64,000 bases of DNA from Ganoderma boninense (lineage: Eukaryota; Basidiomycota; Agaricomycetes; Polyporales; Polyporaceae). Of the stretch, positions 1 through 64,000 are shown in pieces; position 1 is the stretch's first letter; each line of letters opens with the position of its first letter. The stretch is from the NCBI GenBank assembly GCA_002900995.3, contig CM035305.1, forward strand, positions 496,001-560,000. The letters are read 5' to 3'. The notes under the pieces are model-generated. The model saw only the letters and a list, made by a program, of their open reading frames with translations, was not told the origin of the DNA and did not search any database. The position numbers were made by a program, and so were the translations under genes.

Positions 1-162
1 GTGAATCGTGATCATACCGGCAAAACGGGCAAGTCTGCAGACCCGGCGAGTTCGGTCGCACCGCCCAACGAATAGCAGACTTCCCCACCCCTCCGGATGG
101 CATGCATAGACAAGACTCCGTGTCCGTGTCCAGCCCGAGTCGTTGGGGTCGTTCAGACCACA

Positions 163-1979
163 TCACAGTCCGTCGCCGCCGTCATCGTCATCATCATCAT
201 CATCACCCGCTGACGTCCCGCTATTCGTCGAGGGCGGAACCCTGCTGCCGTCGCTGGAACCGAACCCCATCCTCCTGCACCGCTCGCGCTCCTGGCTCCG
301 TACCTTCACAAACAGCCGCACGAGCCTCCCGACCTGCTCCCACATCGCCCCGTACAGCTCAGTTGTGCGAACGTCCGCAGGGGGGCCGGCGCCTTCGTGC
401 GGCTCCGCAACGGCGATCTCGAATGCAGGGTGCGTGCAGTGCTCCGAGAGGAACGCCGCGACCTCGTCTGGAAAGCGGATGGGCGAGTCCCCCACGTCCA
501 GCGTGCGCAGCTGCGACTCACCCACTTCCACAGAGTCCCCATCCACGTCCCCGGCCGTGTGCGTGATATCTGGGGCTATCGATGCGTCGAGCGGGAGGGC
601 GAGGAGCTCGAGGTCCGGGCAGCGGCGGAGGAGCGGCAGGACGCCGGCGAGCGTCGCGGCGGGCAAATGGCCGGCGTAGTACGGGGGCACGAGGCGGAGG
701 GACTGGAGGCGCGGGCAGGCTGCGGCGAGCGCGGCGAGGAACGCATCATCCGGGCGGAGGAAGAAGGAGGTAACGTCGAGGTCCACGAGCTCGGGGCACG
801 CGAAGAGCGGCTCGAGCGTGGCGAGGCCGAGCGTGCACTCGGGGTGGGCGAGCGGGGGCACGGCGTGCAGGGAGCGCATGAGGGGGATCGTGGACGGGAG
901 CGGGAAGGCGAGGCTTACAGCGGAGAGGGCGTCCCGGCTCGGGCTGCGGCTGAGCGCGGTGAGGAAGCTGTGGAGGGAGACGCTGGACGGGTCGTGTGCG
1001 GCGCTCAGCCAGACTTCCGAGAGCTGGGTGGAGGACAGGAGGTCGATCAGACACGTTAGAGAGGGCTCGAGGCGGACCGTGTTCACGTGGAAGACGGTGA
1101 TGCTTGGGAATATGGGAGTGTTGACGGAGGCGAGACGCTCGTGTACCTCGGAGTGCTGTGGCACGAATATCTTAGCCACAGACAGGCTCGGGAGCGTCGC
1201 AAGGTGCACGAGGGCGTCGTCGAGCAGCGGGAGCGAGAGGTCGAGCGTCTCCAGATGTAGAAGCTGCTGTACTGCTTTGGAGACGACGGGATCCATCGGA
1301 CCCATGCTGGAGCGACACTGTACCGACAGGTGGCGGATCTGCGGGCACTTTATGTGCAGGGAGCGGAGCATGGGGAGAAGGAGGGAGTCGCAGGGTGGTT
1401 GCCCGACGTGTAGGGTGGTCAACTTCGGTCCAAGGAATTGATAGCCATACTCAAACGCGTCCGCGTCGGCCTCCTCCCAAGCGAGCTCCCGGAGGTTGGG
1501 TAATAATGGAGCCGGTTCTGGCCGGTAGAGGCATAGGGTTCGGTACGTGTCGTCGTCGAGGTCGGGGTCAAATCCAAACCTCTTGAAGGATGTGACCAGC
1601 AGTGCGTTTGCGATGAAACGTTCCCAGTCTGAGGTGTCGGGAGGTCGTCTCAAGACCTTTCACGGGCAGTTGGAGAGCGTCAGCGGTAGACCTGTAGAAT
1701 GAGGGGCGAGCGTCTTACAATGGTAGCGCTACGGTCGTTGGTGGCGTCTTGGATCTGTTCGATCCAGATATCGGCGGGCATGCACTTGACCAGCGGCCGC
1801 AGGCTGAAGAGACGACTCCAGAGGACCTGAGAAGCAACCCGATGGAGGGCTCGACATGTCGCATTCAGCGTTGCCACTGTGGATCTGCAATCGGCGTTGT
1901 ATCCGCCCTCGTACGCCTGCTGGCAGATGTTCTTGAGGATGTCGACACAGCTGAGACAACGGCGCATGACGGTGAACAT
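163..1979 (-). CDS. F-box/LRR-like protein, two exons
   Basis: Typical Agaricomycete F-box protein, presumably a substrate adaptor of an SCF ubiquitin ligase. Exon 1 (1979-1719) encodes the F-box-like N-terminus, with 'CVDILKNICQQAYEGG' and 'LWSRLFSLRPLVKCMP'. Exon 2 (1656-163) encodes leucine-rich, LRR-like repeats and ends in an eight-aspartate tail. I place a 62-bp intron at 1718-1657 (GTAAGA...AAAG). It joins 'DRSATI' to 'VLRRPPDTSDWERF', a junction typical of the family. The ATG at 1979 is preferred because upstream codons look like leader; the ATG at 1967 is a close alternative. Predicted length is about 584 residues. The F-box is divergent, so the assignment rests on overall architecture. 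The substrate is unknown. Confidence 0.75.
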
Positions 1980-4506
1980 GAAAGCTGGAGAGGTGGGCGG
2001 GCGAGAGAAAGAGGGGTTAGACAGATGAGGAACGAACGTATCCAGCCGCAATCACGAGAGGCAAATTTGACGTACTAGCGATATTCCGACGAGCCGGCAA
2101 ATGGCCAACTCAACGGCATAGGCCAGTCTTTTAGATGAGGGTGAGACGCCTCGCAAAGCGCAGCAGTGTGGCCTCCGTGTGCATGTACCCGGTATAGGGC
2201 GGAAAAGACGAGGCCACCTTACGAGGAGCGAGCGCGACCCGGGGCGGACATAGAGCAATCCCGAGTCAGTACGGTGCCGCAAATGGAGCGGAGCTTCACA
2301 CTTACACCTCGGGGAAGCTCGCGTGCAGCTGCGAATGACACTGGAACAGAGCCTGAGCCTGAACCGAACGTCACCGTCGTGGTCCGCACGCGAACAGGAA
2401 GCGGCAGAACGCACCCTCCGTTGTGCGCTCGCTGTCGAAGGTTATGTCAACCTCCGATCCAGCACGGAGGATGCGCCGTATGTATCGGGTGCTCGCCGAC
2501 GTGGTGATCACTTCCTGGGCGGCGACTACGGCCGCGGCTCGCCGCTTGCTGGATAGCTCCCTCTGGGCATTGAAGTCCGTAGCAATTTGAAGGCGGTCGC
2601 GCGACGTTCAGACAGAACATAGGTGCTTACCGCAACGGCCTCATATCCGCAGTCGACCATATTCGGCATTCGACGCCACAAAACAGCAATTTTGTAATTT
2701 TTCCACACGGACCCTATTGGCGTCGGATAGGTGGCTCGATCGGATAGATCTGTTCAAAATCGCAGGAAGAAGATGATCGGTAGACCTCCGTCCTGGCGAC
2801 GTTCCAGCCTCGCAGTGGCGGGCAGGTCTCCTCATGGACCTCCTTTGTACACTCGGTCGCCTGCCAATATTTGCAAGGCCGAATTGTCCCGCGACATACA
2901 GCATGCGTTATCACTGGCATGACGGCGGTGGGAACGTACAAGACTTTCCTGTCCAGCAAGCTCCGGTTAGGAGGCTCATATTCGTCCGGATCCATGCGGA
3001 AGCCGTTTGTTGCGAAGCCAGGGTGTTGAAACGGCTCGCGTGTTGCGACATGACCCTGCGGCGTGCTCTTCGGCGGCCGGGGAAGAGCCGCAGCTGGCAA
3101 GGACTTATCTGGATGAATCCCCGTGCTTGGAGGCACGAACATCCCTCCCAGACGCCAGTGTCTGCCAAAGACATGTTCCAGGCCATGGGATGTCGAGCGC
3201 CGTAGTTCGTGACGTCGAGATGTATTCAAAGACCACAAGACTGCAGATCGTTCGCACCTGCGGGGAAGAAGCTGCATGGTCACAATAGATGTGCGGTCAT
3301 CCACTGGCTTCTCACCTTCTGAACAGGAACCTTGAGTTATGATTGCTGCCTTGGTTCGCGATTATTTCCGATGGGACCGGAGGTTAGCCTAATTTCCTCG
3401 ACCCAGTCCACGAGACGAGCCCACGGTCAGCGGGTTTATGTACAAGGAGGGAGGCCTCTCTCACCGCGCAGCTCTGGTGCCCTGACAAGCAATCCGTGAA
3501 ACGTCGACGCTGAGGCCGTCCATCGGAGGTACGGGGGGGATGAAACGGAGCGATACTGGCCATGGGTCGGCAGGAAGAACAGAAGAACCATACTGAACGC
3601 CTGTCCAGCTCCAATTAGGTCACAGCCGCTCCTTTGACGCCCAAGTAAGCGCTTCCCTTGTGGCCACCACCACGCCGCTAATTCTGTCACCATATAATTC
3701 CCTGAGCAGAGAAGCTTCTCGCACCTATTAATGGCGTCGGATGTCTATCTGATTATGGTAACGTTTCCTATGAGTGAATCAGTACGTCTTATCGTCAGGG
3801 CTGGTACGGCTGCCGCAAGCAGCCTTGACTCGGACTCGGATGGCCACGTATCTGATACACGACACCAGGCTTCAAGGTCCTTATAACCATGGCTATCCTC
3901 AGCGCGTTGACAATCTCTTCGTGGTATCGCCAGCTTCAGCCGGAATGGGCGGCTTCAAGCTCCAGCGCGGCAAGGGTCTATACCCAGAGCTCCGAGTCCA
4001 GCCACAATGGTGTTGAACAGATCGACCCTGAGAATCATGGTAACCTTGTTACACAGAGAGCTCGAGGAGATGCGAGGGGACCTTCTCTCAGATCTACACC
4101 GCGGAAGTGGAGACAGTGACAGTCGAGGCCAGCGCGCTGAGGTGCATTAACTTGGGCCTCATGGGTCCGATCAGATTCACCGCGACCGTTAGCATACCAC
4201 ACGGACGGAACAAAGTCGCATAATCATGGGGATACTGTGAGTAATAATACAAACGACCCTGCTGCGGGGGGTGAGAGGAGAAGGAATGTTTACGCACGAT
4301 GCTGATGGATCCCAGGGAAACCGGAGCGTTCCATTGGGCGACGAGATTGTTCAAGTGGTCGGCTCAGACCTCACGGTCAGCGGTCGCCGCTGTAAATCCT
4401 TGCAAGGGGCGCAAAGAATACGCATGTCTGGAGTAGATGTCCTGCCATAAATAACCATTCTACGCGATGCTGCCAGTGAAATCTACAGAGAAGATCCGAC
4501 AGTGGC
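1980..4506. other. Intergenic stretch, no convincing gene
   Basis: Open frames here, the longest on the minus strand at 3304-2714, lack recognisable domains and splice structure. The segment around 2,870-3,010 (minus) has a protein-like look but no family I can name. It is probably decayed sequence. Confidence 0.4.
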
Positions 4507-5000
4507 CTACAAGTCCTGCTCCACCGGGCTGCCAGCGGGAATTATCTCAGATATATGACGAATCATGACTGTCCCATCATCCGCTGCGGACCACAGCATC
4601 GTCCCGTCTGGGGAGAACGCCACGTGCACCACCAAGTCTTCATGGTCGCAAAGCTTTGCGACGCACGTCCCATCGCTGACCCTCCACAAACGCACCCTGC
4701 CATCATCGCCTCCAGAGGCGACATACTTCCCGCACGGAGAGAAACGTGCATCCTGAACCGGTCATAAGGTCGTCTCTGGGCTGTCTCCCTTGAGTTCCAA
4801 GATTTCGACGCCAGAGTTGATATCCCACACTTTCACCGTTTCACCGACGGCCGCTTCGGAGTCCGCCAGCGCGCTCTCCTCATCGCCAGGTCAGTGCACG
4901 CGCAGCGGCTCTTGATCTTGCTCTTGCGGTTGATCCTGTCACATCCAAGTAGTCTTCCCCAAGAGACCGTCAAGACTGTCGCACGGCTTCGACTCTACGC
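4507..5000 (-). pseudogene. WD40-repeat relic related to the F-box/WD40 gene at 52.7 kb
   Basis: On the minus strand one frame encodes two WD40 blades, 'VKVWDINSGVEILEL' and 'ASGGDDGRVRLWRVSDGT', then 'VAFSPDGTMLWSAADDG'. The last blades match the C-terminus of the gene ending at 56,705, which has 'RVKVWDVNARVELWEL' and 'LLWRVSDGTCVAEL'. An in-frame TGA at 4764-4762 separates the blades, and upstream homology fades by about 5,000. No F-box part is present, so this is a truncated, broken copy. The chance that a functional short protein survives is low. Confidence 0.75.
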
Positions 5001-7163
5001 TAATGTACAACATGAGGTTTCCTAAATTACTACTGCCTTGAGTCTGCGGGTTCACAGCGAGCCTCTTCACCGAGCAATATCGAGGATAGACCTTCATACC
5101 GTCGATAGAGCTCAGTGGTCCGGCGGTAGCAGACGAAAAGGTGCAATGTCGTCATATTGCCACCTCCGCACCAGTCACCAGACACAGTCAGTGTTCGTGC
5201 GATCCGCGTGAGCAACACAAGCCACGACAGACTGCCCAATTCTCGACGGAAGAATCCAAGCCCACATCAAGGATATCGATGACTCAGAGCGTTGCCAGTC
5301 AGACTGGCGCAAACACTCCAGCACAACCTACAACTCAACCCGGAAGCTCGCACTGCCAGGCAAGACGTGTCTCCGAGTACTATTCGTAAACAGACGCAGC
5401 GAGCCGGACGCCGCGCGCACTACACCGTGACGACAATGCGCGCGGCCACATACCCATCCCGCCCGCGGGTCTGTTTCATGGAAAGCAAAGATGCTAGATC
5501 TCCTGTAGAATGTGCAACCATATGCGTCTCCTGCTCCCTCGAAAACCGGAGGACTCGGACGGCATTCATAACCGTCGCGCGTCGGAGCCACCGCAGGAGC
5601 TGCGCAGATCCTACAGCAGGGGCGCGGCCGCTCAGCCTCAGGTGGTTCGGCTGGACCGTTACGGGTATGCGCGGCTGTTAGCAGAACGAAAACGGCGGGC
5701 TTGGGTATCAGGGTGGGCCTTACACAGTCCCGGGATGCCTCCATTGCAAGTGGCACTTCACGTCGTCTGGATTCTAGACTCCGCTGAAAATAAGTCTACT
5801 GTACGGAGATGCAGATGCAGGGCATGTGCGCCGCAAGGATCAGCATGCGTACGTATGCACAAAAAATACGCGACTCGTCCTCGTCATCGACCCCAGACAC
5901 GTTGGCGAAAGTGCGGTCCTGGCTCTGGAGGCTGGTGAGCGTGTATTCGAAACCAATGAACAGAAATCGGACAACAATATCTAGGTGAATGGTCACCGCT
6001 CGCTGGTGAAACAGGTTGTTCAGGGACTAGTAGTATTGGCCCTGCGAAATGTGGACGACGGACTTTTGCCATTGGCGGGCTCGTTTTCTGGATACAGGAA
6101 GATGAAGTCGTGTGCGTCGAGGCGGGTCCACGTGCAACAAGATGCCGTACTCTGGTGGGCCGATGTCTGCCAACATGGCCTCGCATATGGAGCCCCTCCA
6201 ATCGTGTGCGACGCGGACCTACACTTCTCCCGCTTGGGTATGAGCCGTGCGCGCTGCGCAGCTTTGAATGCGTGGCTGTATTGGTTCAGCGTACGAAAAT
6301 AGAATAACGTACAATCTGGCCACGGCGCAACGGCCCAATATTTTCGTCCCTGCACTCTTGTGGCGTACCACGGATAGCTTGGTTGGTTTGAAGGAGGCTG
6401 CATTGCCGAAAAGTGAGGCTGCTGCTGCAAGACATCACCAGTTTTCGCTAGGCGGTCAGGGAAACATGGAAGCTGTGTGGAGAGTGTTGACGGTGAGGCG
6501 GTTTCAGCTGGCAAGGGCCGAGGCAGGGGCCGCAGCTGATATCAAGAGGCATATCGTCGACTCTCCAAGTGGAAGATGGCATTCAAGTGGTTCGATTAGC
6601 GAAAATGGGGCAGCTGTCGACAGCAGGGGGAGAAAAGACGTCGGAGGCGGGCACAAAGAGCCAGAAACTGAGTACTGAGCGCTCAGTTGTCTGCTTTCTC
6701 AGCTCATTCCGAGCCTGAGCAGCGCGACGCAACAAGCCGCAATGAGGCTCGAGAAGACTCGGCAAGCGCAATTCAGAGGAGAAGGAGAAGGAGAGGGACC
6801 TGTGAGGAGCGAGAATCGCGGGATGCACCTGCGGCAAGCTAATTTAAGGGCAGAAAGTCGGTGACCAAATAAAGCCAAACATACTTCGTGGCTGTGCCTT
6901 TCCGGGATCGACCGGTTCCCTCTGCCCATCCAGCCACAACCTCTCCGGCTCTCTCGTCTCGCTGAGCCTTGTTCTATGTCCTCCCCCCCCTCGCTGTAGA
7001 ATTAGAATTATGTCTACTTCAGACTTGAGGCCTTGAGGACTCTCGTAATTCACCGTACACTGGGCACTGATATTGGCACTTGCACTCGCGACTGTTCCAT
7101 CACGTCCGCGCTCGAACTTGAATACCCCAGTCACGTCACTCTACGGCGGCAGCCAGCACCACC
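5001..7163. other. Intergenic stretch, nothing recognised
   Basis: No frame shows a domain, a consistent splice pattern or similarity to other genes of the window. Confidence 0.4.
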
Positions 7164-7640
7164 ATGGCTATCTCGAATGCTAACATGAAGACACTGACTA
7201 TCAACGGACAATGGCTTCCCGCACTCCAGATCAAGCTCAAGATCCACAGTGCGACCTGGGACGACCTGCGGAACAAGATGACTCTGCAAGATACGCTCTA
7301 CATACCGCCAGTATGTCCATGCTCTTCCTCGCGCGCTCGTACCCCCAGATTACCGTTGACTGACACGGAAGACGAAGATGGTGACGATGGCCTCATGCAG
7401 TACGACGGATGTTCCGCACCGCAACCCAGCCAGACCAACGGGGACGAGTGTCAGCAAGCGATGGAGGACCAAGGCGAGGAAAGAGCAGAGCGGAACAGGT
7501 GTGGCGCGGTTGACACAGTTCCGAGGTCCTTCATGGCATCCTTGCACCGCAGATGGTATGCACACGTCAGAGAGTGTCGTGGCGCTCAGGTACGTTTCGG
7601 TTTTATAGGTTTGTATGTCCGGGGCGACGGGTCGCGCTGA
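7164..7640 (+). pseudogene. Degenerate partial copy of the epsin (ENTH) gene
   Basis: The frame starts 'MAISNANMKTL' where the intact gene at 18,805 starts 'MALSNFGKSAL'. It continues with 'IHSATWDD' against 'TRNATCND', and then with 'TDTEDEDGDDGLMQY' against 'TDTEDEDDDDSLAPY', followed by 'NGDECQQA' against 'NGIDRQQA'. At about 7,300 the bases taccgccagt match the end of exon 1 plus the splice donor of the intact gene. The copy therefore arose at DNA level and not from mRNA. Most of the ENTH core is missing between that point and the acidic linker, as are the UIM, Gln-rich and NPF regions. It is unlikely to make a working epsin. Confidence 0.7.
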
Positions 7641-8307
7641 TTCGAGCCCGTGCGTAGAGATATGCCTGGACGGCCGCGAGTTTGAGGAGCTCGTGGCGTT
7701 GAGGATGGGCGGGACTGTGGTCGAAAAGATGAATGTATTCTCGAACGTGAGCGACCCCTGGGGGTTCTGTGGCCTAAGTAGTACGACAGTAAATTTGGCT
7801 TGCAAGGGTTAGAACAGAGATAAGGCACGATGTGGGGGTCGACGAAGTCTGTGTTCCATTCGGCCGTAATATTCAACGCATTGTGCAGCGTCGACTCCTC
7901 AATGAGCTGGGGAAGAAGACTCGGAATGGCTGTGGTGAACGTCCACAGGCCAAGTTAGAAACAATCCGTACTGTACAGATGCCATGTGTGGCGGAAGACG
8001 ATCTTGCAACATACCGCAGCGCAAAGGCAATCTGCATACGTAGTAAGCGCGTACGCGAGTTCACGGCCTGTGCCTCGCGTCCGGGCCGACTTTCCATAAA
8101 GCAAATATCAGTTCGGCGCTCCTGTCGACACTTGAAGCTTGAAAGCTTGACCGGTGACCGCCACTAGACCCATTCACCAAGGACGCCGTCTGCCCGCTAA
8201 GAGTCTCCTATCAGCCCATCTAGCTGAAAACTCCACTCCCTCCGGCTACGCGCTCAGCGCTCACTCCCCAGTGGCCAATGCCAATCACTCGGAGTGACCA
8301 CAATCTC
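7641..8307. other. Upstream region of the first tandem F-box gene
   Basis: No gene seen. Probably contains the promoter and 5' leader of the F-box gene starting at 8308. Confidence 0.4.
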
Positions 8308-10239
8308 ATGAACGGTAAGTAGAGGCTGCTAATTGTTCAAGACACTGATATCCTATACTTTCAGAGATTGTCCAATCCAATGCGGACACGTATGCACAAC
8401 CTATACTGAACTTCGACATCCTACGTCTTGTCTGCGACTACGTTACCGATGTCCCAGATGTCCTCTCCTTTGCACTCACTTGCTCTGCGATAACGGAGGA
8501 CGCGTTCCGACGACGCCTCAGGATGGCGCCTGTTTATCTGTGGAATGGGGAACTGGTCCGCGAGTTCCACGCCTTCATCTTCTCAAACGCACCCTCTCGG
8601 GCCCCACACATATACGGGCTCAGGATTCGAACAGATTCATGCTACGACTATCGTATGAGAGAAGTCAATTCCCTGACCGTCGGCCGCTGTCTCGTGGCCA
8701 TCCTAGAGGCGGCCACACACCTCCAATACGTCTACTTTCCGGCCTCCCTCGGAATCCCGGTGTTCGAGGCTCTGTTCAAGAAGGTGACCACTCTGCGCGA
8801 ACTCAGGATACTCATCGACGGGTTTCACCCGACAATGCGAGGCATCCTCCCCAACCTTCGATCCCCCCTTCGGTTCCTCCACATAGTGGGGAACAACTTC
8901 GTTCAAGATCATGTATCTGCGAGCTCGCTGCACGACCATCTAAGCCATCTCGCACCGACCCTCGAGTTCCTCGAGCTGGACAGCTTCAACCTTGACATCA
9001 CTCCCTCGTTCGTGACGACGCCGTTCCTGGCGATGCGGTCGCTCAAGATAAGGACCACCTTCTACGTGTCGGACTTCCACCCGCTCGACGTCCTCGTGCG
9101 GCTGTTCCCGAAGCTGGACAACACACTGGACGTGCGCACCGTGGGCGGAAACCTCGATGCAGAGGACGACTATCCGTGGTTCCGACAACTCGGCGTGGAT
9201 GTGCAGAAGCACCGCGCCTGGTCCGCGCTCGACAGGCTCGTCTGCAGTGCGACCGTAGCGTTTTTGCTCGCCCTCCAATGCCCCATTCGTCGTATGGATA
9301 TCAAGGCATTTCCCGCTTACGAGAGCCCGTATCTGGCGGACACCCTGCGCCACGACCCCCCGCCGAGTCGGCGCCTCCATCTCCATCTGGAGCTGCTCTG
9401 GGGGTTTCGCGCGGTAGACAGGCTGTTTCCCCTCGAGGGCGTGGAGATGCTCACGCATCTGATCGTATTTGCGGACGTGCGAGTAAAGCGTCGGCGTGGG
9501 GCCTGCCGTAAACCCGGGAACGTCCACTGGGATCGGCTCATAGTGAGTATGCGCTTCCTGCTGCATATCGCCACTGCACGAACTCCCTCGATGCTGACGC
9601 TCTTGAACGCCTTAGCGCAAACTGATCGTCTCACTCGCGCCCCTCCGCCTCACGCATCTCCGCATCGTCTTCCACGCGGCCGTCCACCAGGCTGCCCGCC
9701 AGCCACCACCGCCGCCTCTACCCTATGCTGACGATCTCAGCACGAGTGATTCTGATAGCCACGACTGTGACCCCCGCGACTCCGCGACTGTGACAGTTCA
9801 GGGCGCAATTGAGCCGTTCCCTGACGTCGTCCGGATATTCGATGTGATGCCGTCCTTGGAGTATGTCCTCGTGACCACCTGCGGCTGCACGCACCTCGTG
9901 CCGTCAAAACGCACCAGATGGTCTTGGAGATGGGCCACCGTGTGCCAGTACCCCGCACCGGTGCTGATACACGACAGGTGGCTCTCCTCCAGGGCATGGC
10001 GGGTCATTCGCGGCTCTGATACCGACATCTGCTCTGGCACTGGTATTTCGGAGCCTGAGGCCGTCCGTTCTGAGTTTGACCCGGATGCGGGATCCACGAT
10101 GGGTGCGGGACGTGTCGCGGTGGAGATCAGCGGGGAAGAGGCGGAGAGAGTCATACAGCAAGAGGAGCTGCGGCTACCTGGTGACATGGAGGTAGGCCAT
10201 CAGAATCTTTCTCCTTCTGCGCACTGGATTGAAGTCTGA
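8308..10239 (+). CDS. F-box-like protein, tandem family A, copy 1
   Basis: First of three paralogues in head-to-tail order. Model: exon 1 8308-8314 (only ATGAACG), exon 2 8365-9542, exon 3 9616-10239; introns GTAAGT...TTTCAG (50 bp) and GTGAGT...CTTAG (73 bp). The product is about 602 residues. The F-box-like start 'LNFDILRLVCDYVTDVPDV' is followed by leucine-rich sequence, 'HLAPTLEFLELDS' and 'TTPFLAMRSLKI'. The C-terminal 'MPSLEYVLVTTCG' and 'EEAERVIQQEEL' are shared with copies 2 and 3. This is the most divergent copy, with extra residues between 'TTCG' and 'SSRAW'. The seven-base first exon is inferred because it restores frame. The last codons are uncertain, since GAG|GTAGGC at about 10,190 could be a splice donor. 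Role inferred: SCF adaptor. Confidence 0.7.
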
Positions 10240-11178
10240 CATGCTCGGACCAGGATAAGCTGCGAGAGTGCGATGACTTGGAGTTGTACGGAAATGCATC
10301 CTGTGTGTGATAGTACCCAAATTGACAATATAACATCGGAGTCGCAACGTCTATTGAAGCGTCAACGACGGCGTCTACTCACTCGAATATACACGATGTT
10401 GTCAGGCCTGCAGCGAGGGAACGTCGACTCTGTGCCAGAACCCGGCGACTAAGTTCTACCTGTTTACGCTTCTTCAAGTCAGCTAAGTACGTCCACAAGT
10501 TGCTCTCGTCCGCATGGTCGTCCTATTCGCGAAAGCGAGCGTGCACAGCACGGCATGGAATCACTCCGGGACATAAACTATGAAGCTGTGACGACCCCGA
10601 GCCCTCGACCCTCCGCTAGCGTTCGCTCATTAACACTACTTCTAAGTGTATTGTACAGGAAGGGAAGAAAGAAAGGTTGCCAGATGTAAGTTATGCATGC
10701 TGCATGCGCGTGTGTCCAGCAGACAGGCCACTGTATCCCCGAAAATGATAGCAAGGGCTACAGATCACCACTCTATCATGGTGTTTTTCAGTGTGAGGAG
10801 GGGTTTTGAGTGGAGGATACCGCTCGAGGGCGAGACGTTGAGGAGGGACTCAGAATACCCAGCGGGCGCTTTCCGGCCGGCTCGCCGGAAGCCAAATATT
10901 TGCCTTCGAACCGAATAGGCTGACGTCCCCTCGACGCCTTCGCGTCGAGCCCCATCTTGGTCCCATCCTATAACTTGCAAGTCTTTTGTTGCCCATAAGT
11001 CAGTCACGCAATCCTACAAGGACCATCTAATCTCCTCCTAGATTCGCAAAGAGTATACAGGTCGTACTTTGAGTCGCACTCGGTCGGTCCGAGTTGGCGA
11101 AGTCTAGGGTCAGGTAAGGACCGCTTGGATTCGTATACTGTTGCTCACTTTCCATCCACTTAATGTATTACTGCAGGA
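10240..11178. other. Intergenic region with duplicated promoter of family A copy 2
   Basis: No gene. From about 10,950 to 11,178 the sequence resembles 13,960-14,173 upstream of copy 3. Shared pieces include ccccatcttgg, ctcctcctagattcgc and agtct followed shortly by a GTAAGG or GTACGA donor-like site. The tandem duplication therefore carried the promoter, and both genes may have a 5'-leader intron ending in GCAG just before the ATG. Confidence 0.6.
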
Positions 11179-12988
11179 ATGTGCTCAAATGGGCCAGAAT
11201 GTTGTCGACAGCCCCGGCTCAACTTCGACGTCCTGCGATCGATCTGCAACAACCTGACCGAGGTCTCCGATGTCCTCTCCTTCTCTCTCACCTGTTCAAG
11301 CTTGAGGAAAGGTGCATTGCAGAGACGCCTCGGGATGTCGCCTGTCATTCTGTCCAGTCCTGAATCTGTTGAGAGGTTTCACAGATTCATCTTTGCAGAC
11401 CCAACCTCGCGCGCCCCGTTCCTCTATGGGCTCGTGCTTTATCTGGACGGCGAGTCCGACGTCATTCCAGAAGACGGCTCCAGTTTTCAAAAACATCTTG
11501 TTGCGATACTCGAGGCAGCGACGCACCTCGAGCATCTCGGCTTCCCCACCACTGTCGGACACTCCGTATGCAGCAGCGTCGCAAAGATGACCACTCTCCG
11601 AGAACTAGCTGTCACTTCCCACCCCAGATCCCACGATCTACTCAACCCTGGCGCCTTGGGCATCCTTCTGACTGCCCTGCGGTCACCACTCCGGTACCTC
11701 TTTGTCGTGGATTATGAGCAAAGAGAGATTTCCTTGAGCTTCTTACACAGCCATCTGTTTCACTTCGCCCCCACCCTCGAATCTCTGACATTGGGGTCTC
11801 TCTCCCAAATAATTTCCTTTTCCGTGACGACGCCCTTCACGGCGATGCGCTCCCTCCATATTTCTTCTGTGTTTCACGTCCGTTTCTACCCCATGGACTT
11901 CCTTCTGCATCTATTCCCCAATCTGGACGACTCCCTTTCCCTGAACGGTTTCATCCTCCCGGTCCACGAATATCTAACGCTGCGAGAACAGAGTCAGGAG
12001 GCGCAACAGGGATGTTCCTGGCGGGGTCTCTCCCACGTCACATACAGTGTACTGCTGGCATTCACGATGGCACTCCAGTGCCCGATCCATCGCACGTCCA
12101 TTCACGGCCCGCTCACGCTCGATGAGGCGCGGTATCTCACGGAAGTCCTTCGCGACAACTGCCCACAGCAGCTGGTGCTGCCTATCGCGCTCTTCGGCCA
12201 TAACCACCTGCAAATCCTGGACGTGCTGTTTCCCCCCGAGGCGGCAGACAGACTGACGCACCTCGTCTTGTTCTTCGAGACCGACGTCAACAGCCCTCGG
12301 CGGCCCTCGGGCCAGTGCAACAACTTCTCCTGGCCCCAGTTCCTGGTACGCATTCCTTGTGCCGCTTTCACCCCCGCTCTCCTAACTGACGCACCTGTAC
12401 ATGCACACACGATGGAATGCACACGGGACACTCCAGGACGCCTTCATGCACGCAATGCAGCGCCTGCGCCGGCTGACGCACCTCCGCGTCGTCCTCTATT
12501 ACACCGTCTACCCACCCGTGTCCGAAGCCGAGTCCAACCCATCGCCCACCCAGTCCGGACCGAATGCGCCCCCCGAGCCCGACGACTCGGCCGACGATGC
12601 CTACGCCCAAAACATAGCGCACGACGCGGACCTCTACCCCGCCGCCGTCCGTCTCCGCGACACGCTCCCGGCCCTCGAGTACGTGCTCCTGACAACCTGC
12701 GGCGTGCACCGGAACGGCCAGCCCTGGAAGCAGTGGCACTCGTCGAGGGCGTGGCAGGTGCAGGAGACGGCGTCGGGCTCGGAGGACCTGCGTTGTGGTC
12801 CGCCGGACGACTCGGAGACTCTCGGGGTGGCGCGCGGTTCAGGTCACGGTCCGCGAGCCAGATCGTGCGTGGAGCTCAGCAGCGCGGCCGCAGCCGTGGT
12901 CGTCGACGAAGAGGAGTTGCACTTGGGCCAGAGGGAGGAGGTGAGCGGTTCGAACCTTGCCTCGAGCTGCGCGAGTCGAGGCCGCTGA
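11179..12988 (+). CDS. F-box-like protein, tandem family A, copy 2
   Basis: Exon 1 11179-12345 and exon 2 12437-12988, with a GTACGC...CCAG intron of 91 bp, give about 572 residues. The start 'CRQPRLNFDVLRSICNNL' is F-box-like and is followed by 'VLSFSLTCSSLRKGALQRRL'. Leucine-rich sequence fills the middle ('HFAPTLESLTLGS', 'PFTAMRSLHISS'). The end carries 'LPALEYVLLTTCGV' and 'VVVDEEELHLGQ'. The protein is clearly paralogous to copy 3 throughout. Intron position and phase are the same in copies 2 and 3 and equivalent in copy 1. After 'REEV' the copies diverge, so either the protein ends differently in each or a final intron starts at 12941 (GTGAGC). No transmembrane segments or signal peptide. 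Function inferred as an SCF adaptor of unknown substrate. Confidence 0.75.
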
Positions 12989-14173
12989 CGGGACAACGGC
13001 GTGGCAGACAATGGTGGCGCACTGCGCACGGTTGGCGTCGGAGTAAGTAGGAGTGGCTCCCGTGCGGCTGTGGGGGGCCCTTGGATCCTGGGGGATGAGT
13101 TGCGTTACGCGTTCTGCGTGGCCGTGCCTCGGGCTCACGATCTTGCCGATCTCTTTGCGTTGAGAGCAGGCCACTTGCGAGCTTCCTATTCCATCGTATT
13201 CCGCCGTCCCTAGAAAGTGCTGTTTACGGTTTCTGTAGCCTGTGTACCACCAGAGTGCGTGAGCGCACATGGCAACGCGGTGCACTCACCGTCCTCATCT
13301 TCTGCCTTCACCAGTCCTCGTGTCTTGTCCACATTTATTGGGTCCTCCATTTCAGCAGGTAGCCTTGGTACGGCGGATATGTTAATATTCTATTGAGGAC
13401 CAAGTTGTTCGGAAGGTGAGTAGTGCGATCTGCTGCCGGCGAAGTCTGCGTCACATAGGACCAGGTTCTTCAAGGCTTGGCGAGGTCGGTGTTGGAGAGG
13501 ACTGTAAGCAGGACCTAGTTCGGAGCAAGGACACGGCTTGACACGCTCTGAAGCTGAATGGCGCGATTCTGACGATGCATGCGACTACTATGTCGTATAG
13601 GATGAAGTTCTTGGCGAAGTCGGTGTTGTAGAGGACTGCGAGTCCGAGAATGCCAGTGTAGGCCTGGTGACGGGCTGCCATTCTACCACTGGCAGGTTGT
13701 TGGCTTGGGGCGGGGTTGCATGTGGAGTCCTGCTACGCAGTGTTGGGATATTACCATGCGGTGAATGTTGATGTACTGAAAGTGTGCCCGTGCGCCGCGG
13801 CGAGACGACGGTGTTTTCCTGACATACGTAAAGCGCTTGAACAATCTCTCTGGCGCTTTCGGACCTGCTCGCTGGACCCCAAATCAGTGAGTATTTGGCC
13901 TCCGCACCGGGTAAGTACGCTGGTATCTCCTGTGACGGTTTTGCATCGATCGCGAACGGGACCCCATCTTGGCCCCTTCCTACATCTTACAAGTTGCTGA
14001 TTGCGCATCCAGGTCACCCCACACCGTCCAAGGGACACTCCTCTCCTCCTAGATTCGCTCAGAGGCATCTAGCATTCGGTGAGCCCGATTTAGTAGTCTG
14101 GAGTTAGGTACGATCCGCTAATATTTGTAGATCTGCGCTCGTTTCTGTCTTATAACTGTATTGTAACGCAGAA
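12989..14173. other. Intergenic stretch with transporter-like relics and duplicated promoter
   Basis: No intact gene. On the minus strand 13,680-13,560 reads 'GLAVLYNTDFAKNFILYD', reminiscent of a late transmembrane segment of an MFS transporter. A second degenerate copy lies at 13,477-13,504. From about 13,960 the sequence matches the promoter region upstream of family A copy 2. Confidence 0.45.
13477..13638. repeat. Direct repeat of a 28-bp segment, 134 bp apart
   Basis: 13,477-13,504 and 13,611-13,638 both read ttggcgaRgtcggtgttgKa followed by gaggactg, with two mismatches. A weaker third resemblance lies near 27,390-27,430. They look like remnants of one coding segment copied several times. 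Confidence 0.6.
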
Positions 14174-16298
14174 ATGCCCTCAGACGAGCTGTATGATCGT
14201 CGTCAACCCCGCCTCAACCTCGACGTGCTACGTTCAATCTGCAACAGCCTGTCCGACGTCTCCGATGTCCTCTCATTCTCTCTCGCCTGCTCCGCCTTAA
14301 GGAAGATCGCCTTGCAACGACGCCTCGGGATGTCTCCTGTCGTTCTGTCCAGTGCCGAATCGGTCGAGAGGTTCCACAGGTTCATATTCGCGGACAGGAC
14401 CGCACGCGCCCCGTACCTATATGGTCTCGAACTTTGTGTGAAATACGGGTCCGACATTCCAACCGAGGGCTCCATTTCCCAAAAACGTCTCATTGCTATA
14501 CTCGAGGCAGCGACACGCCTCGAGCGTCTCGAGTTCCCCACCACTCTCGGATACTCCGTATGCTCCGCCGTCGCGAAGATGGCCACTCTCCGAGAACTAA
14601 CCGTCCTTTCCGAATACGCCTCTTACGATCCACACAACCCGGAGCCCTTGACCAGACTTCTGACTGGGCTGCGATCGCCGCTCCGATATCTATGGATCGT
14701 AGATTTCGAGCAAGAGCACATTCCCATTTCTTTGAGCTTCTTACACAGCCACTTATCCCACTTCGCCCCCACCCTCGAGTCTCTGACATTGAGGGCCTTT
14801 GCTTGGACGATCGACGCACTTTCCGTGACGACGCCTTTCGCGGCGGTGCGATCGCTCCACATTTATAGCGCACATCAATATGAATTCTCCCCTCTGGACG
14901 TCCTCCTGAATCTATTCCCCAACCTAGATGGCACCCTGTTCCTAGAATGCGTTACTCTTCCCCACAATGTGGACGAATGTCTTGCGCTGAGACGACATAA
15001 CCAGGATGCGCAGAGGGAGCACACCTGGCCGGGGCTCTCCCGCGTCACATACAGCCCCGCGACAGCCTTCATAATGGCCGTCCGGTGCCCCATCCGCTGC
15101 ATGTCCATCCAGGGCCCTGTCAAGCGGGATGGGAACCGATATCTCACGGAGGCCCTACGCGACAACTGCCCGCAGCGACTCGTGCTCCCTATCATGCTTT
15201 TCGGCCACGACGACCTTCAAATCCTAGACGGACTGTTCCCTCCCGAGGCGGGGCACAGACTGACGCATCTCGTGCTGTTCCTCGACACCGAGCTCAACAG
15301 CCACTACGCCAACATCTCGTGGGACGAGTTCATGGTGCGCATGCCGTTCTACGCCTCCTGGTCTCGTTTTCGTTTTCCGAACTGACGCACATCTATACAC
15401 ACACGTACACCTTCGCACTCAACGCACGCAACTGGCACTCTAGGACGCGCTCATCCGCTCGACGGCGCACCTCCGCCGCCTGACGCACCTCCGCATCGTC
15501 CTCCACTTCTTCGTCCGCCCGCCCGCCGACTACAAGCCGTACACACTGTCCCCTGAGCCCGACGGCAGCGAGTACGACGAGGCTGTCGCCCAATACATCG
15601 CGCAAGACGCGGACCTCGGCCCCGCCGCGACCCGGCTCCTCGACACGCTTCCGAGCCTCGAGTACGTGCTTCTGACCACCTGCGGCGTCCGGCCGTTCTT
15701 CCAGCCCTGGAAACACTGGCACACGTCGAGGGCGTGGCGCGCCACGCCAGTCACGTCGTCAGCCGTCGCCGTCGACGACTTGGGCTTGGGCTCGGGCGAG
15801 CCCGAGCCCGAGGAACCACATCGTCATGGTCGCGGTGGACCGCCGCTGGGCACGAGCTTTGCCATTGACACGCAGGATCGGAGTCGGGGTGGGAGGTCGT
15901 GCGTGGAGATCAGCTGCGAAGCAGCGGAGGCGGTCGTTAACAAGGAGGAGTTGTGTTTGGACATGGACGAAGAGGTGCGGGGGCTTTCGCCGGGTTGTGG
16001 GTGTGCTGCACTGCTGACAGGACGTGTCATGATGCGACCATACAGCGTACAGTCTCGTGCTGCGTGGCGGAGTCGCTCGCCTCTGCCGGTGCAGGGGTCT
16101 CTGAAGGCTAGGCAGCGTTCCGTGTCGCATCCTGAACTTCAGAGCGGCGGGAGAGTGGACGCACTGGCGGTACTGCCGATCCTCGCCTCACCGAGATGTA
16201 ACGGTGCAGATCATGACTATCCTATACGTCATCCTTCACTATATCCCACATTCCTCGGGTCATGCGATTGGGACGGCGTTGCAAGCCTGGTATCCTGA
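14174..16298 (+). CDS. F-box-like protein, tandem family A, copy 3
   Basis: Exon 1 14174-15334 and exon 2 15444-16298, with intron GTGCGC...CTAG (109 bp), give up to 671 residues. The start 'QPRLNLDVLRSICNSL' and 'VLSFSLACSALRKIALQRRL' follow copy 2 almost residue by residue, as do 'HFAPTLESLTLRA', 'LPSLEYVLLTTCGV' and 'AVVNKEELCLDMDEEV'. The last 100 or so residues after 'MDEEV' have no counterpart in copies 1 and 2 and are low-complexity. The true stop may be earlier, or a further intron may begin at GAG|GTGCGG (15975). Copies 2 and 3 are nearest relatives. Inferred role: substrate receptor of an SCF ubiquitin ligase. Confidence 0.7.
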
Positions 16299-17785
16299 AG
16301 AAAAGTGAGCCATTTGCAGAGCATATCCGTGAGTGCGTAACTAGTGGAGTGATCGCGCGGTCGCCAAGAAGGGCCTTGAAAAGGTTTGCTCAAGCGAGAG
16401 GAGACAGAGCAGCCGGTCGAAGATAGCTGGCAACTCCTGGGGACGAGAAGTTGGCCAGCCTACCAGATCCAAGAAACATCCATCCCAGAGGCTCCCAGAG
16501 GCAGGTGAGCCGTACCCGACCGGGCTGTTCGCAGAGCGCGGTCGAGGATCGAGGCGGGGTTCGCGGGTATAACGTCTCCTTAGTCAGATGAACTTTTCTT
16601 GAATTGCGGTGGACGATGATAGGGTTGGGGATTTTCGTATACGTTACTTGAGGATCGCGACAAGACGGGGTGGACATTACTCGCTGAAGCACTTACAACG
16701 ACATTTTTCTACATCTCTCGTGAACATGCAGGTGCCTCGCCATATACAGCGCCCTGCCAACTTCGACTAGTGAGATTTCTAGCCAGTGGAGGATTAGTCT
16801 ATTATCGCGGAAAAAGAAGCCACGGGGGCCACGACGAGGACTTGCATGCTGCACGGCGTAAGGGTTTCACTTTCATCAAATGGTCAAATAGCAAGGAGGC
16901 GTCAGACGCACCATTCGTCCGTAGTGTCGCAGAAACCAGTTGCCTTCACATCTGGTCTGAACCGAAGTCATGAATCACAATGGGCGAGGTGAATTGAGTT
17001 CTAAAGGTCGTCCTCAGCCAGACAGCTGAGCCTGTTAATAGGACAGCTGGAACAGGTCATGCAGGTGCGGGTATCGTCCCAGGCGAAGTGAGAGACGATC
17101 GTGCGAGAGTGGTGTGGGTATCGTCCCAGGCGAAGTGAGAGACAATCATGCGAGAGTGGTGTGGGAGGAAACGCGAATGGGGACAGGGTAATACTATTGA
17201 CAAGGGCTGTGAGACCTGGGGGGGGGCATCCAGAGGCGTGTCATCGATTTATGATCGAGCTGACCTTGTAGGTTTATTGCAAAGAAGTCTGGACCTCCCC
17301 GACTGTCCGACGCGCAGTTGTCAAGAAGGCAGCAACTGCCAGGCGTCGAGAACGAGGGGACGAAAGGTGGCATAGTGGGTTGCAGCGAACCGGTCGAGAG
17401 CGCGGCTGAAGGAAAACTGACCGAGTCGGACTCGCAACCTCGGTTGCCTGATGAGTACTGAGTACGTAGTGCTGTCTACAGAAATTTTCTCGCGGCGCTG
17501 TCCTTGGAAGAGCGTCCGGAATTCGCTTCAGCGGGCCGTACCAGGATAAGGAAACTCTTCAGGCAACGGAGCTGGGAGGTGACTGGGAGGACCGGCGGCC
17601 GAACTTGAAGATGACTCGGCGAGTCGACGAAGACAGAGGAAAAATAGAGATCAAGACGAGAGAGAAAGCGAGCAAGTCCTCATGGACGAGAAACGGACAA
17701 ATGTCGAGCTGCTGGAGGCCGGTAGAGGCGAGGAGTAAAAGAGAAGAAAGAACGGAAGAAACGATGATGGCGTCCATCGGAAGAA
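16299..17785. other. Intergenic stretch, no gene seen
   Basis: No coding signal beyond chance frames. Holds the 47-bp tandem repeat described separately. Confidence 0.4.
17064..17165. repeat. 47-bp tandem duplication
   Basis: Copies at 17,064-17,110 and 17,111-17,157 (core gtatcgtcccaggcgaagtg) differ at three bases. A partial third copy follows. No coding sense. Confidence 0.85.
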
Positions 17786-17815
17786 AGGTACTTTAGAGAC
17801 GCCAGTCGCCAGGCA

Positions 17816-17833
17816 GGCGTCTATTGAGACGCC
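17816..17833. promoter_or_regulatory. Inverted repeat GGCGTCT-ATTG-AGACGCC
   Basis: Perfect 7-bp arms with a 4-base loop. It lies about 35 bp before the start of homology in the family-B fragment at 17,868. Similar AGACGCC/GGCGTCT pairs lie upstream of the other family-B copies and the F-box/WD40 gene. The function is inferred only from this recurrence. Confidence 0.35.
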
Positions 17834-17867
17834 ACGCCTTCCCTCGATCCTAAGTTCGAGCAAGCCC

Positions 17868-18147
17868 CTCGCCGCTCCCGCGCGACCTCCCCACGATCTG
17901 CCACCCGGCAGACGCGGGCGGGGGCGGGGGCGGGACGCGCTTCGTGTGCATACACGATGTGTGGATGGCGCGGACGGCGTGGGCCGTGCAGCGCCTCAGG
18001 GACTGGTGGCTCGACAAGGGGCTGTGGCTGGAGCCCCGGGCCGACCCCCACGCCGAGTCCGAGAGCGACATGTCGAACCGGGGCGAGGAGTCCGAGTCGG
18101 ATGGCTGGACGGAGTCCGACTCCCAGTCTGAGTCCGAGCGCGACTAG
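17868..18147 (+). pseudogene. C-terminal fragment of a family-B F-box gene
   Basis: The frame reads 'PLPRDLPTICHP', 'DVWMARTAWAVQRLRDWWLD' and 'SDMSNRGEESESDGW', matching the end of the intact family-B gene at 33,970-35,630 ('PLPRDLPVICHP', 'DVWMVQTAWAVQPLGDWWLD', 'GDMSNRGEESES'). Homology starts abruptly near 17,868 and runs to the TAG at 18,145-18,147. Nothing of the first 380 or so residues is present. This frame is not interrupted, so the fragment is fairly young. It is unlikely to be expressed as a protein. Confidence 0.8.
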
Positions 18148-18804
18148 TGACTAGTGACTGGTGACTAGGGACCGCTGATGACGGGCACGGCACTCCCATG
18201 TAGATGCTGTCGGAAAAGTGCAATCCCAGCCGGAGTCCAAGACCCGAGCCCGCGCGGTACCGGTGCCCGTCCAACTACGGAGATCTAGAGAACCAGAAAA
18301 TGCGGCTGCTCAGAGCGTACGCGTTTCCAGACGGATCTGTGAGGGGCAAGGACGGCACTTTGTAGCGTACACACCGCTAACGTTTCAATGGGGTACGATT
18401 TGTCGACGCCTCGAGAGTCAAAGAGTCAAAAGAACTCTTGTACTTGCAAGTCGCCGCTGGCCGAGGCCTAGGGGGTGGTAAGCAAATAGAGCAAAACAGA
18501 GAGCTGTGGCTGTGTGGATGACGTCGGTCAAGGTGGCTCATGGCTGGGTGATCGGACCAAGGGTGCTCCGCAGCATTGCTCATCGTCTTGACCAGAGCTA
18601 GTCCTGAGCTTATGCCATGGGCCGCCCCGGGATGCCCAGACCCACATCGAACCATTGGGCTCGCAGTGTCTCGTAATGCTCGTAGGCCACCGGACGCGAC
18701 GCGCAGCTCGCCGTCGACACTCCTCATCCTTCTACCTCTTCCTCTACTCCTAGTCGAATGTGCTACTAGGCAGCGGGCACCCTCATTGCGACGGCTAAGA
18801 CGCC
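18148..18804. other. Upstream region of the epsin gene
   Basis: No gene. The last 100 bases before the ATG at 18,805 are pyrimidine-rich, as is common in fungal promoters. Confidence 0.45.
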
Positions 18805-20851
18805 ATGGCGCTCTCAAACTTCGGCAAGAGCGCACTCAGGGTCACGAAGAACTACAGCAAGGGCTACTCGCACACGCAGATCAAGACCCGCAACGCGACC
18901 TGCAACGACCCGTGGCCGCCCTCGGGCAAGGAGATGTTTGAGCTCTCCCAGATGTCCTACCGCCAGTGCGTTCCTGCTTCCTGTTGCCCGGTGATGCGTC
19001 TGATGCGCGCCGCAGAGAGGACTTTGTTGACATCATGGAGGTCATTGACAAGCGTCTGAATGACAAGGGGAAGAACTGGCGGCATGTCTTCAAGGTGAGC
19101 AGCCTCGCTGCTTGTAGAACTCCTGCCACGATGCCCAGTTGCTCTACTCCCTTCTTCTGGGCTGGGTATATGCGGTCGGCAAGACCGGTGACTACAAGCC
19201 GGGCAATGCTCACGAGCACGCATGTAAGCAAGCCTCCAGTGCGAGTTTCTTTCCATATGCATGTCTCGCAGACCGAGTTTTCATCCTGATATATCATGAA
19301 TTTTGGAAGCGACCAGACCGTTAACACATTCCTGGATGCCTTCCATGTCGCTCGTTTCTCCCTCAGTTCCCCTCCCCTCTAATGTGTACGCATATACTGA
19401 CCCGCATCCCCTTTTTGACAGTCTCTTGTCGTGCTCGACTACCTCCTCCACTCGGGCTCCGAGAACGTCATTCTATACTGTGAAGACAATATTTACGTTA
19501 TCAAGACATTACGGGAGTTCCAGTACATAGACGACTATGGTCGCGACCAGGGCGCGAACGTCCGCCAGAAGGCCAAAGACATCACCAACCTCCTCCTCGA
19601 CCGGCGCCGTCTCACCCAAGAGCGGACCGCTCGCGCGCGCATGCGCGACCGTATGCTCGGACGGCCGTCGACCGACACGGAGGACGAAGACGACGACGAC
19701 AGTCTCGCGCCATACAGGCGTCCCATGGCGCGTCCCCGCGAGCAGAACGGGATCGACCGTCAGCAGGCGAGGCAGAACGAAGAGGAGGAGAACCTGCGGA
19801 AGGCCATCGAGGAGAGCAAGAAGAGCGCGAATGCGCTTGCGACTGCGGAGGATCGGGATGTGCAGCGCGCGATCGAGTTGAGCAAGGAAGAAGAGGAGCG
19901 CAGGAGGAGGCTTGTCGCGTTGGCTGAGCGCGGGGTCTTTGACGATGCTGATCTCGTGTAAGTGTGTATTCACTTGGGAGTACCGAAACTGAGCCATTTG
20001 ATGTAGGGGACTGACCGCGCCGCTGATCGACCTCGACGGTCCTGAGCCAGCGAACGCCATCCAGCCTCAATTCACGTCCATCCAGCCTCAGTACACCGCG
20101 GTTCAGCCCCAGTACACCTCCATCCAGCCCCAGTTCACCTCGTATAACCCTTATCTCCAGCAAGCCCAACAGGAAGCTCTCCAGCAGGAATACGCGCGCC
20201 AGCAGACCGAGTTTGCCCGCCAGCAGATGGAAGCCCAGGCCGCCGCCGCGGCGCAGCAAGCGCAGCTCATCCTCCAACACCAACAGCAGCAACAGCAACG
20301 GCCACTCGTCCCGCAACCGACCGCGTTTGGCTCGAACAACCCGTTCGCGCCGAGCCCGCCGCCGTCCCCAACGATCCCCGACCGCCCTACCACCTCGCCG
20401 CCGCGTAATGCGCCCGTGTCATTCACGCTCACTGGCACGTACGAGGGGAGGCGGCCCGCCACGGCCCAGGACTCGCGGGACAGGCCGTACTCGACGGGCA
20501 CAGCGCCGCGCCGGCGTGCTGCGGGGGCAGAAGAGGAGAACGAGAGGCTCGCGAGCGTGTTTGCGGGGTATACGGGCGACGGGGTGGACACGTTCGGGAA
20601 CGTCGGGCAGCTCAGGTGCGTGTCGCGTTTGTTTCTTTTTTCGTTCCCTATGGGTAGGGAGAAGAACAGAAGAGCACTGATGCGCGCACAGGTACGGGGG
20701 GACGGACTTCGGGAGGCTCGCGGCGCAGAGGACCGGCGCACGAGCTGAGGAGTCCGCGGAGACGGCGACGAACCCGTTTTTGAACGAGAGGGAGCGGAGG
20801 AGGGCTGCGCCCAGTGCGGCGGGTACGAGTGGAGACTTGATCGAGCTATGA
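18805..20851 (+). CDS. Epsin-like endocytic adaptor (ENTH-UIM-NPF)
   Basis: Five exons (18805-18965, 19016-19094, 19422-19957, 20007-20615, 20692-20851) give 514 residues. The ENTH domain spans roughly residues 5-145 ('DPWPPSGKEMFELSQMSY', 'KNWRHVFKSLVVLDYLL', 'YVIKTLREFQY') and binds PtdIns(4,5)P2 at the plasma membrane. Two ubiquitin-interacting motifs follow at about 200-215 ('EEENLRKAIEESKK') and 224-238 ('DRDVQRAIELSKEEE'). Next come a clathrin-box-like 'LIDLD', four IQPQ-type repeats and a Gln-rich stretch. EH-domain-binding NPF motifs lie at about 370 and 489, and the C-terminus is 'LIEL', as in yeast epsins. The order is that of Ent1/Ent2. It acts in clathrin-mediated endocytosis of ubiquitinated cargo. 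A partial relic of the gene lies at 7,164. Intron 2 is unusually long (327 bp). Confidence 0.93.
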
Positions 20852-23800
20852 TGTGGGTGTGAGAAGCTGAGTGGATTTTGTTTTTTCTTGGTTTTTTCCC
20901 CCTGACAGTATAAGTGTAAGTGTATGAATGTGTGTATTTGTGGTTGTTGCGCTCGCCGCTCTCTGTGTATCGGTATCGGTAGGACTGGACAGGCGTTTTC
21001 TTGCTGGGGGTTTTCCCGATATATGTACTAATCAATTGCTATGATATCGATATATGCGACGTCGACCTTAATTTACATTCAGCAGTCGTGTGTTGTTGTA
21101 CAGTACAGCTACAGTTGCGATGGAGCCATGCGGTGAGCTCTGCTTACCTTTGCTCTTCGTGATCTGACCTCGTGGACTATGTAGTGTCGGTGTCAATATC
21201 TCGCCCAAAAAATCTCTGGTACCGCCCATACCTCTGAACCGTTTCTGTGCTCTGACCCTGCGTCTCAGGGATTCAAAGAGTCCACCTCTGCTACATGCGA
21301 GAAGCAACGAGGCGACCGACGTGGTTACCCAGCATCGTGAGTGCTATAACACCTCCTGTTGTTCGCGTCGGGGGCCCGCAGGTGGTGCGACGCTTGTGTG
21401 GCTCGCGAGGGTGTCAGTGATGCTGGACGTATGTTGGGGGCCTCGACCTCCTCGCCGTGCGGGGCCCGGGCGAACTGGCACGACTAGGCGGTCGAAGCAA
21501 GACTTGCCCCGATCGCGATAGCCAAACCCCAGGACATACTTAGACGGACCCCACTTGCATCCCTTTGCATCCGTGTCGCGCGGTTGTGAAAATTCCTTGA
21601 CGGTTCTTCATCATCAATCGTTAGAGCTCGCGGATCTCACCTTCGTGAAGGCGAGGTTTAATTTGTCAGAAGTCCCGACGACGTGGTAGTGCTGCGAGTG
21701 GTACTACTTAGGTGGTACTTACACATGGCGGTTCGACTCCTGGACAGTCGCCAAGGCTGATGATCGTCCACACGTCAGCGGTCGTGTTCGCGTGCTTCCC
21801 CACACACCAGGTTTGTGCCAGAACTGCTGGAAACGGACTTATTCGAAGAGACCCGGTTGCAACCGCAGGCTGACGAGCATCTGTCGCGCAGTCGTATACT
21901 TTGACGCGTTCTGCACTAGTCTCCGTAGCCGACTACGTCCTGAGCGTGGATGACAGTCGACCCACATGGTATATGTAAGGTATATACTTACCGCTTGACG
22001 GACTTGATGCTCCAACATAGCGTCGTGGTGCGGCGTCGCTGATTCGTCGCCGGGACTGACCGACCGTGCTACCTGTCGGAGACCCTGATAGTAATACAGT
22101 GCTGGTGCTCACGCCTGCAAGGACAGGCAACGTGAAGGAATAATCAGGACGTGTGGCTTGCGCTGCCTGTTGGACGCGCCCCACTAATTAGAAGTTCATG
22201 CTAAGGTGCACGTCGTCAACCGACCGTGTGGTTTACCATTCAAATGCGGAATGCGGTGGGAGAGTATACGTAGTGGAGTGGAGAACGTGTGTGATGTCTA
22301 TGACTGCATTTTGATCAGGACAGCTACGATGATGCTTAGCACGACTCGAAGGGTGAGCTCTGGCGGGTCTATCTGAGCATAATATTTTGCAAGAGCAGGG
22401 TCGTGACATGAGCACGGAATCCTGTGGTCTTGTCGGGGCAGTGTTGGTTCAAGACGCTGAGTTGGTATGTTCCCGTCGAAGGCTGCTGCGATACCCTCGT
22501 ATCTGTATCTTGGAGTCTAAGCCCAAGAACGCGGGTCGAATGGACAAGATCTAGATGTGGTGGTACGATGAAGGGAAACTGCGTGCCACGTAAAAGTATT
22601 CCGAGACCTTCCCGGCGGCACGTACAGGCATGTAGGACGAGAGGCCGACCTCGGCCCGGTGGTTCAAAAGATATGATAAGTAAGACTTGCCGCCGGCACT
22701 TAAGTAAGTACTCCTGGCTACGTCGAGTCAGAATCGCATATAGATGCCGGACTTCGAGAGCGCAGAGTGGAACGCTGGTGGAATGTGAAGCCGGCTGAAG
22801 CCGATTCGTTCTACCGCGGTGGCGATCGTGGCGCTGCTAATCATCGTGGGCGTTGTCATTGGCCATGGGCCAGCGGGCCATGGCAGCTCTTTAATGGCAT
22901 CCGTTCTGTGCAGCGTTCTATGCCCAAATGGTGCGCGCCACCAACAAGATAATCACCCTTCTTGTAATGAGGCTCCCTGGTGGAAATATGACTGAGCAAG
23001 CGGATCAGAGAGAATGAAGCCAGTGGGAACCCTTTGCCCACAATTGTCGTGAGTGCGTTAGAAAGATAAGGTTCTAATTTGAAGCAGAATACACAACTCC
23101 AGCTCTGCGACTGTGCGAAGAACTACTTGGTCGCGCCAAGTATGGATAAAACGCTTGCGACTCGATAGGAATGGGTCCAAGAGGCAGCGGAGCGGAACGA
23201 ATGAGTTGGTCGAGGTGGGTCGAACACGTGGAATAAAGGTTTTAAGCGCTTGTGCATGACAAGTTGATCGTTTCAGCCGCCGACTTTCAGGCAGCCAACC
23301 AAGCTAGTCTCCGTTGTTGATCTTTATCTGGACACAAGATGACAGTCATATTTCTGACACACTCAAGTCACCTTGGATCAGGCCGCGCGAAAAACAAATC
23401 AACGTTCTGTTCCTCTATCAGCCTCTATCTCGAACAAGGACGTTCTCATAAGTTACCAAAACTCACGGAGTGGGGCAGAAGTGGGCCATTCCTTGTGAGT
23501 GTCATCAGACTAAATCCTCTACATTGATACGAGGCTGACAGCCATGCGATAAGTACACATGAGTGGGACCACAGCTGTCAAATGGCGTAGACCGCCGAAG
23601 AACCCATCATCGACACCACCGATCTCCCGTTATTGCCGTAAGCCAGTCGTAAGCCGGAGAGATTGGTAGCCGACGTCAAACCAAAACCTCGCAGCCGGAT
23701 TCGGCATAGGTCGTTGGGCTTCAAGCATTAATTCTGGCCGTAGGGTCCCGAAGACGCTCTCCGGTCCTCCACAGTGAGGCCCTCCGTCGCGGAGCCGTGT

Positions 23801-23947
23801 TATGTACAAAGTTGATCGCCATGAGTTCCTTGGTTTTACCGCCGCCTCTCTGCCCTACCCCGCCCCCAGGCTGCCCCGGTCGCTTCGTGCCCGCTCCTTG
23901 CACGAACGCTTGACAATCTCCTCCTTCTCCTCCAAGATACTGGCACC
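20852..23947. other. Three-kilobase stretch with no recognised gene
   Basis: Only short chance frames on both strands. A T-arm-like ggttcgactcc at 21,728 is not part of a tRNA fold. The last few hundred bases are presumably the promoter of the DUF6534 gene. Confidence 0.4.
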
Positions 23948-26745
23948 ATGGCTTCCCCCGTCTCCTTCGCAGGCGGTCCTGACTCCCAGAGACAGCTCGC
24001 AGAAACCATGGGCGCGGCCCTCTTAGGAAGCTTGATTGGTTTATTGTAAGTCACACCTCCACCCACTCTCTCTCGCGCGCACTCGAGCTCAAATATCACA
24101 ACCTCGTGCTAGCCTGTCCGGCGCAGTGGCAATGCAAGTCATCCTGTATTATCAGTTGTATCCGAGGGACGTTCTACGGCTGAAACTCATGGTACGTTTC
24201 AGTCCGCTTGCATGACGCGGCCCATGTCGTCTATCTACGCCCGGGTGCTAACCTGATTTCTTCTTAGGTCCTTCTCATCTGGTCAGCTCGGCGCCCTTCA
24301 AGTTGCCTGAGTTCCGCTCATTCTGTGACATAGGATGGTCGACGCCCTACACTCAGTCATGATCATAATTGCCAACTGGAAGTACCTCATCCAGAGCTTT
24401 GGAGACTGGGACGTCGTAGACGACATCACATGGTAAGCGATGTTCTTTTCCGCGGTCCGTGCAGAAAATGACCTCCGTCTGCCATAGGCCTACAGCGGTA
24501 CGTGTTTACGCGCATTTCTGTTCAGCAGCGGAGTATTCGCTGAATGACCACGCCGCTAGGTATCGATTGCATTCACAGTAAGTGGAATGTGCTTTCGCTC
24601 GAGATCGCACTCAACTGATCGGTCGCAGGCGATTATAACATTTTTCGTGCACTGGTGAGCCCGTTCACACAGAGTTAAGTCCCTGCTCCTCCCATCCTAA
24701 GTCCCTCCTACAGCTTCTTCATCCACCGAATATTCAACCGTGAGTTTTGACCACCCTCTCCCATCCTCTCTGCCCCCCGACCAATGCACATCCAGTGAGC
24801 CGCAAGAACTACTATATCACGATCCCGCTGGTGCGTTTCCCCTCGTATCAACTCCGCCCAAACAAGTATCAACGCGGGCTCTTCTTTTCCCCCCTAGCTC
24901 TTGCTGGCGCTCATGCGTCTGAGTGAGTCCCCTTCCGAAGAAGCTCCTCCTCGCGCCTCCCGCTGACAGCCCCCGCGCTCGGTCCCGCACAGTCGCCGCG
25001 TGTAGTGAGTTTCCGCTTGCCCCCTTCCCCGCCCCCTGCTCACAACGCTCACGAACTTCCGTGCCACAGTTACGACCTCGAAGATGTACGTCGCTCCTGC
25101 CAATGCTCGTCGTCCCGACTTTGCGCTGACCGCGCCGCGCGCACATCTGTGCCCACAGGATCCACATGAAGACCTATTCGAGCTTCGTGCATGGGTATGG
25201 CGTGAGTGCATTCACGGTTCACGTTTCACGGTGCGGGGCGCAATCGGACGGTACCGTCGGCTGACGAACAACGCCTCTCGTCCTCTTCGCATCGCGTCCT
25301 GCTTCGTGCTTCGTGCGCTGGGCGCTGTGATCTTCCCCCTCCCCTTCCATGCCTCCGGCGCAGAAGTACGTGTTCACGATCGGCCTGACGTCCGCCGCGT
25401 CGCTCGACGTGTTCATCACCATGGCGCTCTGCTACTATCTGCGTCGGGGCCGGTCGCCGTTCGGAAGGTGCGTCGTCTCTCTTGCTGCGGACCAGTGTGC
25501 ATGCTGACCGTGCGGGCGGTCCGCCGCGCAGTATGGGCCGGATCATCGACGCGATCACGCTCTACACGGTGGAGAACGGGATGCTGACATGGTGAGTGCG
25601 ACGTCGCGTGTGCTGTGTGCAACTTCCCGCGCGCTCTATTCGTATTCGTGTTCGCCCGTTAATAACATGTCCTGCTGCAGCATCACGACCATCGCGTCTC
25701 TTATCTGCGTGAGTGTCAATGTTAATGCCCGGAGTGTACCGAGCGGTGGGAGAAGCACAGCACAGCACTAACGCCGCGCGATGCTCGATAGTGGCTCACG
25801 ATGCCGACGAACCTCATCTTCCTCGGGCTGCACTTCGCTATCAGCAAACGTGCGTGCCCTCTTTCCCTCGGCTTCCCCCCTCTCTTTCCCTCAGCTTCAC
25901 CCCTCCCCTTCCTCTCCCATCTCTCCCGCCTGCCGGGCTTCTTCTTGGCTTCGCGTTCAGCGCTGACACAAGCTTTGCGCACCCGCATCTCCCCGCGTCC
26001 CCCAATCTTGCTGATTGCAGTATACGCTAACTCGTTCCTGGCGACGTGAGTGGCATTCCCCCCTCCCCCGAGCCCCCTCAAACCGTATCACGCCTTGTCA
26101 TTGTACTCACGACCACGAACTAAAACGACAGGCTCAACGCGCGCAAGTCCCTCATCAACAAGTCGTCCGGCTCGTCGGGCGACCACCCGCTGCCTGTGCT
26201 GTTCCCCAGCAGCTTCCAGCGCCGCGCGCGCGACGGGGACCATGGGCACGGGCCCGTGGCCGGTGAGTCGCCTTCTGTGGTTTTAGCTTCATCTCTCCTC
26301 TGCGGCTTCTTGTTCTTCTGTCTTCGCTCCTACCCTTTCCATTCTGATACCCACACCACCCCTTCAACTTCCTTTTTGCGGAGAGCGGTTGGGCGTTCTG
26401 CTTCCCCGTCTGGAGCCCACATTTCCGCCTGCCGTTCTTTTTCGTGTCCCCCCCCCTTTCCCCCCGGTCGCCCTTCTCCCGTCACCCGCCCCCGACTCTC
26501 ATGAGAGCTGACTGTCGTCCTCGCCCCAGCAGCAACCCAGCCAGACAGACACGCGCCTGCAGGTGACGGTCGAGAAGACGATCCACCACGACATGAGCGA
26601 CGAGCTCTCGTCGGGGCGCGAACACGGGGTCCGGCTCTCGCGCACCGAGCCCGCGGCGACGCCCGACTCCCTCGACGACCTCTCCAAAACGCCCCCGGCG
26701 GAGTACCTGAACCTCCCTGGCGCCACGATCGGGCGTGCGGCGTGA
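23948..26745 (+). CDS. DUF6534 family seven-helix membrane protein, 20 exons
   Basis: About 367 residues assembled from 20 exons. First exon 23948-24045, last 26549-26745; exons 3, 5, 6, 11 and 12 are only 14, 10, 18, 12 and 16 nt. The family order is clear: 'GAALLGSLIGLLFLSGAVAM', 'YYQLYPRD', 'LLIWMVDALHSVMII', 'DDITWPTAVSIAFTAIITFF', 'CFFIHRIF', 'GLTSAASLDVFITMALCYY', 'IDAITLYTVENGMLTC', 'WLTMPTNLIFLGLHFAISK' and 'YANSFLATLNARKSL', then a hydrophilic Ser/Pro-rich tail. This matches the large Agaricomycete DUF6534 family (PF20152), whose function is unknown; seven hydrophobic helices suggest a sensor or receptor-like role, but that is inference. The acceptor of the last exon (26547-26548) is chosen to keep frame. 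A distant relative lies at 45.3-48 kb. Confidence 0.88.
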
Positions 26746-27893
26746 GCCCCCGAGACGCGGACATTGGGGACGGGGGAATGTATTTATGCAGTGCATCGCT
26801 TGTGGCTCGTGAGTACGGACGCGGCACTGCGCGGTGTCCGGCTGGAACGCTGTATGCATCATGCTGTATGTGTGTTGTCGGTGCGCGGCGAACCCAACGC
26901 CGCTGCGTGCACGATCATTACTACCTTCCATTAGCATTAGACTGGTTGTACCTGCAAATCCGCTGCCTACTACTCCCCACCGTCCCTCGTGTATTCCAAG
27001 ACTCAAGTGCTGTCTTAACTGTAATCGTAGAGTCTCGAGGCTGTGCCAGTGCCGTTCGACGGAACAGTCTACCGCGCAGTCGCTACCTTATTGATATTGT
27101 ATTTAATGCTCCCCGGTGCCGCGACGTTAATATTATGATACCGCTGTACTGTAAGCAGCATCCGCCGGCTGGCTTCTGGAGGAGATGGATGCCACTTCGT
27201 TGCCCGCGAGAGCTCGGAGCTAGTAACCCTGGGACAAATCCAAGACCTCAGGTCTTTCGATCGGACATTTCGGTGGCAAAGGAGGTTGTCGTGTTAGTAT
27301 GTAACATTTCTTCCCCACTGGGCTGGCCCCATAGGCTGGAGCTTCCGGGAGTGAATTAGATATGGTTAGATGTGGTTATTTCATCCGATAAACTTGAAGT
27401 TCTTGGCAAAAGTTGAAGGCGGTAAAATGCCAGTCCGAGGATATTATGCCACCAACCTTGAGGTGTCTCCGGTCGTTTCTCAGAAATCAGTGGGCCAAGG
27501 ATAGCTTATTATCTGGGTATGCATGACACCACATTCGTAAACGCAAGCCACTTGTGTCCGCCACTGAGGCCGGGCCGCCGGGCCCTGCCGCAGGTTAAAG
27601 TATGCCGTCGCGGCCACATCGGCCCGTTATGGCCTTACGCATTGCCGGTCGACCCGACCACGTCGGAGTCGCGGACCACGTCGGCAACCCATGTCCAGGC
27701 CCACCAGGTGATCTCAAGTGCATTGCACCTTGCCGGCTGCGCCCATCGTCGCCGCCAGGCTCCAGCGATCACCGCCACAGCCCACCTCACATTCCCTATT
27801 CCCGCTTTCGAACGCAAAGTACACACTTGAACGCTCTCCCTGGATTTCTGGACTCCAAACGTTGCACCCGACGCATCTTCTGCATCTCCCGCG
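26746..27893. other. Intergenic stretch between DUF6534 and ATG101
   Basis: No intact gene. About 27,380-27,430 resembles the relic repeat at 13.5 kb. The end is the ATG101 promoter and leader. Confidence 0.4.
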
Positions 27894-29823
27894 ATGAACG
27901 ACGGGCACCCTACGATCACAATCGACCTGGTGAGCGTCCCCCGTTCCCCCTGGACAGAAGAAGGCGGGGCGAGGAGACGAGAGGAGAGCTGACGCAGGGG
28001 GGCAGGAAGGTCCTTGACCGGCTGCAGACCAAGGAGGTCCTGCGCGCCATCCTGCACTCGATCCTGTTCCACAGGCTGTTCGGGACGGTCCGCCCGCGGA
28101 CGTTCGAGGTGCTCGATGTGACGATGGTGAGCATTCCCTCACTCTTGAGCTATGGCCATGTCTTTGTGTCTATCGCGGGTATATGCGCGGATTTTGAGGC
28201 GCGCTCGTCCATATATGCGCTGGCAGAGGCGAACCTGGAGAGATGCTGATATCAGCCCATGAAGGTTGCGTCAGGCTGACGCATCAATGCGGCGGCACGG
28301 GCGCGGGATTCGGCTTTCATGTCAGACAAGGATGCGTGCTGAAAGGTGGTCGTGTGCACAGCCCGGCGTGGACGACCAGGAGATCTCGCGGCTCGTGGAG
28401 GAAAGGGTGGATGCGTTTTGGAAGGGCGTCGAGGGCGATGCAAACAAACGTGGACAGGTGCGTCTGATCCCTGTCTGTATGCTGGTATCGTTCTGTCTAA
28501 TGGCCTGATTTTCTGTGTGCGCCCGCCGCCGCCGGCCATTCGCCGTGACGGTCCCCCTTCGATCTCCCTGCGCCCTGCTTCAAATTGGGTTTGGCTTCTG
28601 TCTTTGTTGCGGTCGGAACGACAGATATTGGTGACATTCTCGGAGAAGAGGCAAAGGAGGAATTGGTTCCTCATCGGAGAGGTATGTCCATCAGTTGTCT
28701 TCACCCTCGAACCCTTGTCCGATGCGGCTCGTCTAAGCATCACCGCGGGCAAAGCGAGATGGTTCACGAAGTGAAATGCCAGGGGTACTTTGGGCCACTG
28801 AACTTGCCTTCTGCATACCCCTCGCCCATTTGTTTGTCTCTTTGTCCTGGGGAGATGGTATGGGCAGGTTAGGTGGCCCAAGCACTTCGGAAAGATACCC
28901 CCAGTTGGAGGATCAGACATTCCCTGCCTTGCATACCACTGCCTACCGAGCCTTCCTTCCCATTTTACAGCTGTGTCGGCAAAAGTTGTCGTCTCCGAAA
29001 GAAGTCGTTCAGCATCGGCCACCTGGCCAATGCTGATGCCTATTCACGAAGCTCGGCGCGACCCATGCCGAGCGCAGCTGGCAACATAGGCCGAGTGGGT
29101 CTCGTTGCGCAATGCACGCGAGTGGATGACATTCATCGTTATATCTGTACAACAACCAACATGGTGCGCGAGACGACAACTTCATGGTGGAAGCACAGAG
29201 GGGATTCGCGATCATACAACTCCCGCGCGGGTCTGTAATCTTGTGTCGCACCCGGTATGTCGCGCGAGGGAGGGCTTCATCCATGCGAGGCTGCGACCTG
29301 AGGAAGCCAGGCCATGAGCATCTTCGGGTCTTCTCAGCGTCGGTTCCCTAGCTAGCTAGAATGATTTTCTCGAAGACGACTATCATTTTGCAAACAGCTG
29401 TATGTTCGTCCGTGTCCGGAGGCTTGACTACGGCTTAACATGATTGAACCATGGCTAACTCCTTGTCCTTGTTCCAGGAAGAGGTTCCTTGGGAGCAATG
29501 GTGACTCCCCTTCCGTTGCACCTGCCACAGTCGCTGATGTCGGTTTAGGATAATCAACGCCGAGATCCGCCAACCATCGGAACGAGGTCAGTCGTAACGC
29601 TCGTGCGTCGTGCCGGTCATGTCATTCATTAAACAACATGACAGAGCGACAGAAATTCAACTCGGATCTCGCTTCGACCTTAACCAAGAGCCTGCAGACG
29701 ATGCTGATGCACGCATCGTCTGAGCGGGGCCGTTCTGCCGTCCCTCTCATCACCAACGCGCAGAGCATCTCTCCGTTCCCTATCAAAATCACTGTCAAGG
29801 TGGGCGGGGTCGAAGTTGCATGA
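27894..29823 (+). CDS. ATG101: Autophagy-related protein 101
   Basis: Seven exons (27894-27929, 28010-28126, 28362-28457, 28625-28681, 29478-29500, 29549-29586, 29645-29823) give about 181 residues. Diagnostic segments in order: 'ITIDLVLDRLQTKEVLRAI', 'LFHRLFGTVRPRTFEVLDV', 'VDAFWKGVE', 'RNWFLIGEEEVPWEQWII', 'SLQTMLMHASSERGRSAVPL' and 'ISPFPIKITVKVGG'. ATG101 is the HORMA-fold partner of Atg13 in the Atg1/ULK1 initiation complex, present in basidiomycetes and animals but absent from budding yeast. 'VPWEQW' matches the conserved region before the WF-finger part of the family. The exon-2 acceptor at 28009/28010 is preferred; the one at 27997/27998 would add four residues. Intron 4 (28682-29477, 796 bp) is far longer than the others. 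Confidence 0.93.
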
Positions 29824-30651
29824 CGGCCACAGCCGTCTGGGCCAGGGACGAGGCGATGCGCGGAGATGGATCTGTGTTGTAAGGAGGGGAAAGCCTGTTT
29901 CTATAGAAGTAGGTGCGTTCATACCCGGGAAACGTGCTTCGCAATATTCGTCCGGCTTACATTTTGAGTTCGGGGAGGCAGGCTCCAAGGCTCGATCGTT
30001 GGCTCTTGGTCTGTATTATTAGGAAGTGCCATTGTCCAAGGCTATATCGGCTACTGCTTTACTGACCGAAGACGTTCTTCTCGTGGGGCCAAGCCCCCTT
30101 GCTGCCTCGTTGCTGCGGGTGGATTGCCCCTCTGATGCTGCGACCGTGACGCGAGTGTGTGGGACAACGACGAGTGCTCGGATGACGCCAGCGCTCGGGT
30201 CATCACGGGCGCTCCGCAGGCCAATGGGTTTGTATGACCGACGAACGTGCAAGGGGCGGGCGGCCGTGTCTCTCCTCGTTCGCAGGCTCACCGACATGTG
30301 TCGCTGCAACGGGGCATTGCTCCCTGGGCCGTGCAGGCTTCCCCTCGCTCTCAAGCCGGTGTTCGTGCCTTTCTTCAAGGACCGCCAGACCCTGCGGCAC
30401 CGACGTCGCTATCCTGTCTCCTCCCGCTGCCCAGTCGGGCTCACAGACGTACTTATAGCTAGCTGGAAGCACCTTGCCCATCTCCGCCTCTCTCCTTCTC
30501 CCCACACTCCGCGCCCAGGTCCTCGAGGCTCCGCTTGTCTGATATCAGACTGCCGCCATCGCGCTAGTGCGTCCAGCATCCGGCCCGCACCAGCTCGATT
30601 CCAATCAAGAGCCCCACCGCCCACCCCACCCACAAAGCACTTATTGCATCC
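29824..30651. other. Intergenic stretch
   Basis: No gene recognised. Presumably the ATG101 3' region and the promoter of the coiled-coil gene. Confidence 0.4.
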
Positions 30652-32959
30652 ATGCCGCGGCGTAAAGAGGCCTCCCTGCCCCCTTCTCTCGTCCTCCCCA
30701 GCTCCGCCTCGACGTTCTCCGCCGTATCTCTCTCCCCGTCGACGTCGACATCCACATCGCCCGCGTCCGCGTCGTCGTCGCGCGGCACGCGCGAGAGCAT
30801 CCAGAGCACCGTCGACTCGGGGTACGCGTCGAGCCCGCCGCGCTATCAGCCCCAGCCCCCGCTCCAGCCCAGCAGCTACCTGCCGCCGCACCCGGACTAC
30901 ATGCTCTCGCGCACGTATGAGAACTGGCGGATCGCGGACGCGGCGACGCTCCGCCTGTCCGGGGACATCCGTGCGCTCGAGGACTGCAAGGACCAGCTGC
31001 GCAAGGCGAAGAAGAGGCAGGGTGCGGAGAGGTGCGTTTCCTCCACTCCTCTTCTTTGCGTTGGTGTTGTGTTGGTGTTGTTTGTGTCTGTGGTGGTGTT
31101 GGTGTTGGTGTTGGTGGTCGTCGTGATGCTGCGAATGGCTCGCCGGTCCGTTCGCGTTCTCACTTGCGTTCCGTGGGACGGACAGGCCGAAGACGAGCCG
31201 GAAGCCGTCGTTGTTGCAGCTCAGGTTTCGGAGGAAGACCCTTGACACGCCCACGCCTGAGCCGATCTCCCCGCCGCCCTCGTCCGCGTTCCAGGTGGAT
31301 GACGACCTTCCCAGCGTCGAGCAGCTCGAGAAGCAGCTCGAGACCCTCAACAATCGCGTGAGTACCCTTTAAGTTTTAGCCATCGATACCCATCTCCCAT
31401 CTCTCCCCTCCCCATGCTCGATCGTCAAGCCCTTTCCTTTCCGGAAACGCCACTCCGCACAGATCTCCCCGTCTTCTCCCTGCTTCTTGCCCTGCTTCTT
31501 CCCCCCGCTCCCCTTCCCGGAGGCTTTTCCGGGCATTTCTGACAGTCATGCATGTTCCCCTCGTGTTGTGTGCTGCAGATCGCGGCGACGGAATCTGCGT
31601 CTGAACGACTAGACGCGTGTTTCGAGGAGTTGCGGAAAGTGCTGGACGACGGACGGCCGGTGTCATGGCAGAGCTTTGCGTAAGTCGTTCTTAAAAATAT
31701 CACAGTTTTAGCCCCCAACTTCGCCCGACTCACTCAACCACTCATTCGCGTTGCCATTCTACGTGTACGGTATACGTATGCAGGAGCAGCTCGAGCGACG
31801 ACCACCACCCCCAGAACTACGCGGACGAGTACACGCGCGCGCGCAAGGCGGTCGCGGCGCGCGATCAGGCGTATCTCGATGTGAGTACTGCTGCTCCTCT
31901 AATGTTGATATAATATATATCCGCCGTCGCTGGCATCTTCTGGGAGAGTGAGCTCATCGCTGTCGTATGTCTTTGTAGAGCAAGGGGACGACGCAGGCGA
32001 TGGAATACGCGCGCACGGCGATCCAGTCGGCGCACCACCACTACCGGCAGGCGATGGACCTCGTCGACGCGGTGTGCAGTCCGAAGAAGAACAGGTGGGA
32101 GGCGATCCTGGGCGACGAGCAGAGCAGGCAGGAGACGTATCGCGGTGAGTGCTAGTCTCAGTCTCGCGCATCTGGATCGACAGCGTCGCGTCCACCCATC
32201 TTCAAGGTCCCATCCACGCCGATTCGTACCTTTCCCGTCCCTATTCTCCCACTTGGCCCCATGCTTGCTTCCCCGTTGTGGCGCTCTGTGCTGCCGATTG
32301 CTGACGGGGGTCCATACACAGAGGCGGCCGAGTGGGCGCAGAAGGCACAGATCTGCTTCAACGAGTGCGTGCAGTCGCTCACGCCGCACTGGGCGCTCCT
32401 CAAGCGCGACGAGCTGCAGGACTGCGAGGACCTCAAGCAGACGGGGCTGTTGCAGGCGGTGCAGCTGTACAAGCTGATGTACGGAGGGAAAGTCCTGCAG
32501 ATGGGCATCACACGTGCGTACCCACCTTCCGTTCGTCCGTTCACATCCTATCCCCCCCCCTCCCAACACATTCCACGTTCCACTGTCGTTGTGGATGTGG
32601 GGTGCGTGGGTGCTTCTGTATCATCATTTCCAGCGTGACTGACCTGTTATCACCCCTCTCCCCCTTGCGCCCATGCGTATCACATCCGCTGCCACCCCGA
32701 ACTACCCAACCGCCCGCATGTAGAGCAAGTGCAAGTGATGATCCAGAAGCAGGACGCGATCTTCGCGCGCCTGACCAACTTCGCGGTCTGGGTGCAGAAC
32801 TGCACGCAGGAGTGCGCGATGGTCGAGCTCGAGGCGCGTGAGGCGCGCGACGCCGCGCGCAGGCACATCGTCCAGCTCTGGGTCCGCGCCGACGAGGAGA
32901 CGGAGAGCTTCAGCCTCGTCGCGCCCGGCATGAGCGTGCACGTCGGGAGGGGTTATTGA
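30652..32959 (+). CDS. Predicted coiled-coil protein of unknown function
   Basis: Seven exons (30652-31031, 31186-31357, 31579-31679, 31784-31880, 31979-32144, 32322-32513, 32724-32959) join in frame to 447 residues. I do not recognise the family. The first 75 or so residues are Ser/Thr/Pro-rich. Helical, charged sequence follows: 'DIRALEDCKDQLRKAKKR', 'VEQLEKQLETLNNR', 'RLDACFEELRKVLDDG', 'YTRARKAVAARDQAYLD', 'LKRDELQDCEDLKQ' and 'VELEAREARDAARRHIVQLW'. Much of the protein should be alpha-helical, partly coiled coil. All introns are short with standard ends and phases agree, so the gene looks intact and under selection. No signal peptide or membrane segment. Intron 1 has a G/T-rich low-complexity tract. 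Confidence 0.75.
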
Positions 32960-33969
32960 CCCCCTCCTCCCCGCCCCAATCGGTTCTCGTGGTTGCGAAC
33001 CAATTCCTTTTCCTTTTCCCTTTCCTTTCCCTTTCGCTTCATTCGTCGGAGGCTCTGCCGTGGTTCGGACTGGGTGTGCTTCCGGGGCGCTATCGCTCCC
33101 GTTTCGCTCATCACGTTCTGGACATGCATCCTGCTACTGCTACTTTCTGCGTAATTTATTGCCTCAGCTCTCTTCTTGTGTATACCGCTGTCCGTTACGT
33201 TACCATCTACGTCCGCTAGGCTTCCTTCTCCCCATCATGTGTCCCCCGTATCCACCCGGTGAGCGCTGCTGCCCGCTCCTGTACTGACCTTCATATCGCA
33301 TCGTTACTTACCTGAGGTGTATTATTCGCACTCGCATTCCCATCCATGTACGTCACGTCATGTCCATATCCCGCACGTTAGACAATTCCTATGAGGTTCA
33401 GACCTTCCAACTCGGATATCTTGTGCTTCGTGTCACTCAGAATGCGCCCAATGCTCCTCTTCCGTGCTCCGCTTCCCTCGCAGGGGCTTGTGTTCTCACT
33501 GGGTCTGGACGGTATGTTCAAGCTGTGGACGAGGAGGCCATGTAATTCACTAGCGTGGACACTTCTGACGTCGCTGCCTCCCAGGTTCCGCGATCAACGA
33601 TCCATATGCTGACTCAGTAAACCGCACGTTCAGACATTCAGGATGGTTCGTTGTGGTCCACGAAACGCACATGCCGGCGAGAACGTGCATGAAATAGGCA
33701 ATCTGCGGAGACAGCGCTAGCACGGCGTAGACTCCTCGTCCGTCGAAGTAGGACATAGTGCGCCGTGAGTACTTACTCAACTTTCTTCCAAGTGCCGTAC
33801 CGTGCTTGCCACCGTACATCGGCAACCAGACCTCTTCACATCTGGGCCCTACTAAGCTAGAAGGCCCAGAGGGATGTCAACGTACAAACTCTCTTCTGAG
33901 CCGACAAAGAACATCAATAGCATAACCATAACCAGGACTAAACTGTGACAGGACTTCAAGTCGTCCGCC
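32960..33969. other. Intergenic between convergent genes
   Basis: 3' flanks of the coiled-coil gene (plus) and the family-B F-box gene (minus). A pyrimidine-rich tract follows the stop at 32,959. No gene seen. Confidence 0.45.
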
Positions 33970-35630
33970 CTACACGCCTCTCTCGGCCCTGCGCACGATG
34001 CGTTTTCGCCGCTGATGGCGAGGCTCGTCGTCAGACTCAGATTCAGACAACCAGCCCCAGTCCTCGGGCCCTGACTCAGACTCCTCGCCCCGGTTCGACA
34101 TGTCGCCCTCGGACTCGGCGTCGGGGTCCGGCCCCAGCCACATCCCGTCGTCGAGCCACCAGTCCCCGAGCGGCTGCACGGCCCACGCCGTCTGCACCAT
34201 CCACACGTCGCGCACGCACGCGAAGCGCGTCCCCGGGCCATCCGCCCTCGCCCCATCCTCACCCTGCGTGAGCATCGACGGGTGGCAGATCACAGGCAGG
34301 TCGCGCGGGAGCGGCGTGGCCGCGAGCAGGCCCCGCGCGCTCTCGAGCGCGGGGGCGGCGCGTGCGCGCATGCGCGCGAGGAGGGCCGCTGCGTCGGTAG
34401 GCGTCCAGGCTTGTGTGTCTGCGACGCCTCTCAGCCAGACGTCCAGATGGCGTAGGTTGTGCAGGGGCTCCCCTAAGTCGAAGAGCGCGCATATGCCCTC
34501 CACGGTGTGCACTTGGGGGTAGAATATGAAGTGCTCGAGGACGGGGCACAGTTGGGAGAGCCATGCGAAGCCTGAGCCGGTGCATGGGGTGTCGGAGGAG
34601 ACGTGCAGGTATGTCAGCGTGCGGCCGAGTCGCTCCATGGCGATGGTGGGGAGCTCGTTGGTGGAGACGGTAAGCGAGCGGAGCCGGGGCAGGTCCCACA
34701 TCCAGACGGCACGCGAAGACGGTTTGGGGGCGTGGCCGCAGAAGTCGAGGTAGAGCTCGTCGAGGTATGGCAAAGACGGGAGCTTCTTGGTGGGTGCGCG
34801 ATAATGTGGGAGGGCAAGGGAAGTGAGGCGGGGGGAGACCAGTATGAGGCTGTGGATGGCTATGTGCATCTCCCGTACGTCCGCGTCCGAGTCCAAGTCC
34901 GAGTCGTCCCAGCAGTCGAACGAGGCGAGGTCCAGTTTTCGGAGGGCGGTCGCCGGGGCGTGAGCTTGCAAGGCTGGAAAGACGAGCTTCGGGAGGATCC
35001 AGAACGGGTTGCTCTCTGGGCCGCTCATCCGCTCCCACCAACGGTCATTGTCGAGGTACCCGATGCTGTCATCGCAGCAGGGATGGCGGATGAACGAGAC
35101 CTCCTCGAGGTAGCTGCATCTCTTGAAGACGGCTTGGAGCGGACGGGGCTTGACGTCCCAGTACGGAAACATCACGATGCACTGATACAGAGTGACCTTG
35201 CGCACCAAGGCACCAAAGTTGAACCCAGCCGCATTCATGGCGGACAACGTACGAGCGAGAGCAGGGATCTGCTGGAGACGACGGATGACGATGTGTTTGT
35301 AGAGGCCGCGCGTTGCGGGTTTCCACCAGCTTTTTGACACGAGAGGGAGGGAACGGCGGAAACGCATCTCAGTGGACCACTGACTATTGTGACCTCGCGT
35401 TAGCGACAGATCGTATTGGTGAAGCGAGGTGGCGAATATCTGCTCGCACACTTGGGCGATGATGTCGGCCGGGAGAACGGGGCGACGAGCACGTAATGAG
35501 TTGGCTGTTGTCCTACATTCTCAACTTAGAAAAGTGTGAAGCATGAAACAAACACTATTATTCCAACTTACGTGGGAGGCGGCAGGCTGCGGGGAGGCCG
35601 TGTTCGATTTGAAGTCCTGTTTGAACTCAT
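33970..35630 (-). CDS. F-box-like protein, family B, intact copy
   Basis: Exon 1 35630-35572 and exon 2 35512-33970, separated by a GTAAGT...GTAG intron of 59 bp, give 533 residues. The N-terminus has 'RPVLPADIIAQVCEQIF' (F-box-like). 'VSKSWWKPATRGLYKHIVIR' and 'FGALVRKVTLYQCIVMFP' follow, then leucine-rich sequence: 'SPRLTSLALPHY', 'LPYLDELYLDF', 'LPRLRSLTVSTNELPTIAME', 'LRHLDVWLRGVADTQAW'. The acidic tail 'SDMSNRGEESES'-like region is shared with the fragment at 17.9 kb. This is the only undamaged member of family B in the window; one pseudogene, one fragment and one relic surround it. Function inferred as an SCF adaptor. An AGACGCC/GGGCGTCT pair lies about 200 bp before the ATG. Confidence 0.8.
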
Positions 35631-36174
35631 GCTGTGGCAGAGCGCCAGCCGACGCCTAAGACCGCGCGTTTCGTCGAGATCAAGGTCTCTTTGTATGCTT
35701 AGCTTTGATGCAATAGCAGCCGTGTTCCTTAGAACCTGAGTAGGGAGATAACAGTGGAGGGAGTAGCGGAGGAGTCTGGAGCTACGCTGCACAGAACAAA
35801 CGTGACGACTTGGCGTTGAAATAGACGCCGCGGCGACGTTCACGGGCGTCTCCATTGCCATTCTGAGACAGGGAGATTGGTCTGGGCAGCCGGCAACTCT
35901 TTTGTTGTTCTGTCTGCTGTTCTGCACTTTTATCAGGAAAAGGTCGGGGGTCTAAACTGGTATACATCTCTGGATTTCGGAATGCTTGGTGCATCGTTCA
36001 TATGTACATCGTGTAGTCTCGCCATCATCAGGTTATGTATGCGTTACTAGAGTCGTGAGGCCATCATCGGAAGCAAAGGACTCCGAGTCGGAGAGCGCAC
36101 AGCGCCATGAAATGGACTCGGAAGGAATAAAATAAAGTTGAAGTTCGTGCGTCTCGTTAATCGTACCCACCGAC
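35631..36174. other. Promoter region of the family-B F-box gene and MFS 3' flank
   Basis: No gene. Contains AGACGCC at 35,823-35,829 and GGGCGTCT at 35,844-35,851. Related sequence, with AATAgACGC and CGGGCGTCT in the same order, lies upstream of the family-B pseudogene at 41,725-41,760. Confidence 0.5.
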
Positions 36175-38782
36175 TTACGCCTCTTGCTTAGAATCGGCCT
36201 GGGGCGGAGCCGCCGCAGCCTTTGGCTGCTGAACTTGAAGGTCAGGTGCCTGCGAGAAGAGGCGGGGATGGCGTGCAACCTGCGCAGAATCCGTCCCAGA
36301 TCAGTGTCGGACGCCGCCCCAGGACTCGATAAGGGGGTGCAGGAACTCACGAAAGACCGCACGCGCTTGCCGTACACGTACATCGGGACGGACACGAGCC
36401 AGGAGGTGGCCTGGCACGCTGCGAGGATGAGCAGCAAGGCCTTGATGCCGCGGGCAGCGATGATGCCGTTGGCGACGAAGGACATGCCGTACAAGATCAG
36501 GTTCTTCGCGCAGTAGGCGATGGAGAGCATGTGCAGGGCGTCGGCGCCGTGCGTGTCGACGCCGTACGTCACCGCTGCTCCCCCAGACACGACCACGCTG
36601 AACGCCACCATTCTGTCCGGCGTGCCATATGCGCCATGGTCCGCGGGAGGATCCGGAGGCGGGGGCAAGGTGGCAGGCATGTCCAGGGACAGGGACGAAG
36701 AGGGAGAAAAGAGACGATGAGCAACTGCGTGCATGCTGAAGGGGAATACTTGTGTGACGTACGCAAAGCATGCAACAGCGCCGATCCAAGGCATGTGGTG
36801 GTCAGTTCCCACTGCCCAGCCTACGTAGCCGAACAACCCGACCAGAGCCCCGAACATGAAGATGAGTCGGTACTCGGGCTCGAATATCCCACGGTTGCGT
36901 TGGGACATCCGGACGATCGCCCAGTCGTTGAGGGGACCGGTGAAGAGCATTGCGAGGAGGACGCCGACAAGGCCGCCCAGGTGCGTGAGGCCCTGAATGA
37001 CGACACAAACATCGAGATAAATTTGTCGACGCGGCATGAGCGGTAACTAACAGAGCGGCGCACGATTTGGGCTCTTTTGGGCTGCGTTGAAGTGATATGT
37101 AACGGTGAAGATCGTCGACGAGCACAGCGAGAGCAAACCTGTCCGTGAGCATTGCCTGCTCTCAGAATGTGAACGGTGGGTTTGGAACGTACTGAACCAC
37201 ACCACTTGCATCCCAAAGCCTACGAATATGAACCATGCCTGTGGTATAGCGTGAGCGTTCGGATCTGCACTACGGATCGGAATCGACGCCGCACGCACCA
37301 CAGGCGACAGGATGAGCGCAAAGGGTCGGATGAAGACCTTCCAAATGCTCTCATCTGAGAAGGTACCGTTGTATATCTTGAGCTGGGAGATGAAGAGGGG
37401 CGGTTCCGAAGGGGGTGGAATCTTGCTGTCTTGATGCGCCTGGGGCATCTCCTTTATGTCGTCGCGGGACCTGTTGCCAGTTACGCCCTCCGTGCCCTCC
37501 GGGTCGTCGGGGGATTTGAAGCGCGAAGGACTCGCAGTGTCGAGTGCTCGGCGATGGTACGATGTCTGGAGAACGTCATCCGTGCTTGCGATGTGATGCC
37601 AAAAGCTGACTAACCTCAGGCACAAATAATAACGCCCCGATGAAGGAGAGTCCGCAGGCGATGCTAGCGAACCAGAATCCAAACTGCCAGGACAGCGTCT
37701 GTATCACATAACCGTAAACGAAAGGCCCGCTGCATTTTCCCCCGTTAGCCCACGATTCATGTGCGTGATACAGAAAAACACGACATCTCACAATGTTGTA
37801 CCGGCTGTGAGGGAAAAATTCCATATGACGGAGCGGGAGCCGCGCTCATGGACGCTGGAAAGACTTGAACGTGAGTTCACTCGCACAGCAAGGATTACAG
37901 GTTGTGCCAAGTGTTACAACTTACAAGTAGACGTGCGAAATCTTTTTGAGCACGCCAATGAGCACGCGCCGGATACGTGATCAATACGCACGCTTGCGGC
38001 GCAGCCATTCCAAACCCCTGAAAGACACGAGAAACGCGGACGGATGCTAGATCCGGGCTGAGGGCCGTCCAGCAGCAGGCTAGGAACATCTGCGAACGGT
38101 CAGCATCGACACCGGCGTAGTAATGCGACAGTAAGAAATACACACCACGAAAGTGGACAGCAGATAGACGATCCGATGGCCATACTTGACAGCAAGCGTA
38201 TTTTGAAGAAGCCTGCCGCCAGTTGTAATGAATGCGCCAGACCACATAGTGAATGAACTCAGTCAACGTACGTGGATATCACCAATGTAGGCACTGAAGG
38301 AGGACGCAATGTCATCAACTGACGTGTCGAATTCCTTCGCCAATAACACGTAGCCAGGAGTGGCAAGAGAGACCAGTACGCCTGTCAAGCTTGTCGTGAA
38401 GACGCTGAGTGAAGATAGACGAGGGGAGGGGAGCCGGTGAGCGAACGATGAGACGGGAATAACTTGAATGAGGACAGAAAACCCTCACAGCGTCGCTAGG
38501 CAGGCTTCCTTCTTCCACTTCGGCCAGTTCAGTCTGTCGTGGGTGGAATGGTCAGGAATGCGTCATATATTTCCGACAATGCAAGAGACAGATGGCGTAC
38601 GGATCACGAGGGTCGTCTGAAGGCTGAGGAATGAGGATGATGTCAGAGTGCTGGCCAGTTCCGCGTTTGAGGTCCGTTCCTTGGTCTGTTTTCACCGAGC
38701 AGACCCTTCCGCGGTCCGACAGCAGCCCGGTCCCTGGAACGTTGTCCAACTTGTGGTCCTGTGTCCACAAGCAGTTCATCAT
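36175..38782 (-). pseudogene. MFS transporter, probably broken
   Basis: Fungal MFS of the 'DDPRDPLNWPKWKKE' type. Recognisable in order are 'DNVPGTGLLSD', 'SDIILIPQPSDDPRDPLNWP', 'TPGYVLLAKEFDTSVDDIA', 'LLQNTLAVKYGHRIVYLLST', 'ALSPDLASVRVSRVFQGFGM', 'VHERGSRSVIWNFSLTAGTT', 'GLTHLGGLVGVLLAML', 'GPLNDWAIVRMSQRN' and 'VPMYVYGKRVRSF', ending 'ADSKQEA'. At least ten introns fit normal splice sites, and the 3' half is clean. Two places do not fit. After 'SSFSAYIGDIH' the frame meets a TGA (38265-38263) with no splice pair of the right phase. The donor at 37051 and acceptor at 36993 before 'GLTHLGG' are also out of phase by one. The 'GFGM...VHERG' segment needs a 46-bp intron or another shift. Likely a recent pseudogene; assembly errors are the alternative. 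Confidence 0.7.
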
Positions 38783-39914
38783 GAATGATGGTCGCTGACA
38801 ACAAATAAGTATAGGCGCACCGAGAATCCCAAAAACCATAGTGCTGAGGGTATGGAAGCCGGACGACGGTGGGCACAATGCTGCCATGCTCTTCCACCGC
38901 TTTATATAGTGCCGTACGGAAACTTCACACAGGCTACCACCGCTCGGCACCTCCAAGCCTGAGCATGATCACCGGTCAGTCAGGCGAAGTGCAAGCAGAT
39001 CATTACGTCTCCCGCTCGGCTTGCACATGAAGCTCTAAAAAAGTACCATTGTGAAGAACAGCCAATGGTGGCGTCAGCTATACCTGCGGCAAAACGCTGT
39101 ATAGAGCTGATCTAAACTTCTATCAAACACAGAGCCGAGGGAGTTGTTGCGGAGCGTACCAGGTATATAGTCTACTATATGCGCTCTTAAGTTCAAGGGC
39201 TGGCTTTCATACTTAGGACGGCATGGCGCAGGTACGGCATGCATGCTGCACGACTCGCTGCGCTTAGCCTGCGACATTCCACCGTCAGAAGTTAGCCCGA
39301 GGCTCGGGCTGAACGGTGCTGTTTCAAGGAACACTCTTGCACACTCATGGTGAACAGAGCACTGCGGATCGATGCATGTGGAAAAGGCCTGTATCCCATG
39401 GCGGTCTGAAATGGTAACTCACTGGTTAAGGTTGAACGTTGAGCACCATGTCAGCTGGGCGTTGCTGTACATGTACTAGATGGAGCCGAGGAGGTCCCCA
39501 GAGACGACCTTGGATGTGCCCTCAGTGAGGGGCGACAACGTACGTCTTCATTCCTCGGTGCCCTGAGCGTCGCCCGTGGGGTAAACAGTGCAGAGGGAGG
39601 CAGCCATGCTCGGAGAAGGGTAACATGCCAGTGGTCGCTGTCAGCTGGGGGTGTACCGCAAAAAAAAACAGTGGTTAAGATGCAAGGGGATGATGCTCAT
39701 CCTCTATTTAGGATAATTGCTGGAGTTAGACGGTACTCTTCCGACGAGAGCTGACAGCATTAACGTTGACTCCAATATGTCAACGCTGATTTTTCCCCAG
39801 CCAGTTCAGTTGTTGTTGCAGTTGCTGTTGCTGTATGCCCCGTACACCACCCACCTCAAGACTACGAACCACCCGCCGCAACGCCACGCCCATCGTCATC
39901 GTCAGTGGTCGCTG
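38783..39914. other. Intergenic stretch
   Basis: No gene seen. MFS promoter side, then sequence of unknown origin with a short A-run at 39,660. Confidence 0.4.
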
Positions 39915-41500
39915 TCAGACTCCTCGTCTGATACCCCACTCTCCGACTCTGAATCCCCGCCAGGCTCGACTGATCGCCACCAGAGCCGTCGCCCTCCGAG
40001 GCATAAGGGTCAAGGCCATAGACGTATAGACGTACCCCAGCCCCGCGGGCAGCCACGTCCTCTCGTCAAGCCACCAGTCCTCGAGGCGCTGCACGCCCCA
40101 CGCCGTCTGCGCCATCCACACGTCGCGCACGCACGCGAAGCGCGTCCTGCCCCCGCCCCCACCCTCGCCCGCGAGCAACGACGCCGGGTGGAAAATCGTC
40201 GACAGGTCGCGATGGAGTGGCGTGACCGCGAGCAGACCCCGCACTCTCGAGCGTGTGCGTGCATGTGCACAAGCAGGGCCTTGGCTGCGCTGGGCGTCCA
40301 GGCTTGCGTGTCTGCGACGCCCCGGATCCACACGTAGAGGTGGCGCATGCTGCGTAGGGACTGAGGCTCTGCCGAGTCGAAGAGCGTGCATATACCCTCT
40401 ACTGTAGGCGTAGAGAGGTAACATACGAGGCGTTCGAGGGTGGGGCACAGTTGTGCGAGCTGCGCGAAGCCCGTTCAAGGGCACGGGGTGCTGGAGGAGA
40501 GGTGCAGGTATGTGAGAGTGCGTGCGCCCGAGAATCTCCAGGACGATGGTGGGGAGCTCGTTGGCGAAGGCGGCGACGACGATGGTGAGGGAGCGGAGCC
40601 GCGGGAGGTCCCACATCCAGGTGGCGCGCGCAGACGGCTTGGGGGCGTCGCTGCAGAAGTCGATGTAGAGCTCTTCGAGGCACTGCAACGCCGGGAGTTC
40701 CTCAGTCGATGCGCAGTAGTTAAAGTTCTGCAGCGCGAGCGAGGTTATGCGGGGGGTCGCAAGTATGAGACGATGGGTGGCTGCGTGCATTTTCCTCGTG
40801 AGCGATTCCCGGTCTGCTTCCCTCCAGTCGACCGACGCGAGGTCCAGTTCGCAGGGGGCGGTCGTCGGGGCGCGAGCTTGTACAAAGGGCGGGAAACACG
40901 ATATTGCGGAGCATCCACAAGGGATTCGTCCCTAGGCCGCCCATCCAGTCTCAGCTAGTGGGGTTGTAGCGCTTTGTCAGGCCGTCCTCGCCGGAGGGGT
41001 CATGAACGAGTGACAGCTCCTCGAGGGCGACGCACCGCTCGAAGACGGCTTGGAGAGCGAACGGGTTGACGTCCCAGTCCGGAAACATCACGACACACTG
41101 ATAGAAAGCAACCTTGCGCACCAGCGCCCCAAAGTCGACCCTTGCGTCCTTGGAGACAACGTGCGGAAAAGGTAGGGGATCTGCTGGAGGCGACGGATGG
41201 CAATGTGCTTGTAGAAGCCGCGCGTCGCAGGCTGCCACCAGCTTTTTGTGACAAGAGAGAGGGGACGACCGAAACGTAGCTCAGTGGACCACTGACCGGT
41301 ACGCCCGCGTGTTAAGGACAGGTCATATTGGTGGAGCGGGGTGGCGAATACCTGCTCGAACACTTGCACAATTACGTCGGCCGGGAGAATAGGACGAGTG
41401 CGCAAGGAGTTCGCACTGTATGACCTGTCTGCGAAGTTGTTTACTACGATACAGCATGAACATCATCCTAACTTACATGCGGTCCAGCGGCCTGGGGCGA
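39915..41500 (-). pseudogene. F-box family B pseudogene
   Basis: Collinear with the intact gene at 33,970-35,630. Matching pieces are 'RPILPADVIVQVFEQVFATP', 'VTKSWWQPATRGFYKHIAIR', 'DFGALVRKVAFYQCVVMFP', 'LEELYIDFCSDAPKPSARA', 'WMWDLPRLRSLTI', 'VWIRGVADTQAWTP' and 'VWMAQTAWGVQRLEDWWLDE'. The pieces lie in different frames: shifts near 41,150, 40,880, 40,525 and 40,250, and an in-frame TGA at 40,953-40,951. The first intron donor (GTAAGTTAGG near 41,477) is preserved, so this is a DNA-level duplicate. The 5' flank is also related to that of the intact gene. The acidic tail is missing after 'DWWLDERTWL'. Confidence 0.88.
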
Positions 41501-42978
41501 GGTTATCGTACGCGTCTTGGGATAACTTGAGTTATTTTCCCTTTGAGAGAAGCGCCTGCACCAGCTGAAACCGCGCGTTTCTTCGAGACCCGAGTCTTGT
41601 GTGTAGCCTCAGGTGATGACATACGTCGTCATTCGAGCAGAAAGCCAAGAGCGGAGTGAGAGCAGTCCACGGGCTGTATATGAACAAGGTGGTGGTAGGT
41701 ACAGTTCGAAGCGTTGGCGTCAATAAACGCTGCCTAGCCACGGGCGTCTTATGGGCGTCTCCACTGCTATTGCTAGACGCGCAGGACGTCCGACCAGTGT
41801 CAGACGCCTCTCATTCTTCCCATCTTACATTATCATAGTACATTGTCTGTTATGCCTCTGTTTTCCTCCAGGAGATCTACATTTCTTTACGTTTTGTCTA
41901 TGAAGACTTACCCGCTTCTCTTCTCTTCTGATTTTCCTTCTCCTTCTGTCTTGTGAGTCGTCGACTCGTTGGCAAGGTCGTTTTTCGCTGACTATCCTCG
42001 CAGTCACCTCGCAGCTCCATTGCCTGAAGAACTTCCTAGTACAGCCCTTTCAGGCTAATAATTTCCGATGCTCTTCCAGGACCAGGACCGCAAGATATTT
42101 TCTGTAGGCAGCCCTCGGTGTCGAGGAAGTGTGCCCTCGCGATGTGGCCAGATTGTACGTCGTTCAATTTTCTCGTCGGTCACCAGTGAGCTGTGTCCTT
42201 GTCCGCAGAATTGAATTCACAGGCAACAGGTGAGCCTATCGTTTGCCTCAAACCGAAAATGCACGTTTCGTTGCCCGTGAGGGCCTTCGCCGCTCACATC
42301 AACAACGCCATGTCTCAACCACCCCGTGAATGAGAATTCGTGCGGATGTGGATGCATGTATCGAGGCACACTCTACACTGGCGACGAGCCTTACAACGAC
42401 CAGAGGTTGATCGCGCAACTTCATGCATCCAAGGTGAATACGCATATCCGCAAGACCTGTTCTGCCAGCGAGCCGTGACTATCCTCCCAGATACCCCTCT
42501 CCAATATCTATACACTTGCTTCGTGTATGCAATGATCAACATCCTGCGCTCTAACCTCCTCTCCAAATCGGCTTCTGAATCCTAGACGGTCGAATTTGTT
42601 TTCGCAAGAATATGGCTTTGGAGGACCCCTTTCGTCCCAGCCTTCTACCATTTTCCGAGTCTGTAATGACATAGTATGACTTCCCTAGGGGATCGCCACC
42701 CCCCTGTTCCTCCACTTAAGTTCTGATCTTTATTCGCCTGCTTTCGTCTGCTTCTCTCTCCCAGTCATTTTCTACCACTCCCTCCTCTGATCGTCTCTCA
42801 GTCTCCTGGTACCAGCGCGGCCTGCTTCCCCCAGCCATGAACCCTCGAGACGCTTTTCCACCACCAACACCGCAAGAAGTCTTCTGTCGACGCCACCCAG
42901 TGTCCATCAACCACCCAGGTCGCAACCTACCCCTGCTCAAATTTCCAGCTCTCTCCACCGGCTCTCCTACAACCCCCC
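41501..42978. other. Intergenic stretch with duplicated family-B promoter sequence
   Basis: GGGCGTCT occurs at 41,742-41,749 and 41,753-41,760, next to sequence resembling 35,820-35,870. Otherwise no gene seen. Confidence 0.45.
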
Positions 42979-43560
42979 ATGGCGTCTTCCGCCCCCTCGT
43001 CCTCGACGGCTCCCGCGTTCTCGCCAACCATGCATCCAACACCGAAGCCAACGGCAACTATCTTGCCTCGACAGAGAAGGCAGCAATCGCGTAGAGATCA
43101 ACGACACGCCCCTCGACTTCGACTGCTACCACTTCCCCTGGGCACCCGACGCCGAGGCCCACCGCAACTACCCTATCGTGAAGACGCTCTCCGCGTTCGC
43201 GTTCCCCGCCCCCCTCCCTGACCGCTGGGCACGAGTCACGGACGCATGGCGGCAGTGCCCCACCGCGCAGCGGTTCCGCCCCGAGCAGTATTTCAGCATG
43301 GATTTCCTCGTGGAGGACCGGGACAAGCGGTGCGTCGTCACACAGCACCGAGACTGTGTGTCCCTCCCTCTCTCTAGTTGCCAGTGCATCTGCTTCCGTC
43401 CAAGTTCGAAGTTACCTTTACCTTTGCCGTGCCGTACTTCGCATACATGCCTCATCCATGCCTCTCACCCCTCTCCGCCACTCCCAGGCACGCAGTGCGC
43501 GCACCTCATCCCCGAAGCTGAGGAGCCCTGGTTCGTCTACATGCTCGAGTACCTCCCGCC
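42979..43560 (+). pseudogene. Possible HNH-type nuclease relic
   Basis: Between 43,100 and 43,330 one frame reads 'EINDTPLDFDCYHFPWAPD', 'WARVTDAWRQCPTAQRF' and 'MDFLVEDRDKRCVVT'. After an intron-like gap, 'CAHLIPEAEEPWF' follows at about 43,495. The pattern 'RCVVT...AHLIPEAE..WF' resembles the fungal HNH_2 family ('CVVTG...AAHLIPxxE..WF'). The N-terminal frame (ATG at 42,979) shifts near 43,095, and the frame stops at 43,562 where sequence related to family-B F-box genes begins. No complete HNH domain is present. The family assignment is tentative. Confidence 0.4.
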
Positions 43561-44110
43561 CTAATTACGAGCACATCGTCGTCTGCTAGGACCACCAAAT
43601 CGCCGTCGGCACGCTGCGCATCCGTGCTAAGGACGCCTGAGGGGACTTCGGTGCGCTGGTGCGGCGGATTACGTTCTATAAATGTGTCGTGGCACTGGCG
43701 AAGTACAGCATCGTCGGCTCGGACGTCCCGGACGCTCTCTGGACGTTGTATCCCACGCAAGCTGGAGCTGGACGTTTGAAGAGTGTGGCCACAGGAACTG
43801 GCAGGGACCCAGACCTCACAGCTCGCCCTCTACAACGACATCGCCTCATCGCTGCACATCATCCCTCTCGCCGTGCAAAACTCCGAGGCTCCCTCAAAGA
43901 GCTTTCCCCCAACCTGTCGTACGACGCGTATCCCGCGCCTGCGCTCATTCACCGTTCACCGTTCACCGTTCACCGTTCACCGTTCACCGTTCACCGTTCA
44001 CCGAGCCCGTGCTCGACGCCCTCGGGCGACGCTGACCTACTTGCACATCTACAGCGCGGCACAGTCTCTGCTGCGACTACTTACCGGAAGCTCGCTGGCC
44101 GGGTCCCGCC
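43561..44110 (+). pseudogene. Relic of a family-B F-box gene, fused to the HNH relic
   Basis: The plus-strand frame reads 'YEHIVV', stop, 'KDA', stop, 'DFGALVRRITFYKCVV' (43,570-43,690), equivalent to 'YKHIVIRR...FGALVRKVTLYQCIV' in the intact gene. Further on, 'RLRSFTV' and 'ATLTYLHIYS' (43,940-44,060) match 'RLRSLTV' and 'RTLTYLHVSS'. Stops, frameshifts and a short tandem repeat interrupt the relic. Confidence 0.55.
43948..44003. repeat. Microsatellite (TTCACCG)x8
   Basis: Eight perfect 7-bp units. Three units make 21 nt, so the frame repeats as SPFTVHR. It lies within the family-B relic. Confidence 0.95.
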
Positions 44111-45334
44111 CTAGCTCGAGCGACGAGCACCTCAACCTGCGCTCCCTCCCACCCCTCCTCCCCCTCCGAGGCCCGGCCGGACCGTGGGCCCGCGCGTCCT
44201 CGAAGCAACATGAGCCTCGCAGGGTGGCGTTTGGGGCACGAGTTCGAGCTCGTCCGACGTGCAGATGTGGGCACTGGGACGCCGGGCCCACGTGGTGTTC
44301 GATCGTCCATGCTCCAGCCTTACCTACTTGCAGGACATCCATCCGGGGGTGATACTTACACCCATAACCAGGAGGCTTGCGTTAGGTTCAGATCAGGATG
44401 AGATTTAAGATCTGGACGTGCATGGGGTCTACAGCCTACAGGAGTGAGGACATGCCATCTCGAGCATTACGCAGTGAAAGGATAACGTGCCAGTGACCGC
44501 GGAGTGTATTCTCCAAATTGCAATCGCGCGCATTCAAGAACGCCCGCCCAACTCTTGGCAACTGTGACCCCCGACCCGCTACAGTGTACACAACGCACCC
44601 TCGACGTCGAAGATCGAACCTACTTACAGGTGATCATCATCATCCACACCGCCGCGGACTCCGACGCCACTGGGGCACAGTTGGGGTACTTACCGACAGC
44701 ACTTCAGTTTATATATAGGCCTGGCAGTACCCCAAGGCACCCTCGTCTGCCAGTACTTAAGTACTAGTGGCGAGCCAGCCACCGACGCAGGAACGCATTA
44801 CAGCAACATAATTGCAACGCCACGCGCCGACGTCGACGTCTCTAACTGCTTATGTAGGTAGACGTCCGCCGTCCGGAAGATCTGAATAAAAACGAGGACG
44901 GTCAAGTCACTGTACCAGTATTTACCCTTATTTACCAGTGCTGCTGCTAGTCAACGTCAACGAGGACTAATACATAATCCTACCGCGCGCCCTCGCCCTC
45001 GGGCCTCTATTAATACCAAGTAAGTGCCGATCGACAAGTGCCAAGTACCAAGTTTCAACCACCCTCGAGACAAGATCTCCCGCACTGAGGGGTTTGAGCC
45101 AAACTGGTACAAGCCCCCGAAACGCAAGCTTCAAGCTCAAGGCCACGCTATGTCGCCAAGTAGCCTCGCTGCGCACGCCCGATCGAAGTGCTGTAGACAG
45201 CAGAGGGTGTCTAAAAGTACACTACACTAAGTACTGTTTTATATGTACACCACCCAAACGAACAGCGCGCCGTCGTCATACACACCGACGCCGACGCCGA
45301 CAGCACCCGCGCAGGCCAGTCCATGCATACTATG
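44111..45334. other. Intergenic stretch, nothing recognised
   Basis: Chance frames only. Confidence 0.4.
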
Positions 45335-47988
45335 CTATTCCGAGCAAAGCCTAGAACGAACGCGTCCGTTTGCGAGTAGTCCGCGGGGGCACCGACATCG
45401 TCCTCGTCGGCCGGTGCCGCTCCCATCCCCTCCCCACCCCAGCCCCCCAAGCCCCAGCTCCGCCAGCACGAGCCCCGACGCACCCCGGCCCCGCATCGCC
45501 GCGGCGTCCCTCGCGTCTTCGTCGTCGTCTTCGTCTTCGTCTCCGTACTCCTCGTCCTTCGTGTCCGTCCGCGACACCGTCTGCATCCACGGCGTCGGAA
45601 ATGCAGGTATAACCAAATGCGATGAGCGGATGGGTGGAGAGCGTTGACGGCGGCGGCGGCGTTAGTTGCGGTGGCGGCGGGTGACCGGGCCGAGAAAACA
45701 ATTGAAGCGATGACAGAAAAATGCACATGAGCACAACCGCCGACACCCCGCACACGCCAAGCCGACGCGTGGCGCGCGCAAAAGAAAACAACAAAAACAC
45801 GAAGACAACGACGTACCCGTATCCGCACCGCCGCCGCCGCCGTGCTGAGGTTCGCGTTCGAGCTAGCGCTCGCGCTCGCGCTCCCACTCGCACTCGGTTC
45901 CGACGCGTCCTCCTTGAGCTGCGAGTCCTGCATGACACCGACACCGACACCGACAACGACCGCGACGACGCCGTTCAGCCGGCGCCCCGACGAAGGAAGC
46001 AACCCGGGGCGCACCGTGCTCTCTCCGGGGCCACGCTGCGTCTGGCTCTGGCTCTGGCTCTGCGCCTCGTGCAGGGACGAGATCATGGGCAGGATGTGCT
46101 GATCGGACGGCCGCGTGCGCTTCTTGAGCGATTTTCGCGCATTCAACCTGTCAAAACGTCACGCAGAGCACCGTCAGACTGCAGTCCGCGTGCTCCCCCA
46201 GGGCCGCACTTCAAACATGGTGGGGCGCCACTCACGTCGCCAATGTGGATGTAGCGTATACTGAACACCCAGGGCGGGGGGGGGGGAGAACGGTGACGTT
46301 AGCGTTAGCCTCGATCGTCGAAAAGAGGGAAGGGAGCGGAGACTTGCGTTTGGAGATGCAGAAATGCAGGGCGAGGAACACTAGGTTGCGTGGCATCGTA
46401 AGCCACTACACGTGCGCAGAGTAGTCAGTGTCAGGCGGGCGGCCGACGTCACGGACAGACGTCTCATATCAACTTACACAAATCAAAGACACAGCGGTCG
46501 TAATACTGGCAGATTGACAAGCCGATCAGTCGCCACGGTCACAGGCGGATAAATGTAATCAGACGGAGCATACCTTGTAAGTAGTCCTGTTTCGAAGGTG
46601 TACAGCGTGACAACGTCGATTAGTTTATCAGTTCTGATGAAGGAATGTTATAAGCGGACAATGCATAGACATCGCATGGCATACACTGTAGAGAAGCCCG
46701 TGCGCGAGCGTTGCAGGAGGACCATTAATGTGGTGGTGATGAGTACGTCCACGCCTGTGGATAATGAAAGGCCGGTCGTGAAAACCCACTGTGAACGAGG
46801 ATGAGACAGAGATTGAGAGAGAACGTGTGTGTACGTACGCCGACCCGATCGACAAATTCGCTATAGCTGTGCAGAGTGATCCTGCCAAAAAGAAACGTCA
46901 GTCGAGAAAATCTATCAAACGCAAAAAGAAGTTCTACATTTCCGAAGTCGACACTGTGGTATTTGGATCCCAAGTTCAGCGTTGGAGATAAACGGACAGT
47001 TCCCTCTTAGAACTCACCAAGCGCTGCCGCTGTAATGCGGATACCAGTCAGCAAGGGGGGCATCGTCTCGTGCGAGCGCATATAACTCACTTAATCGGCC
47101 CAAAGCGAGGGAAACCTAGAGTGATTGCGCGTGTAAACCCAAATGCCATCTTTACAGAAGATACAACTTACGATCGGAGCGGTAATCAACCATGAACACC
47201 CGCTGACTGCGTACGTTGATCATCAGGCGCGGAGAGCTTGGAGGAGCGGTCGTTCCACTTACGCATGTAGATGCGGTGAGCAAAGAAGCTGCTCGAAGTG
47301 AGAAGGGGAACGGAAACGCAGTAAGATGGACGCGTACCAATGGGAGATCAGCGTGACAATAGCCTACAGGAAAGGTCAGTCAAGCAATCAAGGGTATGTG
47401 GCACAAGACTCACAGTGATAGCTACGGTAAGCTTGGTGGGCAGAAGGGTCAGGACTCAGATACGCGCAATGGCACGAGGACGCACAGCAATAGTCCTGGG
47501 AGGGCAAGGGGGATAGATCGGCAACTGGGCGGAGAGGGAATGACTGAGCGTGGACGCACCATGGGATATAATCGTGAATTTCGGAGTCTCCGTAGTGGCG
47601 GATGAGGTAGATCCAGCAGGACGCGAAGATCATGGCAAGATGTAGGCTGTCTAACAGCCTGAGCGGAACGTGAGCCCCCCACCAAGCACCCAAGGACAAG
47701 AGACGTGCTGACGCACCAGAGCGTGAAAGCCTTCGCGCGCATATAGTCAGGTCTTGTTGGTGCACACGAGCGGGAGGCGGACTCACAATAAGATTGTTGC
47801 GCTTGTAGTCATCTCCGCCGTAAATCCTGAGATAGAGGAAGGCCTGCGTGGTGACCGTCCCGGAGAAGCTGGACGCGGCGGAGGACTCAGTTGAGATTGT
47901 GGCGGGAACCGGAAGACGGGAGGACGTACAGGGCGGAGACAAGAGCGCCAACGAGAATGGCACCAATGGTGTTCTCGACACTGGCCAT
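45335..47988 (-). CDS. DUF6534 family membrane protein, second locus
   Basis: About 18 exons from ATG 47,988 to TAG at 45,335, roughly 437 residues. Family landmarks: 'GAILVGALVSALFSGTVTTQ', 'AFLYLRIYGGDDYKRNN', 'LLDSLHLAMIFASCWIYLI', 'DYIPW', 'AIVTLISH', 'FFAHRIYML', 'WVFTTGLSLSTGVDVLI', 'IDVVTLYTFETGLLTS', 'WLTMPRNLVFLALHFCISK' and 'LNARKSLKK', then a long Ser/Gln/Ala tail and an acidic segment 'DEEYGDEDEDDDEDARD'. The intron after 'HFCISK' has a GC donor (GCAAGT, 46347-46342), where the paralogue at 24 kb has GT. Before 'PTKLTVAIT' (about 47,440) no AG acceptor exists at the expected base (CTTCTG|CCC), so one exon may be lost or the gene impaired. Function unknown; seven helices expected. 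Confidence 0.78.
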
Positions 47989-50900
47989 GGCTCATCGCGA
48001 CTGCGCTGGGCGGCGCGTCGAGCGAAGGGCCAGTCGGAGGAGGGGCAAGAAGAAGAGGAGATGGTGGAGGAAGGAAGGAAGGAGAAAAGGACGAGGGAGC
48101 GGGCATCGCCCCGATGAGGTCAGGAGATTGGGCTGAGGCTGAAGCTGAGAGGCTGCAGGTGCCAGGACTGAGACGAACCAGCGGACACGCCGAGAGATAG
48201 ATTGGCCTCCCTGACGTCCCTGGGAACCCGGCCACGCGCGACGTCCTCTCCCCATTAAAGGCAATCATATAGCCTTATCCGGCCCCCCGATGCGTAAGAT
48301 CGCCGCCACGATCTCCCCAAAGGCACCTCTCCAATCGCGATAAACTCATCGCTGGCGCCCATAAACACGACGCGCTCCCCCGAATGGGGCCCGCCTTCCC
48401 AGCGCCACAACTCGCCTCCCTCGCGCCCCTCGATCATCCTCGGCCCATCGTCCACCCCGACGCCCGACGTCCGCGCTAGCCCGCCCGACCGTATGCCCAC
48501 GTCGCCGCTGCCCCAAAACCCTGTCACTAGTACTTGCATTCCCGGAATATGCTATCTCGCGACGACGTGCGCTGGCAAGCTGCAAGCACTCCGATGGTGG
48601 ACGCGAACGCGTGCCGCAAACACATGCATTGTCCATTGACTAATCTTACGTTGCCTCCGCCCAGTGTTCGTGCCCACGGTGCATCACCCCCATGGGCCTG
48701 CCCAGGCGCGACCGCGCACGTCACGCCCCGCGCCCGGCGTGTCCGGCAAGTACAAACGTCCTGCCCTCCAGGTCACTCTGAGGTCACTCGTCAGTCGGAC
48801 AGCGAGCTTGTCCGAGGAATGGACACGACCTTGACCACACTTCTTTCGAGGCTGCTCCGCGGGACGACGCGTTCGAAGTTCGGTATGCTCGGTGCGTCCT
48901 TCCTCGCCCCAGGCACGCGAAACCCCACGCATTGCTTAATGAACCCACGAGCCCACGGCGGAGAAGACGCAGGCGGCGGAAGCAGACGACGGAAGCCAGG
49001 AAATGCGTCCGCTGCAGCTGCCCGGAGGCTCGAGGCGCCCAGCGGTCGAGCCCAGTATGGCTACCGGCTTGCCCCAACGAGCGCGAAGGTCGTCGAATGA
49101 AGGCGTCTGTGCATCATGCGCGGAGGGAAGTCAGCCCACTCGCACATTAATGATGCGCAAGAAGCACAACCTTACCGGTCACCACCGGTCTGCATAAGGC
49201 CAATCCGGGACGACCTCCGTGCGGGCAGCGGGTCCGATGGATCATTGGATGCAGCTGCAATTCACGCGCGCAGGCCCCGTGCACACCCTCAAGGTTTCGA
49301 GCCCTGGTAGACCGCTGGCGGACTTGTTTTAGCCGCTGCGGCTGGAGGGCGCGCCAAACATATGCATTAGAAGACCGTAATGCGGCCATAGGCGCAGAGA
49401 AGGGAGAAGGGTCGGTCTTCCATTAATTCATTCGTCTGGGAGGTCAATATTGAACGTCAGCCAGATCTCCGAAGTCCAGCTCCTCCGCAAATTGCCAGTC
49501 CGAAGCGGAAGGCGCGCTTCGCTGTTCTATTCGTCCGTCATGCGCACGGCACGCCTGACCTCCCAAAGGGAAGTGCGTTGGTCAAATCGAGCCTCCGTGC
49601 CGGCCAACGACGAACCCGGGTGGTTCAAACTCACCGTGGGTTGCGTCAGGCCTGAACCTCGGCCCCGCAGAGCGAACGAGAACGACCTTCCGGGATTCCT
49701 CGACGTCTCGGCCTCCGCCCTCCGCCCTCGAGCACAACGTCCCCTTCCCAACCGTTGCGGTCGTGCTCCCCGCCAAGTGGCTTCGCCGCTCTCGACGATC
49801 GCACCAATCCCGCATGCAAGCCAAGCTCGCGGGCGTGAAATGGCTCAGCTGCACCCGGTGTGTGCTGCGGACACCAAACTCAAGCTCGGAACGGAAGCAC
49901 GGTCGTGTTCAGGGTCGCCCTAATGAAACCAAACAGGTGATATTAACTTCGCATACCTATAGATTGCTCCTGCACGCACGGGTGTGGCCGTGATCTCTGT
50001 TCTTCCACGGCGCGTGCATGACGTCGTCGCCGCGGAGCAGCTCGCCTTAACCGCGCAGACTCTGAACCTTCGTCCCCGTCGCGCCGCGTCAGCCAATGCC
50101 AGCCACACGTAGCAACCTGAACGCGGACGCACCTGCTCGGTACTTGATGCTCACTGCTCGCCCGCAGACTTGCGTACCGCCTGTCCACCATCACGTCCGC
50201 GATCTCGTGTCTTCAGCGCGTCCTCTAGCACACGCCCGTCCTGAGGCTTGTCCGACATCTCGGGGAGGCTGCGACCGCGCGCATATAGTCGAGGAACCGG
50301 GGAGCGGCCGCATATAGTCGAGGACAAAGGGAAGAGTCGCATATAGTCGAAGCACGGGGGGACGACGACGATCGTCTGTGTAGCCGTCACATATACGACC
50401 CTGCAAAAAATGACGAACGGTAGCCGGCGGCTGGGCCTCGTACTCGACCTCCGACGAGAACAGTCGGTCCTCGAGATGGCCGCGCATCTTCTACATTGGG
50501 CGCAGTCGCACCTGTGTCGGCGGAGGGGGTCAGGGAAGACATTCGACGCGCCTAATATCGTGATAGCGAGGTTCCGGTCGACCTCAGGCTTGAGAGGACG
50601 TAACTGCACATCGCACGGCAGAGGGCGACGAAGCACTGTGGGAGTTCTTGCAGCCGAAAATGCAGGAGAGATACTGCTGGTAGATCTTTGAGATCGGAGG
50701 TGGGTCGCCTCGAGATGAGATTGGATGATCGACTGGGACGGGCACACGACACAGATGACGACTGTCGGGCTGCCTAACGGCGCGCGTTGGAGATGCGTCG
50801 CCGCCGGGATGTTCGCCCTACAGCAGTGTCTCCGGGAGCTTTCGTGCAATGCGTGCAGAGCAGAAGAGGGCGGCCACTATCAGTAAAACCTGCACAGCTC

Positions 50901-51929
50901 TGAGAGATCTGGATCAGACCCGCCCCAGACTTTTCAGACGGATTTCAGACGTTTCAGATCGAATTGGCGCCCAGAGCTTCAAGCTTCAAGCTTCAAGACC
51001 CACGTTCAGAACATCGGGCGCTCCATTCTTTCGCGCGCGCTCCTGCTTCCTCCTTTCTCGCTCTGAGCTCCCCCACCGAGTCTCCCTCCCGTGGACCATC
51101 TACGACTTATGCTGGAGCTATGGACCGGGTCTCAACTGAAGTGGCCCATTGACACCAATACCTTTCTGGTAAGTCAATACTTGTCCGTGTACCCGCGGTC
51201 ATTCCCCGGCTCCCCGTCCCTATTCTCTCGGCTCATTTTCATTATGCTTTGCCATTATTTATGTTCAGTGTACCTATGCATACCGTTTACGGTGTTTTAA
51301 GACCAAATATTGCACATTATTCCAGTCCCGGGCTGTGAGCCCAACGTTGTGAGTTCGGAGGTCTGGGAGGTCTGGACGGTGGCTGTCCAGGGCGCCCAGA
51401 TCTCCAGAGATTGTCAGTTTTACTGATGGCCAGAGGGGGTATAGCGCAGAAGGTCGACTCGAAGCAACGTACCAGTCCTCGTCGACTGGCGCAATCCTTG
51501 GTCGCCAGAAAGCCAGTCGCAGGGCGATATCGCGCAAGGAGTTATCTGAAATGGTTTGGACAACTAGATCTGTTTTCCTCTGGGATTTGATGGGAGCAGA
51601 GACCAGGGGAGGCCCGGGTTGTTGGACGTGTAGCCCAGTGCGCAGGAGACGATCACGGTGCTAGGGCTGTGATGTCAACTAGCTCTCCCAGCTCCACGGC
51701 AGCCATCGGGCATGCCTATTACTGCAGATACGAAACCACGACGAGGAAGGTGAGAGCGCACAAGAATCCTGATCGCACTCATGGAGGCGAATTGGCAAGC
51801 TGTGTGGACTGAGAACTGATTTGCTGGAACCGACTATGCTATGACAAATAGCATAGCTCAGGTAGTAGGTACCTCGCCGGACCAATCGGAAGGTGAGAAA
51901 TGAAAACTACTGCGGGGTGAGCCGATCAT
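47989..51929. other. Four-kilobase stretch without a recognised gene
   Basis: A minus-strand frame at 48,539-48,255 ('LWRWEGGPHSGERVVFMGA') looks somewhat protein-like but has no identifiable family. The 29-bp repeat at 50.3 kb lies here. Confidence 0.4.
50280..50366. repeat. Three 29-bp tandem repeats headed by CGCATATAGTCGA
   Basis: Units start at 50,280, 50,309 and 50,338. The first 13 bases are identical and the remaining bases are purine-rich and variable. Confidence 0.85.
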
Positions 51930-52640
51930 TGGAGATACGCAAGGTGAGGGGGAAGAATCAATGTAGGAGGCGTATGAGATGGGAAAGGATAGAGTATGCG
52001 CTTGTATGAACCCCATATGCGAGCTGCCAACCGAATGGACGCAGAGTGCCACAATGCCGCAATGCGAGAAAGGAGACGCCGAGTGGGAAGTTCGACCCTG
52101 TGTGTGGCCACAACGGCAGCACCGTGCCGTGATAGTAGTGGGATAATGTTTGTGGCCAGACATGAGCGTCGTCGGAGAAGAGGGAGCGGGCGATGCGTAG
52201 GAATGCGTCCGGGGGGAGTGGGGTTTCTGCTGCTTCAAGCAGCACGGACGTATCACGAGCAACAGCAGCAAGGGCCTCATCTCGGATGGTCGCAAAACGC
52301 GGGCACCCCACGAATAAGTGATGCGGTGTCTCGAGGACGTCGCAGCCGAAATGGCATGCGGGTGGTGTATCCCCAAAGCGGCGGTAGCGGGTGAAGGTGT
52401 CATCTAGCTGGGAGGAGCGGACCTAGAGTTGAACAAGTGCGGAGTAGGCCGAGGAAGCGCGGGTGTAAGGCTGTGGAGGAGGCGGATGGATGTCATACAG
52501 AGGGCGAAATAAGACGGAGTTTGGCCGGGTGGAAGGATCAGATAGACGGGAATGAGTGATAAGGTTAGCTAGAACAGAGGGGATCGAGGATGGGGAAGCG
52601 TAACCATGAGATGGGGTGTGCAACACAAAAGTGGGGAATA
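51930..52640 (-). mobile_element. 3' remnant of a LINE-like reverse transcriptase ORF
   Basis: Minus-strand pieces in order: 'ASSAYSALVQL', an in-frame TAG (about 52,425), 'DDTFTRYRRFGDTPPACHFG', then 'ETPHHLFVGCPRFATIRDEA'. After a frameshift comes 'ALWHSASIRLAARIWGSYKR'. This order (leucine/arginine-rich segment, C-x3-C...HH-x4-C zinc finger with 'CPRF', final 'SIRLAxRIWG') is characteristic of the C-terminus of non-LTR reverse transcriptase polyproteins in Basidiomycota. The catalytic RT and RNase H domains are absent. The remnant is broken and ends about 100 bp before the F-box/WD40 gene on the opposite strand. The 5' boundary is uncertain. Confidence 0.7.
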
Positions 52641-52683
52641 AGAAAGCCCCGTCGCTCGTATGGGCGTTGAAAATAGTAATCGA

Positions 52684-52707
52684 GACGCCCGACGTTATCA
52701 GGGCGTC
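52684..52707. promoter_or_regulatory. Inverted repeat GACGCCC-N10-GGGCGTC
   Basis: Perfect 7-bp arms, 34-57 bp upstream of the F-box/WD40 start codon. Same core as the pairs near family-B F-box copies. A regulatory role is inference. Confidence 0.35.
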
Positions 52708-52740
52708 AATGTGTACTTGGGTCTCTTGTACCCGACCGTC

Positions 52741-55700
52741 ATGCAGTCCCCACGTTTTCCTTGGGAGCTCCTCGAGAGAGTCATCAGCCACTCTGGCGAC
52801 TATCCCAACTTGCTACGCAGTTTCACCCTCACATGCCGCGACCTCCTTCCTCGCAGCCACTGCGTGATGTTGGCCGCGGGGGTCAATCTCAAGAGCCGCG
52901 ACCATGCCTTCACCTTCGTCGACTTTCTGCAGGAAAATCCCAACCTGAAGCCGTTCATCACCGCGATAACCGTGAAGCTGGCCGACTTTCCGCCGTTTCC
53001 CCTCCTTCGCATCCTCTCACATCTTTCCGACATCAAGTTCATCTCGCAGCAGATGAATGAAACTGACTTTGACATCAGTCCCTCTCTTCATCCATCTACC
53101 CTTGCCGGCTTCCGCCTGTTTGGGGACCACCATCAGCAAACTGGGCAGCGAGAATGCAGGGACATACAGCCTCAGTAGGAGTCTGTAGCCATGGTAGTGT
53201 ATCGTAAGCACCTCACGGACTCCTATAGGATTGCGTAGGGCTTTACAGGTGGCTGTAGCGTAGCACACAAGACCTTGTAGGACGATGTAGGGCTAGCAGC
53301 GGGAAATTGTAGAGCCCTACAAGGTTCTACAGGTCGGCCCCCACACCACGCCAGGGGTATGCAGTTGGTACACTATAATCCTGTAGGAGCATACGGAACT
53401 CTACGGAGAGCGGCGGTGGACGCTAGCCTTGAACATTTCAAAGCGACAAGCAAACATGAGATGAAAGTGATACGAAATATATTGCATTAAATAATACAAC
53501 CACTATATACACGATACAGTAGATACGAATGGCCCGAGGAACACCATCCGTGAGCATGGTACAGATGAAAAGTGGTAAAAGGGCGGGGGTATGGTGGGGA
53601 GAATACATTATACGCACCTTGCCATCAGCGTGATCTGCTGTAATGGAGGAAACAGAACCGGCGCAATCTGGCTCCTCTCGGGACGCAGCGAAATGGTAGG
53701 AGCTTACTTACCTGGATACCTCGACGAGAGCCACGCACCTGAACGCTAGAAAGGGACAGCGAGCACGTACCTGAAGTTCAACCTCTGTCCCGAAGACGAC
53801 GTGCCTGGCCAGACTGTGTAGGTGATAAATTAAAGGGGAACTCACGCACTTTTAGACACACTGAACACGTTTTGAGGCCCAAGGCATTGGGTGGTATGAA
53901 ATTCATAGGGTGATACGCATATACGCACCTAGTGTAGGAAGACGAAGAAGGAATAAGCTAACGAGCAAGGATACGCACCTTTGAGCCTGCCACAGCAGGT
54001 AGACGACAACACTAGGCTTCATGGGGCTCGGGAGGCGGAGTCCTCAGAGAAACGATCAGCAAGAATGCGAGTGAAGGAAGAGGGGGGGAGACCATGGTGG
54101 ATAGAGGTCAAGTCAGATTGGGGCAAAGTCGAGGCAGCCCGTGGCTATATTAGGTGTCGGCGGAACCATGACGTCATGAAATAAGTGGGCACTCACTCGC
54201 CAGAGCGCATCCCGCAATTCGTTGGGGTTATCCTGCGGTCGGTTGGGGTAGGGACCCCCAGTCGGGCCCATAGAGCACGACGGGGTAAGCGAGGACTTCG
54301 GACGACAGGTCCTGCAAGACCAGTGGCTGTCTCTGCTGGCTATCTGTGTGTTGATATGCCACTGTCACTCGAAGCGACTTGGATCGGGGTTTTAAAGAAG
54401 GGTCAAAGGGGGTTCGAGAAAAGCGAAAGAAGTGGTCGGTAGGACATGGTGGTGGCCCGAGTGAAAATCTTACGCGCGCTTGTAGTCCCTTGAAGGGATG
54501 GGGGTATCCGCCGGACACCTTGCATAGCGATGCAGGCTTTCATCGTGTCCTGTTTATGCACTGCATCTCACTATAATATTACATCGTGTACGACATGCCC
54601 CTACAAGCTATAGCCGTATCCTACCATCGACTGTACGATCCTGTCGGACATGGGCGGAGCCTGCGAATTACTACAGCCGCCTGCATGGTTGCGTAGCGCC
54701 CTGCATCGCTTTGCAGGTAAGTTGCACTTTTGCTGATGACATACACACTCTGCGCCTCTTCCATATCACCTTCTCGACATCCCTGGAACTTGCCCATCTG
54801 CTTTTGGCATTCCGGAGCCTGACGCACCTCGTTTGCGAAGACGTCACTACACAACCAGGTCGTAATGAAGCTCCTTTAGCTGCGGTCAAACAACGCCTCT
54901 CCAAGCAGCTGCGGCTTCGGTCTTTAGTGGTGAGTATTTGAGCCCAGTCCAGGTTTCGAAGCAAGCCTAATTAGAGGTCTTGTCCTTGTAGAGCGATTCG
55001 TGGTGCTTGAAATCTCAATTCGGCTTCGAGGAGATGCGTTCCGTGGGTGACGTATTGTTTGATCCGAATTTGAAGTTAGCGTCATTTACGGTGGAGAGCT
55101 TGGAGATAACAGACAGTAAGTGTAAACTCCTGAATAATATCTGGAGCGCGCTTTCTTATGGTGGCTGTTATTCACGACAGCACTCTATCTAGATGACTTC
55201 GCGCATCTTAGGTTGCCTGAATGGCCTCAGCTTCGATACCTCAAGTTGCACCTTGATTCAGAGGATCTGCGGACGAGAAATAGCATCAAGATCTTGAAAA
55301 ATGTCGATAGAGCGGTGTGCAAAGATGTAGTAATCCAGTTCGATGAACAGTGGGGCCTGCGGGATCTGCAATGCATGCTGTCTGATCCCTCGGAGACGTA
55401 CTACACGGACTTAGGACACGTCTTGCTCAAGTTCTCACAAGTCAGCGTCATATGGAGCGTAATTCCCCTATGCGCCAACGGACACCATTTCTGGACTTCG
55501 GAGCTCAGAAAACATTTCACCACGGTGTTTCGCTGCGGTGCCTCGCTGCAGCTGGTGTTGAAGTCGGAAACGGGTGAGTCCAAGTAGTAATTGACCGAGC
55601 AGGCGAACTGATCAATTATTCAGTCTTCCCATTCTGGCTGGGCCACGACTATTTCATATCTGCTTTAACCGTCTCTTCAGATGGAAAATGGATTGCAAGT

Positions 55701-56705
55701 GGCTCTGACGACTCTACCATCATCTTGTGGGACACAAAGGATGGAAGCATAGCCCAGCAATGGGCCTTTCCCACCTACCGAACAGTTTGCTCTCTTGCAT
55801 TCTGCCCGCACAGTCGCTGTCTAGTGGCTGGAGGAGAGGACGGGAAGGCGGTGGTCTGGGAATTTTCGGGAAATGGTCCGAGTCGCATGATCACGACTCT
55901 CGACTCGAAAAACACCGGCGCAGCCACAGCCTGCGCATGGTCCAGCGGCATGATAATTGCCATCTTATCGTCGCCTTCCAGCCTGCAGCTGTGGGATGCT
56001 ACTTCATTCCATCCCCTCGACGCACTCGAGATATCAGGATCTATTGGGTTCTATCCCGGCGGGGTTTACCTTGGTCCCCAGGTCATGTTCTCTCCAGACG
56101 GGCGCTGGCTCACCTGTATAAGCCAGTGCAGCACTAGAAGCAACATCCCGTCCTTCAACACTCTCAACTTGGATAATTTCCCCATTATCACCTTCAACCT
56201 CGAGACGGAAGCCATGCGCCCAATGATTTGGAGAGCTAGGACTCCGTTCACGGTGCAAGTCTTAGACGAGTCGGACGTTACGAACACGAGCGTCGGGAGG
56301 CTATGTGTCTCAGAAGAGGGCGGGCCAATTGTCTCTACGCTCGACGGCAACCTTGCTTTGAGGGTGTTGTCGGACGGGAGAGTGAAGGTATGGGATGTCA
56401 ATGCCCGCGTCGAGCTCTGGGAGCTCACCGGACACAAGGGGACATTTGAACACTACATGGCGCATTTCTCTCCATCCGGGAAGTATATCGTGTCCGCAGC
56501 GGAGACGGTTTCGAGTCTCTTATGGAGAGTCAGTGATGGGACGTGCGTGGCGGAGCTTCCGGCCGTGGAGGTCAGTGGCAAATTGGTGACGCGCTTTGCA
56601 TTCTCCCCGGATGAGAATACCCTGTCCTTCGCAATGTCGGACGGGACTGTTCAGATTTACAATATTCCTGACATGATCTCGATTACGTATTCTCAGGGCC
56701 GGTAG
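52741..56705 (+). pseudogene. F-box/WD40 fusion gene split by a 1.6-kb insertion
   Basis: Host exons: 52741-53122 continuing at 54733-54929, then 54992-55115, 55181-55573 and 55624-56705. Without the insert the model is about 725 residues. It starts with an F-box-like segment ('FPWELLERVISHSGDY', 'LLRSFTLTCRDLLPRS') and continues with LRR-like sequence ('IHTLRLFHITFSTSLELAHL'). From about residue 366 come WD40 blades ('ASGSDDSTIILWDTKDG', 'LVAGGEDGKAVVWEF', 'VLSDGRVKVWDV', 'SLLWRVSDGT'). The last intron (GTGAGT...TTCAG) joins the two halves in phase, so they form one gene. F-box plus WD40 is the design of SCF substrate receptors. The insert at 53,123-54,728 introduces a stop at 53,176-53,178, so the allele should be null unless the insert is spliced out. 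A WD40 relic of the same family is at 4.5 kb. Confidence 0.82.
53123..54728. mobile_element. 1.6-kb insertion in the F-box/WD40 gene with TTTG target duplication
   Basis: The coding sequence stops making sense after CTGTTTG (53,116-53,122) and resumes after a second TTTG (54,729-54,732). Removing the insert plus one TTTG restores the reading frame exactly ('GFRLF' to 'ADDIHTLRLF'). The ends share GCAAA, GCGA and TGCAGGG in inverted orientation, with small gaps. TGTAGG/CCTACA motifs are dense in the first 250 bp and last 200 bp, like subterminal repeats of DNA transposons. The 10-mer ATACGCACCT occurs three times (53,610, 53,921, 53,971); its complement resembles splice donors. No transposase domain is visible, so the element is probably non-autonomous. 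The superfamily cannot be named from this. Confidence 0.78.
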
Positions 56706-56776
56706 GACTCGGATGTTACCATCTTTCTCCACGAGAGTTGTACTAGCACCTGTAATGTAATGTAATGTTCCGAACT

Positions 56777-56789
56777 TGAATGGCTTGCG

Positions 56790-56791
<2 letters not shown>
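56777..56791. repeat. Left 15-bp target-site duplication of the retroposed element
   Basis: tgaatggcttgcgtc, directly abutting the T29 tract. An identical copy lies at 58,884-58,898. Confidence 0.93.
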
Positions 56792-56825
<34 letters not shown>

Positions 56826-58883
56826 CTCGTGTATTGGCAGTATCTACATATACAGGTTTGCTTCTCGTCTGTAACGTTGACAGCGCACACGCTATCCCGC
56901 GTTTGTTTGACCATGGCGGGTCCGCGGCCTGAGACCAGTGGCGGATAGGGAATCGGAAGTAGGTTACCAACCTACAACCGGGCGGCAAGTGGAACGTAAT
57001 CACGACAGATGCTGTCAAAGCGATCTGCCGGAAGAGTGATAGCCTTCTCGAGTACGAGAAGGGTAGAGTAGGTGATCAACAAGGACATGAAGATATCACC
57101 AATCCACTGAGGGGCGGTGGTCCTTGAAGACGAGGAGTAGTGTGCCGAAACCGTTTTTTGAGACGGCGGCGGTTTGTCAGGATCGAGGGCAACTAGCCAC
57201 TCCGGTAGGTAGCAGCCAGTTGTCCGGTTGGGGGGTGGATGTAGAGGAGTCTCAGACGAAGGGGTGAGTCTACGTCTGATGGGTACGGCCCGATCTCTTG
57301 GGCCCACCGCGTGGGTTTTTGGTATAAGTTTCCAGACGAGAATCTCGCCACATGGAAACTGGATTGGTACGATTTTGTGGTCGTAGGTAGACAAGTCTTT
57401 GTCTACCCACTTCGATTCGAGTATTATTTCAGTCAGCCAGCGTGGAGGGAACAAGTCCCGCTCGGCGCTAGGCCAAAGACTCCACAGCTGGGTGGCATTG
57501 TTGGTAAAGGTGTTTGTGCCGTAGTGTTCGGTGTACAAGCGTACGGCTGACAGGTTATCCTCCGCGATTTGGAGGAGGTGTTGATCTCCGGTGTATCCAT
57601 ACTAATACCAGAATGGATTCCAGAAAGAGCGGTTGTCGTCAATCCGCTGTAGAGCAGGATTGTAACGGTTGGATGTAAGGCTCCCTGCACAGAGGGCCTG
57701 TTGGCCAATGGCGACGATGGTCACCGGTGCAGGGTCAGGGGTTTCGATGAGATTGGAAAATTCCGTTTGGAATTTTCCAAAGTGTTGGATGATTTTCAGA
57801 GCTGTCCAGAAGGGGAACAGGACATTGACTCTGACAGCGGTTTGTATGTTGTACACTCCAAGGAGGACGGGGACCTCAGCCAGGAGTGAAGGTGGGGTAT
57901 GGAAAACATCTGCAATGCAGACGTAGTGTGTGGTGTATTTTAGAAGCTCATCAGTGTAGTCGATGAGTTGATGGACGCTGAGGCCAGAGCATGCTATTTC
58001 CCCAAAAGCAGGGGAAGCTCGGTAGGAGGCCTCATCGGGTGCAGTGAGGCGTATATACGCCAGGTGAGTGATGAGACACTGCAAGCGTGGGACGTATGGC
58101 AGCGTATTTTCGGGTAAGAAATATATAAAATCATCGGGGTTTTTGAGCCCGACGATCTGTGGTGTACAGGAGTAGGGGGTCCCATAGCAGAGACCCGCGA
58201 AGGAGTTACCGGGTGCTCGGGGGAGAACTGATCCGGCCCGAGTAAAGTGAAGATGAGGGGGTATGCGTCCAAGTGGAGTAAGACTCACACGTCGGGCAGC
58301 TTTGTGGGTCATGTGGTCCTGCGCTGATAAGCGCGGTGGATAAGGGATCGATGGGGTCCCGCGCGCTGAGGATGCGTCGGCGGGACGGGGATGAGTGGAG
58401 GAATACGGGTGTCGCGATGGCTCAGCAACACTCGTGGATGGTTTGGGGGAAGGTGAGGGGGCAGTGGGTGGCCTCCTCAAGAGTGGTGGGGGAGGAGGAG
58501 GGACAGTATCTGTCTCCTCGTCGGAGTCGGCGTCAGTCCAGTCGGACTCATCGTCGGATGTCCCAAAGGACGAGAGTGTCCCGCGCACTGAAGATGTGTC
58601 GGCGGGACAAGTGGGTTTAGGGGAAGACAGGCGTTGCGTAGAGGCAACGTCTGTGGGTGGGTGGGGGATGTACCTGGAGGGCGCGCTGCGCGTGGTGATC
58701 GCATCGCTTGGCCCTCCAGATCCCGCCTGGATGGCACTTGGATGCATGTTGGTCTCTCCTAGACCGAGGAAAGGGGAGGGGGATTAGTTCTGGGTTGCCC
58801 TCGGTACGACAGATGGTATGGATTGCAGTGCGATAAAAGAGGCGCCCACTTGCGTGGTGGTGGTAGGAGAGAAAGGAGCGGTG
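56792..58883 (-). mobile_element. Retroposed, polyadenylated RNA copy, 2,092 bp
   Basis: Read on the minus strand the insert has a 136-nt leader, an intronless frame of about 590 codons (58,747-56,972), a 151-nt 3' region and an A29 tail (56,820-56,792). Perfect 15-bp direct repeats flank it (56,777-56,791 and 58,884-58,898). Poly(A) plus a long target duplication is the signature of LINE-mediated target-primed reverse transcription. No reverse transcriptase is encoded, so the RNA was mobilised in trans. It lies 86 bp beyond the stop of the F-box/WD40 gene. The source RNA is not identified: a cellular mRNA, a non-retroviral RNA virus segment or a non-autonomous retroposon are all possible. 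Confidence 0.9.
56972..58747 (-). pseudogene. Intronless 592-codon frame in the retroposed copy, one internal TAG
   Basis: The frame runs from ATG 58,747 to TAA/TAG at 56,972 with one in-frame TAG at 57,604-57,602. Residues 1 to about 190 are Ser/Pro/Thr-rich with an acidic patch ('DDESDWTDADSDEETD') and a run of prolines, and are probably disordered. Residues 190-590 look globular and rich in aromatic and branched residues ('DDFIYFLPENTLPYVPRLQC', 'LLGVYNIQTAVRVNVLFPFW', 'TQLWSLWPSAERDLFPPRWL'). I see no zinc knuckle, protease, reverse transcriptase, kinase or transporter motif. In a genome where neighbouring genes average several introns, an intact-length frame without introns fits a copied RNA. 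The single stop suggests recent insertion. Function unknown. Confidence 0.8.
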
Positions 58884-58898
58884 TGAATGGCTTGCGTC
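58884..58898. repeat. Right 15-bp target-site duplication of the retroposed element
   Basis: Identical to 56,777-56,791; it marks the 5' end of the inserted copy. Confidence 0.93.
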
Positions 58899-60816
58899 GA
58901 GTCGCTGTTTCATACATTGTCTTCTACATCGAAACGTTGTAATTTAATTTTCACGAACAGAGAGTTGCAGCTGGTGTACTATCTGGATAGCATAGGAAAA
59001 CTGTATGAGTTGAGGAGACGGATTCGAATACCGCGGTCAGGCTATCATCGTACCGGCTCCGATAGAAAGCAAAAGTGCATGCGCAGGGATCGAACCTCGC
59101 CCCTCCATGGACACTGACCGGGAAATGCCGGCTGTGCAAACAGTCGTTGATCCCTGACAATGACATGGACAGACCGTCCGACCCCCAACATCACTCTCAT
59201 TCTACCTCTCCTCCTTGCCAGAAAGATTAACCCTAGGCTTTGAATCTGATTCATCTTCCTCTGTTCCTGTCCCCCGTCAAAACAAACGCATATGCCGACG
59301 GCGACAATCACTCAGTAGCTGGACGCCAACCCCGCCTCGTCGACCTCTCAAAAGCGACGAAGCCCCTCCTCTGCCAAACACCGCACTCGGCTCGGATGTC
59401 TCGCCTTGAAGTTATTTGAACGGCGGAATCTGAGGGCGCACTATCCGCGGCCTGGTGGGATGGGCGGTTCGCGCGCGTTTACCCATCGTACGTTCGGTTC
59501 GTCCTTGTCGCATGCATTCCATTCCATATCCCAGAACCGGTTCAGACGGAGCTGGTTCACCCATGCCATTTCCTCCGAATCGGTTCTCGTCCGTCGAATG
59601 CGGTCGGCGATGTCGATTCTGACTGAGCGGGGCTGGGGTCCGTTGGACCTCGCGAGCTCTACGGTCTGTTCTCGAATGTATCGAGGCCGAGAAGGCGTGC
59701 AGTCCAGCTATATGCTATCGGATCGCCGTGAAACAGCGTCACACTGACACTTGAAAGCATGCTTTTGTGTTGTGCGACATTTGTGGGCGATCGTCTTGCA
59801 GCTGAGGTCCTCGCGATCAGAGCGGGGTGGACCGGCGCAGGAATATCGGCTCGTCTAGCCAATCGGTCTCGATCGTCATCCATGCCGTTGCCAGCCAAGG
59901 ATGGCGCACGGTCCCGAGCGTACATCGTCATTGACATCGAGAACGGAACTCGGCAGTTGATACGTTCAGGATGGAACGAGAAGGTGCCACTTCCGAGTTC
60001 CTCGCCACATGCTGGTTGTTTTGTTACAGACCAAGTCTGCACATGTGCAGGTTCTTATTGTGCTGCCTGTGCGACCTCGGGTGGCGAGTGTGTCCCTCAG
60101 GTGCCGAGCGTGGTTTGCGAATGTTGTCCTTTGCGGCGTTGACAGTTCTCTTCTACGCAGTGTAAGCATTGGGGGAGCCTGATTGAGCTCGGAAATGCAT
60201 CAGAGATGGCATCTTTCAAGCCAATTACCTCATCTCTCTTCTTATGGATGGTCATGGGCGAGCTCTATGTATGCATGGGTCTGGCTTCGCACATGGGGGG
60301 GACTGCAAAGGCTCAAAGTCTCCTAACCAATCTTGCGATCTCTAGACACATTTCTTCGCCGGGGATAACCCTGATGCGATGACGCAGGCCAGATCCTAAT
60401 TTCTCCGATGGGTGGACGCGGATAGCTTGCAGAGTTTGACGACTCTACTAAAGTTCGACCTTCCAGAATCGCTGAACCGCTGTTGCAGCACTTGATACCG
60501 AATGGCCAGCTCTACCTTGAAAAGACCGGACTTCAGCCATTTTCCGCTCGTTGTGGCGGACGTGCATGAAGTTATCCGCTCTATCCAGTGCACTGTCAGC
60601 AGCGTACATTACGACGCAGCCTGAGACATAGCAGTCGCAGTGTGAATCCCAACTCCGCGCTGTTCCCTTGGCCCGCGGCAGCGACTCAAACCTTCGGGTG
60701 TCAGGGTCTGTCTGCGGGTGTTCTCCCTTGTCCCGTGCGTTGCGTTTTCGCAAAAATTTTCTAAGTCCACGCCCACACAGTGCGAGCCCTTGGGTGGGGC
60801 CTAGGTCCCGAAAGTC
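58899..60816. other. Intergenic stretch, nothing recognised
   Basis: Several frames of 100-127 codons on both strands overlap each other and show no domain or splice structure. The 3' part is the promoter region of the kinase gene. Confidence 0.4.
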
Positions 60817-60824
60817 TATAAAAG
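60817..60824 (+). promoter_or_regulatory. TATA box of the kinase gene
   Basis: TATAAAAG, 203-210 bp upstream of the ATG at 61,027. A long pyrimidine-rich leader lies between, with a CT-rich stretch typical of highly transcribed fungal genes. The match to consensus is exact; use is inferred. Confidence 0.6.
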
Positions 60825-61026
60825 GCCCCCGTTGCTCGAGCTAAGGCCCCCATCCGCTGTCGGCGTTCCTGCCTTCCGCACGATTATACCTACTGCGTTT
60901 TCTTACTGTTCTTTGATTTTTGCCTTCAAACCATTTTATCCTTCGTACGTATTGCATTCCGTCCCTCTAAGTCCTTCACCTTTTTCACCCTCTGCTTTTT
61001 AGACCTTTTACCCTTTTACCTTCACC

Positions 61027-62413
61027 ATGACCACTTCCAATTCCATGCCCGACGTCACCGGGTGCATCATCCAAGACCGCTACCAGCTCGTCGAGATGAT
61101 TGGATGCGGCAGTTACGGGATCGTCTACAAGGCGATCGACCTCGAGGTCGAGGACGACTCCGACAACATCGTCGCGCTGAAGATCATGCGCCTCGCCGAC
61201 CGGAGCGATGACGACCTCGCCACGATCGAGCGCGAGGTGATCATGCACAGCGCGGCGTCAGGCCTCGACGGCGTCGTCACGCTCCTCGACTCGTTCGACG
61301 ACGAGATGTGGTGCTGCCTCGTCCTGCAGTACTGCAGCGGGGGCGACCTGTTCCACCAATCCATCACGAAGCAGGTGTACCAGGGCAACGACGCGCTCCT
61401 CAGGAAGGCGTTCCTCTCGCTTGTGGACGCAGTGCAGGCGTGCCATGAGCTGGGGATCGCGCACCGGGACCTAAAGCTAGAGAACGTCTTCACGAGCGAG
61501 GACGGGTCCCGGTGCTTCCTGGGGGACTTCAGTCTCGCCACGAACGAGCCGATGGTGTGCGACTTCGGCGTCGGGACCAAGGCGTACATGAGTCCTGGTA
61601 AGTTCATCCTGATCCGATCCTCCAACCGTCCTCGTTGTGCTGACCGCGGACCGACTCCCCACAACAGAGTGTATCGGCAAAATGACCCACAAGCAGCCAT
61701 ACGACCCGTACCTCAGCGACCTCTGGGCCCTCGGCATCATCCTCTTCACCATGGTCACGGGCGGGGGCCCGTGGCGGCGCGCGACGTACGACGACGCGCG
61801 CTACTGCCAGTTCCTCGAGGACCCGGACTACCTGTACAACTCCTTCCTCGTCTCCGAGGGCGTGCAGGGCGTCATCCAGGGCCTCCTCTCGCCCTTCCCC
61901 GAGGCGCGCACGCGCCTCCCCGCGCTGCGCGAGGCGGTCCTCGCGCTGGACACGTTCTTCCGCCCGGCGTCCGTGCCCGACGAGCACGCCGTCCTGGAGC
62001 GCGAGTACACGGCCGTCATGCGGCTCGAGATCGCGGCGGCGCCCGCCGCGCACGAGTACGCGTACGCGTACATGGTACCCGAGATTGATATCCTGTGGGG
62101 CGGCCGGGGAGCGGAGCCTGGTCTCCGGTCGCCCGCGGATTGCTCAGCCGGCTCTGCCATGGACGTTGACGGTGAGGATACTACTGCCGAAAACCCATTC
62201 TCGCCTTCGCGGTGGTACCGCTCCGACTCGTGCTCGAGCTCAGATTCGGGGCTGGGGTCGGATGCCGGCCTGAGGGACCCCGTCTTCAGGCTGGACCGCC
62301 CGGTGACCCTTACCGCGCACGTGCTGTGGGACGAGGTGATGAGGGAAGACTCTCAGCATCTCACCTACGGCTATGGCCGGAAGGCAGTCAGTGGCTTTGA
62401 CGATGACTGGTAA
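61027..62413 (+). CDS. Ran1/Ksp1-like Ser/Thr protein kinase with a DFS motif
   Basis: Exon 1 61027-61597 and exon 2 61668-62413 (GTAAGT...AACAG) give 438 residues. Kinase landmarks: glycine loop 'IGCGSYGIVYKA' (25-36), ATP-binding lysine in 'VALKIM' (about 52), catalytic 'AHRDLKLENVF' (145-155), 'GDFSLAT' (166-172) where most kinases have DFG, 'GTKAYMSPECIG' (183 on) and 'DLWALGIILFTMVTGGGPW' in subdomain IX. The layout, including 'CDFGVGTKAYMSPE', fits the fungal Ran1/Pat1-Ksp1-Vhs1 group, which regulates meiosis entry and nutrient responses. The tail is Ser/Asp-rich ('SDSCSSSDSGLGSD') and ends 'FDDDW'. The metal-binding Asp remains, so activity is plausible. A TATA box lies about 205 bp upstream. 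Confidence 0.88.
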
Positions 62414-63032
62414 AACGGTACGCACTGCAGTTGATATAACCACGTCAAGCGGAGGCTCATCACCGGAATAATCTATTAAGGTTGCATCCATGCCGTTCTG
62501 CCATGTCCGAACCACTTCATTCCCATTCCCTTTCTTTCTTTTTCTCTTTCTCTCCCCCCGCATTGATTTCGGTTTCGGTTTCGGTTTCGGTTTCGGTTTC
62601 GATTTCAATTTTCTTTTGACTCGGACGGACACCTCGCGTGCCCCGCCTCCCTTGTACGAAAAGTCATATAGGCGATGCGGGCACCTCTTGTATGACACAG
62701 TAGATAGACTTTCCGACTTCGGACAAATTGGACACTGCATGGACCTTGTATTAGATCACATTCCCCACATAGACACAAGACACAAAAGAACATCAATTTC
62801 ATTTTACTATATCGACTCTCGAGCGGGGACTCTGCGAGTGGAGCGAAAGCGAGAGTAGACAGCAAAGGTAGGGTCGACAGATCTAGAGTGACATTGAGCC
62901 TGAGTGCTCCGGGCAGGCGATGGGTCGGAATGGGCACGAGTGTTGCTCAGCTTCCGATTCCAAGGGCCACCAGAGCTTCGTCCATGAGAGCCCAGGCAGT
63001 CATGCTCGCCCGATAACCGATAGCCCTGAGCA
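62414..63032. other. Short intergenic region between convergent kinases
   Basis: 3' flanks of both kinase genes. Contains the TTTCGG repeat. Confidence 0.5.
62567..62601. repeat. Hexamer repeat (TTTCGG), nearly six units
   Basis: Uninterrupted run in the 3' flank of the kinase gene, followed by the degenerate units gatttc and aatttt. Confidence 0.95.
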
Positions 63033-63961
63033 CTAGACTCTCTTGAGCTTGTCTGCCGCTGGCCACCCGAGTCCGTACACGGGATGCTTGCTGTCCGGAG
63101 GTTCCAGAATATGGAGGAACGCCCGTGCGATCGCATCGTGATTGTTCAACGGCGACTTGGAGGGATCAGGCGGGGGCAGAGCTGGAGTCACGGTAGTTGC
63201 CGGGCCCGTGGCTAGCCTGAGGGACTCGCCGCGGTCGACTTCAGGACCCGCTGTCGCCGCAGCGGAGACTCGGACAGAGGTGTGCATGTGTGAGAATCGT
63301 CCACGGTGCACGGACATTTTCTCTTGGCTCAGTGCCGCGATGTGGGGTGGCTGGGGAGGAGGGAACTGGATGTGGTGGTAGTGGCGGTAGCAGAGCCCGG
63401 AGAGCGCGTCGAGCAGGGACTGCAAAGGCTGCTGCTCGCGAGGTCGAAGCTCGACGAATGGCTTGTTCTTGACAAGCAACTGCAACTTCTCGATGCTGCC
63501 CCTGTACAGCCCATCGGAACTTGAGCAGCGAACACGATCGTAGACTCTGGCGATGAACGAGGCGACCATGTGATCGTCGTCGGAGAGCTCGTTCGGGAGG
63601 TGCTTCAGTGCACAGTAGTTCAGGACGTGCACAAACGACTCGAGGTCGTCGGAGAGCTCGTGTCGCTGTTCCGGACCTGTATGCTGCAGCCTAGCAGAGA
63701 TAAATGGCCATGTGCCCTAAAAGTCCAAGTTTTAACGTCAGCGACATTGACAATGGTTGAATCGGCGGATGTGCCTTACTGAGCGAGTGTTGTGGCTAAA
63801 CGCTGGATTCTCCAACTCCTCCTGCGTTCGCGCAAGGTCCCAATCCGCCAGCAGGCCTTTCGCGGTCCGGGGGTTCGGAGGGCCCTCAGGATCTTCATCG
63901 AGGATGAGGATGTTGCCGGTGCTGACGTCCCGATGGAGCATACGAGCCGACAACCATGCGA
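63033..63961 (-). CDS. FunK1-type protein kinase, C-terminal part (runs off the window)
   Basis: Two exons are visible: 63961-63780 and 63716-63033, joined by GTAAGG...TTTAG. The acceptor at 63,963-63,962 shows that more exons lie beyond the right edge. Kinase signature: 'MLHRDVSTGNILIL' (HRD catalytic loop with VSTGN), 'GLLADWDLART' (DWD for DFG), 'GTWPFISARL' and 'DDLESFVHVLNYCALKHL'. 'HRDxSxGNIL...DWDL...GTWxFxS...DDLES' is typical of FunK1 (PF17667), a kinase group expanded in multicellular fungi. The C-terminus is Pro/Ala-rich ('PALPPPDPSKSP') and ends 'PAADKLKRV'. No frameshift in the visible part. Substrates unknown. Confidence 0.85.
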
Positions 63962-64000
63962 CTGAGTGAGCTGAGAAGATTCGAGACGTAGTCAGTCACT

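What the first reader, a model, noticed from the sequence alone, without database searches (positions are those of the whole stretch)
56777..58898. Retroposed intronless ORF with A29 tail and perfect 15-bp target duplications
Seen directly: T29 at 56,792-56,820 on the plus strand, tgaatggcttgcgtc on both sides, and a minus-strand frame of about 590 codons with one stop and short UTRs. This is a near full-length copied RNA. The protein has a disordered Ser/Pro-rich N-terminus and a globular aromatic-rich region, with no motif I can name. A roughly 2.1-kb RNA with one capsid-sized ORF and an A-tail would suit a fungal RNA virus segment, for example partitivirus-like, captured by a LINE. A processed pseudogene of an uncharacterised gene, or a mobile ORF-bearing non-autonomous retroposon, fits equally well.
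Basis: partly seen in the sequence, partly recalled or inferred. Interest (0 to 1): 0.85.

Follow-up and report, generated by a model that had tools for sequence, protein, structure and literature searches.

The report
Protein-coding retroposon borrowing a LINE tail
This is one copy of a small jumping element in a fungus that carries its own selected protein gene and seems to be copied by the machinery of an unrelated, larger jumping element, because it wears that element's RNA tail.

Summary
In detail: T29, perfect 15-bp target duplications and a minus-strand frame of 592 codons with one internal stop. It is not a lone retrocopy. The genome holds four dispersed copies: two full-length, of which the one on contig 1 (93% identical) has an uninterrupted frame, and two 5'-truncated. 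Three of four have perfect 15-bp duplications. No intron-bearing or tail-less parent was found in the assembly. From the stop codon to the poly(A) all four carry the 3'UTR of an 8.75-kb endonuclease/RT/RNase H LINE of the same genome; 13 of 13 tail copies found, LINE and non-LINE, have the same last 20 bases, and 12 of 13 insertions abut GA. The coding part shows no relation to the LINE proteins. Codons 138 onward evolved under purifying selection (dN/dS 0.19) and have relatives in Ganoderma. No virus match was found. Best reading: a non-autonomous, LINE-tail-dependent retroposon family with its own conserved gene, a protein-coding counterpart of SINEs, MINE and HAL1. What the protein does is unknown; structure prediction failed (pLDDT 32 and 34).

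The parts
58884..58898 (.). target-site duplication at the element's 5' end (element sense GACGCAAGCCATTCA)
58748..58883 (-). 5' untranslated region, 136 nt; same 5' end within about 3 nt in the contig-1 copy
56972..58747 (-). frame of 592 codons counting its stop, one internal TAG; Ser/Pro-rich codons 1-137, conserved part after that
   Evidence: relatives
57602..57604 (-). internal TAG stop; the contig-1 and contig-4 copies are open here
58658..58747 (-). N-terminal 30 codons, a stretch shared with two of the related proteins (18 of 26 and 19 of 36 residues identical)
58349..58638 (-). span holding two copies of a 68-nt direct repeat (72% alike, 222 nt apart) within the Ser/Pro-rich linker
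56821..56971 (-). 3' untranslated region, homologous to the 3'UTR of the LINE from about the stop codon to the poly(A)
56792..56820 (-). poly(A) tract, A29
56777..56791 (.). target-site duplication at the element's 3' end

Best explanation
The element is a member of a small non-autonomous retroposon family. SHOWN: four dispersed copies with unrelated flanks, a common 5' end in the two full-length ones, 5' truncation in the other two, A27-A32 tails, perfect 15-bp duplications in three of four; a 3'UTR shared with a two-ORF LINE of the same genome (endonuclease, reverse transcriptase and RNase H domains); the same GA insertion signature as the LINE; a coding region without detectable relation to the LINE's two proteins, most of it under purifying selection. 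INFERRED: an RNA encoding the unknown protein once acquired the LINE 3'UTR at its stop codon, by template switching or 3' capture; because this tail is what the LINE reverse transcriptase recognises, the chimeric mRNA has since been copied in trans by target-primed reverse transcription as one unit. SPECULATIVE: the protein is kept because it helps its own RNA (packaging, nuclear entry, or escape from host silencing), acting like an ORF1/Gag protein. The copy in this window is a full-length insertion about 70 bp downstream of a WD40-repeat frame, in opposite orientation, and carries a stop that the contig-1 and contig-4 copies lack.
For: Copies and tails. Tail homology: 4 of 4 family copies and 9 LINE or tail-only loci share the 3'UTR or its end, and the last 20 bases are identical in 13 of 13. 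In a tree of 12 of the 13 tails the four family tails form one clade (support 0.999), so the fusion was most likely made once and then amplified. Junction at the stop codon in 4 of 4. LINE: long copies on contigs 10 (22-bp duplication, both frames open) and 8 (15-bp duplication), about 8750 bases each; RT E 4.9e-23, RNase H 4.8e-12, endonuclease 9.6e-8. Insertion signature: 12 of 13 3' flanks start GA, p 1.3e-12 against 1/12. Selection: W against the contig-1 copy 63 synonymous changes on 446 sites, 57 non-synonymous on 1324, dN/dS 0.28, Fisher 3e-11; codons 138 on 0.19, 3e-15; contig 1 against contig 4 0.20 (55 and 37 changes); W against contig 4 0.29 (10 and 9), p 0.012. The single gap between the two full-length frames is 3 nt. 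The contig-1 frame is uninterrupted, 592 residues. Two of the related proteins share the N-terminal motif.
Against: Only four copies, so the family is small. The fourth (contig 11) has no duplication that I could find. The shared 3'UTR has almost no covariation (1 of 36 predicted pairs), so a recognised RNA structure is not shown; that the LINE needs this tail is inferred. Purifying selection does not say whether the element or the host gains. Codons 1-137 show no purifying selection (dN/dS 1.8; 4 synonymous and 19 non-synonymous changes) and too few synonymous changes (p 1e-4), which this reading does not explain. I could not read the DNA round the related proteins, so their tails are unknown.
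Confidence: 0.75

Rival explanations
1. Retrogenes of an ordinary host gene: a cellular gene happens to have a LINE 3'UTR as its terminator, its mRNA is retroposed now and then, and the selection signal is that of the host gene, whose source copy is missing from this assembly or has been lost.
For: Only four copies; selection on codons 138 onward; the three named relatives are annotated as plain hypothetical proteins in Ganoderma.
Against: The assembly (74 contigs) shows no fifth locus by protein or DNA search, apart from one chance-level match at E 0.13; the only uninterrupted full-length copy itself has poly(A) and a 15-bp duplication; the copies fall into at least two lineages (W and contig 4 against contig 1), so retrocopies gave rise to further copies or several sources existed.
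Confidence: 0.14
2. HAL1- or HeT-A-like element: the protein is a much diverged ORF1/Gag of another LINE lineage, and the element is an internally shortened LINE that swapped its 3'UTR. (This differs from the best explanation only in where the protein came from; the two are not exclusive.)
For: Same architecture as ORF1-only elements (one ORF, poly(A), helper in trans); low-complexity N-terminus followed by a more conserved part, as in many ORF1 proteins (recalled).
Against: No Pfam family in any of 7 sequences scanned (2 copies from this genome, 5 relatives); profile comparison with the helper LINE's ORF1 and ORF2 gives probability about 0.2% each. The profiles are thin (7 and 2 sequences) and other clades' ORF1 were not compared, so remote kinship is not excluded.
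Confidence: 0.18
3. A fungal RNA virus segment (for example a capsid gene) captured as cDNA by a LINE.
For: RNA of about 2.1 kb with one ORF of plausible size; no family known in the libraries searched.
Against: No relative among viral contigs (61 stretches matched a pattern, 0 confirmed; I take that set to be poor in RNA viruses); the three named relatives of five are fungal proteins; the 3'UTR is the LINE's and the four copies share one fusion, whereas independent captures would carry the virus's own end.
Confidence: 0.03

Closest known systems
SINEs with LINE tails in fungi (Mg-SINE with MGL in Magnaporthe; SINE2-1_BG with Tad1-24_BG in Blumeria; PMC3747384, passages seen)
   Same: 3' end homologous to a partner LINE; presumed use of the LINE machinery through the common tail
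   Different: Those are listed as tRNA-derived; here the head is a 2-kb protein-coding mRNA-like sequence with no tRNA gene and no Rfam family above its gathering score
MINE (WEIRD-MGL chimeras) of Magnaporthe (PMC2104539, passages seen)
   Same: Fungal bipartite retroelement, full-length foreign RNA at the 5' side, LINE at the 3' side, 10-20 bp duplications
   Different: WEIRD is non-coding; the LINE parts are 5'-truncated copies and the authors infer template switching from the organisation and diversity of the elements. Here one junction at the stop codon is shared by 4 of 4 copies and the foreign part is a selected ORF
HAL1 half-L1 (PMC5753468, passage seen) and HeT-A (recalled; search listing only)
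   Same: Non-LTR element coding for a single non-RT protein and relying on another element's RT
   Different: HAL1 encodes only ORF1p and HeT-A only Gag (the latter recalled); this protein shows no detectable relation to the helper's ORF1
Eg-R1/ROPIP1 of Blumeria (PMC6022598, passages seen)
   Same: Non-autonomous fungal retroelement reported to encode a peptide
   Different: A 74-residue peptide without a canonical start codon, on a SINE-like element with at least 3000 genomic insertions
Sadhu of Arabidopsis (PMC2848041, passages seen)
   Same: Non-SINE, non-autonomous retroposon of about 900 bp with poly(A) and 7-16 bp duplications, few copies
   Different: Non-coding; source of its machinery not known

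Membership tests
LINE-mobilised retroposon | poly(A) or A-rich 3' end, target-site duplications, frequent 5' truncation | tested here: met
   A27-A32 in 4 of 4 family copies, 15-bp duplications in 3 of 4, truncation in 2 of 4
LINE-mobilised retroposon | same insertion signature and 3' end as a LINE present in the genome | tested here: met
   12 of 13 sites GA; 13 of 13 tails with the same last 20 bases
SINE | RNA polymerase III head (tRNA, 5S, 7SL) and no coding capacity | tested here: not met
   no tRNA gene, no Rfam family above threshold, 592-codon frame with selection on codons 138 onward
MINE-type chimera | foreign full-length RNA fused to a LINE 3' part | tested here: met
MINE-type chimera | non-coding 5' part joined to variously truncated LINE copies (as described in PMC2104539) | tested here: not met
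   one junction in 4 of 4 copies; coding 5' part
HAL1 / ORF1-only LINE derivative | encoded protein is homologous to a LINE ORF1 | tested here: inconclusive
   no profile relation to the helper's ORF1 and no Pfam; other clades' ORF1 not compared
Processed pseudogene | an intron-bearing or tail-less parent gene exists | tested here: not met
   protein and DNA search of this one assembly finds only the four retrocopies; the other nucleus or other strains were not available
Captured mycovirus segment | encoded protein related to viral proteins | tested here: inconclusive
   no match, but RNA viruses of fungi may be thinly covered and no confident fold was obtained

The most novel reading that the evidence does not exclude
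A class of protein-coding LINE parasites in basidiomycetes: elements that have borrowed the whole LINE 3'UTR as a pass to its reverse transcriptase while keeping, across species that differ by about 65% in the protein, a gene of their own whose product favours their RNA over the LINE's or shields it from silencing.
Probability: 0.3. Interest if true: 0.78.

Novelty: new variant of a known kind. Interest (0 to 1): 0.55.

Why it matters
The non-autonomous LINE dependents that I know of are mostly non-coding (SINEs, MINE) or carry a LINE's own ORF1 (HAL1). A LINE-tailed family with an unrelated gene under purifying selection would show that LINE parasites can carry genes of their own. It gives a testable pair: a helper LINE with open frames and the 151-nt tail are both in the same genome. 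It also makes some anonymous hypothetical proteins of Ganoderma candidate mobile-element proteins.

Tried and rejected
Virus capture: a viral contig scan with a 5-sequence profile gave no relative. Known domain: Pfam on the two window pieces, on the contig-1 conserved part at E 10, and on 7 aligned sequences (2 own copies, 5 relatives) gave none; PHROGs none; PDB by sequence none up to E 1, by profile one chance-level hit at E 0.87. Fold: two AlphaFold jobs with 7 sequences gave mean pLDDT 32 and 34; I ran no fold search because a model this poor gives meaningless matches. Segmental duplication: rejected, the flanks of the copies do not match each other. Empty site or second allele: each flank has a single full match in the assembly, so there was no empty site to compare. 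Overlapping gene in codons 1-137: the +1 frame changes less (11 of 136 residues against 19 of 137) but is closed by a stop in the window copy; left open. The bacterial-type promoter scan is not informative here. The GA signature was tested against a flat 1/12 only, not against sampled genomic sites. Literature: nine searches showed me, in their listings, no LINE-tailed element with an unrelated selected ORF; the library lacks most subscription papers, so this is no proof of absence. Papers opened, passages only: PMC2104539, PMC2848041, PMC8955403 (nothing used), PMC6022598, PMC5753468, PMC3747384.

The protein search scores only about 8000 candidates that share most words, so restriction to Ganoderma is not shown: of 5 relatives, 3 are named (all Ganoderma) and 2 carry no name. 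That the helper LINE is of the Tad1 clade is a guess from its architecture (recalled, no tree made). The species of the window is not known to me; a polypore-like basidiomycete is a guess.

Full report
OBSERVATION. The 15-base duplications (56777-56791, 58884-58898), the T29 (56792-56820) and the interrupted minus-strand frame (58747-56972; TAG at 57604-57602) are as described. The 15-mer occurs twice in the window and twice in the 55.6-Mb assembly, at these places only. The element is 2092 nt with its A tract.

COPIES. A DNA search of the assembly found 13 places. Four carry the coding part: the window copy (W); contig 1, 6159758-6161825, 93% identical over the full length; contig 4, 2497288-2498804, 99%, starting at base 547; contig 11, 1503253-1503803, 98%, starting at base 1507. 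A translated search with the contig-1 protein found the same four and one chance-level match (E 0.13). W and contig 1 begin at the same base within about 3 nt. Target duplications: W GACGCAAGCCATTCA, contig 1 GACGTTCATGTTCTC, contig 4 GACATCCTCCAGGAC; none found for contig 11. Flanks do not match between copies. The contig-1 frame is uninterrupted (592 residues). Contig 4 is open over the part it keeps (the TAG that one search lists there lies upstream, outside the element), and contig 11 over its 134 codons.

THE TAIL. The other nine places match only the last 80-132 bases. By upstream sequence seven are LINE copies (two of about 8750 bases, five truncated or rearranged) and two are tail-only fragments of 180 and 108 bases with their A tracts. 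The LINE has an ORF1 with cysteine/histidine clusters visible in the translation (recognised by eye; Pfam gives nothing above its cut-off) and an ORF2 with endonuclease, reverse transcriptase and RNase H. On contig 10 both frames are open and the duplication is 22 bp. Homology between the retroposon and the LINE begins at or just after the stop codon of both and runs to the poly(A); upstream of that only chance-level matches were seen. In 12 of the 13 tails aligned, family tails are 76-88% identical to the 8 LINE or tail-only sequences and 95-100% to each other, with 13 separating columns, all within the first 43; the clade has support 0.999. The last 20 bases are identical in 13 of 13, with no further copy up to 2 mismatches. 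Of 13 insertions, 12 have GA directly after the A tract; the exception is the contig-4 LINE. The consensus fold of 12 tails (-32.9 kcal/mol) closes a long hairpin near the 3' end, but with 1 of 36 pairs covarying this is mostly conservation of sequence. Fungal SINEs that share tails with LINEs are known (PMC3747384, passages), and a paper on zebrafish LINEs reports how a LINE protein recognises its 3' tail (PMC4176376, title and start of the abstract only).

SELECTION. Between W and contig 1, 63.0 synonymous changes fall on 445.7 sites and 57.0 non-synonymous on 1324.3: dN/dS 0.28, Fisher p 3e-11. Codons 138 onward (a split I set where the contig-4 copy begins) give 0.19 (p 3e-15). Contig 1 against contig 4 gives 0.20 (55 and 37 changes); W against contig 4 gives 0.29 (10 and 9 changes, p 0.012); the three pairs with contig 11 give 0.23-0.34 on 4 to 13 changes, too few to judge. 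In a placement simulation with the observed substitution types, the gap region left out, 116 differences would give 79.5 non-synonymous on average (lowest of 400 runs 68); 56 were seen, the stop counted among them. The one gap between the two full-length frames is 3 nt. Against this, codons 1-137 have 4 synonymous and 19 non-synonymous changes (15 expected without selection, 95% range 10-20): no constraint on the protein there, yet fewer synonymous changes than elsewhere (p 1e-4). Differences by codon position are 12/7/4 there and 14/9/46 in codons 138-400. I cannot explain this; an overlapping signal, a mosaic origin or chance clustering are open.

RELATIVES. Protein searches found five relatives: three named, in Ganoderma sinense and G. 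leucocontextum, and two unnamed; 32-38% identity to the contig-1 part aligned, with conserved stretches such as DPDKPPP in four of the five and PPRWLT in four of the five. The N-terminus is shared by two: 18 of 26 residues identical in P0001 and 19 of 36 in P0003, which supports the start codon. Between that motif and the conserved part the proteins of this genome have a Ser/Pro-rich stretch about 160 residues longer than in P0001. No Pfam, PHROG or PDB family matched. Two structure predictions failed.

READING. All four copies share one ORF-tail junction, so the chimera most likely formed once and multiplied as a unit, unlike the MINE chimeras of Magnaporthe, whose LINE parts are 5'-truncated copies and which their authors ascribe to template switching (PMC2104539, passages). 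No tail-less or intron-bearing source was found in this assembly. With a LINE of the same tail, open frames and the same GA signature in the genome, trans-mobilisation by this LINE is the simplest account. The protein shows no relation to the LINE's two (hhalign probability about 0.2% each), so a HAL1-type origin (PMC5753468, passage) is not shown, though kinship to another clade's ORF1 cannot be excluded with such thin profiles. What the protein does is inference only: I take it that a retroposon keeps a gene because its product helps its own RNA.

VERDICT. Real, well-formed and more interesting than a processed pseudogene: a new variant of the LINE-dependent retroposon. The score is capped by the small copy number, the unknown function and the unread surroundings of the Ganoderma relatives.

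Noticed in passing
window 58337-58747: Codons 1-137 of the frame show an inverted pattern of change (positions 12/7/4; 4 synonymous and 19 non-synonymous) against the rest of the ORF; the +1 frame changes less than the coding frame but is closed by a stop in this copy.
   Followed up: partly
window 55887-56705: WD40-repeat frame ending about 70 bp before the insertion, tail to tail with the element; a 69% DNA match to part of it (window 56382-56558) lies at window 4651-4836 on the other strand.
   Followed up: partly
L024 reverse complement 2719-2799, 5426-5516, 6302-6460: The truncated LINE on contig 4 (1.51 Mb) has inverted repeats of 80-90 bp at 93-96% identity close by, as if inserted in or near another repeat.
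   Followed up: no
L018 3219-3448: Three self-complementary stretches of 54-73 bp some 400-600 bases beyond the contig-11 copy, possibly a hairpin-type repeat.
   Followed up: no
L021/L028 (contig 10, about 2382402-2391151): An 8.75-kb LINE with both frames open, A26 and a perfect 22-bp duplication: looks recent and possibly active.
   Followed up: partly
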